From contig NZ_CP121685.1 in the NCBI RefSeq assembly GCF_029760915.1, positions 1,524,001 through 1,588,000 of the forward strand: 64,000 nt of DNA, in the 5' to 3' direction. Source of the DNA: Olleya sp. YS. Lineage in GTDB: Bacteria; Bacteroidota; Bacteroidia; Flavobacteriales; Flavobacteriaceae. The position numbers and the translations under genes were made by a program. Under the pieces are notes generated by a model. The model was given only the letters and a program-made list of their open reading frames with translations, had not been told where the DNA came from and ran no database searches. Below, piece by piece: positions 1 through 64,000 of this stretch (its first letter is position 1; every line of letters begins with the position of its first letter).

Positions 1-914
1 TCGTTAATTTTTAGCCTAGCGGTTAGATTAGGTTTAATACTTTTATCCTTATTTGGTACAGCTATTTCAATTTTAAATGTACGATTAGCAGGATTAATAA
101 AATTTCCTGTTTGTCTAACTTTTGCATTTAAGGTTTTTCCTAATACAGGAAACTCAACCATAACATCTTTACCTTCTGTAATATCTGTTATGTAACGCTC
201 TGGAACGTCTGTTTCTATATACATATCGCTTAAGTTAACAATACGCATTAAAGGGGTTTGTCCAGGAGCAACTACACTACCTTGTTCTGTGATAACGTCG
301 TCAATAACTCCAGAAAAAGGTGCTCTAACATTAGCTTTTGCTAATTGTTGGTCAATCTGATTAATTCCTTTTTGTAAGGCCTCGTACTGTGATTTTGCTT
401 GTAAATATTGTATTTCGCTACCTATTTTTTGATCCCATAAACGCTTTTGACGCTCAAAAGTAGTTTTGGCTAAATCTGCTTGAATTTGTAATTGTGCTTT
501 TTGTTGTCCCATACCACCATCATCAACAGTGGCTAATAATTGTCCTCTACTTACTTTTTGACCTTCTTTTACATATACACGTTGTAGTATTCCACCCATT
601 TCTGGTGTGATGACTAAGTTTTGTTTGGTTTCAACACCTCCTTGAAGCTCTAGATAATGCTGAAAAGTTTCAGCTTTAGATGTAATTGTTGTTATTAATG
701 GTACATTTCTGTCTGGATTTATGTCTTCTAGCTTTTCATCTAATTGCTTAATCTGATTAGCAATCTCTTGTTGTTTTGTTACTAATTCTTCTTTTTTCGA
801 TTGGATAACTTTAGCATCTCCAGTAGCAATTAAATCTTCTATGGATTGCTCCTTGTTGCCTGAACATGAGGATATTATAAGCGATAGTGCAATAAGTTTA
901 TATATGTTTTTCAT
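1..914 (-). CDS. RND efflux periplasmic adaptor (HlyD/MFP family), 3' end cut by window edge
   Basis: About 304 residues of a membrane-fusion protein that links an inner-membrane RND pump to an outer-membrane channel. The translated minus strand starts with a lipoprotein-type signal (hydrophobic stretch ending in SSCSGN, lipidated Cys near residue 17). A coiled coil follows, then a barrel-sandwich segment with the motif GILQRVYVKEGQKV, and an APFSGVIDDVITEQGSVV hybrid motif typical of adaptors. The start ATG at 912-914 lies 11 bp after the TolC gene, so it belongs to the tetR-tolC-adaptor operon. The pump gene should lie beyond the left edge. The family call is firm; the substrate is unknown. 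Confidence 0.9.
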   Translation of the reverse strand, partial: MKNIYKLIALSLIISSCSGNKEQSIEDLIATGDAKVIQSKKEELVTKQQEIANQIKQLDEKLEDINPDRNVPLITTITSKAETFQHYLELQGGVETKQNLVITPEMGGILQRVYVKEGQKVSRGQLLATVDDGGMGQQKAQLQIQADLAKTTFERQKRLWDQKIGSEIQYLQAKSQYEALQKGINQIDQQLAKANVRAPFSGVIDDVITEQGSVVAPGQTPLMRIVNLSDMYIETDVPERYITDITEGKDVMVEFPVLGKTLNAKVRQTGNFINPANRTFKIEIAVPNKDKSIKPNLTARLKIN

Positions 915-925
915 TTTAAAATGGA

Positions 926-2269
926 TTAAAAGTTGGTAGTTTTATTTGTAATGGTTTCTAGAGCTGCTTTGGTATTTATAACATTAAGCATAGCTTGTAA
1001 AAATTCTTGTTGTGCGCTGTAAAGTTGCGTTTGAGCTTGTCTTAATTCAAAACTAGAGCCTACACCTTCAAAAAATTTAGTTTGATTTTTTTGTTCTATT
1101 CGTTCGGCTAAGTTTAAGTTTAGTTTTTTGTTCTCGTATTCTTCAATTGCAAATTTAAAATCACTTTTTGCAGTTTCTATCTGAAGATTAAGCATTTGCT
1201 CTGTGTCTGTTAAGTTTTCTTCTGCGATTTCTAAATTAATTTTAGCACGTTGCGTAGAAGCACTTCGCATCCCAGAACTAAAAATTGGCACACTTAAATT
1301 AACACCAACTAAAGATGATCCGAACCATTTGGTATTATTGTCAAAAAATACAAACTGGTTATCAAAAGCGCTATAGCCACCATTAATAAAAGCACTTAGG
1401 CTAGGTAACGCTTTGCTTTTTTCAAGTTTAACCATTAGCTCTTTGGCTTTTTTATCGTTTTCTGCAATTCTGAAATCTATTGTATTTTTGACGTCTGTAC
1501 TATCATCAGTTGTATCTAAAATGATGTTTTTTACAGTTAATGTTTCTAAACTGTCAGTAAGAATGATTGAAGAATTAAAATCTAATCCTAATACCACACT
1601 TAGCATTTGATAAGCTATAGTTTTAAGACGTTTAACATTGTTTAGTTGACTGTTTACATTGGATAATGTGATTTGTAGTTGTTCTACGCTTTCCAGTTCT
1701 TCGAAACCATTTTCATAGATTTTGGTTACTTCGTCTAAGTTTTTTTGTAAAACGGTTTTGTTACGTTCTAATATTAGAATGTTTTCTTCAATAAGTAAAA
1801 CGTTACCATAAGCATTAATAACAGCTTGTCTAACCTCTAAATCTGTTTTTTCTTTAGCATTTTTAGAAATTTCTAAAAACACTTTTGCAGATTGTAAACC
1901 TACTAAATATGAACCATCAAATAAAAGTTGGCTTAAAGTTGCAGTAGCAGTCGCATTTTGTTTGGTACCAAAAATGACTTCTGCAAATTCACCTTGATTA
2001 CCTCCAAAAAATTCTGCGGGAATTACTGATACTTGCTGTTTTAAGAAATTTTGGTAGTTAATTTCGGCATTAATTTGGGGTAAACCAGTAGCTGTGGTTT
2101 CCCATTTTTGTTGTTTAGCTGCATCAATAGTTCTGGATGCATTTTTTGCTTGTCTATTGTTTTCTAATGCATAATCAATTGCTTCTTGCAAGCTAAACGA
2201 TAGTGGTTGTTCTTGTGCAAACAAAAATGAACCGAGCATTAAAAATAAGAGTAATGAAAAATGTTTCAT
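926..2269 (-). CDS. TolC family outer membrane efflux protein
   Basis: 447 residues, the usual size for a TolC-like channel. An N-terminal signal peptide ends near residue 19 (FLFAQ). It has two outer-membrane-efflux repeats rich in long helices, and the recurrent A(I)DYALENN motif at the start of repeat one. It should form the outer-membrane exit duct for the adaptor encoded immediately downstream. It lies only 6 bp after the TetR gene, so the three genes are probably one transcript under that regulator. The family is clear from the whole sequence; the exported compound cannot be told. Confidence 0.93.
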   Translation of the reverse strand: MKHFSLLLFLMLGSFLFAQEQPLSFSLQEAIDYALENNRQAKNASRTIDAAKQQKWETTATGLPQINAEINYQNFLKQQVSVIPAEFFGGNQGEFAEVIFGTKQNATATATLSQLLFDGSYLVGLQSAKVFLEISKNAKEKTDLEVRQAVINAYGNVLLIEENILILERNKTVLQKNLDEVTKIYENGFEELESVEQLQITLSNVNSQLNNVKRLKTIAYQMLSVVLGLDFNSSIILTDSLETLTVKNIILDTTDDSTDVKNTIDFRIAENDKKAKELMVKLEKSKALPSLSAFINGGYSAFDNQFVFFDNNTKWFGSSLVGVNLSVPIFSSGMRSASTQRAKINLEIAEENLTDTEQMLNLQIETAKSDFKFAIEEYENKKLNLNLAERIEQKNQTKFFEGVGSSFELRQAQTQLYSAQQEFLQAMLNVINTKAALETITNKTTNF

Positions 2270-2275
2270 TGGTTG

Positions 2276-2881
2276 TTATGATTGGTTTTGTTTTATAAAA
2301 TTGTTTAATATTTTCATTCCTTTTTCAGTAACTATAGCACGTAAATGATACTCTAAATAGCTTTCCATTAAATAGTCCATGTTGTACTGTTCTGGCGGAA
2401 AAAACATATTGTCTTTTATACCAGTCATACCAGTAAAATACATGCGTGAGATAAAATCTATGTCAATTGTGTTTCTAAACACATCAGTATCAACGCCATG
2501 TTTTAAGCTATCTCTAACTGAATCATGCATTTTTTCAAATTGTTTAAATTTAAGTACATCGTGTATCTGTGGATAGTATTTTTTAAGTTGATATTGAGGT
2601 GATGTTTTTTCGTTATTTAAATGTTGCATCACAAACATTTTTATGGCATATAACTCCTCAATAGGATTTTTAGACGTATTACAAATACAATCAATACCAT
2701 CGCAAATAGTATCAAAAAGATGAAAAGTAACCGCTTCTACTAACTTAGTTTTATTTTTAAAATGCACGTAAATGGTCTTTTTAGAAATAGCCATTTCTGT
2801 AGCTATATCATCCATTGTAACACTTTTAAATCCAAGGTTTAAAAACAGTTCTGTTGCTTTATTTATTATTTTTTCTCTCAT
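2276..2881 (-). CDS. TetR/AcrR family transcriptional regulator
   Basis: 201 residues from the ATG at 2879-2881. An upstream in-frame start at 2902 would add seven residues, but MREKIINKATELF is the canonical TetR beginning. Residues 1-50 form the TetR helix-turn-helix, with the motif VTMDDIATEMAISKKTIYVHFKNK. The rest is a helical ligand or dimerisation domain, which identifies no ligand. First gene of the efflux operon, and presumably represses it until an inducer binds. The intergenic region upstream (2882-3009) is shared with the divergent prenyl synthase gene and is the place to expect its operator. Confidence 0.92.
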   Translation of the reverse strand: MREKIINKATELFLNLGFKSVTMDDIATEMAISKKTIYVHFKNKTKLVEAVTFHLFDTICDGIDCICNTSKNPIEELYAIKMFVMQHLNNEKTSPQYQLKKYYPQIHDVLKFKQFEKMHDSVRDSLKHGVDTDVFRNTIDIDFISRMYFTGMTGIKDNMFFPPEQYNMDYLMESYLEYHLRAIVTEKGMKILNNFIKQNQS

Positions 2882-3009
2882 AATTACTTTACAAATGTAC
2901 ACTAGGAAACTTTAAAAACAATAAAAGTTTCCTAAGTTTTAATGTTTTTTTAACATTGCTCTTTTATAAGTATATAGTTTGTTAACACTATTTGCTTTAT
3001 TTTTGTTGG

Positions 3010-3984
3010 ATGCAAAACATTTCATTTTATCAATCTGTAGTTACAGATTATTTAAAACAGTATTCCTCGAACAAAGAGCCCAAAAACTTATATAATCCTA
3101 TACATTATATCTTAGAATTAGGAGGAAAGCGTTTACGTCCAGTGTTAACTTTAATGACTGCCGAAATCTTTGAAACAAACTATCAAACAGCTTTAAATGC
3201 TGCTTTAAGTGTGGAAGTATTTCATAATTTTTCTTTAGTGCATGATGATATTATGGATGATGCACCTTTACGTAGAGGTCAGCAAACGGTACACGAAAAA
3301 TGGGATGTAAATACAGGAATTTTATCTGGAGATGCTATGTTAATTATGGCATATCAACTGTTTGAAAATTACGAGCCAAATACTTTTCAAGCCTTAGCTA
3401 AGCTATTTAGCAAAACCGCTTTAGAGGTATGTGAAGGTCAACAATACGATGTAGATTTTGAAACTAGAGATGATGTGACAATCCCAGAGTATCTAAAAAT
3501 GATTGAGTTTAAGACAGCGGTTTTGGTTGGTGCTGCAATGAAAATGGGAGCAATTGTAGCTAAAGCTAAAATAGATGATCAAAATAGCATGTATCAATTT
3601 GGACGATTATTAGGCATAGCTTTTCAGTTACAGGATGATTACTTGGATGCTTTTGGTGATCCAAAGACTTTTGGTAAACAGGTTGGTGGAGATATTATCG
3701 AAAATAAAAAAACCTACCTATATTTAAGAGCGTTAGAATTTTTAAACGACAAAGAAAAACGCCAATTAGAACAATTATTTACGGTTAATTTGGAAGATAA
3801 TTCTGATAAAATTGATACAGTAAAGCAGTTTTTTATAAACTCTGGTTCTGCCGAAGCTACACAACAAGCCATAGAAGATTATACAAATAAAGCCTTTAAA
3901 GTTTTGGAAAACTTAAGTATTTCTGAAGCTAAAAAGGATATACTTCGTGAATTTGGTATGGGTTTAATGACCAGAAAAGTATAA
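3010..3984 (+). CDS. Polyprenyl diphosphate synthase
   Basis: 324 residues starting at ATG 3010; an earlier TTG would add six unconvincing residues. A trans-isoprenyl diphosphate synthase that condenses IPP onto allylic diphosphates, making the side chain of quinones or similar lipids. The first aspartate-rich motif is DDIMDDAPLRRG (about residues 82-93) and the second is QDDYLDAFGDP (about residues 206-216). GGKRLRP near residue 43 is also canonical. Length fits octaprenyl/solanesyl synthases. Its stop overlaps the ATG of the next gene by one base, so the two are cotranscribed. Product chain length cannot be read by eye. Confidence 0.93.
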   Translation: MQNISFYQSVVTDYLKQYSSNKEPKNLYNPIHYILELGGKRLRPVLTLMTAEIFETNYQTALNAALSVEVFHNFSLVHDDIMDDAPLRRGQQTVHEKWDVNTGILSGDAMLIMAYQLFENYEPNTFQALAKLFSKTALEVCEGQQYDVDFETRDDVTIPEYLKMIEFKTAVLVGAAMKMGAIVAKAKIDDQNSMYQFGRLLGIAFQLQDDYLDAFGDPKTFGKQVGGDIIENKKTYLYLRALEFLNDKEKRQLEQLFTVNLEDNSDKIDTVKQFFINSGSAEATQQAIEDYTNKAFKVLENLSISEAKKDILREFGMGLMTRKV

Positions 3985-4334
3985 TGAATGTACCATCTAC
4001 ATTTGAAGATTTAATTAAAGAAGCCAATACACTTGATTTGTATAAAAAATTAGTAAGGCAGCTTAATAAAGATTTTTTGTATGCCAATATTGACTTAGAT
4101 TTTGATGAAGATATTTTACCTTCAAGTTTAAAGTTTCTGCTTCATGAAACCGTTTACAAACTTATACAAGACAAATTCTCAGAATATCTGAATCTACTTT
4201 ACATCATTGATGTATCAGAGCATCAAATAAAAGCATTGGATGGAACCGACACCTTAGCAATGTCAGAACAAGTCGCTTTTTTAATTTTAAAACGCGAGTG
4301 GCAAAAAGTGTGGTTTAAGCATAAATATTCTTAA
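3984..4334 (+). CDS. Conserved hypothetical protein coupled to polyprenyl synthase
   Basis: 116 residues, acidic and helical, without signal peptide or membrane segment, so a soluble cytoplasmic protein. I do not recognise a named domain. Its start codon overlaps the stop of the prenyl synthase gene by one base (TAATG), implying translational coupling. Its 3' end overlaps the convergent barrel gene by 4 bp. The sequence is continuous and of normal composition, so it looks real rather than a shadow. Confidence 0.75.
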   Translation: MNVPSTFEDLIKEANTLDLYKKLVRQLNKDFLYANIDLDFDEDILPSSLKFLLHETVYKLIQDKFSEYLNLLYIIDVSEHQIKALDGTDTLAMSEQVAFLILKREWQKVWFKHKYS

Positions 4335-4876
4335 AAGAAAACCCTAACAAATGGGACCCAAGCATTAGCATAAACACTCTTGGTGTCATCGTAAAGTAAG
4401 TCGTATCGTATACCAACAGTTACATTATTTGTTCTGTAACCAGCACCAATAAATAAAGCAGGTACCCAATAATTTCTATCAGGATTACTAGAAAAACTCC
4501 CTTCAAATTTTTGATTTACATTGAGTTGCTCAAACTCGGCAGATAATTGTATGTCTTGAATAGGATTAAAAAAAGACATGACACTACCACCTAAGATAGT
4601 AGATTTAAAAACGTTTTTACTTCGGTTATATGTTCCGTTTAAACCAACACCTAAAGCAAATGTATTATCAAATTGATATATAGCACTAGGAGCCAGAGTT
4701 GCACTAAAAAAATTATTCCCTGTACTTAAGCCTAAACCACCACCAAAACGTACATTTTCCCAAAAATCGCTGTTTTGCTTGGGTGAATTATCTTGAGCAA
4801 TTGTTGAAGTAATAAAAAAACAAGCAACTATTGATAAAGTGATAATTTTTAGACTTTTATTAAAGCTAATTTTCAT
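4331..4876 (-). CDS. Outer membrane beta-barrel protein (OmpX-like size)
   Basis: 181 residues with a signal peptide ending near residue 27 (TSTIAQ). The rest alternates hydrophobic and polar residues with glycine-rich turns (GGGLGLSTGNNFF, GIRYDLLYDD) and ends in aromatic VRVFF, the usual C-terminal strand of an outer-membrane barrel. It is divergent from sucA. In public flavobacterial genomes such neighbours are sometimes named alpha-ketoglutarate decarboxylase, which the sequence does not support. Function unknown. Confidence 0.8.
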   Translation of the reverse strand: MKISFNKSLKIITLSIVACFFITSTIAQDNSPKQNSDFWENVRFGGGLGLSTGNNFFSATLAPSAIYQFDNTFALGVGLNGTYNRSKNVFKSTILGGSVMSFFNPIQDIQLSAEFEQLNVNQKFEGSFSSNPDRNYWVPALFIGAGYRTNNVTVGIRYDLLYDDTKSVYANAWVPFVRVFF

Positions 4877-4992
4877 AATAATTAATTTAGATATTTTAGA
4901 ATGTTATAAATATAATAAAAGCATCTCTATATTTAGTAAAAGTTGTATTTTTGATAAAATTTTGTTGAAGCGAACACGTCTTACTTATTGTA

Positions 4993-7749
4993 ATGGATAA
5001 ATATTCCTTTTTAAACGCAGCACATACAGCATACTTTGCTGATTTATACGACCAATACTTAAAAAATCCAGACTCTGTAGAGCCTAGTTGGAGAGCCTTT
5101 TTTCAAGGCTATGATTTTGGTAGTGAAACCTACGGTATGGATGGTGAAATAGTAGAAGGTGTTTCTACTCAAATTCCAGAACACGTTCAAAAAGAATTTC
5201 AAGTTGTAAAACTAATTGATGGGTACAGAAACAGAGGACACTTGTTTACTAAAACCAACCCAGTTAGAGAACGTCGTAAGTATGAGCCTACTTTAGATAT
5301 AGAAAATTTTGGCCTATCGCATTCTGACTTAGATACAACATTTAATGCTGGAGAAATTCTGGGTATAGGTGCTAAAACTTTACGCGAAATATTAAAACAT
5401 TTGGATAGTATTTATTGTGATGCTATAGGTGTAGAGTATATGTATATAAGAAAACCTGAAGAAATTCAGTGGATTCAAAATAAGTTGAATGTTAATGATA
5501 ATCAACCTAATTTTTCAGCAGAACAAAAAAAGCACATTCTTAAAAAGTTAAATGAAGCTGTTTCTTTTGAAAGCTTTTTGCATACTAAATACGTTGGACA
5601 AAAACGTTTTTCGCTTGAAGGTGGAGAATCTTTAATTCCAGGTTTAGACGCGGTTATAGAAAAAGCTGCAGAATTAGGCGTACAAGAGTTTGTTATGGGT
5701 ATGGCACATAGAGGTCGTTTAAGTACCTTAACAAACATCTTTGGTAAGTCGGCAAAAGACATTTTTAGTGAATTTGATGGTAAAGATTATGAGCAGGAAA
5801 TCTTCGATGGAGATGTTAAATATCATTTAGGCTGGACTAGTAATCGTAAAACAGATACAGGTAAGAAAATTAACATAAGTATTGCTCCTAACCCTTCACA
5901 CTTAGAAACTGTTGGAGCAGTAGTAGAAGGTATAGTAAGAGCAAAACAAGACACATCTTATAGTGATAATTTTAGTAAAGTGTTACCAATTGTGGTGCAT
6001 GGTGATGCAGCAATAGCAGGTCAAGGCTTGGTGTATGAAGTTATACAAATGGCACAATTAGATGGATATAAAACCAATGGAACAATACATGTTGTGGTTA
6101 ACAACCAAGTTGGATTTACTACCAATTACCTAGATGCAAGATCAAGTACCTATTGTACAGATATTGGTAAAGTAACATTGTCCCCTGTATTACATGTCAA
6201 TGCAGATGACGCAGAAGCTGTAGTACATGCTATGTTATTTGCTTTAGATTTTAGAATGAATTTTAAGCGAGACGTATTTATAGATCTTTTAGGATATAGA
6301 AAATACGGTCATAACGAAGGTGATGAGCCAAGATTTACACAACCAAAATTATATAAAGCAATTGCTAAACATGCCAATCCAAGAGATATCTATGCTGAAA
6401 AATTAATAGCTCAAGGAATTATTGATAAAGGCTATGTTAAACAATTAGAACAAAATTATAAATCTAGTTTAGAGGAAAAGTTAGAAGATTCTAGAAAAGA
6501 AGATAAAACAGTAATTACTGCTTTTATGGAAGAAGAGTGGAAAGCATTTACACAAGTAGATGAAACCCAAATGATGCAACCAGTAGATACAACAACAACT
6601 ACAAATAAGTTAGCTGAAATTACTGAAGTTATTTCTAATCTTCCAAAAGAGAAAAAATTTATCCGTAAAATAGAACGACTAATTAATGATCGTCAAACTA
6701 TGTTTGACGAAAACCGATTAGATTGGGCTATGGCAGAGCATTTAGCCTATGGAACTTTATTAGATGAAGGTTATAATGTGCGTATTTCTGGACAAGATGT
6801 AGAGCGTGGTACTTTTTCTCATAGACATGCAGTTGTGAAAGTTGAAGACAGTGAGGAAGAAATTGTGTTACTAAACCAAATTAACGATAAGCAAGGTAAA
6901 TTTTATATTTACAATTCTTTACTTTCAGAATACGGAGTTGTAGGATTTGATTATGGTTACGCTATGGCTAGCCCAAATACATTAACCATTTGGGAAGCCC
7001 AATTTGGAGATTTCAGTAATGGTGCACAAATCATGCTAGATCAATATATTTCTGCTGGTGAGGATAAGTGGAAAACACAAAATGGATTAGTGATGTTACT
7101 GCCTCATGGATATGAAGGTCAAGGAGCAGAACACTCCTCAGCACGAATGGAACGCTACTTACAATTATGTGCTAAAGACAATATGTTTGTTACAGATTGT
7201 ACAACACCAGCCAATATGTTTCATTTGTTAAGACGACAGATGAAATCTAATTACCGTAAACCGCTTATAGTATTTACTCCAAAGAGTTTGCTACGTCATC
7301 CTAAATGCGTCAGCACAATAGATGAGTTTGCAAATGGAAGTTTTCAGACATTAATAGACGATTCCGCAGTTAAAGTAGATAAAGTTAAAACATTGGTGTT
7401 TTTAACCGGTAAATTTTATTACGACTTAGATGAAGAACGTGAAAATTTGAAACGTGATGATGTTGCATTGGTTAGAATAGAACAATTATTTCCGTTACCA
7501 ATCGATAAAATTAAAGCGGTATTAAACAAATATAAAAACGCAGAAGATATAGTTTGGGCTCAAGAAGAACCACGTAATATGGGAGCTTATGCACACATGT
7601 TAATGCACCTTGATGAGGCAAAAACTTTCAGGCTAGCATCTAGACGACCATATGGTGCACCAGCAGCAGGTAGCTCTGTACGTTCTAAAAAACGTCATAA
7701 AGAGGTCATAGACTACGTGTTTGACAAAACAAAAAATAATCAGCGATAA
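4993..7749 (+). CDS. sucA: 2-oxoglutarate dehydrogenase E1 component
   Basis: 918 residues, matching the usual 900-930. Thiamine-diphosphate enzyme of the TCA cycle that decarboxylates 2-oxoglutarate and passes the succinyl group to the E2 lipoyl domain. The N-terminal segment (SFLNAAHTAYFADLYDQYL) is the E2-binding 2-oxoglutarate dehydrogenase N domain. MGMAHRGRLSTLTNIFGK and GDAAIAGQGLVYE are conserved in the thiamine-binding dehydrogenase domain, and the transketolase-like C-terminal half carries HGYEGQGAEHSSARMERYLQL. The E2 gene follows after a 124-residue ORF, so this is the standard sucA-odhB operon with an insertion. Confidence 0.98.
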   Translation: MDKYSFLNAAHTAYFADLYDQYLKNPDSVEPSWRAFFQGYDFGSETYGMDGEIVEGVSTQIPEHVQKEFQVVKLIDGYRNRGHLFTKTNPVRERRKYEPTLDIENFGLSHSDLDTTFNAGEILGIGAKTLREILKHLDSIYCDAIGVEYMYIRKPEEIQWIQNKLNVNDNQPNFSAEQKKHILKKLNEAVSFESFLHTKYVGQKRFSLEGGESLIPGLDAVIEKAAELGVQEFVMGMAHRGRLSTLTNIFGKSAKDIFSEFDGKDYEQEIFDGDVKYHLGWTSNRKTDTGKKINISIAPNPSHLETVGAVVEGIVRAKQDTSYSDNFSKVLPIVVHGDAAIAGQGLVYEVIQMAQLDGYKTNGTIHVVVNNQVGFTTNYLDARSSTYCTDIGKVTLSPVLHVNADDAEAVVHAMLFALDFRMNFKRDVFIDLLGYRKYGHNEGDEPRFTQPKLYKAIAKHANPRDIYAEKLIAQGIIDKGYVKQLEQNYKSSLEEKLEDSRKEDKTVITAFMEEEWKAFTQVDETQMMQPVDTTTTTNKLAEITEVISNLPKEKKFIRKIERLINDRQTMFDENRLDWAMAEHLAYGTLLDEGYNVRISGQDVERGTFSHRHAVVKVEDSEEEIVLLNQINDKQGKFYIYNSLLSEYGVVGFDYGYAMASPNTLTIWEAQFGDFSNGAQIMLDQYISAGEDKWKTQNGLVMLLPHGYEGQGAEHSSARMERYLQLCAKDNMFVTDCTTPANMFHLLRRQMKSNYRKPLIVFTPKSLLRHPKCVSTIDEFANGSFQTLIDDSAVKVDKVKTLVFLTGKFYYDLDEERENLKRDDVALVRIEQLFPLPIDKIKAVLNKYKNAEDIVWAQEEPRNMGAYAHMLMHLDEAKTFRLASRRPYGAPAAGSSVRSKKRHKEVIDYVFDKTKNNQR

Positions 7750-7767
7750 GCTAAAAATGTATATATC

Positions 7768-8142
7768 ATGAAAAAACTGTTAATAATTATTATGTTTTTA
7801 AGTGTGTCTTTTGGATTTGCTCAAGAACAAGACTCGTATAAAACTATAGTATCTACTTTTCAAAAGCATTTCAATAATGGAGATGTAGTAGGAATTTATA
7901 ATATGTTTGATGATAATTTCAAACAAGTACTAACTTTAGAAAAAACAAAAGCTTACTTCAAGGATCGTATCAATATGGAAGCTTTAGGTAAAATAAAATC
8001 CATAGAATATAAAGATACTGTTAGAACAGCTCACAATTATACAGTAACCTTTGAAAACGGAGTGTACAATGCCTTTTTTATGATAGGAGAAGGTAATAAG
8101 CTACAAAGTTTTCAGATGGACCAAATAACAAACAAACAATAA
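7768..8142 (+). CDS. Small secreted protein, DUF3887-like
   Basis: 124 residues with a clear signal peptide (cleavage near residue 19, FGFAQ), then a small alpha+beta fold resembling the NTF2-like DUF3887 family (FQKHFNNGDVVGIYNMFDDNFK). It lies 18 bp after sucA and 26 bp before odhB, on the same strand, so it is cotranscribed with the TCA-cycle enzymes although it should be exported to the periplasm. Nothing in it suggests a role in 2-oxoglutarate oxidation. Family assignment is from pattern only. Confidence 0.8.
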   Translation: MKKLLIIIMFLSVSFGFAQEQDSYKTIVSTFQKHFNNGDVVGIYNMFDDNFKQVLTLEKTKAYFKDRINMEALGKIKSIEYKDTVRTAHNYTVTFENGVYNAFFMIGEGNKLQSFQMDQITNKQ

Positions 8143-8168
8143 CACACACAAAATAAAATTACATTACG

Positions 8169-9422
8169 ATGATTTTAGAAATGAAAGTGCCTTCTCCAGG
8201 CGAATCTATCACAGAAGTTGAAATAGCAGAATGGTTAGTTCAAGATGGTGATTATGTAGAAAAAGACCAAGCTATTGCAGAAGTGGATAGTGATAAAGCT
8301 ACTTTAGAATTACCAGCAGAGGCAAGCGGAACAATTACGCTTAAAGCAGAAGAAGGTGATGCTGTAGCTGTTGGACAAGTGGTTTGTTTAATTGATACTA
8401 CTGCTGAAGCGCCAGCAAGCAGTACTTATGAAGGAGGTGATGAAGGTGGTAATACTAAAGCAGAACAAGATTTAGCTAAAGATCAAAAAGCAACTCCTAA
8501 TAAGGAGAATCATGAAAAAGCTCCAAATCCAGCACAAAAAACATACGCTTCAGGTGTAGCTAGTCCTGCTGCAAAGAAAATATTAGCTGAAAAAAATATG
8601 GAAGCATCATCTGTTTCTGGAACAGGAAAAGATGGTCGTATTACAAAAGAAGATGCAGTAAATGCTGTGCCATCTATGGGTACACCAACAGGAGGAAACA
8701 GAGGGACATCACGTAGTAAAATGTCTATGTTACGACGTAAAGTTGCAGAACGTTTAGTGGAAGCTAAAAATACAACTGCAATGTTAACAACGTTTAACGA
8801 AGTTGATATGTCTCCAATTTTTGCTTTAAGAAAAGAGTATAAAGAAACTTTTAAATCTAAACATGGTGTTAGTTTAGGGTTTATGTCGTTTTTTACTTTA
8901 GCAGTAGTTAGAGCATTAAAGTTGTATCCTGCAGTAAATTCTATGATTGACGGTAAAGAAATGCTGTCATACGATTTTGTAGACATTAGTATAGCAGTTT
9001 CTGGACCAAAAGGTTTAATGGTTCCAGTAATTAGAAATGCTGAGAATTTGAGCTTTAGAGGTGTAGAATCTGAAGTTAAGCGTTTAGCAATACGCGCTAG
9101 AGATGGACAGATTACAGTAGATGAAATGACAGGTGGAACTTTTACTATATCTAATGGAGGCGTTTTTGGTAGCATGTTATCTACACCAATTATTAATCCT
9201 CCTCAAAGTGGTATTTTAGGAATGCACAATATTGTGGAGCGTCCTGTTGCAATTGACGGTAAGGTAGAAATTAGACCTATCATGTATGTTGCTTTATCTT
9301 ACGATCACAGAATAATTGATGGTAAAGAAAGCGTAGGGTTTTTAGTAGCAGTAAAAGAAGCACTTGAAAATCCAACAGAACTGTTAATGAATGATGATAT
9401 TAAAAAGGCTTTAGAGCTTTAA
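8169..9422 (+). CDS. sucB: Dihydrolipoyllysine-residue succinyltransferase (2-oxoglutarate dehydrogenase E2)
   Basis: 417 residues. Lipoyl domain at residues 1-77 with the lipoylated lysine in [14 protein letters not shown] proline/alanine linker follows, then a peripheral subunit-binding domain around residues 125-165 ([12 protein letters not shown] ... [12 protein letters not shown]), and a catalytic acyltransferase domain ending with the active-site motif [10 protein letters not shown]. Transfers succinyl from E1-bound lipoamide to CoA. Also called odhB. A perfect hairpin followed by a T run sits 23 bp after the stop, so it is the last gene of the operon. Confidence 0.97.
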
Positions 9423-9438
9423 TCAGTACATTAAAATA

Positions 9439-9473
9439 AAAAAAAGGAGTAACAATTGTTACTCCTTTTTTTT
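9439..9473. terminator. Bidirectional intrinsic terminator
   Basis: A 20-bp perfect palindrome with core GGAGTAAC at 9446-9465 is flanked by A tracts on the left and T tracts on the right, so it can end transcription on both strands. On the plus strand it closes the sucA-sucB operon. On the minus strand it lies 5 bp after the stop of the small ORF at 9478-9588. Confidence 0.9.
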
Positions 9474-9477
9474 GATA

Positions 9478-9588
9478 TTATTTATCAAAATAAATAAAGA
9501 GATTAAACGAGATTATAATTAATACAATAATAATTATACAGGCAAAAATAATACGGTTTTGTTCTCTTGTTCTTTTCTCTAAATCCAC
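9478..9588 (-). CDS. Candidate 36-residue single-span membrane microprotein
   Basis: GTG start at 9586-9588 and TAA stop at 9478-9480. The product has a charged N-terminus (MDLEKRTREQNR) followed by about 20 hydrophobic residues (mostly I, L, V, F) and a short FDK tail, which is a credible N-in membrane anchor. It is bracketed by the terminator of the last array unit upstream and the bidirectional terminator downstream, so it has its own transcription space. Against it are the non-ATG start and the bias of AT-rich DNA toward hydrophobic codons. Confidence 0.4.
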   Translation of the reverse strand: MDLEKRTREQNRIIFACIIIIVLIIISFNLFIYFDK

Positions 9589-9601
9589 GCTTTTTAGATT
9601 T

Positions 9602-9672
9602 TAAATTAAAACTCTGCACCATTACAGTGCAGAGTTTCCTTAAATAATTCTCCCTAAGAACTAATTAATAGC
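9602..9672 (-). ncRNA. Predicted small RNA, array unit 5
   Basis: Predicted start about 5 nt after the -7-like box TAACTTGC (9677-9684). First hairpin at 9645-9663 has a 7-bp stem, including one G-U pair, closing a CCCTA loop on the plus strand (TAGGG in the RNA). Second hairpin at 9609-9637 has an 11-bp perfect stem (CTCTGCAC core) and a weak T tract. This unit's terminator stem is unlike the GAGCTTT stems of the other units, although its layout is the same. Ends are estimates. Confidence 0.6.
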
Positions 9673-9707
9673 ATTTGCAAGTTATGACATATATCTGACC
9701 TGTGAAA

Positions 9708-9723
9708 TACGTAGAACTACGTA
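9708..9723 (-). promoter_or_regulatory. Palindromic operator of array unit 5
   Basis: Perfect inverted repeat TACGTAG-AA-CTACGTA on the plus strand. It stands exactly 23 nt upstream, in the minus sense, of the -7-like box at 9677-9684. Proposed site for the adjacent LuxR-type regulator; that pairing is inference. Confidence 0.65.
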
Positions 9724-9742
9724 TTTTTATTTGACTTTATGA

Positions 9743-9809
9743 CAAAAAAAAGCTCCAAACAAATTAATGTTTAAGAGCTTTCTCAATTCTCCCTAAATTG
9801 ATTAATAAC
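9743..9809 (-). ncRNA. Predicted small RNA, array unit 4
   Basis: Box TAACTTGC at 9814-9821. First hairpin 9784-9800 has stem CAATT/AATTG with loop TAGGGAG in the RNA. Terminator hairpin 9749-9781 has an AAAGCTC/GAGCTTT stem plus an inner AAAC/GTTT stem, followed on the minus strand by eight T residues. About 67 nt long if the start is five bases after the box. Confidence 0.65.
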
Positions 9810-9844
9810 AACTGCAAGTTAAAGTACATATATGACCTATGAAA

Positions 9845-9860
9845 TACGTAGAACTACGGA
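9845..9860 (-). promoter_or_regulatory. Palindromic operator of array unit 4
   Basis: TACGTAGAACTACGGA on the plus strand, one mismatch from the perfect palindrome, again exactly 23 nt from its -7-like box. Confidence 0.6.
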
Positions 9861-9879
9861 TTTTTATTTGACTTTAAAA

Positions 9880-9948
9880 CAAAAAAAAGCTCCAAAACAA
9901 ACTTGTGTTTCAGAGCTTTTCCAATTTTCCCATAAATTGATTAATAGC
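9880..9948 (-). ncRNA. Predicted small RNA, array unit 3
   Basis: Box TATCTTGC at 9953-9960. First hairpin 9922-9939 has stem CAATTT/AAATTG with loop ATGGGA in the RNA. Terminator hairpin 9885-9920 has an AAAAGCTC/GAGCTTTT outer stem and a T tract on the minus strand. The stem is one base pair longer than in unit 4 through paired changes. Confidence 0.65.
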
Positions 9949-9983
9949 ATTTGCAAGATAAAACATTTAATTGACCTGTGAAA

Positions 9984-9999
9984 TACGTAGAACTACGTA
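9984..9999 (-). promoter_or_regulatory. Palindromic operator of array unit 3
   Basis: Perfect TACGTAG-AA-CTACGTA, 23 nt from the box at 9953-9960. Confidence 0.65.
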
Positions 10000-10015
10000 T
10001 TTTTATTTAAACTTT

Positions 10016-10085
10016 AAAATAAAAAAAGCTCTAAAACACATAAAGTATTTTAAAGCTTTTTAAGGTTATAGGGTTGATTAATAGC
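10016..10085 (-). ncRNA. Degenerate array unit 2
   Basis: Box TATCTTGC at 10090-10097 and the GCTATTAAT block are kept, and an imperfect terminator hairpin lies at 10023-10061 with a T tract. The GGG-loop hairpin is missing: the corresponding stretch reads AACCCTATAACC in the RNA and does not fold. The operator equivalent near 10120-10135 matches at only 10 of 16 positions. It looks like a decaying copy. Confidence 0.45.
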
Positions 10086-10147
10086 ATGTGCAAGATATAT
10101 AATTACGTCAATGCAAAACCACGTATAAACACCTGTTTTAATTTTTT

Positions 10148-10221
10148 TGAAAAAAGAAAAGCTCTACTTAATACAAGTAGAGCTTTTTTCTGAATTCCCT
10201 TCAGAATGATTAATTAATAGC
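10148..10221 (-). ncRNA. Predicted small RNA, array unit 1 (closest to regulator)
   Basis: Box TATCTTTA at 10226-10233. First hairpin 10188-10206 has the perfect 7-bp stem TTCTGAA/TTCAGAA around GGGAA, with a sequence wholly different from the CAATT stems of units 3 and 4. Terminator hairpin at 10157-10187 has a 13-bp stem with core GCTCTACTT, followed by a T-rich tract on the minus strand. Confidence 0.65.
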
Positions 10222-10256
10222 ATTGTAAAGATAAATATAATCTTAGACGCATACAA

Positions 10257-10272
10257 TACGTAGAACTACGTA
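10257..10272 (-). promoter_or_regulatory. Palindromic operator of array unit 1, overlapping the end of the regulator gene
   Basis: Perfect TACGTAG-AA-CTACGTA that spans the last codons and the stop (10266-10268) of the response regulator gene. It lies 23 nt from its -7-like box at 10226-10233. Confidence 0.65.
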
Positions 10273-10907
10273 TTTTTCAAAACCTCTTTATTCATGTTTG
10301 CCCAAAGCATTAATTCGTTATGAGATTTCTTTAAATCCAATTTTTTTACAATATTACTTCTATGTTTTTCTATAGTTCTAGGAGAGCTCTGTAATTGTTC
10401 TGCAATTTCGGTAGAGGTCAATTTTTCGGATAACAGCTTAACTATTTTAAGCTCAGTAGGTGTTAACATCTCGATAAGATTGTTACTGGTGTACGTTACT
10501 TTAGCATTAAGATAAGATGCAATCTCCTCACTAAAATAAGGTTCTCCTTCTATAACATGTGCAATACACGTTTCAATTTCTTCTACTGCAAATTCTTTTA
10601 GAATATACCCATAAACATTATAGGCTCTGGCTTTATCAAACAAATGTTCTTCGTTATCAAAAGTAATCAAGATGATTTTTGTGTCTAACTCATTTTTAAA
10701 ACAAGCTTTAGCAACATCTAAGCCAGTCATTTTAGGCATTCTAATATCTAGTAATGCTAAATCTGGTTTTAACTTAACAATTAAATTATAAGCGGTTTGA
10801 CCATCTTCTGCACTACCAATAATATTAAAGCCCTTTGATGTTATAAAGTCAGATAATCCTCTTAACATCAATGGATGATCATCTGCAATGACTATAGATA
10901 CACTCAT
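10266..10907 (-). CDS. LuxR/NarL-type DNA-binding response regulator
   Basis: 213 residues. Receiver domain at residues 1-120, with the acidic pair DD at 9-10 and phosphoacceptor D54 in LLDIRMPKMTG. LuxR-type helix-turn-helix near residues 147-205 (LTPTELKIVKLLSEKLTSTEIAEQL ends before the recognition helix RTIEKHRSNIVKKL). No histidine kinase is encoded nearby. Its upstream neighbours on the same strand are a retropepsin-like protease and a CHAT peptidase, and its 3' end runs into a tandem array of palindromes and small-RNA-like units. I infer it activates that array. The biological signal is unknown. Confidence 0.93.
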   Translation of the reverse strand: MSVSIVIADDHPLMLRGLSDFITSKGFNIIGSAEDGQTAYNLIVKLKPDLALLDIRMPKMTGLDVAKACFKNELDTKIILITFDNEEHLFDKARAYNVYGYILKEFAVEEIETCIAHVIEGEPYFSEEIASYLNAKVTYTSNNLIEMLTPTELKIVKLLSEKLTSTEIAEQLQSSPRTIEKHRSNIVKKLDLKKSHNELMLWANMNKEVLKNT

Positions 10908-10967
10908 AAATGGTTGGTCTTTTAACAGGTTGATTAGTAACTAATAAAATTATAAAAAAATATAACC

Positions 10968-11420
10968 TTAGACTAATTTTTTCAAGTACAAATATTTTTT
11001 TTCGTAATCAATAATTCCTTTTACTTTTTTTAAGATATCTGCACCAATAATACCATCAACTGGTTGTGCATTATGATTTATTAGTGCCGAGTTAACATGA
11101 CTTAAATCAAATAAAACCAATGCAGCTTTATCAATTTTAAGGCGTCCAATTTTAATGGTATTGTTTTTTGAGACTTGAGTAGCCATATTAGTAGCACCAG
11201 CTCCTGCTGCTAATATATTAGAATCTTTTACTTTTAGAAGGTTGAATTTTTGAGTGGCTTCAAAGCCAACGCAACTGTTAGAGGCTCCAGTATCTAGTAT
11301 AAACAGTCCTTTAATGTTGTTAATAGAAGCTTTAATTTCAAAATGATTGGTTTTGGTTAGTTTTAGTTTGACACGTATATATCCTTTGTCGAATAAAAAA
11401 TCTTTAAGAGTTTGTTCCAT
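10968..11420 (-). CDS. Retropepsin-like (clan AA) aspartic protease
   Basis: 150 residues, one protease lobe, as expected for a homodimeric retropepsin-type enzyme. The catalytic motif is FILDTGASNSCVG, with D43-T44-G45. The hydrophobic-hydrophobic-glycine partner motif is GIIGADILKK near residues 122-131. There is no signal peptide, so it is probably cytoplasmic. Its start overlaps the end of the CHAT gene by 17 bp and the response regulator begins 60 bp further on, suggesting one transcript. Substrate unknown; the neighbouring regulator or peptidase is an obvious candidate, by inference only. Confidence 0.85.
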   Translation of the reverse strand: MEQTLKDFLFDKGYIRVKLKLTKTNHFEIKASINNIKGLFILDTGASNSCVGFEATQKFNLLKVKDSNILAAGAGATNMATQVSKNNTIKIGRLKIDKAALVLFDLSHVNSALINHNAQPVDGIIGADILKKVKGIIDYEKKYLYLKKLV

Positions 11421-13971
11421 TATAGCGTCTGCGTATTACGAACCATAAAAGTAAGGCAATCCCGAAGCCAACAAAAGCAAAAACAATATAATTTGACATA
11501 CTTGATGTTGTTTTTGGTGTCAAATCGCCATAATACATAAAAGCGCTCCAGTAATATGGTGATTTTTTGATATTTGAAATAGAAGAATTATTCAAATATC
11601 CAACTTTTGAAAGATGATTGGCTACAAAAGCCGATTGCGTTTTGCTGTAGCTTTTGTAAAACGACGCCATTAATTGCGACGTTGATAAATCATTAATTTT
11701 CCATAATGAAAACAATAAATTTTCTACTCCTGCAAATTGAAATCCTCTAGCCAAATTCATGCTACCTTCTCCTTTTTGAAGTTTTCCAATACCAGTTTCG
11801 CATGCACTTAAAACCACCAGATTATTTTGAATATTTAGGCTGTACAATTCGTTTAAAAATAGTTTTTGGTCAATAAAATCAATATTTGCAGGAATTGTAA
11901 AAGTACCACTACTAGCATGAGTCGATAAGTGTAAAACACCAAACTGATTAGCTTGTGCTAATACATCTTGTTTGGTCGCTGCATCATACATTAAAAATTT
12001 AGCATTGACGTACTCTTCAATGCTTTCTGCTTCGTCTAAAGAGTAGGTTAATTTGGCATCGGTTTTGTCAAAAACAGGAAATACACCTAACACCAAATTG
12101 CTATACTTAAAGGGTTTGTTATTTGCATAAAACAATGCACTTACGTTATAAGCCAACTGTTGTTGTGTGGCAACAAATGGCATTTTAGAATAATTTGTAG
12201 AGGTTGTTTGTTGGGATAATAAGCTTTCAAAAGGTATAAAGTTTAAAAAACCATCTGGTATAACTACCACATTTTTACTTGTTGATGTGATTTCAAATCC
12301 TAACAGTTGATACAATTTAAAAGCGTCGTTAGTAAATTGCGGAATGTTATTATTTATTACAGACGAATTATTGAAATAATCAATATACTGTTCAATGGTA
12401 GTATTAAAATGGTCATCACGCTCAATCTTAAATAAGTCTATGGTTGATGGAGATATTAAAAATTGAAAAACAGCAGTTTCGCCATAAAAATATTCAACTA
12501 AAACAGCGTTATCTTTTAAAAGCTTGTCTTGAATAGTTTTAGTAGATAATTTTTGATTGTTAATATTAGAATATTTAGTATCAATCTCTTTTTTTAATTC
12601 TTTTAAAGCTATACTGGTTTCAGTCAGTTCTTGACTAATCTCGTTTATTTGTTTTGAATTATTTTGATATTGTGCTTTTATTATGGAGTTGGTTAATCGT
12701 TCTTGTTGCTGCAATAAAGTTTGCTCTTTAAGTAGCAAACTATCGTTAGGAAATTGTTGTAACAGTGATTTTTTACCAATAGTTTCTTTTAAAATGGAAG
12801 CTTTATTTTTTTCTGCGTAAGCAAAAGCTTGGTGTAAAACATCTACGTTTCCTTCTTTTTGATAGGCATCATATAGCAAGCTAATACATGTTTCGCTACG
12901 TGTTCTATTAGCATTTAAATGAATGAGTTTTGCCTCTTGAGAGGTAATGTTGTCTTGCAATAATTCTGAAATATAAAAACTACGATCATAACAGGCTAAA
13001 GCATTATTAAAGTTAGATTGAAGCTGAGCCAATAAATCAAAAATGTCTATAAATGTATTGTCTGCATATAAATCGTCTTGTTTTGGAATATCTTGTCCAT
13101 TATGAGTTGGTATAAGAGTAATTAATGCTAATTTTAATTTTTTTGAAGCTGAATTAAAATCATTTAATTTAAAGTGAAGTTGTGCTTCTTCAACACTTAG
13201 TTTAGCATATTCTCTTGCAGAAATTTTTGCTTTATCAATATGCAAAAACTTTAAATTAAATAATGACAAAGCCTTTTTGTAGTCTTTATCTTTTAAAGCT
13301 AATTGATATTTGGTTTGGTTGTCATGTTTGGTGCTTAAAACATTAGCGTCTTGAATAGTTGCTTTTTTTGAACTTACAATTTGACTATTTGTTTTTATAC
13401 GTTGTAGTTTTTCTATCTGAGTATTACTAATACCTTTTATTTTCAATCCTTTGTCAACAATCTCAATTGCAGATTGGTGTTTACCAATAGTAAAATATAA
13501 TTGCGATAAATTTATTGCTCCACTAATTCTGTGTTGATTGTTTTTTTCTTTTTCTGCTAAAAAAATATATTGTTTTATAACGTTTTCTGCATTAGTATAG
13601 TCACCAATTTTATTATAAAGTGTGCTAAGATTTTTAAGACAATTCTCGGTAATGTCGTATTTAAACACACCTTTAATTTCTGACTTATAAATTGTCCAAG
13701 CGTTTTCGTATGCAGCAATAGCTTGCATTTGTTGGTTAGTATTAAATAAGTAAAAGCCTTTATTGACTAATAAATTGAGGTAAGCAAAATACTGATCTTT
13801 AGTTTTTAATTGAGATTTAAAACTGGCTTCTTTTTCAATTAAAGTTTGAAACGTTGTAGCGTTTGGATTTACATTAAAAGTTTCTGTAGCCACATATATA
13901 TCTTCTTCCAAATTTTGCGAAAAGCCATTCGCAAAAACTAAAAAGAAAATAATAATGAGGCTGTTTTTCAT
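11404..13971 (-). CDS. CHAT-domain peptidase with TPR repeats and C-terminal membrane anchor
   Basis: 855 residues. Signal peptide (cleavage near residue 19, GFSQN), then TPR-like helical repeats over roughly residues 30-400, a coiled-coil stretch near 420-480, and a caspase-like CHAT domain. Its catalytic dyad is visible as H685 in LHLSTHASSG and C724 in LSACETGIGK. One membrane helix at about residues 828-848 is followed by RRRY, placing the peptidase in the periplasm and the tail in the cytoplasm. First of three overlapping or closely spaced genes (CHAT, retropepsin, response regulator). CHAT proteins usually act as signal-activated proteases; the activating input here is unknown. Confidence 0.9.
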   Translation of the reverse strand: MKNSLIIIFFLVFANGFSQNLEEDIYVATETFNVNPNATTFQTLIEKEASFKSQLKTKDQYFAYLNLLVNKGFYLFNTNQQMQAIAAYENAWTIYKSEIKGVFKYDITENCLKNLSTLYNKIGDYTNAENVIKQYIFLAEKEKNNQHRISGAINLSQLYFTIGKHQSAIEIVDKGLKIKGISNTQIEKLQRIKTNSQIVSSKKATIQDANVLSTKHDNQTKYQLALKDKDYKKALSLFNLKFLHIDKAKISAREYAKLSVEEAQLHFKLNDFNSASKKLKLALITLIPTHNGQDIPKQDDLYADNTFIDIFDLLAQLQSNFNNALACYDRSFYISELLQDNITSQEAKLIHLNANRTRSETCISLLYDAYQKEGNVDVLHQAFAYAEKNKASILKETIGKKSLLQQFPNDSLLLKEQTLLQQQERLTNSIIKAQYQNNSKQINEISQELTETSIALKELKKEIDTKYSNINNQKLSTKTIQDKLLKDNAVLVEYFYGETAVFQFLISPSTIDLFKIERDDHFNTTIEQYIDYFNNSSVINNNIPQFTNDAFKLYQLLGFEITSTSKNVVVIPDGFLNFIPFESLLSQQTTSTNYSKMPFVATQQQLAYNVSALFYANNKPFKYSNLVLGVFPVFDKTDAKLTYSLDEAESIEEYVNAKFLMYDAATKQDVLAQANQFGVLHLSTHASSGTFTIPANIDFIDQKLFLNELYSLNIQNNLVVLSACETGIGKLQKGEGSMNLARGFQFAGVENLLFSLWKINDLSTSQLMASFYKSYSKTQSAFVANHLSKVGYLNNSSISNIKKSPYYWSAFMYYGDLTPKTTSSMSNYIVFAFVGFGIALLLWFVIRRRYNGTNS

Positions 13972-14038
13972 TTTAAAAATAATATTTCTATGAGCTTAGT
14001 TTTACGTTAAAGTAAGCTGTCAAATAACCCTTTAGCGT

Positions 14039-15991
14039 CTAGAATTTCCATATGGCATATAATTGCATATAGTTATAGTTTTCTTTAAAGTTAAAGACAT
14101 AGCGTGCACCAACACTTGGTCCAATTCTGGCAAATCCTGCAGTCGCTTCCACTAAAAATCCAGCTCTAAAATTAGTAAAGGTATCTGTAGAATTATTTGA
14201 CATTTGGTCACTATTAATCAAACCACCAGGCTGTGTGTTTATATTTTCAAATCGCTCAATCAATACCTCTTCATTTCTTTTTTCATTAAGGGTAATGGTA
14301 CCTTGTAATCCAGCACCTAAACCAATATAATTATTGATGTTATACCTTGCCAATACTGGAATTTCCCAATCGATATTCTCAAAAGATGAGGTTGTTGTTG
14401 TACGTTGAAAAAGCTCGTTAACTCCTGGCTCACCTATTAATTCTTCTCTAACTGTTGTATTACCATCAAACTGATGAAAGCTGTTTAATAGCTCAACTTG
14501 CCAATACCATCTGTAGGATTTGTAAGGCGAAACAGTTGCACCAATAAAGTAGCTTTTAGAATTGTCTAAATCTGAAAACGAGTTATAACCTGCTTTAGCA
14601 CCTATTGAAATACCTGGTAAAAAACGAGTTGTTGAGTAATTAGTAATTATTGGATCGTTTTTGTCAAAAATAATTGCTGTACGTGATTTGGTTTTTTGTT
14701 TATGAAAATCTTTACCAAACTTGATTCTGTATTGCACAAAACCTTTAGTTGAATCGTACACCTTTACATTTTTTTGTTCGCTACCAGGTAAGTAAATGTT
14801 TTTGAAGGTGAAAATAGCTTGTTTTTCTGTATAGGTAGTGTCTAGACAACTATATTCTACGTCATATTTAGGACAGATTTTAACTTTGGGATACATGTCT
14901 AAAACTTCTATTGACGATTTGTCAAACATGTCCGGAATATCTGTTTCTAAGCGAATGGTTCTTGCTGGACCTTCGCCATTATTTTGAAATCTAATTTTAA
15001 ATTTTGGTCGTTTATAGCGGACTAATCTATAATTTAAAAAAGTTGCGTTAGATGACATTTTGTTTGGATCATGAGAGGTGACAATTTCCATTTCCATGTC
15101 TTTAACATGGTGGTTGTCATAGTTATCATCTGGAATATACACACCTCTAACACTAATAATAGCACTAGTATCCTTAAGCATTTCTGGTGTAGTTTTTAAC
15201 GTGTAAAATACGTTGCGCTCTTCATTAGGCTGCATATTACTAAAGCGTAACTGACTAGAGTTTTTATAAGCTGCTTTAGCTTCTTCAAGGGTTAATGGTA
15301 AGTTTTGTTTTTCGGTAGAATCTTGGGGTTTAGCATACAATGATATGCTATTGTTTTCTGCGGAAGCGTAATAAGTATCTCTATCAAGTTTCTTGGTGTA
15401 AACTAAGTTGTCATTATTTATAATAGTTTCACCATGATGTGTTCTGGTATCTGTGATTTCAAAATTAGCATCCTTGTATACTGTCTCATTATAAAATAGC
15501 ATGAGTTTTCCGTTAGTGGTATACTCTTTATTGTTTTTGTATTTAAAAATAACTACAATTTCTTCTTCTGGAATGGGTTCTCTGCTTCGTTGTATATCAA
15601 TTGCGTTGTCCATAGAAGCTTCTTCTTGATAGTCTTGGTCTACATCATCTACTCTTATTTTTTTAGGACGAGAGGTTGGTGGTTTACCTGTATCATAGTT
15701 ATTGGTAGCCCATAAACGTACTTCATATTCACCAGTTTTTTTGTACGTTTTCGTAGGATTATTTTCTTTGCTGTAGGTACCATCTCCAAATTCCCAATAG
15801 TTAGTATAAAAGGCTTTTGGTGCGCCAGCAATTTGGTTTAATTCTGGAGCATTTGGTGAGAATTGTACTTGATTACCTACTGTTTTATATTCTATAGTAG
15901 CTATACGTGTTGTAGTATCCACAGTAATTTCCTGTTGTGCAAAGCATATGAGAGTACTTAATGTAAAAAGTAAGGTAATTAAAGTTTTCAT
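14039..15991 (-). CDS. PKD-domain protein with C-terminal outer-membrane barrel-like region
   Basis: 650 residues with a signal peptide (cleavage near residue 18, CFAQQ). A PKD domain at about residues 45-113 carries the hallmark YWEFGDGTYSKENNP. The middle is a series of beta-rich, DUF11-like segments (FQNNGEGPARTIRLETDIP). From about residue 460 the sequence resembles a porin-type barrel (GISIGAKAGYNSFSDLDNSK) ending in aromatic YAIWKF. Likely surface or outer-membrane protein. It lies upstream of and co-directional with the CHAT operon, separated by 67 bp. No known named protein recognised. Confidence 0.8.
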   Translation of the reverse strand: MKTLITLLFTLSTLICFAQQEITVDTTTRIATIEYKTVGNQVQFSPNAPELNQIAGAPKAFYTNYWEFGDGTYSKENNPTKTYKKTGEYEVRLWATNNYDTGKPPTSRPKKIRVDDVDQDYQEEASMDNAIDIQRSREPIPEEEIVVIFKYKNNKEYTTNGKLMLFYNETVYKDANFEITDTRTHHGETIINNDNLVYTKKLDRDTYYASAENNSISLYAKPQDSTEKQNLPLTLEEAKAAYKNSSQLRFSNMQPNEERNVFYTLKTTPEMLKDTSAIISVRGVYIPDDNYDNHHVKDMEMEIVTSHDPNKMSSNATFLNYRLVRYKRPKFKIRFQNNGEGPARTIRLETDIPDMFDKSSIEVLDMYPKVKICPKYDVEYSCLDTTYTEKQAIFTFKNIYLPGSEQKNVKVYDSTKGFVQYRIKFGKDFHKQKTKSRTAIIFDKNDPIITNYSTTRFLPGISIGAKAGYNSFSDLDNSKSYFIGATVSPYKSYRWYWQVELLNSFHQFDGNTTVREELIGEPGVNELFQRTTTTSSFENIDWEIPVLARYNINNYIGLGAGLQGTITLNEKRNEEVLIERFENINTQPGGLINSDQMSNNSTDTFTNFRAGFLVEATAGFARIGPSVGARYVFNFKENYNYMQLYAIWKF

Positions 15992-16112
15992 TGTAGTTAG
16001 TGATTTAATAGCGAAATAAATTTAGTGATAATATTTTTAAGTCATACTTGAGGATAGATAATTGGTTGATTTGAATGGATTATTAATTAGTATAAATGCA
16101 TTTCAAAAAATT

Positions 16113-16138
16113 AAACCAGAAACTAAAGCTTCTGGTTT
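16113..16138. terminator. Intrinsic terminator after the 35-residue ORF
   Basis: Nine-bp stem AAACCAGAA/TTCTGGTTT with an 8-nt loop. T-rich sequence follows on both strands. It lies about 20 bp beyond the stop of the minus-strand small ORF at 16159-16266. Confidence 0.75.
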
Positions 16139-16158
16139 TTTATAAGTTGAGAGTTTAA

Positions 16159-16266
16159 TTATGCAATAGAAGCAATAAGAGTTACCAAAATGGTTAGTCT
16201 GATAATGCAAAATAACACTTGTTCTTGTATGGCTTGGGCTGTTTTAAATTTACTAATCGTTTTCAT
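16159..16266 (-). CDS. 35-residue hydrophobic microprotein under ECF-type promoter
   Basis: ATG at 16264-16266, TAA at 16159-16161. Product begins MKTISKFKTAQAIQEQ (amphipathic, basic) and ends in about 18 hydrophobic residues (LFCIIRLTILVTLIASIA), so it is probably membrane-bound or a membrane-active peptide. Transcription signals support it. A promoter identical in form to three neighbouring genes (GGGTAACAAA, 15 nt, ATATAA at 16295-16325) lies 28 bp upstream, and a terminator lies just downstream. Function unknown; a regulatory leader RNA is the alternative. Confidence 0.55.
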   Translation of the reverse strand: MKTISKFKTAQAIQEQVLFCIIRLTILVTLIASIA

Positions 16267-16294
16267 AATACTTCGTTTTAATGTTATTACACCC

Positions 16295-16325
16295 TTATAT
16301 CAATACCAATTAGTTTTTGTTACCC
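16295..16325 (-). promoter_or_regulatory. ECF-type promoter of the 35-residue ORF
   Basis: Minus-strand -35 element GGGTAACAAA at 16316-16325, 15-nt spacer, -10 element ATATAA at 16295-16300. Same elements and same spacing as the three other promoters in this block; the downstream GGGTGTAA is shared with the promoter at 19007-19037. Confidence 0.75.
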
Positions 16326-16337
16326 CCTATTTATAAA

Positions 16338-16365
16338 AAAGTCAGAAAAATTAATTTCTGACTTT
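16338..16365 (-). terminator. Terminator of the lipoprotein gene at 16398-17378
   Basis: Eleven-bp perfect stem AAAGTCAGAAA/TTTCTGACTTT with a 6-nt loop, followed on the minus strand by TTTTTT. It sits 33 bp after the gene's stop and just before the next ECF-type promoter. Confidence 0.8.
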
Positions 16366-16397
16366 CAATTTACCACCAATTTTAAGTAGGAGTTTAA

Positions 16398-17378
16398 TTA
16401 TGGTAGTGCATTTATTATGGCTACAAATTGAGCTTCTGTTACGACGTTTGTTTCACTTAGGTCAAAAGTTATTATATCATTAGCTACAATTGTAACAGCC
16501 TTTACAGCATATCTCCACATTCCGTTGTCTTCTGTTGCAAAAATGACGTGACACTCTAAACCAATTGGGATTTGACCATAATGCTCGCTAAATAAATTTA
16601 ATGTTCCATCATAGGTGTCTAAAGAGGCTAATCCAGAATCTTCACCATCATAGGATAAATAGATTGCACTATTTGTAAAATTATAACCTACTGGTGCTTG
16701 GGCTTGAATTAACGTTTTTGGTCTTGGGTCGTTGTAAAAACGATCAATATTAGACCATCCAAATTGTCCTAAAAAAGCGTAGTACTCTCCACCTTCTACA
16801 AATACACCACCTTGTCCAGTAGCATCTTCAACTTCATCCCAAGTTAGGTTATCGTCGTTGTCTATAGTACCTTCCCATAAAGTCATAGCTGGATCTGCTC
16901 CACCTGTTAAACTGTTAGGTACAATTAACTGGATGTCGCAATTAGTGTCTAATGCTACTCCATTTTGCGTAGCTTCTATAAAAAACTCACCACCAGAAAT
17001 CAATAAGGCTTTATCTCCATTTGGTAATTCTCCCATAGTTGGTTTATTTGTTGTCAGCATATTTCCTTTTTCAAAAAGTTCGATATAGTCTATATCTACG
17101 TTTCCTGTTACAGGATTTCCGTTTAAGGTTAGGCAGCTACCATTAATATTAATTTGTACACCATTATCAGAAGTAAAAGTTACCGATCCATCTTCTGCAT
17201 TAAAGTTGAAGTTCTGGGTGTTGTTATCCAAAGCTTGTTCTCTAATGTTTTTAAATTCTTGTGCTGTTGGAGGGATAAACTGTGTGTTGTTGTCATCAAA
17301 ATCTTCATTATTATCACAACTTGTGAATAATAGAGTGGTCATTAATAGGGTTCCGAAAATTGTTTTTAAAGTTTTCAT
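16398..17378 (-). CDS. Secreted lipoprotein, paralogue A of the ECF-regulated pair
   Basis: 326 residues from ATG 17376-17378. An upstream in-frame ATG at 17405 is ruled out because it lies only 3 bp from the -10 element and so upstream of or at the transcription start. The N-terminus is a Bacteroidota lipoprotein signal (LLFTSCDNNEDFDD, lipidated Cys at about 20), with acidic residues after Cys suggesting possible surface export. The rest is beta-rich with weak similarity to the neighbouring lipoprotein (GSCLTLNGNPVTGNVDIDYIELFEKGNMLTTNKPT). Function unknown. Confidence 0.8.
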   Translation of the reverse strand: MKTLKTIFGTLLMTTLLFTSCDNNEDFDDNNTQFIPPTAQEFKNIREQALDNNTQNFNFNAEDGSVTFTSDNGVQININGSCLTLNGNPVTGNVDIDYIELFEKGNMLTTNKPTMGELPNGDKALLISGGEFFIEATQNGVALDTNCDIQLIVPNSLTGGADPAMTLWEGTIDNDDNLTWDEVEDATGQGGVFVEGGEYYAFLGQFGWSNIDRFYNDPRPKTLIQAQAPVGYNFTNSAIYLSYDGEDSGLASLDTYDGTLNLFSEHYGQIPIGLECHVIFATEDNGMWRYAVKAVTIVANDIITFDLSETNVVTEAQFVAIINALP

Positions 17379-17407
17379 TTTATTTTGTTTTAAGTTGTTA
17401 TTCATCT

Positions 17408-17438
17408 TTATATAAACAGGGTAAGTAATTTGTTACCC
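17408..17438 (-). promoter_or_regulatory. ECF-type promoter of lipoprotein paralogue A
   Basis: GGGTAACAAA at 17429-17438, 15-nt spacer, ATATAA at 17408-17413 (minus strand). The -35 element forms part of the left arm of a hairpin (17417-17443). Confidence 0.75.
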
Positions 17439-17443
17439 TGTTT
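17417..17443 (-). terminator. Hairpin overlapping a -35 element
   Basis: Inverted repeat with ACAGGGTAA/TTACCCTGT arms, 18 bp beyond the stop of the lipoprotein gene at 17461-18435. Read as RNA it could end that transcript, while as DNA its first arm holds the -35 element of the next gene. An equivalent hairpin lies at 18474-18500. Confidence 0.6.
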
Positions 17444-17460
17444 TTAGTTTTTTTTAATTT

Positions 17461-18435
17461 TTAGTCTAATAGGGCTAAAGCATCTAATATCTCTTGAGTA
17501 GATTTAGCTTCAAAGTTTAAGGTTAATTCTTCTTCGTCAGAGATAGTGACGTTCTCTACAGCTAAGTATTGTTGATTATTTTCTAAAGTAATAGCTATAT
17601 AAGTAACTGCTAATCCTTCTGGTAACATGTCTACATAACTTTGTATTCCGTTTGCGTAAGGCGTAGAAAATTTGACAACAGCAGGTAAATTATTTTCTTC
17701 AAAAACTAAGAAGATCACTGTTTCTGCTTCGTTTGGACTATTAGTTAAATTAATATAATTAGTGGTTTTGTTTCCTAGATAGCTGTAAAACTTATCACAG
17801 TTAGACCAACCTGTATCAAAGACATCATAGATATAAGATGATGGAGCAGCAATATATTGCATACCATTTGCACCTAAACTTACATCAGTGGTTGGGCTCC
17901 ATACAATACCTTCTTCGTCAGAAGTTGTACCAGCAAATGGTAGCATTTCTGCATCAAATCCACCAGCAGATGGAACAGATATTTGGTAATTTGTACCAGA
18001 AGCTATCAGTAAGTCGTCACCATTTTGCGAAATTCTTACTTCAGTTTCTCCCTCTGATAATAAAAAGGTGTTTTGGCTAGAAAAGTTAAGCGCATTAGTA
18101 GGCTTGTTTGATAATATCATTTGACTAGGCTTAAATATTTCTTTTATTGCTACATTTACTAGTCCTGTTACTGGATTGTTACTTCCATCTACAAAAGCAT
18201 TTGGTGGAAAAGTAACTATTGTTCCGTCTTCTCCAGTGACACTGCCACCAGTTGTAGCATCAATAGTAAATGTTTGATCTTGTACACCATGGGTTTCAAA
18301 AAAACCTTGAATAGTAGTATAGCTTAAAGTTTCTTGGTAATTGTTGTTGTCATCAAAATCTTCATTATTATCACAACTTGTGAATAATAGAGTGGTCATT
18401 AATAAGGTTCCGAAAATTGTTTTTAAAGTCTTCAT
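17461..18435 (-). CDS. Secreted lipoprotein, paralogue B of the ECF-regulated pair
   Basis: 324 residues. The first 31 residues, including the lipoprotein signal and Cys20, are identical to paralogue A; afterwards the two proteins are only distantly alike (GSVTGEDGTIVTFPPNAFVDGS, then NPVTGLVNVAIKEIFKPSQMILSNKPT). The region after the signal resembles ZU5-like or beta-sandwich domains found in secreted Bacteroidota proteins, but I cannot name it with confidence. Own ECF-type promoter upstream. Confidence 0.8.
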   Translation of the reverse strand: MKTLKTIFGTLLMTTLLFTSCDNNEDFDDNNNYQETLSYTTIQGFFETHGVQDQTFTIDATTGGSVTGEDGTIVTFPPNAFVDGSNNPVTGLVNVAIKEIFKPSQMILSNKPTNALNFSSQNTFLLSEGETEVRISQNGDDLLIASGTNYQISVPSAGGFDAEMLPFAGTTSDEEGIVWSPTTDVSLGANGMQYIAAPSSYIYDVFDTGWSNCDKFYSYLGNKTTNYINLTNSPNEAETVIFLVFEENNLPAVVKFSTPYANGIQSYVDMLPEGLAVTYIAITLENNQQYLAVENVTISDEEELTLNFEAKSTQEILDALALLD

Positions 18436-18463
18436 ATTTTGTGTTTTAAATTGTTATTCATGT

Positions 18464-18494
18464 TTATATAAACAGGGTAAGTATTTTGTTACCC
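18464..18494 (-). promoter_or_regulatory. ECF-type promoter of lipoprotein paralogue B
   Basis: GGGTAACAAA at 18485-18494, 15-nt spacer, ATATAA at 18464-18469 (minus strand). Nearly identical to the promoter at 17408-17438. Confidence 0.75.
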
Positions 18495-18500
18495 TGTTTT
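18474..18500 (-). terminator. Hairpin overlapping a -35 element
   Basis: ACAGGGTAA/TTACCCTGT arms, 8 bp beyond the stop of the gene at 18508-18939. Same dual arrangement as the hairpin at 17417-17443. Confidence 0.6.
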
Positions 18501-18507
18501 TGGTAAA

Positions 18508-18939
18508 TTATTTACTAGCTATAATTTTGTAAGTCATAATATCTCCTTTAGCAACTAGTTGTATCATTTGTTTTGCTGAAAACTCTGAAGAAGAAAATCC
18601 TTTAGCATATCCTTTTTCACTTTTAACTTCCCAGAAGTATAGGCGTGATTCTTTTTTAAATATCTCGCTTTTTAAGATAAAGTAGTTTGTGATTTTTCGT
18701 TCTAAAACCACTTCGTTTTGTCCAACAAGATTAGATCTTTTTTTAGCTTCAAATAATGATGTTGCAGTTCCGGAAAATTCTCCGTTAGTTGTTACAACTG
18801 TCCAGTCGTATACTTCTACTATTTCATTTTTTGTAATGTCTACAGGTATTTCACTGTTACCATCTGTTTTTAAATTAGCAGCATTTACGTTTAATAATCC
18901 TAATACTACTGTTGCGATAATTAAAATTGTACGTTTCAT
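18508..18939 (-). CDS. Small exported protein of unknown function, ECF-regulated
   Basis: 143 residues with a signal peptide (cleavage near residue 20, NVNAAN). The mature part has a repeated strand pattern (YDWTVVTTNGEFSGTATSLFEAKK and FWEVKSEKGYAKGFSSSEFSAKQM look like two copies of one small motif, W-V...G...F.A...). No known domain recognised. It is the gene closest to, and divergent from, the sigma factor gene and has the same promoter type as the next three genes. Confidence 0.75.
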   Translation of the reverse strand: MKRTILIIATVVLGLLNVNAANLKTDGNSEIPVDITKNEIVEVYDWTVVTTNGEFSGTATSLFEAKKRSNLVGQNEVVLERKITNYFILKSEIFKKESRLYFWEVKSEKGYAKGFSSSEFSAKQMIQLVAKGDIMTYKIIASK

Positions 18940-19006
18940 AATTTCTAAAATTTAAATTGTTTTATTTTTTGTTTAAATGTGTTGTCATTTTTTGACCGTT
19001 ACACCC

Positions 19007-19037
19007 TTATATCAAAACCATTTAAAATTTGTTACCC
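19007..19037 (-). promoter_or_regulatory. ECF-type promoter of the small exported protein
   Basis: GGGTAACAAA at 19028-19037, 15-nt spacer, ATATAA at 19007-19012 (minus strand). It lies in the divergent region in front of the sigma factor gene. Confidence 0.75.
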
Positions 19038-19081
19038 TTATTTACTTAAGTTTTTTTAAATTCGTTGTAAACAAAGGGTTT

Positions 19082-19663
19082 ATGAGTGAAAAAAAAATAC
19101 ACGAAGACCAGAAATATGTAGACGGATTGGTAAATAACAACTCCTTTATTATTCAGGCTATATATGATAAGTTTGCGCCAAAAGTGATTAATTACATTAG
19201 GCAAAATAGTGGTGATGCAGAACGTGCTCAGGATATTATACAAGAAACTATTATCACCATTTATAATCAAGGTTGTCAAAAAAAACTGCAATTAACGTGT
19301 CCTTTTGATGCCTACTTTTTTTTACTGTGTAAACGTAAGTGGTTAAACTATTTGAAAAAAAGTGGTAATAAAGAGGTAACAATTAATGAAGAAGTTTTAT
19401 CTAAAGATGACGACGCACAAGAACTGTCTTTTGAATCTTCTATTTTTGAAGGTAAACAAGCCCTTTTTAACGAGATGTTTCAAAAACTAGGAGATGCCTG
19501 CAAAGACTTGCTAAAAGCGACTTTTAAAATTAAATCTATGGAAGAAGTAGCAGCTAGCCTAAATGTAAGTTATGCTTACGCACGAAAGAAAAAATCGCTT
19601 TGCATTGGTCAATTAACTAAGTTAGTTCAAGAGTCGCCAACATTTAATCAACTTAATTATTAA
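19082..19663 (+). CDS. ECF-type RNA polymerase sigma factor
   Basis: 193 residues from ATG 19082; the open frame extends 35 codons upstream but that part crosses the divergent promoter and has no sigma-like sequence. Region 2 at about residues 25-95 (FAPKVINYIRQNSGDAERAQDIIQETI ends before the promoter-melting part) and region 4 at about 135-185 (LGDACKDLLKATFKIKSMEEVAASLNVSYAYARKKK). The anti-sigma candidate starts 4 bp after its stop. Four nearby genes share a promoter with a -35 AAC core, as ECF sigmas recognise; I infer they are its targets. Confidence 0.9.
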   Translation: MSEKKIHEDQKYVDGLVNNNSFIIQAIYDKFAPKVINYIRQNSGDAERAQDIIQETIITIYNQGCQKKLQLTCPFDAYFFLLCKRKWLNYLKKSGNKEVTINEEVLSKDDDAQELSFESSIFEGKQALFNEMFQKLGDACKDLLKATFKIKSMEEVAASLNVSYAYARKKKSLCIGQLTKLVQESPTFNQLNY

Positions 19664-19667
19664 TGTT

Positions 19668-20423
19668 ATGCAAGAACAAGATTACATCCTTTTTGAAAAT
19701 TATCTATCTGGCGATTTATCTTCTGAAGAGATAGCTGATTTTGAAAACAGAGTCAGTACAGATGAAGACTTCAAACAAGCCTTCACTATTTATAAAGAAT
19801 TATCGGAACATTTACAGCATGAAATAGGGAATGAGGATAACACTACAGATTTTAGAGCTAATTTAGATAGCATTTCACACAGATATTTTACCAAATTAGA
19901 TATCGAAGAAAATCCAGTTGAAGTTAAAAAGACCTTTAGTTTTTACAAATTAGCAGTAGCAGCAAGTATTGCATTAATCATGGGCTTCTTTGTATTTAAT
20001 CAGTTTTCTGGTGGTGCAGATTATTATGATTTTAATGACCACGGAACTATCGATTTTACAGAGAGAAGTAGCGAAGACAATGTTGGTCTATTAATCAAAA
20101 CAACAAAAGCCTTTAATAACAAGGAATATAAAGAAGCAAAAAGTTATTTAGAAGAGTTATTAAAAGACAACCCTGAAAACGTCGAGTATAATTTTTACTA
20201 TGCCATTACTAATATTGAGTTAGATAATTTTGATCAAGCAGATTCAATTTTAGGTACCATAGCAAATGGAAACTCAGCTTATAAAAATAAAGCCACTTGG
20301 TATTGGGCATTAAGTAAATTAAAGCAGGATAAAAAGGAAGATTGTATTAAGCTACTAAAGCAAATTCCTGAAGATGCAGACGATTACAGTCAAGCACTTA
20401 AATTATTGAAGAAGCTAAAATAA
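19668..20423 (+). CDS. Putative anti-sigma factor with TPR-like periplasmic domain
   Basis: 251 residues. The N-terminal 60 residues (FENYLSGDLSSEEIADFENRVSTDEDFKQAF) match the usual anti-sigma start that clamps an ECF factor. One membrane helix lies at about residues 92-110 (LAVAASIALIMGFFVF). The C-terminal half (about 135-250) has TPR-like helices (FNNKEYKEAKSYLEELLKDNPENVEYNFYYA), which would face the periplasm and could sense a partner. It follows the sigma gene after 4 bp. Assignment rests on layout and the N-terminal pattern. Confidence 0.8.
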   Translation: MQEQDYILFENYLSGDLSSEEIADFENRVSTDEDFKQAFTIYKELSEHLQHEIGNEDNTTDFRANLDSISHRYFTKLDIEENPVEVKKTFSFYKLAVAASIALIMGFFVFNQFSGGADYYDFNDHGTIDFTERSSEDNVGLLIKTTKAFNNKEYKEAKSYLEELLKDNPENVEYNFYYAITNIELDNFDQADSILGTIANGNSAYKNKATWYWALSKLKQDKKEDCIKLLKQIPEDADDYSQALKLLKKLK

Positions 20424-20451
20424 CACATCTTCAATCTTAAAAATACTAGTT

Positions 20452-20482
20452 AAAAAGTCATCAAAACCATGATGACTTTTTT
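20452..20482 (+). terminator. Terminator of the sigma/anti-sigma operon
   Basis: Twelve-bp stem AAAAAGTCATCA/TGATGACTTTTT with a 6-nt loop, then a T-rich tract, 28 bp after the anti-sigma stop. Confidence 0.85.
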
Positions 20483-20493
20483 ATTTTTGCTAC

Positions 20494-21261
20494 ATGATTA
20501 TAACAGATACACATACCCATTTATATAGCGAAGCTTTTGACGAAGACAGAGACCAAATGATGCAACGTGCATTAGATGCTGGTGTGTCTAGGTTTTTTGT
20601 ACCAGCAATAGATAGTGCATACACACAAGGTATGTTAGATCTTCAATCTAAGTATTCAGATCGCGTTTTTTTAATGATGGGTTTGCATCCAACACATGTA
20701 AAAGACAATTATAAAGAAGAATTATCACATGTAGAAGAGATGCTTAACCAGCATACATATTATGCAGTAGGCGAAATAGGTATCGACTTATATTGGGACA
20801 AAAGTACTTTAGAAATTCAAAAAGAAGCATTTAGGTTTCAAATCAAACTAGCAAAGCAACATCAATTACCTATAGTCATCCATTGTCGTGAGGCTTTTGA
20901 CGAGATATTTGAAATTTTAGAAGAAGAACAATCAGAAGATTTATTCGGTATTTTTCATTGTTTTACAGGAACAATAGAGCAAGCACATCAAGCCATATCA
21001 TATAATATGAAGTTAGGTATTGGAGGTGTGGTGACGTTTAAAAACGGAAAGATTGATCAGTTTTTAAGTCAAATAGATTTAAAGCATATTGTTTTAGAAA
21101 CCGATTCACCGTATTTAGCACCAAAACCATACAGAGGAAAGCGCAACGAAAGTAGTTATATTACAAAGGTTTTAGAAAAGTTATCCGAAATTTACGAAGT
21201 GCCTCAAGAAAAAATTGCCGAAATTACAACCGAAAACTCAAAAAAAGTATTTAAAATTTAA
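20494..21261 (+). CDS. tatD: TatD family metal-dependent deoxyribonuclease
   Basis: 255 residues, normal for the family. The first metal motif is DTHTHLYSEAFDEDRD at residues 4-19. GEIGIDLYWD holds the catalytic Glu, VIHCREAF and FHCFTGT the metal His residues, and ETDSPYLAPKPYRGKRNE the conserved C-terminal Asp motif. A TIM-barrel nuclease of the amidohydrolase superfamily, implicated in DNA turnover and repair in its family. The asparaginase gene follows after a short repeat-bearing spacer. Confidence 0.95.
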   Translation: MIITDTHTHLYSEAFDEDRDQMMQRALDAGVSRFFVPAIDSAYTQGMLDLQSKYSDRVFLMMGLHPTHVKDNYKEELSHVEEMLNQHTYYAVGEIGIDLYWDKSTLEIQKEAFRFQIKLAKQHQLPIVIHCREAFDEIFEILEEEQSEDLFGIFHCFTGTIEQAHQAISYNMKLGIGGVVTFKNGKIDQFLSQIDLKHIVLETDSPYLAPKPYRGKRNESSYITKVLEKLSEIYEVPQEKIAEITTENSKKVFKI

Positions 21262-21268
21262 ATGATAA

Positions 21269-21330
21269 TGTCATGCTGAGCGCAGTCGAAGCATAATTCG
21301 TAATTCAAAATTCGTAATTCGTAATTCAAT
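21269..21330. repeat. REP-like palindrome followed by short direct repeats
   Basis: The 25 bp at 21269-21293 (TGTCA, then TGCT/AGCA arms around GAGCGCAGTCGA) are followed by a run of AATTCGTAATTC-type units to the start of the asparaginase gene. A related element in another variant lies at 37697-37720. Both match the appearance of short interspersed repeats commonly seen between genes of Flavobacteriia. Confidence 0.6.
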
Positions 21331-22362
21331 ATGACCAAAACCATCCCAAACATACTCCTTATATATACTGGTGGAACTATTGGTATGATAAAAGATCCAG
21401 AAACAGGAGCCTTACGTGCGTTTGATTTTGAGAATTTATTGGTTAGAATCCCAGAATTAAAACTGTTAGATTGTTCTATCAAAACCTATTCATTTAAAAA
21501 GCCTATTGATTCTAGTAACATGGAACCAGAATATTGGGTTCAGATTGCAGAAGTTATAGAATCGCACTACGACAGTTTTGATGGATTTGTTGTGCTTCAT
21601 GGAAGTGATACCATGAGTTATACAGCTTCAGCATTAAGTTTTATGTTAGAGCATTTAGCAAAACCAGTTATTTTTACAGGATCGCAATTACCCATTGGAG
21701 ACTTGCGTACAGATGCCAAAGAAAATTTGATTACCTCAATCCAAATTGCATCTCTTCAACATTATAATAAACCTGTTATAAAAGAAGTAGGTTTATATTT
21801 TGAATATAAATTATACAGAGCCAATCGTACAACAAAAATAAATGCCGAACACTTTGAAGCATTTGATAGTTTAAATTATCCAGACTTGGCAGAAAGTGGT
21901 GTCCACTTAAAAGTAAATCATGAGTATTTATTAAAACCTAACCCAAGAAAAAATTTAATAGTACATAAACAACTAGATGCTAATATTGCATTAATTAAGT
22001 TGTTTCCTGGTATTTCAAAACAGGTCTTAGAAAGTATTTTTAATTCTGAAGGACTAAAAGGTGTTATTTTAGAAACCTATGGAGCTGGAAACTGTTCGAC
22101 TAAAGATTGGTTTTTAGATTTACTAAAAGCAACTATAAATAAAGGAATACATATAGTTAACGTTACACAATGTTCTGGTGGAAGTGTGCTAATGGGTCAA
22201 TATGAAACTAGTGAAAAACTAAAACGTATTGGTTTAATTTCCGGAAAAGACATAACAACAGAAGCTGCTTTGTGCAAAATGATGTATTTGTTGGGACAAA
22301 ATATTTCCCCTAACTTGTTCAAAACCATATATGAAACAGCATTGCGTGGAGAAATGAGCTAA
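21331..22362 (+). CDS. ansA: Type I (cytoplasmic) L-asparaginase
   Basis: 343 residues, without signal peptide. Catalytic motifs are LLIYTGGTIGMIKD near residue 8 (first Thr of the active site) and FVVLHGSDTMSYTASAL near residue 90 (second Thr with Asp). The C-terminal part (GAGN, VTQCSGGSV) is also typical of type I enzymes. Hydrolyses asparagine to aspartate and ammonia. Confidence 0.95.
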   Translation: MTKTIPNILLIYTGGTIGMIKDPETGALRAFDFENLLVRIPELKLLDCSIKTYSFKKPIDSSNMEPEYWVQIAEVIESHYDSFDGFVVLHGSDTMSYTASALSFMLEHLAKPVIFTGSQLPIGDLRTDAKENLITSIQIASLQHYNKPVIKEVGLYFEYKLYRANRTTKINAEHFEAFDSLNYPDLAESGVHLKVNHEYLLKPNPRKNLIVHKQLDANIALIKLFPGISKQVLESIFNSEGLKGVILETYGAGNCSTKDWFLDLLKATINKGIHIVNVTQCSGGSVLMGQYETSEKLKRIGLISGKDITTEAALCKMMYLLGQNISPNLFKTIYETALRGEMS

Positions 22363-22435
22363 AATTAACCTTCAAAATTTTATCATTAGCTTATTTTTTT
22401 GTTATTTGCTCTGCTGTAATTAAACAATAAATTAC

Positions 22436-22523
22436 AGAGAGGTGGCCGAGTGGCTTAAGGCGCACGCTTGGAAAGCGTGTATGCGTTTATAGCGTATCGA
22501 GGGTTCGAATCCCTTCCTCTCTG
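22436..22523 (+). tRNA. tRNA-Ser (anticodon GGA)
   Basis: 88 nt with a 7-bp acceptor stem AGAGAGG/CCTCTCT, D arm GCCGAGTGGC, and anticodon stem CACGC/GCGTG enclosing TTGGAAA, hence anticodon GGA. A long class II variable arm (TATGCGTTTATAGCGTA) is typical of serine tRNA, and the T arm is GAGGGTTCGAATCCCTT. CCA is not encoded. Reads UCU/UCC codons. Confidence 0.96.
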
Positions 22524-22745
22524 CAAGAGATTTTAAATTTTATTATTGATATTGGAATAGTTTTTGTGATTTAAAATTAGCTTCAAATACTATTTTATCT
22601 TAATTTAAAATCTTTTGTTAATTAAATAAGAGTTAATAAGAAGAACTATTTAGTTTTACTAAACCTCTTTAGCGGTTATTTTTATTTTTAATTGCAATTT
22701 TTTTATATCTTTAACACTTTAACTAATAAAATTAAGAACAACAAA

Positions 22746-23534
22746 ATGAAAAGATTATTTTCTATCCTAGCCATCGCGTGTATCATGGTATTCGGAACTG
22801 CAAACGCAACGACTAACGTAGCAATGACTACTGCAACTACTGTAGTGCTTACACAACAAGAAAATGAAACAGCTGATGCAACTACAACTGCAGATGGCGA
22901 AAATTTAACGTTCCACCAAGAGCTTAAAAAGCGTTTTATTGAAGGTGGTCCAGGATTTATGGGAATTGTATTATTATGTTTAATTCTTGGTTTGGCAATT
23001 GCTATTGAAAGAATTATCTTCTTAAACTTATCTACTACAAATTCAAAAAAATTAACTCAAGATGTTGAAGATGCACTTCAGTCTGGTGGTATAGAAGCTG
23101 CTAAAGAAGTATGTCGTAACACAAAAGGACCTGTAGCCTCTATCTTTTATCAAGGATTAGACAGAGCAGATGGAGATTTAGAATCTGCTGAAAAAGCTGT
23201 AGTAGCTTATGGAGGAGTACAAATGGGACAATTAGAGAAAAACGTATCTTGGATTTCATTATTTATTGCATTAGCACCAATGTTAGGATTCATGGGAACA
23301 GTAATTGGTATGATTCAAGCATTCGATAAAATTGAAGCAGCTGGAGATATGCAACCATCATTAGTAGCAGGAGGTATTAAAGTAGCCTTATTAACTACTG
23401 TATTTGGACTTATTGTTGCTATTATATTACAAATCTTTTACAACTATATTATTGCAAAAATAGATAGTATTGTTAATGACATGGAAGATTCTTCTATCAA
23501 CTTAATGGATATGTTATCTAAGTATAAAAAATAA
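22746..23534 (+). CDS. exbB: MotA/TolQ/ExbB proton channel family protein
   Basis: 262 residues from ATG 22746 (an earlier in-frame start would add 18 residues and cross the likely promoter). An extra N-terminal hydrophobic segment at residues 5-20 is followed by a linker, as in many Bacteroidota ExbB proteins. The three canonical helices are near residues 60-80, 165-195 and 205-235 (SLFIALAPMLGFMGTVIGMIQAF). Forms the proton-driven motor with the ExbD proteins encoded downstream and should energise outer-membrane transport. Confidence 0.92.
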   Translation: MKRLFSILAIACIMVFGTANATTNVAMTTATTVVLTQQENETADATTTADGENLTFHQELKKRFIEGGPGFMGIVLLCLILGLAIAIERIIFLNLSTTNSKKLTQDVEDALQSGGIEAAKEVCRNTKGPVASIFYQGLDRADGDLESAEKAVVAYGGVQMGQLEKNVSWISLFIALAPMLGFMGTVIGMIQAFDKIEAAGDMQPSLVAGGIKVALLTTVFGLIVAIILQIFYNYIIAKIDSIVNDMEDSSINLMDMLSKYKK

Positions 23535-23563
23535 TTATTAACCACTTTAAATCATAACATATT

Positions 23564-24037
23564 ATGAATTTACAAAAAATACTAACTTATGTAGTTATCC
23601 TAATTGGGATTATTGCAATTGCATTGTGGTTTTTAATGAATGGCAATATTAGTGACTTATTAACTGAAAACGGAGTAACCGATGTCAAGGATTTACCTTT
23701 AAACGAAACGATGCCATTAGTATCTCCATTATATTACTTAGTTATAGTTGTTGCAGTTATTGCTTTAGTTTTAACATTAATTTCTGTGATTAACTCTTTA
23801 ATGAAGTCGTCTAAAGGATTAAAAAACATATTGATAGGTGTTGGAGCATTTCTTGCTGTAATAGTTATTGCTTATGCGTTATCTGGAGGTGATGCTAAAG
23901 AGTATTTCTATAACGGAATTGCTGCAACTGACAAAGAATCACATTTAGTTGGAGCTGGACTATACGCATTTTACGCGTTAATAGTTATAGCTGCAGGAAC
24001 CATGTTATTCACTGGAATTAAAAAATTAATTAAATAA
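23564..24037 (+). CDS. Membrane protein of the exbB-exbD operon
   Basis: 157 residues with four predicted membrane helices (about 5-22, 55-75, 85-103, 130-150). No domain recognised. It lies 29 bp after exbB and 2 bp before exbD on the same strand, so it is very likely an accessory subunit of the same energy-transducing complex; that role is inferred from position. Confidence 0.78.
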   Translation: MNLQKILTYVVILIGIIAIALWFLMNGNISDLLTENGVTDVKDLPLNETMPLVSPLYYLVIVVAVIALVLTLISVINSLMKSSKGLKNILIGVGAFLAVIVIAYALSGGDAKEYFYNGIAATDKESHLVGAGLYAFYALIVIAAGTMLFTGIKKLIK

Positions 24038-24039
24038 TT

Positions 24040-24648
24040 ATGGCAAAAAGATCAGCACCAGAAGTTAATGCAGGCTCTATGGCTGACATTGCCTTCTTAT
24101 TATTAATATTCTTCTTAGTTACTACAACTATTGAAGTAGATTCTGGTATTAGTTCAAAACTACCACCAGATATTCCACCACCAGATGTAAAAATTAAACA
24201 GAAAAACATTTTTACTGTTGAATTGAACAAGGATAACCAAATGTTGGTTGAGGAAGAGTTGATGAAAGTTAAAGATTTAAAAGCAGCAGCCATTAAATTT
24301 ATTGACAATGGAGGAGGAGAAGGAACAGATGGTACCAAGTGTACCTATTGTAATGGAGCTAAAGACCCAGCGTCATCTGACCATCCATCCAAAGCCATTA
24401 TTTCTATCACACACTCTAGAGCAACAGACTATGATACATTTATTGTGGTTTATGATCAATTAGTTAGCGCTTATGCAGAGCTAAGAGAACGTTTAGCACA
24501 GAAATTGTACAACAGATCTTTTAAAGAAATGGAATTAACATACGACGATTCTAAGTCACCACAATTTAAAAGTGAAAAGTTAAAAGAGAAGATAGATAAT
24601 ATTAAGGATAAGTATCCAAGAATTATATCTAAAGCAGAACCTAAATAA
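24040..24648 (+). CDS. exbD: ExbD/TolR family biopolymer transport protein (first copy)
   Basis: 202 residues. Single N-terminal helix with the channel motif MADIAFLLLIFFLVTTT, in which the Asp is the proton-carrying residue, followed by KLPPDIPPPD and a periplasmic domain. An insertion around residue 95 (CTYCNGAKDPASSDH) carries a CxxC pair unusual for the family and might be a disulfide. Follows ExbB and its accessory gene; a second ExbD follows after 10 bp. Confidence 0.92.
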   Translation: MAKRSAPEVNAGSMADIAFLLLIFFLVTTTIEVDSGISSKLPPDIPPPDVKIKQKNIFTVELNKDNQMLVEEELMKVKDLKAAAIKFIDNGGGEGTDGTKCTYCNGAKDPASSDHPSKAIISITHSRATDYDTFIVVYDQLVSAYAELRERLAQKLYNRSFKEMELTYDDSKSPQFKSEKLKEKIDNIKDKYPRIISKAEPK

Positions 24649-24658
24649 TTATTAAACT

Positions 24659-25129
24659 ATGTCAAAATTTAAAAAAGGAGGCAAAAAAGAGTTGCCAGCT
24701 ATTTCTACAGCATCTTTACCAGATATTGTATTCATGCTATTATTCTTTTTTATGGTAGCTACCGTAATGAGAGACAACAGTTTGAAAATTAAAAACAATC
24801 TACCTTCTGCTGCTCAAACTGAAAAGCTAGGTCAAAAAAATCTTGTAATGTTTATCTATGCAGGTAAACCTAGTGATCAATACAGAAATATGGGTGAAGA
24901 AGCTAAAATCCAGTTAAACGATAAGTTTGCAGATTTAAACGACATTGCAGCATTTGTAGCTGCAGAGCGTGCTTCTAAACGTGAAGCTGAAATACCACAA
25001 TTAATTGCTGCATTAAAAGTAGATAAAGAAACCAATATGGGATTAGTATCTGACATTGAGCAAGCCTTACGTAAAGTAGGACAATTAAAAATTAATTACA
25101 CCACCAAAAAAGGTAGTGGACTTAAATAA
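24659..25129 (+). CDS. exbD: ExbD/TolR family biopolymer transport protein (second copy)
   Basis: 156 residues. Membrane helix with SLPDIVFMLLFFFMVATVM keeping the proton-carrying Asp, and a short periplasmic domain. Two non-identical ExbD proteins in tandem after one ExbB is the normal flavobacterial layout. Operon ends at the strong hairpin at 25151-25183. Confidence 0.92.
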   Translation: MSKFKKGGKKELPAISTASLPDIVFMLLFFFMVATVMRDNSLKIKNNLPSAAQTEKLGQKNLVMFIYAGKPSDQYRNMGEEAKIQLNDKFADLNDIAAFVAAERASKREAEIPQLIAALKVDKETNMGLVSDIEQALRKVGQLKINYTTKKGSGLK

Positions 25130-25150
25130 GTATTACTCTTAATTTTATAA

Positions 25151-25190
25151 CAAAAGGTGTTTTGATTTTCAAAACACCTTTTGTTTTTTA
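25151..25190 (+). terminator. Terminator of the exbB-exbD operon
   Basis: Fifteen-bp perfect stem (CAAAAGGTGTTTTGA and its complement, 25151-25183) with a 3-nt loop, followed by TTTTTT. Confidence 0.92.
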
Positions 25191-25253
25191 TAACTTTAAT
25201 ATAGTCTATAGGTTTTATTTTTAATCTATCAATTAAAGCAATATATTTAATTC

Positions 25254-25949
25254 ATGAAAAAATTATTACTGCTTTTAATTCTTTTATTATTGGCTCCATT
25301 AGCTGTTGCTCAGGATGAGGGAATCAAAAAAAATGTTATAGACTCGCTGTATAGAGAAGATCAATTTTATTTGGGTATTACCTACAACCTTTTAAGCAAA
25401 AAGCCAAAAGATGTCTCTCAAAACGGATTTTCTAGCGGAATACACTTTGGAGTCATTAGAGATATGCCTATTAATAAAAGACGCAATAAAGCTATTGGGA
25501 TTGGTTTAGGAGTATCGCTAAATTCTTATAACAGTAATATATTGATTTCAGAAAATAATAAGCAAACCACATTTTCTGTTTTAGATACTGACCAGGTAGA
25601 TTTCTCTAAAAATAAATTTTACACTTATGTTTTAGAAATGCCTATACAATATAGATGGCGAACATCAACACCAACAGAATACAGTTTTTGGAGGATTTAT
25701 ACAGGTTTTAAAATAGGTTATGTTTTTGCGAATAGTACGAGGTATTCAGGAACACCTATAGATGTTCGTTTAAAAAATAACGATACGTTTAATACACTTC
25801 AATATGGCTTAACAATGAGTGCTGGTTACAATACTTGGAATTTTTATTTGTATTATGGACTTAATGACCTGTTTGAAAATGCAACAGTTAATAATCAATC
25901 TTTGGATATGAGTGCTATAAAAATTGGATTAATGTTTTATATCTTATAG
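25254..25949 (+). CDS. PorT-family outer membrane barrel protein
   Basis: 231 residues with a leucine-rich signal peptide (cleavage near residue 20, AVAQDE). The mature part alternates in barrel style (GIGLGVSLNSYNS, GFKIGYVFANSTR, LQYGLTMSAGYNTWNFYLYYGLND) and ends in LMFYIL. The pattern fits the PorT-like family that includes a type IX secretion component, but I cannot tell whether this is the true PorT or a paralogue. Its 3' end overlaps the convergent gene by 6 bp. Confidence 0.75.
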   Translation: MKKLLLLLILLLLAPLAVAQDEGIKKNVIDSLYREDQFYLGITYNLLSKKPKDVSQNGFSSGIHFGVIRDMPINKRRNKAIGIGLGVSLNSYNSNILISENNKQTTFSVLDTDQVDFSKNKFYTYVLEMPIQYRWRTSTPTEYSFWRIYTGFKIGYVFANSTRYSGTPIDVRLKNNDTFNTLQYGLTMSAGYNTWNFYLYYGLNDLFENATVNNQSLDMSAIKIGLMFYIL

Positions 25950-26549
25950 CCAATATTGCAATACAATTAATTGTGGTACTAAACCAATAATTAATCCAAC
26001 AATTAGCTCTTTGCTTGTGTGTGCTTTTAAATGTAGTCTTGATGTCGCTACAGCACCTATTATTAAAGCCATTAGGGCTAAGCTTCCGTTTATATTAATA
26101 CTAAAATGTATCGAGAAAGCTATAAAAAACATAAAAACTCCGCCAGTAGCAACCAAATGTAAGCTAGCTTTAAATTTCAGGATTGCGAATAGTAAACACG
26201 TAATATTAGAAATTAACACTCCAATAAAAAAGAAATATAATTCTGGAATCTGGTCTATTGGGAAGACCCTAATTAGAATTAGACCTAAAATGAAACAGTT
26301 TACTAAAAGAGGTAAAATACGTTCTTTAGTTGTTTTTAAATGAATAGATTCCGCTTTACTTAACGTTTTTAGTAAAAAATAGACTAAAATAGGGAGTATT
26401 ATAGTTAATATAAGTAATGAAATTAACTTGGCATATACAAAGTCTTCTGGAACAAATCTTGGTGTTTTTTTAAAGTAAAAATGTATAGCCAATACAGGCA
26501 TAATTATAGGATGAAATAGGTACGATATGCTTTTAATTAACCATTTCAT
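25944..26549 (-). CDS. Polytopic membrane protein with PAP2-like C-terminus
   Basis: 201 residues with about six membrane helices. The C-terminal SRLHLKAHTSKELIVGLIIG resembles the SR...H phosphatase motif of type 2 phosphatidic acid phosphatases, but the first family motif is absent, so catalysis is doubtful. Likely inner membrane; role unknown. Convergent with the PorT-like gene. Confidence 0.7.
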   Translation of the reverse strand: MKWLIKSISYLFHPIIMPVLAIHFYFKKTPRFVPEDFVYAKLISLLILTIILPILVYFLLKTLSKAESIHLKTTKERILPLLVNCFILGLILIRVFPIDQIPELYFFFIGVLISNITCLLFAILKFKASLHLVATGGVFMFFIAFSIHFSININGSLALMALIIGAVATSRLHLKAHTSKELIVGLIIGLVPQLIVLQYWL

Positions 26550-26632
26550 CTATAATGTTATTTAAATAGTAGTATTTGAAAGTTCATCCAAGGTAATTAT
26601 ATAAGTTTAAAACTTAAGTTTAGGATGATTTA

Positions 26633-28093
26633 TTATATTTTCTTACGTAATCTCGCCACAGGAATATCTAGCTGTTCTCTATATTTTGCAACAGTACGTC
26701 TAGCAATTGGATAGCCCTTTTCTTTTAGTATTTTGGCTAAAGCTTCGTCCGTTAAAGGTTTCTTTTTGTTTTCTTCCTCAATAACGGTTTCTAATATCTT
26801 TTTGATTTCTCTGGTAGACACTTCCTCACCTTGGTCATTAGTCATGGATTCCGAAAAGAATTCTTTAATTAATTTGGTGCCATAAGGCGTGTCAACATAC
26901 TTACTATTAGCTACTCTCGATACGGTTGAGACATCCATATCAATCTCATCAGCAATATCTTTTAATATCATAGGCTTAAGGTTACGCTCATCACCAGTTA
27001 AAAAATATTCTTTTTGATAATGCATAATAGTACTCATAGTTACAAAAAGGGTTTGCTGACGTTGTTTTATAGCATCAATAAACCATTTAGCTGCATCCAA
27101 CTTTTGTTTGATAAACATCACAGCATCTTTTTGAGACTTACTTTTGTCTTTACTTTCTTTATATCCTTTAAGCATGTTACTATACTCTCTAGACACATGC
27201 AATTCTGGTGCATTACGACCGTTTAGTGTCAGCTCTAACTCGCCATCAACAATTTTAATTGCAAAATCAGGTACGACATGTTCTACTATTCTGTTATTTC
27301 CTGCGTAAGATCCTCCTGGTTTTGGATTTAATCGTTCAATCTCATGAATAGCATCTTTAAGCTGATCTTCAGTAATATCAAACTTTTGCATTAATTTTTT
27401 GTAATGCTTTTTAGTAAACTGGTCAAATGCTTTATCAATAATTTGAGTGGCTAATTCTACATCAGGATGTTTTTCTTTTCTGTGTAATTGAATACTTAAA
27501 CACTCTTGTAGATTTCTAGCACCAACACCAGCTGGATCTAATTGGTGTACAATTTTAAGTATGTTAGCCACTTTATCTTCGTCTGTATAGACACTTTGTG
27601 TAAATGCTAAGTCATCAACTATATCGCTTAATTCTCGACGTATATAACCGCTTTCATCAACACTTCCAACTAAAAAAATTGCTATATCACGCTCATCATC
27701 AGATAAGCGATATGTGTTTAATTGATTAACTAAATGCTGTGTAAATGATGTTCCTGCAGCATAAGGAACGCTTTTGTCCTCATCATCTGCACTGTAATTA
27801 TTGGCGTTGGTACGATAATCTGGGACTTCATCATCACTTAAATAATCGTCAACATTAATCTCTCCTGCATCTATAGTTTCGTTGTCATTAAAATCGTCTT
27901 GCGTATTGTCAAAATCATCATCTAATTGGTCAGAGACTTCATCTTTACCACTTTCTAACGCTGGATTTTCTTCCAATTCTTGCTTTAAACGTTGTTCAAA
28001 TGCTTGTGTTGGCAACTGTATCAATTTCATTAATTGAATTTGTTGAGGAGACAACTTTTGCGATAATTTGAACTGTAAATATTGTTTAAGCAT
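26633..28093 (-). CDS. rpoN: RNA polymerase sigma-54 factor
   Basis: 486 residues. The N-terminal activator-interacting region is LKQYLQFKLSQKLSPQQIQLMKLIQLP. An acidic spacer at about 50-120 is followed by the core-binding domain and the C-terminal RpoN box RRTVAKYREQLDIPVARLR. Directs transcription from -24/-12 promoters with enhancer-binding proteins; none is encoded in this window. The whole protein is intact. Confidence 0.97.
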   Translation of the reverse strand: MLKQYLQFKLSQKLSPQQIQLMKLIQLPTQAFEQRLKQELEENPALESGKDEVSDQLDDDFDNTQDDFNDNETIDAGEINVDDYLSDDEVPDYRTNANNYSADDEDKSVPYAAGTSFTQHLVNQLNTYRLSDDERDIAIFLVGSVDESGYIRRELSDIVDDLAFTQSVYTDEDKVANILKIVHQLDPAGVGARNLQECLSIQLHRKEKHPDVELATQIIDKAFDQFTKKHYKKLMQKFDITEDQLKDAIHEIERLNPKPGGSYAGNNRIVEHVVPDFAIKIVDGELELTLNGRNAPELHVSREYSNMLKGYKESKDKSKSQKDAVMFIKQKLDAAKWFIDAIKQRQQTLFVTMSTIMHYQKEYFLTGDERNLKPMILKDIADEIDMDVSTVSRVANSKYVDTPYGTKLIKEFFSESMTNDQGEEVSTREIKKILETVIEEENKKKPLTDEALAKILKEKGYPIARRTVAKYREQLDIPVARLRKKI

Positions 28094-28145
28094 ATAAGCG
28101 TTTGATTATTTAACTAAAGATAATAAAATGTGTCTTAATTATAAA

Positions 28146-29576
28146 TTAAAACTCGGCATTTTGGGGTGTTCTTGGATAAGGAATGACATCTCTAATATTG
28201 GTCATTCCTGTTGCAAACATCACTAAACGTTCAAAACCTAAACCAAAACCAGAGTGTACAGCTGTACCATATTTACGTAAGTCTAAGTACCACCATAATT
28301 CTTCTTCAGGAATGTCTAATGCTGCCATTTTTTCTTTTAAGACTTCAAGACGCTCCTCACGTTGCGATCCACCAACAATCTCTCCAATACCAGGAAATAA
28401 AATATCCATAGCACGTACTGTTTTCCCATCTTCATTTAAGCGCATGTAAAAAGCTTTAATGTTTGCTGGATAATCAAATAAAATTACTGGACATTTAAAA
28501 TGTTTTTCTACAAGAAAGCGTTCGTGTTCTGACTGTAAATCGGCTCCCCATTCTTCAATAATATAATTGAATTTCTTTTTCTTGTTTGGTTTACTATTAC
28601 GTAAAATATCAATAGCTTCGGTATAACTAACTCGCTTAAAGTTATTTTCGGTAACAAATTTAAGTTTTTCGATTAAGCGTAAATCGCTACGTTCTGCTTG
28701 AGGTTTTGTTTTTTCTTCATCAAAAAGACGTTGGTCTAAAAACTCTAAATCTTCTTGATTGTGTTCTAATATATAGCTTATAACAGATTTCATAAAATCT
28801 TCAGCTAAATCCATATTACCAGCTAAATCCATAAAAGCTACCTCAGGCTCAATCATCCAGAATTCTGCCAAGTGACGAGATGTATTTGAATTTTCTGCTC
28901 TAAAAGTTGGACCAAAAGTGTAGACTTTACCTAATGACATTGCATAAGTTTCAGCTTCTAACTGACCAGAAACGGTCAAGTTAGTTTCCTTGCCAAAAAA
29001 GTCTTCTTTATAATCTATAGTTCCATCTTCATTTAATGGTGGTTTTTTCTGATCTAGCGTGCTAACTCTAAACATCTCACCAGCACCTTCTGCATCACTG
29101 CCAGTAATTATTGGTGTGTGCATATAATAAAAACCATTATCGTTAAAATATTTATGAATTGCAAAAGATAATGAAGAACGTAAACGCATGACAGCACTAA
29201 ACGTATTGGTTCTGGTGCGTAAATGTGCGTTTTCGCGTAAAAATTCGAAGCTATGTTTTTTAGGTTGTATTGGATAGGTTTCAGGATCAGAATCTCCTAA
29301 AATTTCAATTTTAGTAACGCTAACTTCAACATTTTGCCCTTTTCCTTGACTTTCTACTAAATCACCTGTAATAGATACTGCAGCACCAGTAGTGATTCGT
29401 TTTAGTAAGTCTTCGTCTGTATTTTCAAAATCTACTACGCATTGGATATTTTGCAATGTAGAACCATCATTTAATGCAATAAAACGATTAGCTCTAAAGG
29501 TACGTACCCAACCTTTTATATGTACTTCTTGTAATTTGGTTTCTTTTAGTAATGTAGCGACTGTGTATGAGTTCAT
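28146..29576 (-). CDS. asnS: Asparaginyl-tRNA synthetase
   Basis: 476 residues. N-terminal OB-fold anticodon-binding domain ([22 protein letters not shown]) and a class II catalytic domain with motif 2 ([25 protein letters not shown]) and motif 3 ([18 protein letters not shown]). These and the NSNTSRH signature distinguish it from aspartyl-tRNA synthetase. Located 53 bp before rpoN on the same strand. Confidence 0.97.
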
Positions 29577-29617
29577 TTTTAAAAATTTGATTAAAAATAG
29601 CGTTTTTCTGTTATTTT

Positions 29618-32026
29618 TTATTCTTTAAGAAAGGCATTTTCATCATCATCTTCCTCTGGAATAATATTTATAGTTGGTTTTTTTAATACTTCTTTATTGG
29701 CAATGCTTCGTTCTAAGGATAATAATAACGAAGGTAATAATAGTAAGTTGGATAACATAGCAAATAGTAAGGTTACAGAAACTAATGCTCCAAGAGCAAC
29801 CGTTCCGCCAAAACTTGAAATAATAAATACTGAAAATCCAAAAAACAAAACTATTGATGTGTAAAACATACTAACTCCTGTTTCGCGTAAAGCACCATAC
29901 ACAGATTTTTTAATTTTCCAGTTATTGGCTTGTAACTCTTGTCTGTATTTAGCTAAAAAGTGAATGGTATCATCCACAGATATTCCAAATGCAATACTAA
30001 ACACTAAAATTGTGGAAGGCTTTATAGGCACACCAATGTATCCCATTAATCCTGCTGTAACCACTAAAGGTAATAGGTTAGGTATAAGAGATACAATAAT
30101 CATTCTGAACGAACGAAACATGTATGCCATAAATAATGAAATTAATATCACTGCAAGTGATAGCGATATGGCTAAGTTTTTTACTAAATATTTAGTTCCT
30201 TTTTGAAATACTAATGCTTTACCTGTCATGGTAACATTGTATTTTTTTTTAGGAAATACGTTGTCTATTTTAGCTTGAAGATTTTCTTGGATACGCTCCA
30301 TTTTGTCGGTTCCAATATCTTTCATAAACGTGGTGATTCTGGCATATTGACCAGTACTATCCACAAAGTTTGTTAACAAATCTACTTTTGAAGACGAGTT
30401 TTTTGCATATTTTAAAATGAAAGATTCTTCTAGTCCTGGAGAAGGTAATTGATAGTATTTAGGATTACCATTATAGTAAGCTTGCTTAGAATATTTTACT
30501 AATCCAACAACCGAAATAGGTTTAGAAAACTCTGGAGTTTCGTTAATAAACTCTTCAATTTTATCCATTCGTTTGAGAGTACTAGGTTTCATGACACCTT
30601 GCTTCTTTTTGGTGTCCACCATGATTTCTAAAGGCATAATACCATCAAACTCGTCTTCAAAAAAGCGAATATCTTTAAAAAACTGGGCGTTTTTTGGCAT
30701 GTCTTCTATGAGGCTTCCCGAAATTTTTATTTGGAAAATACCAATTAAGCATACAATTAATAATACCAATGACGTCACGTAAATGGTAATACGTTTTTCT
30801 TTTACCATACGTTCCATCCAATCTACAAATCCACCAATCCAACGCTTATTAAGGTGCTCTAGGTGTCTGTCTTTAGGAAATGGTAAAAAAGTGTAAATAA
30901 TTGGAATAATAAGTAAACACAATATAAAAATGGCAAGAATACTTAAAGACGCTACTACACCAAACTCTTTAAGTAATTGACTTTCGGTTAAAATAAATGT
31001 TGCAAAACCAGATGCAGTAGTTACGTTGGTCATTAAAGTCGCATTACCTACTTTGGTAATAACACGTTGCAAACTTCTTACTTTATTACCATGAGATTTA
31101 ACCTCGTTTTGGTATTTATTGATTAAGAAAATACAGTTTGGGATACCAATAACGATTATTAATGGCGGAATTAATGCTGTTAATACAGTAATTTCGTAAC
31201 CTAGCAATCCTATGATACCTAAGGTCCACATCACTCCTATACTAACGACAATTAACGAGATGAAAGTTGCTCTAAAAGACCTAAAAAATAAAAAGAATAT
31301 TAAAGATGTCACTAATAATGCAGCTAATACAAAAAGGTTTATTTCATCTACTATATTTTGTGCATTTAGCGTACGTATATAAGGCATTCCGGACACCCTA
31401 ACGTCTAAATTTTGAGCTTTTTTAAACGCGTCAATTTTAGTAACTAGATTATTAATTATAAACTCTTTTCTTGCTGGTGTATTTACTATATCTTTTTTAA
31501 GGTAAATAGCTGTACGAACCGTTTTTGTTTCTTTATTGAATAAAAAATTGTCGTAAAAAGGATATTTATTAAATAATTGATCTGTCAGTTTTTCTATTTC
31601 CTGAATGGATGTAACCGAATCTTTAATAAATGGTTCAAGTACAAACTTTTCTTGTTCTTCGTCTTTAATTAGTTTTTGAAGATCTTTTATAGAGACAACT
31701 GTTTCGACCTCTGGATTATTTCTAAAACTATCTGATAATGCATTCCAAGCGTTAAGTTTGTCAACCGTAAATAATGTGGAGTCTTTAATACCCAAAACTA
31801 CAAGATTACCTTCTTCACCAAATACTTTTAAAAAATCATTGTAAGTCACATTAACTTCATGATCATCTGGTAGCAAATTGGCTTCAGTGTAGGTAAAACG
31901 CATATACTTCCATTGTGTACTAAATAGTATTGTTACTACAATGACACTTAATAGAATAGCTATTTTATTGCGCAAAATTAATCTTGCAACAACATCCCAA
32001 AAGTTTGCTGAAAATAGTTTTAACAT
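29618..32026 (-). CDS. RND/MMPL-family exporter with sterol-sensing-like domain
   Basis: 802 residues, two repeats each with one helix, a large extracytoplasmic loop and five more helices. The conserved helix segment [17 protein letters not shown] and its mirror [21 protein letters not shown] hold the proton-relay Asp residues. The length fits the single-polypeptide MMPL or hopanoid-exporter-like subfamily. No adaptor or channel gene is adjacent, so it probably acts alone on lipids or hydrophobic molecules. Substrate unknown. Confidence 0.88.
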
Positions 32027-32089
32027 AATGCTTTAAAAAACGCAGCAAAGGTATGTAAAACCATTGTATTTACTAAGATAAATTTGGTT

Positions 32090-33379
32090 TTATAATGTAA
32101 TATTAAATGTGAATTTTAATGCAATATTGTCTTCTTCTCTAGATAAGTGGTAAGCACCATATCTGTAGGTGGCACTTAAGCCAAAGCCAAATATTAGTTT
32201 ATTTATTTCAAAACCACTTTCTGTGTAACCATGTTTTAAGGTTTCAAAGCTTACGTTTTGATGTCTTTCAATGTTATTCATATTACCAATTGCGTATCGC
32301 GTTACTAATACCAATTGAGGATTAAAGCGTTTAGCAATTGCAAAAGGTTTGACATAATGTTTGATGACTAAAGTAGAAAAACGGTCTGAAAAAAACTCGT
32401 TAAAATACATAGTTTCAAAACTATTAATACCTGCTACAGAAAATCGTTGAAGTATAGTTTCTTTGGTAATATTATTAGGGTAAGCGTGATATAAATGTGT
32501 TAAAGGTGCATCACCATGTGCAATTCCTGCTGATAGTGTTCCAATAGTGTAGGAATCTTTGTTTAATTTAATTTTATGAATGGTTCTAAAATCTAATTTC
32601 GAAAAATTGAAATCTGCATTAAACACATCCTTAAAACTCTTGGTGTATTGTAATGTAAATTTTGGGTACCCTTGATTGATGCTAGTTGTACCATCTTCTA
32701 GTTGCACTGTTGAATTAAAAGGGTCCCATTGCAATGCTATTTTTGCGGTAGATGTTTCAAAACCACTATAATTTTTATTATCCAAGACATAATTATAATC
32801 ATAGGTTGGTCTAATATTGCTTATAGCCAGCTCTGCTTTTGTGTATAATTTAGGATTTATTTCATGTTCAATGGAGACAGCAGAAGTAATGTGTTTATGA
32901 AATAAATCGATGTTGAGTAATCGTGGTTCAAAAAAAGAGAAGGATCTGCTATCGGTTAAAAAGGCAGAACTTCCGGTTTCTTTTAAATCGTCAATATAGG
33001 AGATGTTTATCCAAGTTTTAGTATCAGGATTAACTCTAAAACCACCACCAATTTTGTATTTAAAACTATCATCTCTAAATCCATAGACTAGGTAAGAATC
33101 TATTCTAAATTTTTCAGAAAACGCTTCATTAGTAATACCTCCTAATCCAGTTCTAAACCCTTCATATTGGTTAAATTTGATAAGATATCTTAGATCAAAA
33201 TTCCAGACTTTAGTTGGGAAAAACCCATTGCCAATTTGTTTTAGCAATTCGCCAGACTTAGTTGTGTCGTTGACTTTTAAATTTTTTTCTTTGGGTTCTT
33301 GTGCATGGACTAGAGTCACACTTAAAAAGCACAAAACAACTAATAGATATTTTAATGTAGAAGAATTATAGTGCTGCAT
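32090..33379 (-). CDS. Outer membrane barrel protein (DUF5686-like C-terminal region)
   Basis: 429 residues with a signal peptide ending near residue 26 (VHAQE). The rest is beta-barrel-like (FRIDSYLVYGFRDDSFKYKIGGGFRVNPDTK, GFGLSATYRYGAYHLS) and ends in KFTFNITL. It resembles the barrel half of the DUF5686 family but lacks that family's N-terminal carboxypeptidase-regulatory domain, so it may be a short form. Overlaps the TlpA gene by 14 bp. Confidence 0.72.
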   Translation of the reverse strand: MQHYNSSTLKYLLVVLCFLSVTLVHAQEPKEKNLKVNDTTKSGELLKQIGNGFFPTKVWNFDLRYLIKFNQYEGFRTGLGGITNEAFSEKFRIDSYLVYGFRDDSFKYKIGGGFRVNPDTKTWINISYIDDLKETGSSAFLTDSRSFSFFEPRLLNIDLFHKHITSAVSIEHEINPKLYTKAELAISNIRPTYDYNYVLDNKNYSGFETSTAKIALQWDPFNSTVQLEDGTTSINQGYPKFTLQYTKSFKDVFNADFNFSKLDFRTIHKIKLNKDSYTIGTLSAGIAHGDAPLTHLYHAYPNNITKETILQRFSVAGINSFETMYFNEFFSDRFSTLVIKHYVKPFAIAKRFNPQLVLVTRYAIGNMNNIERHQNVSFETLKHGYTESGFEINKLIFGFGLSATYRYGAYHLSREEDNIALKFTFNITL

Positions 33380-34103
33380 TGATGGCTTTTGTAAGTACAG
33401 ATTTAATATTGGTTCTATAACCTACTTCTTTAGCTACAATTTTACCTTCTTTATCAATGACTATGCTTGTAGGAAAGCTATTAACACCATATAACGAAAC
33501 AACATCATTAGCATTTGGCACAATAGTAAATGTAAAGTCTTGTTCTTCCAAAAACTGTTCGACAATATCCTTTTGGTTAAACGTAATAGCCAAAAACTTT
33601 ACTTTTTTGTCTTTATAATTCTCAGATAGTTTATTTAATTCTGGCATTTCTTGAATACAAGGTCCACATTTAGTAAACCAAAAATTGAGGATGACGACTT
33701 GTCCTTGTAAATCTGATAATTTAAAGGTGTTTCCGTCTATATCTGTCGCTATAAAATCTAACGCTTTTTCACCTTTTGTAAACTCGGCTTCAGGGTTTTT
33801 TGCCACTCTGTTATCTTTAGCTTTTACTCTTTTAAAAACTATGGATTTAAGCTTATTATCTGTATCGACATAAAACAAAGGTTTATAATCTGAATTAGTC
33901 ATCAATTCAACTTGAGACATAGGTAGTAATTTCCCGCTTTCGTTAAACAATAAAACATCTGGAGTTATCATAATCTCCATTGTCTTAACTTCTTCATCTG
34001 TTAACAAACGCTGATCTTTGGGTATAAACTTATAGTCTTGAGCTTGAAGTAATCCAAAAACTAAAAAGGTAATAATAATACAGATGGACTTTAAAAACTT
34101 CAT
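33366..34103 (-). CDS. TlpA-family thioredoxin-like protein
   Basis: 245 residues from ATG 34101-34103, chosen because it begins a normal signal peptide (cleavage near residue 20, LLQAQD); upstream in-frame codons add an implausible tail. The thioredoxin domain begins near residue 112 and has the active site FTKCGPC (C146, C149) with cis-proline motif NSFPTSIVID. Periplasmic thiol-disulfide reductase. Its gene overlaps the barrel gene that follows, so the two may cooperate in the envelope. Confidence 0.9.
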   Translation of the reverse strand: MKFLKSICIIITFLVFGLLQAQDYKFIPKDQRLLTDEEVKTMEIMITPDVLLFNESGKLLPMSQVELMTNSDYKPLFYVDTDNKLKSIVFKRVKAKDNRVAKNPEAEFTKGEKALDFIATDIDGNTFKLSDLQGQVVILNFWFTKCGPCIQEMPELNKLSENYKDKKVKFLAITFNQKDIVEQFLEEQDFTFTIVPNANDVVSLYGVNSFPTSIVIDKEGKIVAKEVGYRTNIKSVLTKAINAAL

Positions 34104-34154
34104 AATTGGTAATTTAGGTAAAACAATACAACGTAAAAACCTTGTACAAGGTAT

Positions 34155-34184
34155 AAAAAAAGCGACTAACAAGTCGCTTTTTTT
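34155..34184 (-). terminator. Terminator after the pyrH-frr operon
   Basis: Thirteen-bp perfect stem (AGCGACT core) with a 4-nt loop, A-rich and T-rich on either side, located just after the frr stop in the minus direction. Confidence 0.88.
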
Positions 34185-34188
34185 AGAG

Positions 34189-34746
34189 TTATACAGTCAT
34201 AATCTCTGATTCTTTATTAGATAATATATCGTCAATTTTTTTAACGAATTTATCTGTCAATGTTTGTACGTCTGCTTCTGCGTTTTTTTGTACATCTTCA
34301 GATGCATCTTCTACTTTTTTAATATCGTTATTGGCGTCTTTACGTGCGTTTCTAACTCCTACTTTAGCGTCTTCAGCTTCAGCTTTAGCTTGTTTAGCTA
34401 AATCACGTCTACGTTCTTCTGTTAAAGGCGGAACGTTAATTATAATGCTTTCTCCATTATTCATTGGGTTAAATCCAAGATTTGCTACCATAATAGCTTT
34501 TTCAATCTCTTGAAGCATTCCTTTTTCCCATGGTTGAACCGTAATGGTTCTACCATCAGGTGTGTTGACGTTGGCTACTTGACTTAAAGGTGTTTGAGAA
34601 CCATAATAGTCAACCATAACGCTACCTAACATTGCAGGACTAGCTTTTCCGGCTCTAATATTTACAAATTGCTTTTCTAGATGCTTAATGGCTTTATCCA
34701 TTGCTTCGTTAGCTGTATCTATAATAAATGTAATCTCTTCGTTCAT
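34189..34746 (-). CDS. frr: Ribosome recycling factor
   Basis: 185 residues, exactly family size. Helical with the conserved VNIRAGKASPAMLGSVMVDYYG start and the PPLTEERRRDLAKQAK motif. Splits post-termination ribosomes with EF-G. Follows pyrH by 70 bp. Confidence 0.97.
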   Translation of the reverse strand: MNEEITFIIDTANEAMDKAIKHLEKQFVNIRAGKASPAMLGSVMVDYYGSQTPLSQVANVNTPDGRTITVQPWEKGMLQEIEKAIMVANLGFNPMNNGESIIINVPPLTEERRRDLAKQAKAEAEDAKVGVRNARKDANNDIKKVEDASEDVQKNAEADVQTLTDKFVKKIDDILSNKESEIMTV

Positions 34747-34816
34747 TGTAATGTAATTTAATATTGAATGACTTTCAAAAAGCGAGCCAATTTTAAACCT
34801 AATATAATAATCTATT

Positions 34817-35524
34817 TTATAAACTTACTTGTGTTCCGATATTTTCTCCTGAAACGACTTTCATTAAATTACCTGTTGTATTCATATCAAATACAATAAT
34901 TGGTAAATCGTTTTCTTGACTTAAAGTAAAAGCTGTGGTATCCATTACCTTTAATCCTTTACGTAACACATCATCAAAAGTAATGTGATCAAATTTAATT
35001 GCCGAACTGTCTTTTTCTGGGTCAGCATTGTAAATTCCATCTACACGTGTGCCTTTTAAAATAACATCTGCTTCAATCTCGATTGCTCTTAAAACAGCAG
35101 CAGAATCTGTAGTAAAATATGGGTTTCCTGTTCCTCCACCAAAAATAACTACACGCCCTTTTTTTAAGTGACTCATCGCTTTTCTGCGTATAAAAGGCTC
35201 TGCAACTTCGTTTATTTTTATAGCAGTTTGTAATCTAGTTTTAACACCTGCATCTTCTAATGCTTGTTGTAGTGCTAATCCATTAATTACTGTTGCTAGC
35301 ATTCCCATATGGTCACCTTGTACTCGATCCATACCATTCATAGCACCTGCAACACCTCTAAAAATATTTCCACCACCTATTACAATAGCCACTTCAATTC
35401 CTTTTTCGGTGACTGCTTTAATTTCTTCTGCGTATTCTGATAAACGTTCGGGATCTATACCATACTGGCGATTTCCCATTAAAGCTTCACCTGATAATTT
35501 AAGGAGTATTCTTTTATATTTCAT
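34817..35524 (-). CDS. pyrH: UMP kinase
   Basis: 235 residues with the nucleotide-binding motif [19 protein letters not shown], and the [17 protein letters not shown] segment of bacterial UMP kinases. Phosphorylates UMP to UDP. Co-directional with frr. Confidence 0.97.
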
Positions 35525-35658
35525 AGTCTAATCTAACGATTATGAGATTCCCAATTTTTGAGGGAACAAGAGTTTGACAAAGCTACACATTTTTTTTATT
35601 TTTTTAGAATGAATACCTACCTGTTGCGTTTCTTTTTATTTTATAAAAGCGCATAAAA

Positions 35659-35690
35659 AAACCACTAGCTCTGTAATAGAGTAGTGGTTT
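35659..35690 (-). terminator. Terminator after tsf
   Basis: Stem AAACCACTA/TAGTGGTTT with an inner CTCT/AGAG stem, followed on the minus strand by a T run, 35 bp after the tsf stop. Confidence 0.88.
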
Positions 35691-35724
35691 GATTTATAAT
35701 TATTTCTGCTTAAGCAGGAATTTG

Positions 35725-36684
35725 TTATCCTAAAGACACACGTTTAAAACCTGTTACTTCAACGTTTTTAGATGCTACATAATCTGCAACAGTCATTTTT
35801 TCGTCTTTAATAAACTTCTGGTCAAGTAAACATTGTTCTTGATCTAAAGTCGTGTTATCAGAAATAAAACGATCCATTTTTCCTGGTAAGATTTTGTCCC
35901 AGATTTGTTCTGGCTTACCTTCAGCTTTTAATTCTGCTTTAGCATCAGCTTCAGCTTGAGCTAAAACTTCTGGAGTTAATTGAGACATAGAAATGTACTG
36001 AGGTACATTTTTAAGCGTCTTACCTAAACGTGCTAACTCTTCATTATCTTTTTCGATAACTGCAATTCTAGCTTCAGTTTCTGAAGCGACAAATGCAGGA
36101 TCAAAATCTTTGTAAGATAAAGTTGTTGCTCCCATAGATGCTACTTGCATTGCTACGTCTTTAGCTACAGTTTCATCTTCTTGAGATAAACCAACTAAAG
36201 CTCCGATTTTATTGATGTGAACATAAGATCCAACATAAGGTGCTTCTAATTTTTCAAAAGCGTTGATTTCTAATTTTTCACCAATTACACCAGTTTGCTC
36301 AACTAATTTTTCTGCAACGGTCATACCACCAAAATCTGATGCTAAGAAATCTTCTTTATTATCAAAGTTGATTGCTTTTTCAGCCATTTGGTTTGCTAAT
36401 GCTAAGAAATTTTCGTTTTTACCAACAAAATCTGTTTCACATCCTAATACGATAGCAACACCTACAGTGTTGTTATCATTAATTTTTACTGCAGCAGCAC
36501 CTTCTGAAGAGTCTCTGTCTGCTCTTTTTTCTGCTACTTTTTGTCCTTTTTTACGTAATACATCGATTGCTGCATCAAAATCACCTCCAGCTTCTACTAA
36601 GGCTTTTTTACAATCCATCATACCTGCACCAGTTGCTTTTCTTAATTTATTTACTTCTGCTGCTGAAATTTTTACTTCACTCAT
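35725..36684 (-). CDS. tsf: Translation elongation factor Ts
   Basis: 319 residues, longer than the 280-residue proteobacterial form, as usual in Bacteroidota. The N-terminal UBA-like domain with VNKLRKATGAGMMDCKKAL and the core motif IVLGCETDFVGKNENF are intact. Regenerates EF-Tu-GTP. A hairpin with a T run (36703-36745) separates it from rpsB, which may adjust the ratio of the two products. Confidence 0.97.
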   Translation of the reverse strand: MSEVKISAAEVNKLRKATGAGMMDCKKALVEAGGDFDAAIDVLRKKGQKVAEKRADRDSSEGAAAVKINDNNTVGVAIVLGCETDFVGKNENFLALANQMAEKAINFDNKEDFLASDFGGMTVAEKLVEQTGVIGEKLEINAFEKLEAPYVGSYVHINKIGALVGLSQEDETVAKDVAMQVASMGATTLSYKDFDPAFVASETEARIAVIEKDNEELARLGKTLKNVPQYISMSQLTPEVLAQAEADAKAELKAEGKPEQIWDKILPGKMDRFISDNTTLDQEQCLLDQKFIKDEKMTVADYVASKNVEVTGFKRVSLG

Positions 36685-36702
36685 GGTAATTATAATTTAA
36701 AA

Positions 36703-36745
36703 AAGTCGTTCAATTTATTTCTGTAAAGAAAGAATTAAACGACTT
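36703..36745 (-). terminator. Possible attenuator between rpsB and tsf
   Basis: Stem AAGTCGTT/AACGACTT extended by AATT/AATT, with a T run next on the minus strand. As it lies between two cotranscribed genes it may partly end rpsB transcription. Confidence 0.6.
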
Positions 36746-36768
36746 GTTTGTGTTTTGAAATAGTTATT

Positions 36769-37551
36769 TTATTCTTCTTCCTCTTTTTTAGCTGCTACTG
36801 CCTTTTTTGGAGCTGCCTTTTCTGCTTTTACTGCATCTTTAGCTGCTTCTTTATTAGCTTTTTCAGCTTTACGCTCGTTAAGACCATTTGTAATAGCGTC
36901 TGTAACGTGCGTTAAAATTTTATCGATTGATTTAGAAGCATCATCGTTTGCTGGTATTACGTAATCTACCTGACGTGGATCAGAGTTAGTATCTACCATT
37001 GCAAAAATTGGAATGTTTAATTTTTGAGCTTCTTTAATCGCGATATGTTCACGCTTAATGTCAACAACAAATAAAGCACCTGGTAAACGTGTCATGTCAA
37101 CGATAGACCCTAAGTTTTTTTCTAACTTAGCTCTTAAACGGTCAACTTGTAAACGTTCTTTTTTAGATAAGGTTAAAAAGGTACCGTCTTTTTTCATTCT
37201 ATCTATAGTCGCCATCTTTTTGATTGCTTTACGGATAGTTACAAAGTTGGTTAACATTCCACCTGGCCATCTTTCAGTAATGAAAGGCATGTTGATGTTT
37301 CCAGCTTTTTCTGCTACGATATCTTTTGCTTGCTTTTTTGTTGCAACAAATAAAATTTTACGACCTGAAGCTGCAATTTTTGCTAATGCATCTCCAGCTT
37401 CGTCCATTTTAGCTGCTGTTTTGTATAGGTTTATAATATGGATACCGTTACGCTCCATATATACGTAAGGAGCCATGTTTGGATCCCACTTACGTGTTAG
37501 GTGACCGAAGTGTACACCTGCTTCAAGTAATTCTTTTACTTCTACTGCCAT
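36769..37551 (-). CDS. rpsB: 30S ribosomal protein S2
   Basis: 260 residues from ATG 37549-37551, the standard start MAVEVKELLEAGVHFGHLTRKWDP; the frame extends 11 codons further but that is leader. Signature HIINLYKT and the FVVDIKREHIAIKEAQKLNIP segment are canonical. The tail is Lys/Ala/Glu rich. Forms the first gene of the rpsB-tsf pair. Confidence 0.97.
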   Translation of the reverse strand: MAVEVKELLEAGVHFGHLTRKWDPNMAPYVYMERNGIHIINLYKTAAKMDEAGDALAKIAASGRKILFVATKKQAKDIVAEKAGNINMPFITERWPGGMLTNFVTIRKAIKKMATIDRMKKDGTFLTLSKKERLQVDRLRAKLEKNLGSIVDMTRLPGALFVVDIKREHIAIKEAQKLNIPIFAMVDTNSDPRQVDYVIPANDDASKSIDKILTHVTDAITNGLNERKAEKANKEAAKDAVKAEKAAPKKAVAAKKEEEE

Positions 37552-37696
37552 TTTGTAATAGTTTACGTTCTGTTGAATTAGCAATAATTAAGTGGTCATT
37601 ATTTAAAATCGCCTTAATTATTTAGATGCTAAACTAAATCCTGTCTTTTGGACTAGGACAACAATAACTAGTTTAAATTTTTGTTTTGCGTTGCGC

Positions 37697-37720
37697 ATCT
37701 CGACTACGCTCGAGGTGACA
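37697..37720. repeat. REP-like palindromic repeat
   Basis: The reverse complement reads TGTCA followed by CTCGA/TCGAG arms around GCGTAG. It shares the GAGCG.AGTCGA core with the element at 21269-21293. It lies between rpsI and rpsB. Confidence 0.55.
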
Positions 37721-37735
37721 ACATAATAAATTGTA

Positions 37736-38122
37736 TTAACGTTTCGAGAATTGGAATTTTTTACGCGCTTTTTTCTGTCCGAATTTTTTACGCTCTACCA
37801 TTCTTGGGTCTCTTGTTAATAATCCTTCAGGTTTAAGAATACCTCTGTTTTCGTCATTTAACTCGCACATAGCACGAGAAATTGCTAAACGGATAGCTTC
37901 TGCTTGACCTGTAATACCTCCTCCAAATACATTTACTTTAATATCAAAGTTACCTTCATTTTCTGTTAAAGCTAATGGTTGGTTTACTTTGTATTGTAAT
38001 GTTGCTGTATCGAAGTAGTCTTTAATGTCTTTACTGTTAATCGTAATGTTTCCTTTTCCTTTAGAAAGGTACACACGAGCAACTGCGGTCTTACGACGAC
38101 CAATTTTGTGAATGACTTCCAT
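37736..38122 (-). CDS. rpsI: 30S ribosomal protein S9
   Basis: 128 residues ending in the canonical basic tail KKFQFSKR. Start motif IGRRKTAVARVYL. The stop-start junction with rplM overlaps by one base, the usual rplM-rpsI pair. Confidence 0.97.
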   Translation of the reverse strand: MEVIHKIGRRKTAVARVYLSKGKGNITINSKDIKDYFDTATLQYKVNQPLALTENEGNFDIKVNVFGGGITGQAEAIRLAISRAMCELNDENRGILKPEGLLTRDPRMVERKKFGQKKARKKFQFSKR

Positions 38123-38577
38123 TACTTGAATTCGTTTAAGTTAATTACTGTTGGTTTTTGTGCTTCATGCGTATGAGCTGAACCAACAACAACATTTAAA
38201 TTACGGAATAAATCTGCACCTAATTTGTTTTTAGGTAACATTCCTTTTACTGATTTTTCTACTAATCTTGCTGGATCTTTTCCAAACATTTCTGTAGCAG
38301 TTAAACTTCTTTGACCACCTGGATAACCTGTGTGACGAATGTACGTTTTGTCATTCCACTTGTTTCCTGTTAAGTTGATTTTTTCTGCATTGATAACAAT
38401 GACGTTATCTCCACAATCAACGTGTGGTGTGAAGCTAGGCTTGTGTTTTCCTCTTAAAAGTTTTGCAACTTTAGAAGACAAACGCCCTAATGATTGACCT
38501 TCAGCATCTACTAAAACCCACTGCTTATCTGCAGTAACTTTATTAGCTGAAATCGTTTTGTAGCTTAATGTGTCCAC
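38122..38577 (-). CDS. rplM: 50S ribosomal protein L13
   Basis: 151 residues. [30 protein letters not shown] and [12 protein letters not shown]-like (here [12 protein letters not shown]) motifs are diagnostic. First gene of the rplM-rpsI operon. Confidence 0.97.
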
Positions 38578-38735
38578 GTTATTAATTATTTTTTATTAAA
38601 CATTCCTCTCTCAAAAAGAGTTTGCAAATTTACGATTATATATTTGATTACCAAATAGTGAAAGGACTTTTATTTAATAAGTCTGTGGATATCTTTTTAG
38701 TCTTAAAAACATCTTGTGTTTTAGGACTTGAAGTA

Positions 38736-40109
38736 TTACTCGTTTGTTTTTTTTAAAGTAAATTGTAATGGTTTTTTGAAGATTTCCCAAAACAGAATAC
38801 TAAACACAATGAGATACTCCAAACCAATAACCCATAAATTCTCTATATTGTCTGCATTTGCATACGCCAAATAGCTTATAATTATTATAAAACTCCACAC
38901 GATAGCATACTTGTAATTAGTAAACACACTTAGTAGTAATATAGTTGCTATATACCAAGGATGTACAGTTGTACTTAATAGTAGATAACAAGTCATTGCA
39001 AATAGCATACTTACCATTAAAATAGGTAGATTTTGATTTTTTCTTTTTAAAGCTAATATCCATATAATTATAAAAACTAGTAGTGGTAGAATTTTTCCTA
39101 TTAGAGCTATCTGATTATATCCTGTAATTTGATATCCAATAGCTCTTAATATATAATATATACTAGCATTAAACTCGAAATTACTAAACCATAAACCTAC
39201 AGTTTTCGAATAATTATTAACGAATTGCATTGAGAAAAATGGGACGAATAGTATTATAGTTGTAATACCAATAATTATATAAAAACTGATAAGCTTTTTA
39301 AAATCGGTGTTATTTTTTTTAGTTCTAAACCATTTTATAAATAATGGTAAAAACAAAAGTGGTACTAATTTAGTTGATATAGATAAAGCAAAAATTATTG
39401 CTGACCATTTCCATTTATTAGTGCTTAGCAAATACAAACTAAAGATTAAAAAGAATAACATGATACCTTCAAAATGAAGATTACCTGTCAGCTCTATTAT
39501 TATAAAAGGATTTAAAGTATACCAGAATATTTTATGCTTTTTTAAACCCAGTTTTGTTAAAAGTTTACCGCCAAAATATAATGTCCCAATATCTGCTGCT
39601 ATGATTATTAATCTTAATCCTATTACAGAGCCTAAAATACTACAAGTAGAAAACAGGTTAGCAATAATAAAAAACAACTGATTTAATGGTGGGTAATTTG
39701 AATAATGACTGGCATTTAATACTTGCATACCATTAACCAACTCTTGTGCTTGATTAATAGGGAATTGTCCATCGGAAATGAAGCTTTGAGGAGTGTATAA
39801 ATAGGGATTAATACCTTGTAAAATTAGTCGTCCATCCCAAATAAAACGATAAAAATCTTGTGAAAGATTTGGAATAGCTAACAAAAATACTAGTCTGCTA
39901 ATAATAGCTATAATCACTAATAATTTAAAATTGTTTTTGTTTTGTTGAATTATTTTATAGAAGCAAATAAATAGTCCTGTGTATAATACTATTAGTTTTA
40001 AATAGTCAGTTCTAACCAAATCATAAGCAAACACACCATACATAAACAAGCTTAACACTATTAAAAAGGTTGTTAATTTGTTTTTTTTTAAAATAAATGT
40101 GTTTAGCAT
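38736..40109 (-). CDS. GT87-like polyprenol-dependent mannosyltransferase
   Basis: 457 residues from ATG 40107-40109; an alternative start at 40139 would add ten residues. About eleven to twelve membrane helices. The first large loop has the DFYRFIWDGRLILQGINPYLY motif typical of polyprenyl-phosphate-dependent GT-C mannosyltransferases. Final gene of a minus-strand group with two GT2 enzymes, suggesting glycolipid or surface-glycan synthesis. Acceptor unknown. Confidence 0.8.
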   Translation of the reverse strand: MLNTFILKKNKLTTFLIVLSLFMYGVFAYDLVRTDYLKLIVLYTGLFICFYKIIQQNKNNFKLLVIIAIISRLVFLLAIPNLSQDFYRFIWDGRLILQGINPYLYTPQSFISDGQFPINQAQELVNGMQVLNASHYSNYPPLNQLFFIIANLFSTCSILGSVIGLRLIIIAADIGTLYFGGKLLTKLGLKKHKIFWYTLNPFIIIELTGNLHFEGIMLFFLIFSLYLLSTNKWKWSAIIFALSISTKLVPLLFLPLFIKWFRTKKNNTDFKKLISFYIIIGITTIILFVPFFSMQFVNNYSKTVGLWFSNFEFNASIYYILRAIGYQITGYNQIALIGKILPLLVFIIIWILALKRKNQNLPILMVSMLFAMTCYLLLSTTVHPWYIATILLLSVFTNYKYAIVWSFIIIISYLAYANADNIENLWVIGLEYLIVFSILFWEIFKKPLQFTLKKTNE

Positions 40110-40140
40110 AACGGTTTGCGTTAGCGGTTGAAATGGCATC

Positions 40141-40173
40141 CTTTATTTTGCTGCCATATATGGCAAAATAAAG
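40141..40173. repeat. Perfect inverted repeat upstream of the mannosyltransferase
   Basis: Arms CTTTATTTTGC (40141-40151) and GCAAAATAAAG (40163-40173) with a nested TGCC...GGCA palindrome in the middle. Between two co-directional genes. It could be an attenuator or a protein site; function unknown. Confidence 0.5.
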
Positions 40174-40217
40174 ATATAATGTAAGACGCGACCCTTGTGG
40201 TAACGCTATAAAAAAAA

Positions 40218-41708
40218 TTAAGCTTTAGATGTTAAAGATTTAAAAAATACAAACCCAAAACCAATGGTTAACATTAAATGAAATGGGAATAATCCAAAAT
40301 CACCACCTTGGTCTCCTACTATAAACGCACTATACATACCAAATGCAAAATATAGCATTAAAGCACCTTCAAATATAACATGTATAGATATGTTTTTACG
40401 TAAGTACTTGTTACCTTTCCAACTATCTTTAAGCGTACTGATATTAAATTTTGGTGTACGTACAAACTCACTACGTTTACCTAAATGACCTTCTAAAACT
40501 GCAATAGAATTGTGTAACGAAAAACCCATTGCTATTGAGAAAAACGTAAAAAACAAGGCGATGTACTTTAAAAAATCTTTAAACGTATTTCCATGACTTT
40601 TTTTATACATTACCCAATAACAGACAAAAAAGATAATGGTACTAACTACAAAAAAACTAAGAACATAATAATAGGGTCTTAAATGTGCGTATTCATTTTT
40701 AATGTATAACATAGGAATACTTAATACACCTACAATCAGTACGTTTAAAAACATGGTACTATTTAATAAATGTAATATACCATGAAGTTTTGTTTTAGCT
40801 GAAATATTTTTACTTCTAAGTACACGACCTAGCATTTTTCTAAAATTTTCTGCTCCACCTTTATTCCATCTAAATTGTTGTGATCTTGCTGCACTAATTA
40901 CAACTGGCAATTCAGCAGGAGTTTCAACATTTTCTAAATATTTAAATTTCCAGTTTTTAAGTTGTGCTCTGTAGCTTAAATCTAAATCTTCGGTAAGCGT
41001 GTCACCTTCCCAATTTCCTGCATCAATAATACATTGCTTGCGCCAGACACCTGCAGTTCCGTTAAAGTTGATAAAGTGACCTTTGCTACTACGTCCAACT
41101 TGCTCTAAAGTAAAATGCGCATCTAAAGCAAAAGCTTGGATTTTTGTTAGTGTAGAGTAATCTCTGTTAATATGTCCCCAACGTGTTTGTACTACGCCAA
41201 TTTCTGGATCTTTAAAATAAGGAATGGTCTTTTTTAGCCAATTAGGTTGTGGTAGGAAATCCGCATCAAAAATAGCAATGTATTCTCCCTTAGCAACCTC
41301 TAATCCTTCCTTTAAAGCACCTGCTTTAAAACCTTGTCTATTAGTTCTTGTTATATGAGAAATGTCTAATCCTTGTGCTTTTAATTGTTCTACATGTGCT
41401 TTTGTAGTTGCAACGGTTTCGTCTGTAGAATCATCTAAAACTTGTATTTCCAACTTATCTTTTGGATAGTCTATTAATGCAATATTATCTAGTAATCTAT
41501 CCATAACATACAACTCGTTAAACACAGGAAGTTGAATGGTTACAAAAGGAATTTCATCTGAATTATTAAAATCGAATGTCGGTCCATTATCTACCTTTTT
41601 TTGAGCAGCAATATAATTTAACATTAAGTTTAATTGCGCTAAAGCATACAAGAAGATTAGTACGAGTGCTATAGTATAAATAATGATAATTATGGTTTCT
41701 AGAATCAC
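40218..41708 (-). CDS. Processive-type family 2 glycosyltransferase with membrane helices
   Basis: 496 residues. N-terminal helix, GT2 domain with DDSTDET and FDADFLP catalytic aspartates, TEDLDLSYRAQLKNWK, and QQFRWNKGGAEN (QxxRW-like motif of cellulose/hyaluronan-synthase relatives), then four C-terminal helices. Its start overlaps the end of the preceding GT2 gene by 4 bp. Likely makes or extends a surface glycan or glycolipid. Confidence 0.87.
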   Translation of the reverse strand: MILETIIIIIYTIALVLIFLYALAQLNLMLNYIAAQKKVDNGPTFDFNNSDEIPFVTIQLPVFNELYVMDRLLDNIALIDYPKDKLEIQVLDDSTDETVATTKAHVEQLKAQGLDISHITRTNRQGFKAGALKEGLEVAKGEYIAIFDADFLPQPNWLKKTIPYFKDPEIGVVQTRWGHINRDYSTLTKIQAFALDAHFTLEQVGRSSKGHFINFNGTAGVWRKQCIIDAGNWEGDTLTEDLDLSYRAQLKNWKFKYLENVETPAELPVVISAARSQQFRWNKGGAENFRKMLGRVLRSKNISAKTKLHGILHLLNSTMFLNVLIVGVLSIPMLYIKNEYAHLRPYYYVLSFFVVSTIIFFVCYWVMYKKSHGNTFKDFLKYIALFFTFFSIAMGFSLHNSIAVLEGHLGKRSEFVRTPKFNISTLKDSWKGNKYLRKNISIHVIFEGALMLYFAFGMYSAFIVGDQGGDFGLFPFHLMLTIGFGFVFFKSLTSKA

Positions 41709-42397
41709 TTTTTAAAACTGTATTTGAAGATCCACGATAAAATTTTAATGCCAGCAAATATACTACCTTTTACGGTTCCTGAAACTTTTGAGACGCCAAT
41801 TCTATTTCTGTAGTTAACAGGTACTTCTGTGTAGCTTAGTTTTTGCTTAAGGGCTTTTAGTTGCATTTCTACAGTCCAACCATAGGTTTTATCTACCATA
41901 TTAAGTGCTAATAACTTATTGTATTTGATAGCCCTAAAGGGTCCAAGATCTGTAAACTTGGCACCAAAAAATAATTTCATTAATGAGGTAGCTAGCCAAT
42001 TTCCAAAAATTTGTTGAGGAGTCATACTACCAGACTCTCTTAACTTTTTTGTGCGAGCACCAATCACAAAATCGATATCATGTTCTAAAATTGGAGCAAC
42101 AATTTTTGTTAATTCTTCAGGATAATCACTATAATCTCCATCTAAAAACACAATAATATCTGGTTTTTGCTTTTGATTAGTAATATAATCCATGCCTTTT
42201 AAACAGGCATATCCATAGCCTTTTTGACTTTCAATTAAAACGGTAGCACCAGCTTGTTTTGCATGGTGTTCTGTTTGATCTGTTGAGTTGTTGCTAACTA
42301 CAATGACCTCTTGAACAATAGTTGGAATATCTTGTATAACTTTTGCTATAGAATCTTCCTCATTGTAGGCAGGAATAATGACTTTAATAATGGGCAT
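41705..42397 (-). CDS. Dolichol-phosphate-mannose-synthase-like GT2
   Basis: 230 residues. GT2 fold: VIIPAYNEEDSIAKVI, VVSNNSTDQTEH, VFLDGDYSDYPEE (DxD-like) and FTDLGPFRAIKY. No membrane anchor apart from a short C-terminal hydrophobic piece. Probably forms the polyprenyl-phosphate sugar used by the GT87-like enzyme two genes downstream. Confidence 0.88.
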   Translation of the reverse strand: MPIIKVIIPAYNEEDSIAKVIQDIPTIVQEVIVVSNNSTDQTEHHAKQAGATVLIESQKGYGYACLKGMDYITNQKQKPDIIVFLDGDYSDYPEELTKIVAPILEHDIDFVIGARTKKLRESGSMTPQQIFGNWLATSLMKLFFGAKFTDLGPFRAIKYNKLLALNMVDKTYGWTVEMQLKALKQKLSYTEVPVNYRNRIGVSKVSGTVKGSIFAGIKILSWIFKYSFKK

Positions 42398-42439
42398 TTA
42401 ATATATTATCAGGTTGCAAAAGTACAATTGTTTTTTACA

Positions 42440-44032
42440 TTATTTCTGATTAATTAAATCCATTAGATTTACATCATTACCTAATAAGATTTCATTAGGA
42501 TTAATTCTACCGTCCATATTATCGTTTTCAAGTTTAAGTACTCCTCTTGGGCAAACAGCACTGCAAATACCACAACCAACACAGCTAGAGCGTACAATAT
42601 TTTCCCCTTTTTGAGCGTAAGCTCGAACATCTATTCCCATTTCGCAATAGGTAGAGCAATTACCGCATGATATGCATTGTCCTCCATTTGTTGTAATTCT
42701 GAATTTAGAAAACAGTCGTTGCTGAAAACCTAATATGGCAGCCATAGGACAACCAAACCTGCACCACACACGACTACCAAAAATAGGGTAGAAACCAGTA
42801 CCAATAACCCCAGAAAATATCGAACCTATCAAAAATCCATACGTTTTTCTAAGCGTTTCAGGTTTGAATAAAAACAGATTACTTTTTGAGCTAAAATAGT
42901 ATAATGCAAATAGCGCGATTATGATTACAAAATATCCAATTGCACCATATTTAGCGTCTTTAGCGAGTTCTTTTCGTTTAAAAACAAAAGCGCCTACGAA
43001 AACAATAGTTAGCAAAGAAGCTACTAAAATTAAAAAAGTACCTTTTGTTAGCCAATATTTAGTACTGTCAACACCTAAATAACTATGGACAACAGCAGTA
43101 GTCATTAAAACTACAAATACTAAAACAGAATGTATTACCCAACGTTCAACCTTCCAAGCAAACTGAGATTTATCACTTAACTGTCTAAAACTGTCTCCAG
43201 CGGTTTCTGCTAAAGCTCCACAACCACATACCCAAGAGCAATACCAACGTTTACCATATTTGTAGGTTAAAATAGGTGTTATTACAAAAATGGAAACTAT
43301 ACCAAAAATAAGGAGTCCTGTGCCAATATCACCAGCACTAATCATAGAGTTTACTCGGTATTGCTCAAAGTTGTAATAGTTTAGAGGCCAAATGTTTTTA
43401 AGGTCGTAATAAGGTAAACTAAACGAATCCGAATTTAACCTTGCCATAAATTCTGGGATTAAAAACGCAAAAGCCAACTGAAAAAACATGACAGAACCTG
43501 TACGGATTTTTTCATACCTGTTGTGTCTGTATTTTAAAATAAATTTATACCCAAAAGCTAAAATAGCTAGGGTATAAAGGGTTCCATATACAAACCATTG
43601 ACTGGCAGGATTGCCACTCAATATTCTGCTAAGTGGATCAAAAAGCGCTATTAAACCTGTATTAGCTTCGCCTTTTTCTGTTAAACCCAATAATTCTGGG
43701 AAAAAATATAATACAATGTAGAACCCAGTTAGTACCAGACCAGTTAACCAACCTATTAATCCTCTAGAAGAAATTGATTTAAACCATACACCATCGTTTT
43801 TGATACCTTCAGTTGTATTTAAGTAGGCATTATTAGCAAACCAAACCGTACCAATAGCTATTAACAATAATGCTACAGTTAATACAATCCCTCTATCTGG
43901 AAATTGAATATTGAATATGGCCAGAAGAAAAATAAACAGACCTAATATACCAATTGCTGATGCTATTTTTTGCGATTTAGATAATCCGTAAGAATTAGCT
44001 AAAGACATACTATAATTTAATTTGTTGCTCAT
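42440..44032 (-). CDS. NapH/NosR-type membrane 4Fe-4S ferredoxin protein
   Basis: 530 residues with about eight membrane helices and two Cys-rich regions in the membrane-adjacent part (WYCSWVCGCGALAE near residue 265 and WCRFGCPMAA near 425). A C-terminal pair of 4Fe-4S motifs follows (CISCGNCSTYC and CVGCGICSAVCPRG). Electron-transfer module, presumably quinol- or ferredoxin-linked. Immediately downstream of the FAD oxidoreductase gene (10 bp gap), so the two form one redox unit. Confidence 0.87.
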   Translation of the reverse strand: MSNKLNYSMSLANSYGLSKSQKIASAIGILGLFIFLLAIFNIQFPDRGIVLTVALLLIAIGTVWFANNAYLNTTEGIKNDGVWFKSISSRGLIGWLTGLVLTGFYIVLYFFPELLGLTEKGEANTGLIALFDPLSRILSGNPASQWFVYGTLYTLAILAFGYKFILKYRHNRYEKIRTGSVMFFQLAFAFLIPEFMARLNSDSFSLPYYDLKNIWPLNYYNFEQYRVNSMISAGDIGTGLLIFGIVSIFVITPILTYKYGKRWYCSWVCGCGALAETAGDSFRQLSDKSQFAWKVERWVIHSVLVFVVLMTTAVVHSYLGVDSTKYWLTKGTFLILVASLLTIVFVGAFVFKRKELAKDAKYGAIGYFVIIIALFALYYFSSKSNLFLFKPETLRKTYGFLIGSIFSGVIGTGFYPIFGSRVWCRFGCPMAAILGFQQRLFSKFRITTNGGQCISCGNCSTYCEMGIDVRAYAQKGENIVRSSCVGCGICSAVCPRGVLKLENDNMDGRINPNEILLGNDVNLMDLINQK

Positions 44033-44041
44033 AACTTGTTA

Positions 44042-45346
44042 TTAGGCGGTTTGTAATTGGTTATTATAGGCTAGTTTAATGTCTTTTTCAAAATGTTTGT
44101 AAAACTCTGGATCAAAATTGGCTTCAGCAAGATGATTAATGACATAATCTACATCACGTTTTTCAGTCAACCAATTATCAAAGGTTTCATGACGCATTCT
44201 GATGCCAAAGGTGTTGATACCTAAAAACTCCTTGGTGTCTTTATGGTAAGCAATGGTTATGCATTTGGTGTCATCGTTGTGTTTCCAATGAAAATGTGTC
44301 TCGTAATCTGGACGTCCTTTACTACCAAATACCCAACCATAGGTTTGATATTCTATATCTAAAAATTTAGCACTATTAAACCAGTGACCTGGATTGTACT
44401 GCATAGAATTACCACACATAGTTTGTGCTAAAACCTCTCCCATCATACGACCTGTGTACCATACTGCTTCTACTGGTCTACGATTACCAATTGCTTCTTT
44501 TTGTTCTGCACAATCACCAATTGCATAGACATCTTTGACATTAGTTTCAAGATAACGATTGACTAAAACACCTTTATTAGTTTTAATTTTAGAGTCTTCT
44601 AAAAACGAAATATTTGGTGACACACCAGCAGTTAATCCTACAAAATCACATGGTAATTCTTCACCAGTTTCTTCAATAATTATGGATTTTACTTTTCCGT
44701 TTTCGTCTGAAATGATTTCTTTTAAATTAGTACTTAAACGTAAATCTATATGGTGATTTTTAATATGTCTATTTATCATTTCACTTTCGCCTTCTGGTAA
44801 TACACCATTCCAAAAACTAGATTCGCGTACTAAAAATGTCACTGGAATATTTCTGGAGTTTAGCATCTCTGCGAGTTCAATACCAATTAAACCACCACCA
44901 ACTATAACCGCACGTTTACAGACTTGATTATTTGGAGCTACAACTTCAAGATTATCTAAATTTTGTTTGCTATATAAGCCTTGCACGCCTTTTAAGTCTT
45001 GTCCTGGCCAACCAAATTTATTAGGTTTACTACCAGTTGCAATGACTAATTTGTCATAGGTTATAGTGTCTCCTTTAGTAAAATGAAGCGTTTTAGTGTC
45101 GGTATCTATTGTATTAACATAGCCTTTTTTGAGGTTTATTTTGTTTTTCTCCCAAAACCAATTTTCATAGGGTTGGGTATGCTCAAACTTTAGGTGTCCC
45201 ATATACACGTACATTAATGCTGTACGCGAAAAAAAGTAGTCTGTTTCAGCAGAAATAATAGTAATCTTTTTATCAGATAATTTTCTAATGTGTCTAGCTA
45301 AAGTTACTCCAGAAATTCCGTTACCAATAATTACAACGTGCTCCAT
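44042..45346 (-). CDS. FAD-dependent NAD(P)-disulfide-type oxidoreductase
   Basis: 434 residues. Two dinucleotide-binding motifs, VVIIGNGISGVTLARHIRK (FAD) and AVIVGGGLIGIELAEML (NAD(P)H), plus VYAIGDCAE (FAD). Resembles nitrite-reductase-type or ferredoxin reductases. The C-terminal half is longer than in simple ferredoxin reductases. Pairs with the 4Fe-4S membrane protein; probable route is NAD(P)H to FAD to Fe-S. Confidence 0.87.
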   Translation of the reverse strand: MEHVVIIGNGISGVTLARHIRKLSDKKITIISAETDYFFSRTALMYVYMGHLKFEHTQPYENWFWEKNKINLKKGYVNTIDTDTKTLHFTKGDTITYDKLVIATGSKPNKFGWPGQDLKGVQGLYSKQNLDNLEVVAPNNQVCKRAVIVGGGLIGIELAEMLNSRNIPVTFLVRESSFWNGVLPEGESEMINRHIKNHHIDLRLSTNLKEIISDENGKVKSIIIEETGEELPCDFVGLTAGVSPNISFLEDSKIKTNKGVLVNRYLETNVKDVYAIGDCAEQKEAIGNRRPVEAVWYTGRMMGEVLAQTMCGNSMQYNPGHWFNSAKFLDIEYQTYGWVFGSKGRPDYETHFHWKHNDDTKCITIAYHKDTKEFLGINTFGIRMRHETFDNWLTEKRDVDYVINHLAEANFDPEFYKHFEKDIKLAYNNQLQTA

Positions 45347-45375
45347 AGTTTTGGTTAAGTTATTATGCTAAGTCG

Positions 45376-45394
45376 AAGGTTTTGTTAAAACCTT
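45376..45394. promoter_or_regulatory. Inverted repeat in the divergent promoter region
   Basis: AAGGTTTT-GTT-AAAACCTT between the divergent oxidoreductase and glycosidase genes. It could bind a regulator; the sequence offers no more. Confidence 0.35.
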
Positions 45395-45440
45395 AAACAA
45401 TTATTTCTATTTGCTTAAATTTAGACATAAATTGACACTT

Positions 45441-46448
45441 ATGAGATGGATTTTAAAATTTTGTGTAATCTTTTGTTGTTATAGTTGTTCTATGACGCCT
45501 GTAATTAATGAAAAAATCAATGGTGTTAGTTTTGTGGCACATAGAGATAGTATTTCGCAAAAAAATGTAGATCCTTTACTCAACATTAGTGCTAATTATG
45601 CTGCAATTATGCCTTTTGCAATGATTAAAACCCTAAATAGCCCAGAGGTTAATTACGATGCAGAACGACAGTGGTTTGGAGAAACATTAGTAGGAGGTAA
45701 ACAGTACATAAATACTTTAAAAAAGTCCAATATAAAATCTATGTTGAAGCCACAATTATGGGTTTGGAGAGGAGAGTTTACCGGTTTTATAGAAATGAAG
45801 ACCGAAGACGATTGGAAATTATTTGAAGATACTTATTCTAAATTTATATTAGCATTTGCACAAGTAGCTCAAGATACTAAAACTCCTATTTTTTGCATAG
45901 GTACTGAATTAGAAAAATTTGTTGAAGCTAGACCAGAGTATTGGACCAATTTAATAACTAAAATTAAATCTATTTATAAAGGAAAACTAACTTATGCTGC
46001 CAACTGGAACGAGTATAAAAAAACACCCTTTTGGGATCAGTTAGATTATATAGGTATTGATGCCTATTTTCCTGTTAGTGATAGCAAAACACCAACAGTT
46101 GAAGCATGTTTAGAAGGTTGGAAAAAGCATAAAGATACTATTAAAAGTTACTCTAAAAAATATAATAAACCCATCTTGTTTACCGAGTTTGGTTACAGAA
46201 GTGTTGATTATTCTGGTAAAGCACCTTGGACTGTAGATAGAATAGAAAGTAAGGTTAACTTAGAAGCACAGACTAACACAACCAAAGCGTTATTTGAAAC
46301 GTTTTGGAATGAAGAATGGTTCGCAGGTGGTTTTATCTGGAAATGGTTTATAAACCATGATAAAGTTGGTGGTTTAAATAACAACCGTTTTACACCACAA
46401 AACAAACCTGTAGAACAAGTTATTAAAGCACAATACAGTTTATTTTAA
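45441..46448 (+). CDS. GH113-like secreted glycoside hydrolase lipoprotein
   Basis: 335 residues from ATG 45441, chosen because it starts a lipoprotein signal (CCYSCSMTP, lipid Cys near 17). TIM-barrel enzyme with acid Glu in FCIGTELEKF and nucleophile Glu in ILFTEFGYRS, as in GH113 beta-mannosidic enzymes and related glycosidases. Its stop overlaps the ATG of the BamA-like gene, so expression is coupled. Substrate not certain. Confidence 0.82.
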   Translation: MRWILKFCVIFCCYSCSMTPVINEKINGVSFVAHRDSISQKNVDPLLNISANYAAIMPFAMIKTLNSPEVNYDAERQWFGETLVGGKQYINTLKKSNIKSMLKPQLWVWRGEFTGFIEMKTEDDWKLFEDTYSKFILAFAQVAQDTKTPIFCIGTELEKFVEARPEYWTNLITKIKSIYKGKLTYAANWNEYKKTPFWDQLDYIGIDAYFPVSDSKTPTVEACLEGWKKHKDTIKSYSKKYNKPILFTEFGYRSVDYSGKAPWTVDRIESKVNLEAQTNTTKALFETFWNEEWFAGGFIWKWFINHDKVGGLNNNRFTPQNKPVEQVIKAQYSLF

Positions 46449-47704
46449 TGAGATTTATTTATTTATTTATTGTCTTAGGAATTACATTTTCAAGCGCAAC
46501 AGCACAAACTATTACAAGTATCAAAATCAAAGGTAATAAAAAACTTAAAACGTCTTTTATTGAAAAAATTTCTAAAACCAAAGTTGGTCAACCTTTAGAT
46601 TCTACGCAAATTGAAGATGATATTAAATTATTAAAACGATTGCCTTCAGTGTCTTTTGCAGATTACACAATTGAGTATAATAATGAAAATGATTACGCTG
46701 TAATTTATACCATTGAAGAGAACTTTACAATTATCCCATCTGTAAATGTTTATACGTCTAATGAGGAAGATATAGCTTATAGAATTGGATTATACGAGTT
46801 CAATTTATTAGGGCAGAATATGACTTTTGGTGGCTATTATCAAAAAGATATATACAATTCTTACGGAATTAACTTTAGAGCACCTTTTTTATTTAGTCGC
46901 GAGTTTGGGCTAGCTATAAACCATCAAGATTGGCAAACTCAAGAGCCTGTCTTTTTTGATGAAGCAACAGTAAACTATAGATATAGAAATAGAGCTTATG
47001 AAATTTTAGGATTATACCAACCTAATTTTAATAATCGGTTGGAATTAGGAATTAATATTTTTAAAGAGAATTACTCCTCTTTAGTGAATCAAACAACATT
47101 CGATTTTCCTTCAGAAATTTCAGCAAACAAAACTATGTTGAGAGGTGTTTACGAGTATAATAATCTGGATTTTAATTACCAATACGTTTCTGGTTTTAAA
47201 AGCCTATTAAATTTACAATATGTCACTACGGATAATAACATATTACCAGAGTTTTTAATTGGTTGGAACGACTTTAATTATTATAAACGTGTGGGACAAA
47301 AAGGAAATTGGGCTAGCCGATTAAGAGTAGGTTTAGCCACCAATAACAACAGTCCATTTGCACCATTTTCTCTAGATAACAACTTAAATATTAGAGGTGT
47401 TGGAAACACTATTGATAGAGGTACAGGTGCTATTGTATTAAACACAGAGTACAGATATACATTAGTTGAAAAAGGTTGGTTTGTACTTCAAGGTAATGCT
47501 TTTGTCGATGCAGGATCTTGGCGTAATCCAGGAGGGAATTTAGGAGATTTTGGTGATGCAGACAATCTAAGAATATTTCCAGGAGCAGGCTTGCGTTTTA
47601 TTCATAAATCCATATTTAATGCTATTTTCAGAATAGATTATGGTTATGGAATTTCTAAAAAAGATGGTCGTGGTTTAGTATTTGGTATCGGACAGTATTT
47701 TTAA
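46448..47704 (+). CDS. BamA/TamA-like outer membrane protein with short POTRA region
   Basis: 418 residues. Signal peptide (cleavage near residue 20, ATAQT), a single POTRA-like stretch (ITSIKIKGNKKLKTSFIEKI), and an Omp85-type barrel ending in GIGQYF. The NNLNIRGVGNTIDRGTGA segment matches the Omp85 (V/I)RG(F/Y) lid motif. Much shorter than BamA, so a small Omp85 relative. Coupled to the glycosidase gene. Confidence 0.83.
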   Translation: MRFIYLFIVLGITFSSATAQTITSIKIKGNKKLKTSFIEKISKTKVGQPLDSTQIEDDIKLLKRLPSVSFADYTIEYNNENDYAVIYTIEENFTIIPSVNVYTSNEEDIAYRIGLYEFNLLGQNMTFGGYYQKDIYNSYGINFRAPFLFSREFGLAINHQDWQTQEPVFFDEATVNYRYRNRAYEILGLYQPNFNNRLELGINIFKENYSSLVNQTTFDFPSEISANKTMLRGVYEYNNLDFNYQYVSGFKSLLNLQYVTTDNNILPEFLIGWNDFNYYKRVGQKGNWASRLRVGLATNNNSPFAPFSLDNNLNIRGVGNTIDRGTGAIVLNTEYRYTLVEKGWFVLQGNAFVDAGSWRNPGGNLGDFGDADNLRIFPGAGLRFIHKSIFNAIFRIDYGYGISKKDGRGLVFGIGQYF

Positions 47705-47707
47705 TAA

Positions 47708-47739
47708 CTGGTATTACTTTAATCTGGTATTACTTTAAT
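47708..47739. repeat. Perfect 16-bp tandem duplication
   Basis: CTGGTATTACTTTAAT occurs twice back to back between the BamA-like gene and the response regulator gene. Confidence 0.8.
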
Positions 47740-47786
47740 GATATATGATAATTCACTATTTTTATATACTATTTACTGAAATAAAA

Positions 47787-48413
47787 ATGAAGGTTTTAGT
47801 TGTTGATGATCATATTATATTAAGAAAAGGAATTATACAAATTTTAAAAAACGAATTTAGTATAGCCTCATTCTTTGAAGCATCCAATGGTATTGAAGCC
47901 TTAAAAATATTATCCAAAGAAACTTTAGATATAGCCTTAATAGATATTTCAATGCCAAAATTAGATGGTATTGAAGTTATAAAACAAGCCAAATCATCTC
48001 ATATTTCTACGCCAATTCTAATACTAAGTATGCAACCTGAAGATCAATATGCTATTAGAGTTTTAAAGGCAGGTGCATTTGGTTTTTTAAAAAAGAATAG
48101 CCACCCAGAGGAATTAATTAAGGCAGTAAAAAAAATACTGAGTGGTAAAAAATACATTTCTGAAAATGTTGCAGATATGTTAGTAAATACTACAAGTTTT
48201 AAACCAGTAGATTCTTTAGTAGAATTACTATCTGATCGTGAGCTAGAAGTGGTTAGATTGATGGCTAGCGGTAAATCTGTAAAAGAAATTGCCCAGAGTA
48301 TTTCTTTAAGTGCTAATACCATTAGTACTTACAGAAGTAGAATATTACAGAAACTTAATCTTAAAAACAATGCATCTATTGTAAAGTTTGCTGTGGATAA
48401 TAATATCTTGTAA
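47787..48413 (+). CDS. LuxR/NarL-type response regulator (orphan)
   Basis: 208 residues from ATG 47787 (an upstream in-frame ATG would add 14 residues of unlike sequence). Receiver with D53 in ALIDISMPKLDG and LuxR-type helix-turn-helix near 142-200 (LSDRELEVVRLMASGKSVKEIAQ). No kinase nearby. A second such regulator is at 10266-10907, but the two share no closer similarity than the family norm. Its downstream flank holds an inverted repeat and a possible small transcript. Confidence 0.93.
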   Translation: MKVLVVDDHIILRKGIIQILKNEFSIASFFEASNGIEALKILSKETLDIALIDISMPKLDGIEVIKQAKSSHISTPILILSMQPEDQYAIRVLKAGAFGFLKKNSHPEELIKAVKKILSGKKYISENVADMLVNTTSFKPVDSLVELLSDRELEVVRLMASGKSVKEIAQSISLSANTISTYRSRILQKLNLKNNASIVKFAVDNNIL

Positions 48414-48420
48414 CTCATAC

Positions 48421-48441
48421 TTGTAGTCAAAAACACTACAA
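48421..48441. promoter_or_regulatory. Inverted repeat downstream of the orphan regulator
   Basis: TTGTAGT-N7-ACTACAA, with perfect 7-bp arms. Spacing and TGTAG...CTACA ends recall boxes of GacA-type LuxR regulators. 43 bp upstream of a TATCTTTG -7-like box. Confidence 0.4.
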
Positions 48442-48498
48442 AAATATCATTATAAGCTTTAACAAATTGCGGCTTTACCTTAAATATCTTTGTCGTCC

Positions 48499-48667
48499 TG
48501 AAAATAAGTAAAAAGAGATTTTTTCGAATTATTAGTATAGGAGTGATTGATAGCAACTTTTATGATTTTTAATTATTTTCTAAGAATAACTAACGATAAA
48601 AGATATTTATAATAGGTCATAAATATCTTTTAAAAAAAAGGTGGTAACGTGTTTACCGCCTTTTTTT
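48499..48667 (+). ncRNA. Candidate small RNA after the orphan regulator
   Basis: TATCTTTG at 48485-48492 is a perfect TAnnTTTG element, and no convincing ORF follows. The region ends in two hairpins: a 13-bp perfect inverted repeat at 48598-48631, then the terminator at 48640-48667. The start position is estimated. It may instead be just the 3' trailer of the regulator mRNA. Confidence 0.35.
48640..48667. terminator. Bidirectional terminator
   Basis: Stem GGTGGTAA/TTACCGCC (one G-T pair) between A and T runs. Probably the shared terminator of the regulator side and, before cassette insertion, of the arsenosugar glycosyltransferase gene on the other strand. Confidence 0.8.
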
Positions 48668-48762
48668 ATGCAATATGTTTTTTGTAATAGTCAAACAACT
48701 CATCAGACGAAGCACCAAACCACTTCTTTACGTAAATGGTCCAAAAGTGGTATTGTAGCTTC
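48663..48762 (-). pseudogene. Orphan 100-bp copy of the arsenosugar glycosyltransferase 3' end
   Basis: Identical at all 100 positions to 54353-54452, which holds the last 31 codons and stop of the glycosyltransferase gene plus 3 bp. On the far side of the copy no glycosyltransferase sequence continues. It marks the left edge of the NAD/ADP-ribose cassette and can be read as a duplicated attachment or target segment. Confidence 0.9.
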
Positions 48763-48781
48763 AACTAAAGCATTTAATTTT

Positions 48782-48789
48782 TATATTTG
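48782..48789 (+). promoter_or_regulatory. -7 promoter element of nrtR
   Basis: TATATTTG, a perfect TAnnTTTG match, 18 bp before the nrtR start and overlapping the NrtR-type operator at 48786-48806. A clear -33 element is not seen. Confidence 0.55.
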
Positions 48790-48806
48790 TGTATATATTA
48801 CACAAA
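48786..48806. promoter_or_regulatory. NrtR-type operator 1
   Basis: TTTGTGTA-N5-TACACAAA, perfect 8-bp arms, ends 1 bp before the nrtR start codon and overlaps its -7 element, so binding should block nrtR transcription. Confidence 0.75.
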
Positions 48807-48807
48807 A

Positions 48808-49500
48808 ATGAGTTCAATACAAAATATAAATGTTGCTGTTGATGCAGTTGTTTTTGGTTATTCTTCTGAAAAGCATCTAACAGTACTTTTAATTAAAAGA
48901 GGATTAGAACCTTATAAAGATGCTTGGGCTTTACCAGGAGGCTTGGTTTTAGAAGACGAATCTCTTGAAACTGCAGTACAAAGAGAACTTAAAGAAGAAA
49001 CAGGTGTAACTATAGATTATTTAGAGCAATTATACACTTTCGGAAAACCTGGTCGTGATCCAAGAAACCGTGTCGTATCAGTCAGTTATTTTGCTTTAGT
49101 AAAACCACATCATTTTAAAATACAGGCAGATACTGATGCTATAGAAGCACAATGGTTTGCAATGAATCAGTTACCCATATTAGCATTTGATCATAGTGTT
49201 ATTCTAGAAACTGCTAAACAGCGTTTAAAAGCTAAATTAACCTATCAACCTATTGGATTTGATTTATTAGGTAAAGAATTTCCATTTTCAGATTTAGAAC
49301 ATTTATATACTTCAATCTTAGAAAAAGATATCGATAGACGCAATTTTAGAAAGAAAATTTTAAGCTTTGATATTCTTGAAGAAACTAATAAAATGAGTCA
49401 AAAGGGAAGCGGAAGACCAGCTAAACTATTCAGATTTAACACCAAAAAATATAATGCACTTTTAAAAGAGGGTTTTCATTTTGAGATTAAGTTTGTGTAA
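48808..49500 (+). CDS. nrtR: NrtR-family Nudix-related transcriptional regulator
   Basis: 230 residues from ATG 48808 (a TTG seven codons earlier lies in the operator and is rejected). Nudix-fold domain at 1-140, then a winged-helix C-terminus with the family motif GSGRPAKLFRF. Known members repress NAD salvage genes and release DNA on binding ADP-ribose. Here the Nudix box at residues 45-67 is complete (G-x5-E-x7-REL-x-EE-x-GV), whereas many NrtR proteins have lost it, so hydrolase activity is possible. First gene of the NAD cassette and probably its repressor. Confidence 0.88.
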   Translation: MSSIQNINVAVDAVVFGYSSEKHLTVLLIKRGLEPYKDAWALPGGLVLEDESLETAVQRELKEETGVTIDYLEQLYTFGKPGRDPRNRVVSVSYFALVKPHHFKIQADTDAIEAQWFAMNQLPILAFDHSVILETAKQRLKAKLTYQPIGFDLLGKEFPFSDLEHLYTSILEKDIDRRNFRKKILSFDILEETNKMSQKGSGRPAKLFRFNTKKYNALLKEGFHFEIKFV

Positions 49501-49512
49501 AATATACACAAA
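49492..49512. promoter_or_regulatory. NrtR-type operator 2
   Basis: TTTGTGTA-N5-TACACAAA, perfect arms, same spacing as operator 1. It begins in the last codons of nrtR and ends 4 bp before the -33 element of the prs promoter. Confidence 0.75.
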
Positions 49513-49516
49513 ATAT

Positions 49517-49547
49517 TTTGTCACTATTATTATTTCATTTACATTTG
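49517..49547 (+). promoter_or_regulatory. prs promoter
   Basis: TTTG (49517-49520), 19-nt spacer, TACATTTG (49540-49547): a full Bacteroidota-type -33/-7 promoter. Operator 2 is just upstream and operator 3 overlaps the -7. Confidence 0.7.
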
Positions 49548-49564
49548 TGTAAAAATAACGCAAA
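49544..49564. promoter_or_regulatory. NrtR-type operator 3 (imperfect)
   Basis: Left arm TTTGTGTA, 5-nt spacer, right arm AACGCAAA: six of eight positions complementary. Lies over the -7 element and start codon of prs. Confidence 0.55.
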
Positions 49565-50397
49565 TGTATTTAAATTTAGATCCTCAGTTCACGCCTTTTC
49601 AATCAGATAAAAATTTAGAGTTTGAAACTTTTACTTTTTCTGGAGGAGAGCCACATATTAAAATCTTATCTAATTTAACTAACGTTTCAGATGTTACCAT
49701 CACAACAAGAATCCAGTCGTTTAACGACTTTGGATTGTTATTATTAGCTATAGATGCTGTTAAGCGTTTTAATATTGATAAAATTAACGTATTTATACCA
49801 TATTTTCCAGCTGCAAGACAAGATCGTGTTATGGTTAGTGGCGAACCGCTTTCGGTTAAAGTATATGCTGATTTATTAAACCAATTAAACTTAAATAAAG
49901 TTACTGTTTTTGATACACATTCAGAGGTGACATCTGCGGTTTTAAATAATTGCGAATCATTATCTAATCATGTATTTATAAAACAAGTTGTTTCTAAAAT
50001 TAATAAAGAAGTGTTATTAATATCTCCAGATGGAGGTGCTTTAAAAAAGATATATAAAGTGTCTGAATTTTTAGGCGGAATTCCAGTAATAGAGTGTTCT
50101 AAAAAACGAAACGTAAAAAACGGAAAACTTGAAGGGTTTAAAGTGTATGAAGACGATTTAAAAGGAAAAGATTGCCTTATAGTTGATGATATTTGTGATG
50201 GAGGCGGAACATTTATAGGTTTAGCAAAAGAACTAAAAAACAAAAACGCTGGTAATTTATACTTGGCAGTAAGTCATGGAATTTTCAATAAAGGATTTGA
50301 AATATTAGATCAGCATTTCACTAAAATTTTCACTACTGATAGTTTTAAGACGATAGTGGAAGGTGTAGAACAGATTGCAATCAAAGAGTTATTATAA
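49564..50397 (+). CDS. prs: Ribose-phosphate pyrophosphokinase family protein (Prs or Adps-like)
   Basis: 277 residues, shorter than the usual 310-320 of housekeeping Prs. Conserved parts: FTFSGGEPHIKI near 24-34, PYFPAARQDR at 79-88, GEPLSVKVYADLLNQL, SPDGGALKK at 154-162, and the PRPP loop IVDDICDGGGTFIG at 206-219. Transfers diphosphate from ATP to a ribose-5-phosphate-type acceptor. In this cassette its product feeds the NAMPT-like enzyme. Either ordinary PRPP synthesis or diphosphorylation of ADP-ribose (as in NARP1 Adps) fits; the motifs do not decide. Its stop overlaps the next start by one base. Confidence 0.85.
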   Translation: MYLNLDPQFTPFQSDKNLEFETFTFSGGEPHIKILSNLTNVSDVTITTRIQSFNDFGLLLLAIDAVKRFNIDKINVFIPYFPAARQDRVMVSGEPLSVKVYADLLNQLNLNKVTVFDTHSEVTSAVLNNCESLSNHVFIKQVVSKINKEVLLISPDGGALKKIYKVSEFLGGIPVIECSKKRNVKNGKLEGFKVYEDDLKGKDCLIVDDICDGGGTFIGLAKELKNKNAGNLYLAVSHGIFNKGFEILDQHFTKIFTTDSFKTIVEGVEQIAIKELL

Positions 50398-51356
50398 TGA
50401 AAAATGAAGCTATAAAAAACATATTTTTAGGCTTGTCCTTAGCAGATGCATTAGGTGTTCCTGTCGAGTTCAAATCTAGAGAATACTTAAAGCAAAACCC
50501 TGTTAAAGAAATGATTGGTTTTGGTACACATCATCAACCAGCAGGAACTTGGAGCGATGATAGTTCATTAACGTTTTGTATGGCAGAGAGCTTAGTTAAA
50601 GGATACAATTTAAAAAATATAGCAGCTAATTTTATAAAGTGGAAAAATGCACAAATATGGACACCACATGGACACGTTTTTGACATTGGGATTCAAACCA
50701 GAAGATCCATTGACACCCTTCAAAATATCATGCAATCAGAAGATTATGAAGCTTTAGGTTTGTTAAAATATGAACCAGATGAATATACAAATGGAAATGG
50801 CTCGTTGATGAGAATTTTACCGTTAGTGTTTCATATAAAAGGGAAACCAATTAAGCAACAATTTGATTGTGTATGGGAGGTTTCGGCATTAACTCATGGT
50901 CATATTAGAAGTGCCATTTCATGTTTGATTTATTTGAAATTTGCTGAATATCTTATGAAAAACTTTTCAATTAAAGAAGCATATGTAGCGATGCAAAAAG
51001 ATATCAAACAGTTTTTTGTAGATGAAGATATTTTATCTTCTGAAATCAATCATTTTAAAAGATTAATAAATAATGATATTTCACTTTTAAATGAAACAGA
51101 TATTAAGTCTGATGGTTATGTTATTAGTACTTTGGAAGCAAGTTTTTGGTGTTTGTTAAAAACAAATTCTTATTTAGATGTGGTTTTTAAGGCAATAAAT
51201 TTAGGTGATGATACAGACACAACAGCAACTGTAGTTGGTGGAATTGCAGGACTAGTTTATGGTTTGGAAACAATACCAAACCAATGGATTGATAGTCTAG
51301 CTAGGAAAAATGATATTATAAATTTGTGTGAAGCGTTTTCAAATGTATATGAGTAA
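50397..51356 (+). CDS. ADP-ribosylglycohydrolase (DraG/ARH family)
   Basis: 319 residues. N-terminal GLSLADALGVPVEF and metal-binding GTWSDDSSLTFCMAESL, with the C-terminal metal motif LGDDTDTTATVVGGIAGLVYG. The fold removes ADP-ribose from proteins or small molecules. The first conserved motif reads ADALG where GDALG is usual, a small change that may or may not matter. Coupled translationally to prs and to the following small ORF. Confidence 0.9.
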   Translation: MKNEAIKNIFLGLSLADALGVPVEFKSREYLKQNPVKEMIGFGTHHQPAGTWSDDSSLTFCMAESLVKGYNLKNIAANFIKWKNAQIWTPHGHVFDIGIQTRRSIDTLQNIMQSEDYEALGLLKYEPDEYTNGNGSLMRILPLVFHIKGKPIKQQFDCVWEVSALTHGHIRSAISCLIYLKFAEYLMKNFSIKEAYVAMQKDIKQFFVDEDILSSEINHFKRLINNDISLLNETDIKSDGYVISTLEASFWCLLKTNSYLDVVFKAINLGDDTDTTATVVGGIAGLVYGLETIPNQWIDSLARKNDIINLCEAFSNVYE

Positions 51357-51585
51357 ATTAGATAATATAGAAAAAGTATCAGCACAAATTCACGAGATGT
51401 GGATGCGTTGGGCAAAAAACCTTTTAAAAGAAGAAATTAATATTTCTGAAGAAAGAAAACAAAGATGGATTAAAGACTGTTTTAAACCTTATGAAGCTCT
51501 TTCTGAAGACATGAAACGGTTGGATCGTGATTTTGCAGTGAAAATTGTTTCGATAATAGAAAATAAAAATGAATACAAAAGATAA
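51349..51585 (+). CDS. Small RyR-domain-like protein
   Basis: 78 residues from ATG 51349 (51343 is an equally placed alternative), overlapping the end of the glycohydrolase gene by 8 bp and the KptA gene by 17 bp. The sequence IHEMWMRWAKNL ... KPYEALSEDMKRLDRDFAVKI has the pattern of the prokaryotic RyR domain (W at the start, YxxLSExxKxxDR at the end). RyR domains occur with ADP-ribose and NAD enzymes in known bacterial neighbourhoods. Assignment by pattern only. It may bind a nucleotide ligand. Confidence 0.6.
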   Translation: MSKLDNIEKVSAQIHEMWMRWAKNLLKEEINISEERKQRWIKDCFKPYEALSEDMKRLDRDFAVKIVSIIENKNEYKR

Positions 51586-52117
51586 AAAAAGCATCAGTAA
51601 GTTTTTAAGCTTAGTGTTGAGACATCAACCAGAACATATTGATCTAAAATTAGATAAAAACGGTTGGGCAAACATAGAGGAGCTTATTGAAAAATCTAAA
51701 AGTAAAAATATTAAGTTTACTACTACAGATTTGGAAGAAATAGTAATAACAAATGATAAAAAACGTTTCGCCTTCAATGAAGACAAAACTAAAATAAGAG
51801 CCAATCAAGGACACTCATTAAAAACAATTGATTTACAACTAAAACCAGTAACTCCTCCAGAGATTTTATACCATGGTACAGTTGCAAAATTTATTGAAGC
51901 TATTAAGGAAAATGGATTACAAAAAATGAGTAGACAACACGTTCATTTAAGTAAAGATTTAGATACAGCTGTAAAAGTTGGAACAAGAAGAGGAAAACCA
52001 ATTATTTTAAGTGTCAGAGCTTTAGATATGTTAAATAATGGATTTCTGTTTTACTGTTCAGAAAACGGAGTATGGTTAACAGATAATGTACCAGTAAAAT
52101 TTATTGATTTTAAATAA
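51569..52117 (+). CDS. kptA: RNA 2'-phosphotransferase (KptA/Tpt1)
   Basis: 182 residues, full size. Active-site features: SKFLSLVLRHQPE (R18, H19), KIRANQGHS (about 75-83), ILYHGT (about 99-104), HVHLS near 125, and VWLTDNVP at the end. Transfers an internal 2'-phosphate to NAD+, giving nicotinamide and ADP-ribose 1'',2''-cyclic phosphate. In bacteria without tRNA splicing its role is open; the surrounding NAD/ADP-ribose genes fit its products. Confidence 0.95.
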   Translation: MNTKDKKSISKFLSLVLRHQPEHIDLKLDKNGWANIEELIEKSKSKNIKFTTTDLEEIVITNDKKRFAFNEDKTKIRANQGHSLKTIDLQLKPVTPPEILYHGTVAKFIEAIKENGLQKMSRQHVHLSKDLDTAVKVGTRRGKPIILSVRALDMLNNGFLFYCSENGVWLTDNVPVKFIDFK

Positions 52118-52124
52118 TAGAATA

Positions 52125-52892
52125 ATGACAAGAACACTAGCAATAGGAGATATTCACGGAGGTTTTAAAGCATTGAAACAATTATTGCAACGTATAGACA
52201 TAAAGGAAGATGATAGCTTTATTTTTTTAGGAGACTATGTTGATGGTTGGAGTGATTCGGCTCAAGTTATTCAGTATTTAATTGAATTTTCAAAGCAATA
52301 TGATTGCATCTTTATAAAAGGAAATCATGATGCTTGGTGTGAACAATGGTTAGAAAAAGGAATAGAAAATCAACCTTGGTTTGTAAACGGAGGACAAGAG
52401 ACTATTGAAAGCTATAGAAGTTTTACTCAAGAAGAAAAGCAAATCCATTTAAAGTTCTTTAAAGATATGAAATTGTATCATATCGATAAAAAAGATAGGT
52501 TATTTATACATGCAGGATTTACATCTATGCATGGTGTAGAAAAAGAAGTGCATACAGAAAACTTTTACTTTGATAGAACACTTTGGGAAATGGCTATAAC
52601 AATGGATAAAAGAATTGAAAAACATTCAGAATTATATCCAAATAGATTAAAACATTATCATGAAATTTATATTGGACATACACCTACAATTCGTTTTAAT
52701 TCTGAAGTGCCATTAAAAGCCATCAATGTTTGGAATGTAGATACAGGAGCTGCTTTTTCAGGAAAATTATCAGCAATAGATATTGATACTAAAGAAGTAT
52801 TTCAAAGTGACGAGGTACAAAAATTATATTTAAATGAAAAGGGAAGAAATCATAATCCTTACAGAATCATAAAAAAGAAATACCCAAAATAA
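52125..52892 (+). CDS. Calcineurin-like metallophosphoesterase
   Basis: 255 residues from ATG 52125, 7 bp after kptA. Motifs GDIHGG, GDYVDG, GNHDAW, HAGF and GHTP are the complete phosphoesterase metal set. Similar to bacterial protein phosphatases and diadenosine tetraphosphatases. Its place after KptA suggests it may act on ADP-ribose phosphates, for example opening the cyclic phosphate; this is inference. Confidence 0.88.
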   Translation: MTRTLAIGDIHGGFKALKQLLQRIDIKEDDSFIFLGDYVDGWSDSAQVIQYLIEFSKQYDCIFIKGNHDAWCEQWLEKGIENQPWFVNGGQETIESYRSFTQEEKQIHLKFFKDMKLYHIDKKDRLFIHAGFTSMHGVEKEVHTENFYFDRTLWEMAITMDKRIEKHSELYPNRLKHYHEIYIGHTPTIRFNSEVPLKAINVWNVDTGAAFSGKLSAIDIDTKEVFQSDEVQKLYLNEKGRNHNPYRIIKKKYPK

Positions 52893-52900
52893 TAAAACCT

Positions 52901-54352
52901 ATGAATCCACTACTATATACAGACGGTTACAAAGTTGACCACAGAAGACAATATCCCGATAAAACCACATTAGTATATTCTAATTGGACACCAAGGATGA
53001 GCAGAATTAAAGACGTAAATCAAGTCGTGTTTTTTGGCTTGCAGTATTTTATAAAAAAATACATGATTGAAGATTTTAATACTAACTTTTTTAATCAACC
53101 AAAAGCTGAGGTTTGTAAAAAATATCAAAGACGCATTAATAATTATTTAGGCGAAAACAATGTAGGTATCAAACATATTGAAGATTTGCACGATTTAGGC
53201 TATTTACCAATGATAATAAAAGCATTGCCAGAAGGTGTGTCTGTACCAATTCGTGTGCCAATGCTAACCATGTACAATACAAAAACAGAATTTTTCTGGT
53301 TGACTAATTATTTTGAAACCATATTATCAACAACCTTGTGGTTGCCTTGTAACTCGGCAACAATTGCAAAACAATACCGTAAAATTTTAGACCAATATGC
53401 AGAGGAAACGTCTTCTGTTCCAGAATTTGTAGATTGGCAAGGTCATGATTTCTCGATGCGCGGAATGGGAGGATTGGAAGCTGCTATAGTATCTTCTGCA
53501 GGACATTTATTAAGTTTTACAGGTACTGACACAATACCAACAATAGATTTTTTAGAAGACTATTATAATGCAAATTCAGATACCCAGTTAGTTGGTGGTT
53601 CTGTTGCAGCAACAGAACATTCAGTGATGTGTATGGGGACTAATTCTGGAGAGCAAGAGACCTTTAAAAGATTAATTACAGAGGTCTATCCAAACGGAAT
53701 TGTATCCATCGTTTCTGATACTTGGGATTTATGGAAAGTATTAACCGAGTATCTACCAAATTTAAAAGAAGACGTTTTAGGTAGAAATGGAAAAGTGGTC
53801 ATCCGACCAGATTCTGGTAATCCAGCTGATATCATTTGTGGTAATCCTAACGGAAAAACGGAAGCTGAAAAAAAAGGAGTAATACAATTGCTTTGGGAGA
53901 TTTTTGGAGGCACAACAAACGCAAAAGGCTATAAAGAATTAGACAGCCATATTGGAGCAATTTATGGAGACAGTATCACCATAGATAGAGCTACAGATAT
54001 TTGTCAGCGATTAAAAGAAAATGGTTTTGCATCTACCAATGTAGTATTAGGTATTGGCTCTTTTACTTACCAATATAATACACGTGATACTTTTGGCTTT
54101 GCAATGAAAGCGACTTATGGCGAAGTAAATGGAGACGCAAGAGAAATCTATAAAAACCCAATTACAGATGATGGAACCAAAAAGTCTGCTAAGGGTTTAA
54201 TTAAAATTGAAAAAGAAAATGGTAATTATAAACTAGTAGATCAAGTCTCATGGTATGAAGAACAAAAAGGGGAATTAAATGAGGTATTTAGAGACGGAAA
54301 ACTATTAGTTGATGATTCTTTAGATGAAATTAGAAAACGAATTAGAGCTTAA
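52901..54352 (+). CDS. nadV: Nicotinamide phosphoribosyltransferase family protein (NadV/NAMPT or Namat-like)
   Basis: 483 residues, normal for the family. Characteristic parts: LYTDGYKVDHRRQYPDKT, HDFSMRGMGGLEAA, GTDTIPTIDFLEDYY, ATEHSVMCMG (catalytic His), VVIRPDSGNPADI (Asp of nicotinamide site), and GIGSFTYQYNTRDTFGFAMK. Makes NMN from nicotinamide and PRPP in the classical pathway. As the last gene of the NAD cassette it should recycle nicotinamide freed by KptA and others. A NARP1-type Namat, which joins nicotinamide to ADP-ribose pyrophosphate, belongs to the same family and cannot be excluded by eye. Confidence 0.9.
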   Translation: MNPLLYTDGYKVDHRRQYPDKTTLVYSNWTPRMSRIKDVNQVVFFGLQYFIKKYMIEDFNTNFFNQPKAEVCKKYQRRINNYLGENNVGIKHIEDLHDLGYLPMIIKALPEGVSVPIRVPMLTMYNTKTEFFWLTNYFETILSTTLWLPCNSATIAKQYRKILDQYAEETSSVPEFVDWQGHDFSMRGMGGLEAAIVSSAGHLLSFTGTDTIPTIDFLEDYYNANSDTQLVGGSVAATEHSVMCMGTNSGEQETFKRLITEVYPNGIVSIVSDTWDLWKVLTEYLPNLKEDVLGRNGKVVIRPDSGNPADIICGNPNGKTEAEKKGVIQLLWEIFGGTTNAKGYKELDSHIGAIYGDSITIDRATDICQRLKENGFASTNVVLGIGSFTYQYNTRDTFGFAMKATYGEVNGDAREIYKNPITDDGTKKSAKGLIKIEKENGNYKLVDQVSWYEEQKGELNEVFRDGKLLVDDSLDEIRKRIRA

Positions 54353-54452
54353 TTTTTATGCAATATGTTTTTTGTAATAGTCAAACAACTCATCAGACGA
54401 AGCACCAAACCACTTCTTTACGTAAATGGTCCAAAAGTGGTATTGTAGCTTC
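54353..54452. repeat. Right copy of the 100-bp direct repeat bounding the NAD cassette
   Basis: Identical to 48663-48762, offset 5690 bp. It is the 3' end of the arsenosugar glycosyltransferase gene and starts right after the nadV stop. Confidence 0.92.
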
Positions 54453-55045
54453 CAGACACCATGTTTTTCGTATAATCGTGAAGAGGTTTTTAGCTTTTTG
54501 TTAATGACTACAAATTCTTTGCGTCTGTATAATTCATTAATTAAAATATTGTCTTCGTAAATAGTATAGGTTTCGTTAAAACCACCAATGTCATTAAATA
54601 AAGCTTTAGTAATAAATTGGCTTTGGTCACCTCCTCGACAAGCTCGCCATGAAAATTGTGTTAACCAACTGGCCAAACGCAACCACCAATGGTTACTATC
54701 AAATTGTAGCCTAAAGCAACCAGCGTTATTTCCTTTTTTAATTTCATTTAAAATAAGTTGGTCATAATGTGTTGGCGGAAAAGAATCTGCATGCAAAAAA
54801 TAGAGAATATCTCCTTTAGCCACTTTTGCACCAAGATTCATCTGCTTAGCACGACCTTTTTCAGATTGTAATATGGTTATATTGAGGTCTAATTGTTTTA
54901 TAATATTGACTGTATCATCAGTACTGCCTCCATCAACAACTATAATTTCTTGAATAGTATTAAGTGATGCATTGTCTATTAGATGATACAATACCTCTGT
55001 AATGTATTTTGCTTCGTTTAAGACAGGAATAATAATACTAATCAT
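54356..55045 (-). CDS. TIGR04283-type arsenosugar glycosyltransferase
   Basis: 229 residues. GT2 fold: IIIPVLNEAKYITEVL, VDGGSTDDTVNII, LHADSFPP, and FRLQFDSNHWWLRLASWLTQFSWR, which is typical of the arsenosugar-associated GT2 family. Expected to transfer the ribosyl-arsenical to its aglycone. Overlaps the DUF547 gene by 8 bp. Its last 31 codons are duplicated at 48663-48762. Confidence 0.85.
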   Translation of the reverse strand: MISIIIPVLNEAKYITEVLYHLIDNASLNTIQEIIVVDGGSTDDTVNIIKQLDLNITILQSEKGRAKQMNLGAKVAKGDILYFLHADSFPPTHYDQLILNEIKKGNNAGCFRLQFDSNHWWLRLASWLTQFSWRACRGGDQSQFITKALFNDIGGFNETYTIYEDNILINELYRRKEFVVINKKLKTSSRLYEKHGVWKLQYHFWTIYVKKWFGASSDELFDYYKKHIA

Positions 55046-55985
55046 TTAAATCCCAATTGTAATCTTTGTAACTAATTTTAGCGTCTTCAGATATATTAGT
55101 CGTAGTATATGTATTGATAAAATCTATCAGACTACCATTTTGTTTAAAGTCGTCATCAAACCATCTAAAAATTTTAGATAATTTTAATTTGTTTTTAGTA
55201 ATCTCATTACGCTTTGTATCACTCAAAAATTCTTTTGTAGCATTGGTCAATTGCGCGTCTAAATTTTCAGCAGTAAATGCTGTGTTTTGAAGTTTAGGAC
55301 AAGAATATGAGGCACAGACAATAGCAAAATGGATACGAGGTTCGTCCATTTTACGAAGTATTTTATGCTCAATTTCATCTAAATTATACCATTTATTACC
55401 TAGTTTCCATAAGCGTTGTTCCCAAGGGTCTTTGATGTCTTTAATGCTTTCTATTGGATAATTTTTTACTATTAAATCTACTGTTAATGCATTGTATGCA
55501 TTAATCCAATAGGCTAATTTTTCTGCTCTAGACCAATCGTCTGTTGGAACATTTTCGCTTAAAGTATCAATATAAAGAGCTAATGATGTTTTGTCATTTT
55601 TAAATTTTTGATAGTTAACATGTCCTTGTTCAGACACATATTTTTGAAGTAAGGTATTCCATCTACTGTGGTTAATTGATAAGGTGTTTTCTTGTTTTGG
55701 TGGTTTTGGAGGATGTGACACATACGATATAGTATCTGTTTTTAGAGAATTGTTTACTAAAACTTGTTTAGCCTCTTCATGAGTATCAACCTCTGCAATT
55801 ATATTGTTATTTTCATCCTTAACTTCAACAGTTTGAGAAATACTATTATTATCCGTTTCAGGAATGTCCTCAACTGTTACAAAAGTATTTTCAGGAATTT
55901 GTTTTGAAGACTCTTGAGTAATTTTTTTTGCACTGCAACAAGATGATGTAATTAATGCTAAAACTATAATTAGAAGCTGTTTCAT
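55038..55985 (-). CDS. DUF547 domain lipoprotein
   Basis: 315 residues. Lipoprotein signal (ITSSCCSAKK). A low-complexity segment occupies about 30-95. The DUF547 domain at about 110-290 has RAEKLAYWINAYNALTVDLIV and HFAIVCASYSCPKL. The family has a Cys-containing papain-like-looking fold of unknown role, and is often present in arsenosugar clusters. Overlaps genes on both sides. Confidence 0.87.
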   Translation of the reverse strand: MKQLLIIVLALITSSCCSAKKITQESSKQIPENTFVTVEDIPETDNNSISQTVEVKDENNNIIAEVDTHEEAKQVLVNNSLKTDTISYVSHPPKPPKQENTLSINHSRWNTLLQKYVSEQGHVNYQKFKNDKTSLALYIDTLSENVPTDDWSRAEKLAYWINAYNALTVDLIVKNYPIESIKDIKDPWEQRLWKLGNKWYNLDEIEHKILRKMDEPRIHFAIVCASYSCPKLQNTAFTAENLDAQLTNATKEFLSDTKRNEITKNKLKLSKIFRWFDDDFKQNGSLIDFINTYTTTNISEDAKISYKDYNWDLND

Positions 55986-56863
55986 TTTTTTAATGGGTAT
56001 AACTCTTGATTAATAAAATCTTTTGGAAAGGTTTCATCTCCTTTAAAACCTAGTTCGATATCACGACCACTATGTGGTACGTAATTGGTTTTAAATAGAT
56101 AGTCCCAAATACTTAAGGTTAGTCCAAAGTTAACACCATACCTTACATGCTCTGGTAATTGTTTAGCATGATGCCATATATGCATTTTAGGATTATTAAA
56201 AATGTATTTTAAAGCACCATAGTCCCAACCTAAATTAGCATGATTTAAATGTCCAATTGTAATAGCAAAAAAGTGTACAATAGCTACTTGTTGCGCATCA
56301 AAACCACCAATAATAGCAATAGGAATATATAACATAGATTTATATATTATAGGCTCCATCCAATGGTAGCGTAAATGTGCTGCAAACCCCATTTCTTTTA
56401 CACTATGGTGGACTTTATGAAAGTTCCATAAAAACGGAATACGATGCAGTAAATTATGAGTTACCCACTGTGTAAAGTCGGAAATGATAAAGAAAATAAA
56501 CAAGCCTAACCACAATGGTAGATCATCCACATCAAACAATTGAAAGCTAGACACTGATAACCCAATAACACCTAAAATATCATCAAAAAAAGTAGTTACA
56601 GTTTTAGATAAGGCAATAAGAATAATAAGATTTAGCAAGAAAAAATTAAAAAACATATAAAAGGTATCCAACCAAAAATCTTTACGGAAAATGGCTTGAT
56701 TTTTTCGCCAAGGGAATGCTATTTCTAATAACCAAACTGCTATGGATATAATGATTAAACCATAAAAATAGTTGTCCCAACTGTTCGGAAAAATAATCTC
56801 GTTTTTAAGATAATTCCAGTAGCCAGTATAGGCATTTTTTATAATGTCTATGTACTTTTCCAT
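55982..56863 (-). CDS. Sterol desaturase/fatty acid hydroxylase family membrane protein
   Basis: 293 residues, several helices, and the eight-His di-iron motif: HNLLHR, HKVHHS, HLNHANLGWDYG (variant), and HIWHHAKQ. Oxidises lipid carbon in its family. Within the arsenosugar operon, where it may modify the arsenolipid or aglycone; inference from location. Start and end overlap neighbours as in the rest of the operon. Confidence 0.88.
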   Translation of the reverse strand: MEKYIDIIKNAYTGYWNYLKNEIIFPNSWDNYFYGLIIISIAVWLLEIAFPWRKNQAIFRKDFWLDTFYMFFNFFLLNLIILIALSKTVTTFFDDILGVIGLSVSSFQLFDVDDLPLWLGLFIFFIISDFTQWVTHNLLHRIPFLWNFHKVHHSVKEMGFAAHLRYHWMEPIIYKSMLYIPIAIIGGFDAQQVAIVHFFAITIGHLNHANLGWDYGALKYIFNNPKMHIWHHAKQLPEHVRYGVNFGLTLSIWDYLFKTNYVPHSGRDIELGFKGDETFPKDFINQELYPLKK

Positions 56864-56911
56864 GATACTAAAATATCATTTTTCTGTATTTAGGATTGTA
56901 ACATGTGTTAC

Positions 56912-57880
56912 CTAACAACATCCACCACCATCATAATGGTAAGTAGACTCACTAATAAAAATATCGTCTCTTCTTAAGTCTTCCAGCGCACCAGCTGTTT
57001 TATCACAAATAGCAATAGGCTGATTTTTTAATAAAATATGTCCTTTTTTGTCATCAAAAAAGTCTTCATTTCCATAATAAATAGCTGCTTTACCAGTAAA
57101 AATACAAGGACCATCTTCTGGCATTGGGTCTTTAATGGCAGCAACTTCAATAGATTCAATATAGATTAACTCGTCTGTTGGATAATGTTTTGGATCTAAA
57201 ATTCTGTATGGTTTTCTGGCTCTAATTTCTATGGTTCCAAAACCTGCATCAGTTAATGCTTTTACGTATTCTGCAATTGGTAAGCTACCGCTTAAGCATA
57301 AAGCACGTAATCTGTCATCGTTACGTAGTGTATCATTCATAGGTTGCTCACAGGTTGGGTCGCTCATTACCAATCTTCCGTGTGGTTTTAATACACGATA
57401 CATTTCGTCTATTGCTTTTTTTAAATCTTCCGCTTTAAAAATATTGAATAAACAGTTTTGTGCTGCAACGTCAATAGAATTATCTTCAACAGGTAGGTTT
57501 AAAGCATCTCCTTTTTTAAGGTCGACAAATTCGCTTTTAAACCAATCGTTTTGTGTTTCGGCTTCTATAAAGTTTTTACGTGAGGCTTCTAACATTTCAT
57601 CAACCACGTCTATACCAATGACACCACCTTTTTGACGATTAAAATAAGAAAATTGTAAAAGCTCCATTCCACCACCAACACCAACATAAAGCATTTTAGG
57701 GTTGTTGGTTAAGTCTCTAGCGTTTACAGTGCTTCCACAACCGTAATTCATTTCTTGCATAATTCTAGGAATTTTCAAGCCTGGTAATTCCCAAATAGGG
57801 TTGGTCGTACAGCATAATCCAACATCTGGAGTTAATGCTGCTTCTTTGTATAAATCGTTTGTAGCGTTTAAATAGCTCAT
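56912..57880 (-). CDS. arsM: Arsenosugar-type arsenite methyltransferase
   Basis: 322 residues. Class I methyltransferase motif I YVGVGGGMELLQFSYFN, motif IV NCLFNIF, post-motif VLKPHGRLVMSDP. Cys residues at GLCCTTNP, YGCGST and a C-terminal GGCC are suited to binding arsenite. Adds methyl groups from SAM to arsenite. The stop of the preceding purine nucleoside phosphorylase gene in the cluster is 2 bp away. Confidence 0.87.
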   Translation of the reverse strand: MSYLNATNDLYKEAALTPDVGLCCTTNPIWELPGLKIPRIMQEMNYGCGSTVNARDLTNNPKMLYVGVGGGMELLQFSYFNRQKGGVIGIDVVDEMLEASRKNFIEAETQNDWFKSEFVDLKKGDALNLPVEDNSIDVAAQNCLFNIFKAEDLKKAIDEMYRVLKPHGRLVMSDPTCEQPMNDTLRNDDRLRALCLSGSLPIAEYVKALTDAGFGTIEIRARKPYRILDPKHYPTDELIYIESIEVAAIKDPMPEDGPCIFTGKAAIYYGNEDFFDDKKGHILLKNQPIAICDKTAGALEDLRRDDIFISESTYHYDGGGCC

Positions 57881-57881
57881 G

Positions 57882-58694
57882 TTATAAGTTCTTTATTAAT
57901 TCTTTAAATAATGTAATCATGTTAGGTTCTGCTTTGTTAGCCATAGCAATGATTTCTGCTATATTCACAGGTTTTAAGTTGTTTGGGTCACATTCGTCTG
58001 TCAAAACTGACACTGCTGCAACTTTTAATCCTAAATGATTGGCTACAATCACTTCTGGAACCGTACTCATACCTACTGCATCTGCACCAATAATTTTAAG
58101 CATTCTGTATTCTGCTCTGGTTTCTAGCTGTGGTCCAACAACGCTAGCGTAGACACCTTCGTGTAGCTTGATATTATTTGCATTGGCTATACTTTTTAAG
58201 GTAGCGTTAATCTTTAAATTGTAAGGTGCACTCATGTCCGCAAAACGTTCGCCAAGTGCTTCAACACCTTTAAAGGCTAGAGGAGAACTACCTTGTAAAT
58301 TGATGTGGTCATCAATTAGCATTAATTCGCCTTTTTTAAAGTCTAAATTAATGGCTCCAGCAGCATTGGATACTAATAGGGTTTTGATACCTAATTTTTC
58401 CATAATTCTAACAGGATACGTTACATCTTGTAACGTATAGCCTTCATAAACATGAAAACGACCTTGCATAACAATTACCTTTTTTCCAGCTAGGTTTCCA
58501 TATATTAATTTTCCTTTATGAAACTCGACTGTAGCTGTCGGAAAGTTAGGAATATGGTTGTAACTTACCTCTTGAATAATCTCTAATTCATCGGTTAATT
58601 TACCTAATCCTGTGCCTAAAATTATTCCAACTTCAGGATTATCAAACCCTTTGTCTTTAAGGTAGTCTACAGTTTTATTAATCTGTTTTATCAT
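57882..58694 (-). CDS. Purine nucleoside phosphorylase
   Basis: 270 residues. GIILGTGLGKLTDEL, VMQGRFHVYEGYTLQDVT, LLVSNAAGAIN, ESRAEYRM-like (here ETRAEYRML), VGMSTVPEVIVA are standard for the trimeric PNP family. In this operon it should release the base from the 5'-arsenical adenosine made by ArsS, leaving a ribosyl-phosphate for the glycosyltransferase. Overlaps the next GT gene by 4 bp. Confidence 0.93.
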   Translation of the reverse strand: MIKQINKTVDYLKDKGFDNPEVGIILGTGLGKLTDELEIIQEVSYNHIPNFPTATVEFHKGKLIYGNLAGKKVIVMQGRFHVYEGYTLQDVTYPVRIMEKLGIKTLLVSNAAGAINLDFKKGELMLIDDHINLQGSSPLAFKGVEALGERFADMSAPYNLKINATLKSIANANNIKLHEGVYASVVGPQLETRAEYRMLKIIGADAVGMSTVPEVIVANHLGLKVAAVSVLTDECDPNNLKPVNIAEIIAMANKAEPNMITLFKELIKNL

Positions 58695-59299
58695 CTTGTA
58701 ATCAATGCTTTAAGTGTGTCGTTATTTTGAATATCTTCAAACGTATCTATGTCGTTTAAAGGTTCTAACAAAAATACGCTTTCATTTTGTAAACCCTTCA
58801 TGGTGTCTTCAAAAACCGTTTCTGTTCCCCATTTTTTATTTTTAAAAATGTTTGAATGCATGTTTTTCATACCCAAAAGATAATAGCCACCATCTTCTGC
58901 TGGACCAATAACAACATCGTTATCTTTTAAAGCACTAAAGGCATCAGTAATATGTTTAGATTTTAAATCATACAAATCACTACCAACAATAACTATATTT
59001 TTATAACCTTTATTAAAACCTTCTTCAAACGCATTTTGCATTCTTAAACCTAAATCATCACCACTTTGTTGGTGTTTTTGATAGATGCTGGAGTCCCAAA
59101 TATCATTATCTCTTACTTGAACTGAATAATAAACCGCTTTGTCACAATCTAAATTGTGTAAAACACTTTCAGTATGTTCTAATAATTTTTCATATATCGC
59201 TAAAGCGGAAGTTTTGCCAATGGTTTTGGCTAATCTAGTCTTAACTTTTCCTAATTCTGGATTTCTGGTAAACGTAATAATGAGGTTTTTATTAGTCAT
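58691..59299 (-). CDS. TIGR04282-type arsenosugar glycosyltransferase/nucleotidyl-type protein
   Basis: 202 residues. Conserved LIITFTRNPELGKVKTRLA, IVGSDLYDL and VIGPAEDGGYYLLGM are the diagnostic segments of this GT-A-like family. It is paired with the TIGR04283-type GT at the operon's end. Start overlaps the rhodanese gene by 8 bp. Confidence 0.88.
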   Translation of the reverse strand: MTNKNLIITFTRNPELGKVKTRLAKTIGKTSALAIYEKLLEHTESVLHNLDCDKAVYYSVQVRDNDIWDSSIYQKHQQSGDDLGLRMQNAFEEGFNKGYKNIVIVGSDLYDLKSKHITDAFSALKDNDVVIGPAEDGGYYLLGMKNMHSNIFKNKKWGTETVFEDTMKGLQNESVFLLEPLNDIDTFEDIQNNDTLKALITR

Positions 59300-59810
59300 T
59301 ATCTTGATTTGAATCTTTGTCGAAAACTTTAATACCTTTAGTTAACCATTTGCTCCATTGTTTATTAAAGACATGTATGTTTTCTGTTTCTTTTCCTTGT
59401 GAATCCACAACACTAAAACCCTTATTCTTCCACTCAAAAATGCCGCCATATAAGTTGTAAACACTTGTGTAACCTAGTTTTTTAAGTTGTTCTGCTATAG
59501 TTTCAGATCGTATCCCTAATGAGCAGTATACCACAATTGTTTCATCTTTATTGGGCAAATTTTTAATCACTTCATTTATATCAAAGAGGTCATAACCCAC
59601 AAAAGTAGCACCTTTAATGTGACTGACTTCAAACTCATTTTTTTCTCTTGCATCCAAAATAATAGCATCAGTTTTTGGCATTGCTAATTCTTGAACACTC
59701 ATGTAAGGAACGCTATTAGTGTTGTGTTTTTTTAAAAGCTCAGACAGTGTATCTTGTGACCATCCAACACTTGAAAAGAAAACGAGTATATAAAATAAAT
59801 AATGTTTCAT
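59292..59810 (-). CDS. Rhodanese-domain exported protein
   Basis: 172 residues. Signal peptide (cleavage near residue 19, GWSQDT). Rhodanese domain with active-site loop VYCSLGIRSETIA (Cys in place for persulfide or arsenate chemistry). A CSLG loop is longer or differs from CRSG types and its substrate is unclear. Inside the arsenosugar operon. Confidence 0.87.
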   Translation of the reverse strand: MKHYLFYILVFFSSVGWSQDTLSELLKKHNTNSVPYMSVQELAMPKTDAIILDAREKNEFEVSHIKGATFVGYDLFDINEVIKNLPNKDETIVVYCSLGIRSETIAEQLKKLGYTSVYNLYGGIFEWKNKGFSVVDSQGKETENIHVFNKQWSKWLTKGIKVFDKDSNQDND

Positions 59811-59813
59811 AAG

Positions 59814-60869
59814 TTAAGCTACACTACCTTGACAGCTACTTCCTGCACCTGCAGTGCAACCATAGCAATGTTGCGAAATAACTATGTTTCGACCTTCTAA
59901 AAGCTCTTCATTATATTCTGAAATGTGTTTAGCTTTACTATTTACAGGCAGTTCTAACATTTGATTAAAATCGCAATCAAATAAATAACCATCCCAACTT
60001 ATAGATAATGTGTTGGTACACATTACATTTTTTACAGCATTTGGGTTATAAGCCTCAACTAAAGCATACATGTAATCTTCGTAGTTTTCTGAAGCAATTA
60101 AGTAGTCTAAAAATCGTGCAATGGGTAAATTGGTAATAGCAAATAAATTATGAAACTGAATGCCAAAATCCTCCATTAACGCTTTTTTAAAATCTTTTTC
60201 CATTGCAGCTTGATCGCCTGGTAAAAATGCACCACTAGGATTGTATACTAGGTCTAATTTTAAATTACTATCTGGCATACCATAACCAACAGCATTAAGC
60301 TCTTGCAACGCTTTAATAGACATATCAAAAACACCTTCACCTCGTTGCTTGTCTGTTTTTCCTCTTGTCCAATGTGGCATAGAACTAACCACGTGAATGT
60401 TATGCTTTTTGAAAAAATCTGGTAAGTCGTAATACTTTTTATTAGCACGAATAATGGTTAAGTTAGAACGTACAATAAAATCTTTGATTCCAATTTTTGA
60501 AGCTTCTTCAACAAACCATCTAAAATTTGGATTCATTTCTGGTGCTCCACCTGTTAAATCTAAGGTATGTGCTCCTGTAGTTTTTATAACATCCAAAATT
60601 TGTTGCATAGTCTCTTGCGTCATAATTTCTTTACGGTCTGGACCTGCATCAACATGACAATGTTCACACACTTGGTTGCACATGTAGCCAACATTAACTT
60701 GTAAAATCTCTAATGTTTTCGCTTTAAGCGGAAATTGATTACTCTCTGAAATCTTATTTTTAAAAGTAGGTAACTCACCATTTTGAAATATACCGTTGGA
60801 TAAAATTTCTAATTGCTTGTTACTTTTTGCTAAATCGCTTCCTTGTTTTTTAAGGGATTTTGTTGCCAT
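59814..60869 (-). CDS. arsS: Arsenosugar biosynthesis radical SAM protein ArsS
   Basis: 351 residues. Radical SAM motif CNQVCEHC (C64, C68, C71), LTGGAPEMNPNF, and the C-terminal Cys-rich auxiliary region CYGCTAGAGSSCQGS. Adds the 5'-deoxyadenosyl group of SAM to dimethylarsenite, forming the arsenosugar carbon-arsenic bond. The selenocysteine position of some homologues is Cys here. Central enzyme of the cluster. Confidence 0.93.
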   Translation of the reverse strand: MATKSLKKQGSDLAKSNKQLEILSNGIFQNGELPTFKNKISESNQFPLKAKTLEILQVNVGYMCNQVCEHCHVDAGPDRKEIMTQETMQQILDVIKTTGAHTLDLTGGAPEMNPNFRWFVEEASKIGIKDFIVRSNLTIIRANKKYYDLPDFFKKHNIHVVSSMPHWTRGKTDKQRGEGVFDMSIKALQELNAVGYGMPDSNLKLDLVYNPSGAFLPGDQAAMEKDFKKALMEDFGIQFHNLFAITNLPIARFLDYLIASENYEDYMYALVEAYNPNAVKNVMCTNTLSISWDGYLFDCDFNQMLELPVNSKAKHISEYNEELLEGRNIVISQHCYGCTAGAGSSCQGSVA

Positions 60870-60925
60870 TAATTGGATTGTCTAGTTTATTGTTCTTACG
60901 TAATTAACAAGTGTATGGTTTTATT

Positions 60926-61261
60926 TTAACCATCTAACTTATTAATTTTATTCATCATTTGTACACCATGCACTAAAGTTGCTCCACTTTTTATAGCTGC
61001 GCCAACATGGATGGCTTCCATCATTTCTTCTTTTGTAATTCCTCTTTGTAAACCATCTTTAGAATAGGCATCAATGCAATATGGACATTGCTCAGTATGC
61101 GCCACAGCTAAAGCTATTAAAGATTTTTCACGAGCTGTTAGTGCGCCTTCTTCAAACACTTTTCCATAATAATCAAAAAACTTGTTCCCAAGCTCTTCAC
61201 TCCATTCTGTGATTTTTCCAAATTTTCTAAGGTCTGCTGGATCGTAATATGTTTTCTGCAT
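60926..61261 (-). CDS. Arsenosugar-associated AhpD-like carboxymuconolactone decarboxylase family protein
   Basis: 111 residues. CMD/AhpD fold with the redox CxxC pair in HTEQCPYCIDAY. First gene of the arsenosugar operon, 56 bp before arsS. The family is used for peroxide or thiol reduction; it may keep arsenic in its reduced form. Confidence 0.9.
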   Translation of the reverse strand: MQKTYYDPADLRKFGKITEWSEELGNKFFDYYGKVFEEGALTAREKSLIALAVAHTEQCPYCIDAYSKDGLQRGITKEEMMEAIHVGAAIKSGATLVHGVQMMNKINKLDG

Positions 61262-61332
61262 AATATTTTTGGTTTAAAGATATAAATCTAAAACGGTTTT
61301 GTCGAAAAGAATTAAAAGTACTAACAAACTAA

Positions 61333-62229
61333 TTAGTGATTAATGGTTTTTGCAGCTATGTATTTTGTTATTTGTAAGATTTCATTTTCAAATATGGTTG
61401 CACTTAAAAAATCAAAAATAGATTCAAGTTGTTCAACTTGCATATTTGCAGCATCATGATTACCATTTGTAATGATATTAAGATAATAAGGTTTTTTCAA
61501 AATTTTTAATTTTTCAGCAATAGTATTAGAGCCATCAAGCATGAGGTAACCAGATTTTGTTGGATGACAATTTTGATGAGGAGCAGTACCAAAAGGGACA
61601 ACTTTATCTTTATCGCCATGAATTAGGACTGTAGGTATCGCATTTTTATCTGTAATATAATTAACATCCAATAGAGCTCCTGAGTATGAAATTACCCCAG
61701 CAAAGTTGATGTTTTTGTAATCAGATGGGTTTGATAAAAAATACGATTTCATATAAACTGCGTTTAATATGGTTTCTGCTCCAGCACTACTTCCTGCTGC
61801 AATAATTTTAGTTGTATCCACTTGAAGCATAGTACTATTTTGGTAAATAAAATTAGTCGCATCTAAAAAATCTAAAACAGCTTGATTAAAAGTAAATAAT
61901 TTATCCTCTTTGGGACAATTGCAACCAAAACCCGTGTCTGCACCTAACCTTAATAATCGATAAGAGATTGAAACACCAATGTAACCTCTTGTTGTAGCAA
62001 ATTCTGTAATGTTTTTTTCATCAGTTCCGTTACGAGTACCGCTAGAAAAACCTCCACCATGCATCCAAATTATTACTGGTAAACGATCTGTAGATTTAAT
62101 GTTTTTTGGTGTATAAACATCCATTTTAAGAGTGTCTAAACCTTTGGTAGCGTATGTGAACGTTTTCATATGTTGGGCTTGGGTAGAGAAACTAATTAAA
62201 ATTAAGATTGTAATGTAAATAATTTTCAT
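61333..62229 (-). CDS. Secreted alpha/beta hydrolase (carboxylesterase-like)
   Basis: 298 residues with a signal peptide (cleavage near residue 18, STQAQH). Oxyanion motif IIWMHGGGFSSG, nucleophile in AAGSSAGAE, acid region VLIHGDKDKVV and His in NGNHDAA. Likely a periplasmic or secreted esterase. Not obviously part of the arsenosugar operon, though co-directional 71 bp upstream. Confidence 0.87.
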   Translation of the reverse strand: MKIIYITILILISFSTQAQHMKTFTYATKGLDTLKMDVYTPKNIKSTDRLPVIIWMHGGGFSSGTRNGTDEKNITEFATTRGYIGVSISYRLLRLGADTGFGCNCPKEDKLFTFNQAVLDFLDATNFIYQNSTMLQVDTTKIIAAGSSAGAETILNAVYMKSYFLSNPSDYKNINFAGVISYSGALLDVNYITDKNAIPTVLIHGDKDKVVPFGTAPHQNCHPTKSGYLMLDGSNTIAEKLKILKKPYYLNIITNGNHDAANMQVEQLESIFDFLSATIFENEILQITKYIAAKTINH

Positions 62230-62367
62230 TGAAAGGGTTTAGTTTCAAATTTTAATCAAATAACTAATTTTTTACGTCAAATACATTATTTTTTAGAAAG
62301 TGTTAAGATAAATATCTCTTTTTGCGATGCCTAAAAAGTATTACTTTTAAGTCCTTTTTTAATACAT

Positions 62368-63141
62368 ATGCAAAACTGGATTACTCTTTTAACAGAATTT
62401 AAAAGCAAACAGATACCTGTTGCTTTAATAACTGTAACAAAATGTTTAGGTTCCACACCATGCGTGGTTGGATCTAGAATGATAGTAACAAAAGATAAAC
62501 ATATTCATGGAACAATAGGAGGAGGTAAGCTTGAATATAAAGCAATTGATGAGGCAATTATTGCATTAAAAGAAAACAGAATTATTGAGTCCAACTACAC
62601 ATTAGGTCCAGAATTTGAACAATGTTGTGGTGGAAAAGTAGAATTTATTATAGAACCTATGAATCAATCACCAGAATTATTCTTATTTGGAGCAGGACAT
62701 ATTGGAGTTGAAATCTGTAAATTATTAGTTGACACTCCTTTTAAAATAAACTTAATTGATTCTCGTGAAAATTGGTTTAAAAATATAGAGTTCGATAAAA
62801 GTATCACAACGCATCAAACAAGCGAAACCGATTTTAAAACCTTTAAAGAGGCTGTGAAATGGGGAAGTAATAGTTATATCCTAGTACTAACACATAACCA
62901 TGCAATAGATTTTGATATCATAACTATGGCATTACAAAATGAAACTAAATTTCTAGGATTAATTGGAAGTAAAACCAAAAAAGTACGCTTCAATAATATG
63001 CTTATTAAAGAGATGAATATTCCTGAAGGTATGACTAATGTAGTTTGTCCAATAGGCATAGATATTGGAGGCGATACACCAAAAGAAATTGCTATTAGTG
63101 TCGTTGCACAATTACTACAAACACATTACAAAAATGAGTAA
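62368..63141 (+). CDS. xdhC: XdhC family protein (xanthine dehydrogenase accessory)
   Basis: 257 residues. XdhC/CoxI N-terminal segment TKCLGSTPCVVGSRMIV and GTIGGGKLEYKAI; a Rossmann-type second domain with LFGAGHIGVEICKLL and LIGSKTKKVRF. Matures the molybdenum cofactor of xanthine-dehydrogenase-type enzymes by sulfuration. The dehydrogenase itself is not in the window. Its stop overlaps the start of the next gene by 8 bp. Confidence 0.92.
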   Translation: MQNWITLLTEFKSKQIPVALITVTKCLGSTPCVVGSRMIVTKDKHIHGTIGGGKLEYKAIDEAIIALKENRIIESNYTLGPEFEQCCGGKVEFIIEPMNQSPELFLFGAGHIGVEICKLLVDTPFKINLIDSRENWFKNIEFDKSITTHQTSETDFKTFKEAVKWGSNSYILVLTHNHAIDFDIITMALQNETKFLGLIGSKTKKVRFNNMLIKEMNIPEGMTNVVCPIGIDIGGDTPKEIAISVVAQLLQTHYKNE

Positions 63142-64000
63142 TGTCATTAAAAGCACAGCTAAGAATCCTGTATTACAAAACAATAAGTCCATCATTGATA
63201 AACTTACTGCACTTTGGGCTTTAAATGAGTCTGGTTTAGGTGGTTTTTTACACGTGTTTAACTCACCATTTACAGGATTAATTGTTGGTGGAATAGCTAT
63301 TTTATTGATTAGCCTTATTGCATATTATGCTAAAAATAAATGGCAAGCCATTTTAAAAGCATTGGTCATTGTCTTGATTATTAAAATGGCAGTGAGTCCA
63401 TATTCGCCATTTACTGCTTATATTTCTGTAAGTTTTCAAGCGGTTTTCGGAGCTTTTTTATTTTCTAACTTTTCATGGAAAGGGTTGACTTTAATAGTTT
63501 TAGGTACGGTTACGTTTTTGCAATCTGCTCTTCAAAAATTAATAAAACTTACTATTATTTATGGCACAGAATTTTGGGAAGCTATTAATATTTATGGTGC
63601 ATGGATTCAACAAAAAATGAATTTTGTAACCGAAACAACAACAACATCCCTTATCATAACTGTTTACATTTTAATCTACGGAATTTGTGGTGTGTTAGCT
63701 GGATTATTTATAAAAAGTATAATTGGTATTATCTCCAATAAAACAGAAACTTCTTTTTATTTGACAGAAAAAAAGTCACTAAATAAAAAAGTTAAACCAA
63801 AAACAATAATTAAAACAAAAGTCATCTGGATATGGCTAGCCACAATAGCTATTGTCATATTGGCTTTTGCCATTTTTGGAGGTCCATTATTTGGTTGGCA
63901 AAAAGCGATATACATCATTTTACGAAGCTTTTTAATTTTAATGATTTGGTACTTGGTGTTGGGACCAATTGTTATAAAATTAATTAGTCATTTTTTACAA
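63134..64000 (+). CDS. Polytopic membrane protein, 3' end cut by window edge
   Basis: At least 289 residues, open to the window end. ATG at 63134 overlaps the xdhC stop. At least five hydrophobic segments (LIVGGIAILLISLIAYYA, ALVIVLIIKMAV, SLIITVYILIYGICGVLAG, IWLATIAIVILAFAIFGG, LRSFLILMIWYLVLG). No domain recognised. Because translation is coupled to xdhC it may belong with the molybdoenzyme operon. Confidence 0.7.
   Translation, partial: MSNVIKSTAKNPVLQNNKSIIDKLTALWALNESGLGGFLHVFNSPFTGLIVGGIAILLISLIAYYAKNKWQAILKALVIVLIIKMAVSPYSPFTAYISVSFQAVFGAFLFSNFSWKGLTLIVLGTVTFLQSALQKLIKLTIIYGTEFWEAINIYGAWIQQKMNFVTETTTTSLIITVYILIYGICGVLAGLFIKSIIGIISNKTETSFYLTEKKSLNKKVKPKTIIKTKVIWIWLATIAIVILAFAIFGGPLFGWQKAIYIILRSFLILMIWYLVLGPIVIKLISHFLQ

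Follow-up and report, generated by a model that had tools for sequence, protein, structure and literature searches.

This locus raises the question of whether the tandem array of short repeats behind a LuxR-type response regulator gene of Olleya sp. YS is a set of small-RNA genes under the control of that regulator and, if so, how such RNAs would act. The first-pass annotation of the window, i.e., the whole stretch of 64,000 nucleotides analyzed here, had described five minus-strand units with a period of 136–139 bp 3′ of the regulator gene (RR1), and our analysis confirmed this array. The features of the region are as follows.

8169–9422, plus strand: 2-oxoacid dehydrogenase acyltransferase gene, convergent with the small gene
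9437–9474, bidirectional: terminator-like hairpin separating the small gene from the acyltransferase gene
9478–9588, minus strand: small gene 3′ of the last unit (36 aa, one predicted membrane helix, GTG start)
9604–9672, minus strand: predicted RNA unit 5 (last), with GGG hairpin and terminal hairpin CTCTGCACTGTAATGGTGCAGAG; weaker T run, missed by the consensus scan
9708–9723, minus strand: candidate operator of unit 5, exact palindrome
9742–9809, minus strand: predicted RNA unit 4, with GGG-loop hairpin, terminal hairpin and T run; missed by the consensus scan
9845–9860, minus strand: candidate operator of unit 4, palindrome with one mismatch
9880–9948, minus strand: predicted RNA unit 3, with GGG-loop hairpin and terminator
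9984–9999, minus strand: candidate operator of unit 3, exact palindrome
10017–10085, minus strand: predicted RNA unit 2, with box and terminator, without in-register operator or GGG hairpin
10150–10221, minus strand: predicted RNA unit 1, with GCTATTAAT, hairpin TTCTGAA-GGGAA-TTCAGAA and terminator; ends approximate
10226–10233, minus strand: −7 box TATCTTTA of unit 1
10257–10272, minus strand: candidate operator of unit 1, exact palindrome, overlapping the RR1 stop codon
10266–10907, minus strand: RR1, receiver-GerE (LuxR/NarL-type) response regulator (Pfam Response_reg 7e-24, GerE 1e-10)
10968–11420, minus strand: retropepsin-like aspartic protease gene, upstream of RR1
11404–13971, minus strand: gene for a CHAT protein with TPR-like repeats, next upstream of the aspartic protease

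The distance of 23 nt between palindrome and promoter box that had been claimed for four of the five units was borne out by measurement, and in four of five the palindrome lies exactly 35 nt from the G of a conserved start, GCTATTAAT. The starts predicted earlier at 9672, 9809, 9948, and 10221 coincide with this G, which in unit 2 lies at 10085. With two or fewer mismatches, the palindrome occurs five times in the 64-kb window (four times in the array and once at 28274), where 0.08 matches were expected, and none of 100 shuffles of the window reached five matches, so chance is excluded for the array. Each unit had also been said to end in a hairpin with a T run on the minus strand only. Folding found the terminal hairpin in all five units, and the T run is weaker in the last one. 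A consensus terminator scan recovered the terminators of three of the five units, each on the minus strand; it gave five sites in the stretch against 0.2 expected, the remaining two being the single bidirectional hairpin at 9437–9474. RNA folding gave whole-unit z values of −3.4 to −5.7 across the five units; in four of them, the first hairpin has GGG within or next to its loop. The small membrane-protein gene and the absence of this hairpin from the unit at 10085 had been overlooked in the annotation.

To what extent this arrangement is conserved was analyzed in relatives. A genome scan with RR1 gave 339 relatives, of which the best 80 loci were kept, including those of the Flavobacteriaceae Olleya, Mesoflavibacter, Bizionia, Lacinutrix, Algibacter, Flavivirga, Hyunsoonleella, and Tamlana; with the window, these form a set of 81 loci. 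Units were sought by GCTATTAAT with at most one mismatch, so the conservation of this motif is partly a result of selection. The 221 candidates were reduced to 213 units by removing those with more than four operator mismatches or a spacing outside 33–37 nt, and unit 2 of the window was among those dropped. All 81 loci carry at least one unit 3′ of RR1, with one to seven units per locus. The distance from palindrome to G is exactly 35 nt in 192 of the 213 units, and neighboring units are 134–159 bp apart in 92 of 132 cases. In the 192 units with this spacing, TA at −12/−11 and TT at −8/−7 of the box are invariant, and the box was not a selection criterion. A script found a terminator in 184 of the 213 units, and in 113 of the 132 inner units. 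The palindrome with two or fewer mismatches is concentrated downstream of RR1: the 167 kb there contain 179 copies, spread over 71 of the 80 loci, and the other 664 kb of these loci contain 2. In four diverged RR1 relatives (L147, L148, L152, and L193), the operator reads TACGTAACGTTACGTA in place of TACGTAGTTCTACGTA, which offers a natural test of the co-evolution of regulator and operator.

The genes around RR1 are shared to different degrees. In the best 80 of the 339 loci, a relative of the aspartic protease is present in all 80, of the acyltransferase in 63, and of the CHAT protein in 42, the last counted within the fetched stretch; some stretches end early. Among the 25 NCBIfam matches listed for RR1, all, including NarL and UvrY/GacA, were below their cut-offs. 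In two relatives without units (L143 and L145), a TPR histidine kinase sits between the aspartic protease and RR1; in the window, a CHAT/TPR-like protein is the neighbor of the protease and the response regulator.

The predicted RNA of each unit is approximately 65 nt long and consists of a 5′ GCUAUUAAU, a short hairpin usually with a GGG loop, and the terminator. GGG lies in the loop or closing pair in 102 of the 132 inner units, and 30 are without such a hairpin; of the 81 last units, 23 have GGG, 31 a GG- or GAGA-type hairpin, and 27 others. Of the 213 units, 142 have GGGA between +10 and +48, vs. 55 of 1,620 random stretches. Both hairpins covary in 54 units chosen from the 213, with 96.1% of cells paired and double changes in 15 of 20 pairs; the first hairpin was named from one unit and then counted on these 54, so the alignment leans toward the classic GGGA form. 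The covariation score of the 54 chosen units was 0.468, vs. 0.267 for shuffled alignments (none of 500 as high) and at most 0.152 when slid. RNAalifold, applied to 58 inner units, recovered the terminator alone. A comparison with Rfam, including Flavo-1, had been suggested, and no unit in the window or in 11 other loci reached a gathering cut-off; the best sub-threshold bit score was that of MicC (32.2 vs. 90). Flavo-1 itself (RF01705, 46 bits) lies at 40101–40197 on the plus strand of the window and is a different RNA, unrelated to the array.

A covariance model built for the unit (R1), with 13 nt of promoter included, matched 33 of 119 genomes, and RR1 relatives (E ≤ 1e-30, paralogues counted) were present in 48. 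Both occurred in 30 genomes, the RNA only in 3, RR1 only in 18, and neither in 68 (Fisher's exact test, p = 1.6e-12); the overlap is a hand count, in which G045, one of the 30, combines a weak non-array match with a 40% paralogue, and p values here are too small because the loci are related. The unit thus tracks the regulator, a point that the first-pass annotation had proposed to check. In the genome of Olleya sp. YS, R1 matched only the five array units (E ≤ 0.01), by which a dispersed repeat in this genome was rejected. Across the family, whose members are mostly marine bacteria, matches were found in 112 of 397 genomes at 5e-4, and 74 of 237 sampled genera were matched. Among the R1 matches listed, 80 further clusters were fetched, none overlapping the earlier loci, and one at a contig start was left out. 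Of these, 64 have an RR1 relative (44–77% identity) within the preceding 2.5 kb, 9 clearly and 1 doubtfully have a preceding PAS-GerE protein without a receiver domain, and 6 have neither regulator beside the RNA copy. The PAS-GerE domain call rests on Pfam matches of two such proteins from other loci, and the doubtful case (L268), counted by script among the 10, has only a weak opposite-strand match. Six more PAS-GerE loci with an RNA copy were read beyond the 80 clusters. In the 10 copies so classed, a putative operator, TACTCAA(A/T)TTGAGTA or a near variant, is placed 35 nt before the G; it reads TACTCAAATTGAGTA, vs. TACGTAGTTCTACGTA for RR1. The first 28 nt of the RNA are identical in 8 of these 10 copies and in 45 of the 64 RR1 copies. 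Single genomes add further contexts: in G014, two RNA copies with, by eye, a third palindrome lie behind a TPR kinase and an atypical receiver protein, for which HATPase_c and Response_reg scored under the Pfam cut-offs; in G017, one copy lies behind a TPR-LytTR protein; in G086, one copy lies behind a CHRD protein with no regulator; and locus L171 has a copy without a regulator beside it. These positions indicate that the RNA body was kept while regulator and operator changed. At two loci (L231 and L276), a unit lies behind the aspartic protease, and no RR1 gene was found within the preceding 2.5 kb.

Copies of the palindrome unrelated to any such regulator had been named as evidence against control by RR1. 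Four exact copies lie outside the array in the Olleya genome; three keep the 23-nt promoter geometry, and one, at 1919219, is without such a box. Palindromes with two or fewer mismatches occur at 15 places against 10 in the backwards control, a modest excess, and the combination of palindrome, 23 nt, and box with two or fewer mismatches at 16 against 9. This combination is found without mismatch at 215452, 256456, 421572, and 2422466 (L097, L098, L099, and L103), before open reading frames that by reading encode a 137-aa membrane protein, a 134-aa protein, an ATPase-like protein, and a 36-aa membrane protein. From their sequence, these four sites are probable further targets of RR1. L098 and L099 have similar-looking leaders. 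The genome also contains a paralogue, RR2 (2293929–2294552, minus strand, 42%; L156, C1:2291929–2297552), which is followed by a palindrome and, 55 nt further on, by a GCTATTAAT unit that R1 does not match and that, by eye, has a hairpin. The kinase linked to RR1 in relatives has its best match in this genome adjoining RR2, and it is not beside RR1 in the window.

The claim that the regulator has several small RNAs under its control is well supported by comparison, i.e., by the 179 vs. 2 palindromes, the fixed spacing, and the co-occurrence over 119 genomes; the pairing of RR1 with the palindrome is inferred. On this sequence evidence, RR1 very probably turns on the adjacent small-RNA genes. 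While sequence, spacing, conservation, covariation, context, and complementarity were seen directly, transcription, binding, activation, direction of control, and pairing in the cell enter the following mechanism as inferred steps. RR1 would bind the palindrome centered approximately 43 nt before the start and activate several tandem promoters in the geometry of a class-II activator, and each promoter would yield a small RNA of approximately 65 nt. This RNA, in which the 5′ GCUAUUAAU is unpaired and a hairpin presents GGG(A), would act in trans by base pairing, and one target in many relatives would be the RR1 mRNA leader itself, giving negative feedback. The last unit would be read past its weaker terminator into the gene for the small membrane protein, giving RR1 a second output. 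We regard this mechanism as reasonably probable: base-pairing RNAs acting in trans, feedback on RR1 in relatives, and the small gene as second output.

The evidence for pairing comes from the RR1 leaders, taken as the 75 nt before the start codon. In the 81 loci, TAATAGC, the complement of the RNA 5′ end, occurs in 40 of 81 RR1 leaders vs. 2 of 442 other ORF leaders, and CTCCC, which is complementary to the loop, in 19 of 81 vs. 0 of 442; the control leaders belong to any ORF of ≥150 codons in the same loci rather than to verified genes. TAATAGC ends 17–25 nt before the ATG in 38 of 40 leaders, and TCCC ends 4–11 nt before it in 32 of 37. The duplex energy, uncorrected for kinship, was −16.2 kcal/mol within the own locus, −15.4 for permuted loci (0 of 5,000 as low), and −12.4 for other leaders; only in 37 of 80 loci does the RR1 leader form the best duplex among all leaders. 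The presence of CTCTCT in the leader is associated with GAGAGA in the last unit (counts 13, 2, 20, and 46; p = 8e-5, kinship uncorrected), and no significant association was found between TCCC in the leader and GGGA in the last unit (p = 0.11). Counted by genus over 42 of the 80 named loci (19 genera), TAATAGC occurs in eight genera. Among the 15 more distant RR1 leaders of those listed, TAATAGC or TCCC is present in 8 of 11 with units and 0 of 4 without, and the PAS-GerE leaders listed contain no TAATAGC. In most leaders, the two complements are so ordered that one RNA cannot fill both as a single straight duplex. Among the Olleya RR1 leaders, TAATAGC occurs in 0 of 5 and TCCC in 3 of 5; the leader in the window is one of 14 among the 81 with neither complement, and its best duplex is weak (−11.4 kcal/mol). 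The position of these complements beside the start codon in relatives suggests feedback by base pairing, which is the best-supported reading of the leader sequences in relatives and is not extended to the species of the window. For other targets, the pattern TTAATAGC-N2-25-CTCCCT gave 29 matches in 22 of 40 chosen genomes vs. 5 backwards; 24 of the 29 were inside long reading frames, with no recurring gene. The pattern TAATAGC-N-TCCC-N-ATG gave 246 matches in 56 chosen genomes vs. 119 backwards (summed by hand) and matched RR1 itself in at least six genomes; of 19 hand-picked places, two were before plausible genes, in one genome each. In these two pattern searches, no second recurrent target besides the RR1 leader was found.

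The small gene supports a different account, in which the units are duplicated promoter–leader–attenuator regions of that gene and the short RNAs are by-products. The gene of the window has no NCBIfam match and a Pfam match only below the cut-off. An ORF of 25–60 aa (approximately 35 aa) with a single predicted helix lies 3′ of the last unit in 76 of the 81 loci; the opposite strand of these stretches gave 8 such ORFs and shuffled sequence 2. Unit 5 of the window probably doubles as the leader of its small gene. Such a gene also follows an inner unit in L147, L152, and L153. Moreover, in L143, L145, L149, and L151, a single palindrome (TACGTGTTTCCACGTA-like) and no RNA unit lies behind RR1, the four genomes have no R1 match, and in three of the four loci a small membrane-protein ORF is close behind the palindrome. 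In the RR1 tree, these four and two further rows without units form one clade (97/95), which belongs to a larger group with two unit-bearing clades; the tree gives no branching order for the three. A clade with operator and small gene only makes both origins possible: the units may have arisen by duplication of the promoter and leader of the small gene, or they may have been lost, and the tree does not decide. Against by-products, the copies behind PAS-GerE regulators, which have a different operator, retain the same initial 28 nt of the RNA, and most inner units end in a terminator; we consider this account rather improbable. Titration of RR1 by a DNA decoy, with RNAs that do not matter, would fit the up to seven units per locus and the eight exact palindromes in L017, but it has no need for covarying RNA stems, terminators, or precise promoter spacing, and its probability is very low.

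Another possibility is that the GGG-loop hairpins titrate some RNA-binding protein, as RsmX/Y/Z do with RsmA/CsrA. The compensatory variation of the stems around a GGG that most inner units retain in the loop, the higher dosage given by several copies, and the use of one RNA body by several regulators are all consistent with such a sponge. However, each RNA carries one motif, the RR1-leader complementarity would need a separate explanation, and the expected partners were not found. CsrA (PF02599) was over the cut-off in none of 40 genomes, that of Olleya included, with one sub-cut-off match (G039), and was found in 3 of 14 control genomes. RRM_1 (PF00076) was absent from the Olleya genome and found in 2 of 14 control genomes, one of them a Bacteroides, and Hfq was likewise not found in the Olleya genome. 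A literal Rsm system is thus unlikely, and a sponge in general is unlikely in our view, if less so than the by-product account.

Base pairing by trans-acting RNAs under RR1 control, our preferred reading, can be placed in a wider frame, which we put forward tentatively and at somewhat less than even probability. One RNA body would be a shared output device of Flavobacteriaceae, of which RR1, PAS-GerE proteins, the TPR kinase with atypical receiver, and perhaps TPR-LytTR proteins would each own an adjacent copy, with different operators (at the same distance for RR1 and PAS-GerE). Their signals would converge on a single post-transcriptional network that has no known Hfq, CsrA, or RRM partner and includes feedback on RR1, and the RNA may derive from the leader of the small gene. 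Such sharing of one RNA body among different regulators would, if true, be an unusual form of wiring. Since regulator, operator, RNA, start, and candidate target are named and 74 of the 237 genera matched, the circuit is directly testable.

Multicopy small RNAs controlled by a regulator are already known from Vibrio, Pseudomonas, and Listeria. For Flavobacteriaceae, the parts seen of the open-licence PMC papers searched describe none, and the conserved regulator–RNA module seen here was not found in them. In Pseudomonas, the LuxR-type response regulator GacA controls several small RNAs, RsmX/Y/Z, with G-rich hairpin loops. The first-pass annotation had drawn this analogy, and it holds for the layout, the type of regulator, the presence of several RNAs, and the G-rich loop; in contrast to Rsm, each RNA here has one motif, the operator is another one, and CsrA/RsmA was not found, while for control by RR1 only adjacency and operator geometry were observed. 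The complementarity to the RR1 leader points to base pairing and places the module closer to LuxO-Qrr and LisR-LhrC than to GacA-Rsm. Within Bacteroidota, FopS/GibS of Bacteroides thetaiotaomicron, described with RbpB in the part seen of PMC11697453, are likewise multicopy, short, terminator-ended small RNAs, but their copies are dispersed and their partner is an RRM protein, of a kind not found here; the GibS model scored 21.7 bits against the units (gathering score, 115), on the other strand. Rfp18 of Flavobacterium psychrophilum, a flavobacterial small RNA, is set apart from the array RNA by its description with a third stem-loop (PMC9723704, seen in part). LuxO of Vibrio is an NtrC-type sigma54 activator, and the Qrr RNAs exert feedback on luxO mRNA, as is predicted here for RR1. 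According to the parts seen of PMC2680268 and PMC3262071, this response regulator activates several redundant small RNAs, Qrr1–5, which resembles the arrangement at RR1. Unlike LuxO, RR1 is a receiver-GerE protein, its tandem copies lie beside the regulator, Hfq was not found, and the RNA is different. In Listeria, copies 1–4 of LhrC are in tandem. LhrC1–5 are reported as multicopy small RNAs strictly dependent on the response regulator LisR (PMC4132741, seen in part). The LhrC RNAs carry UCCC, whereas here GGGA is in the RNA and UCCC in many RR1 leaders.
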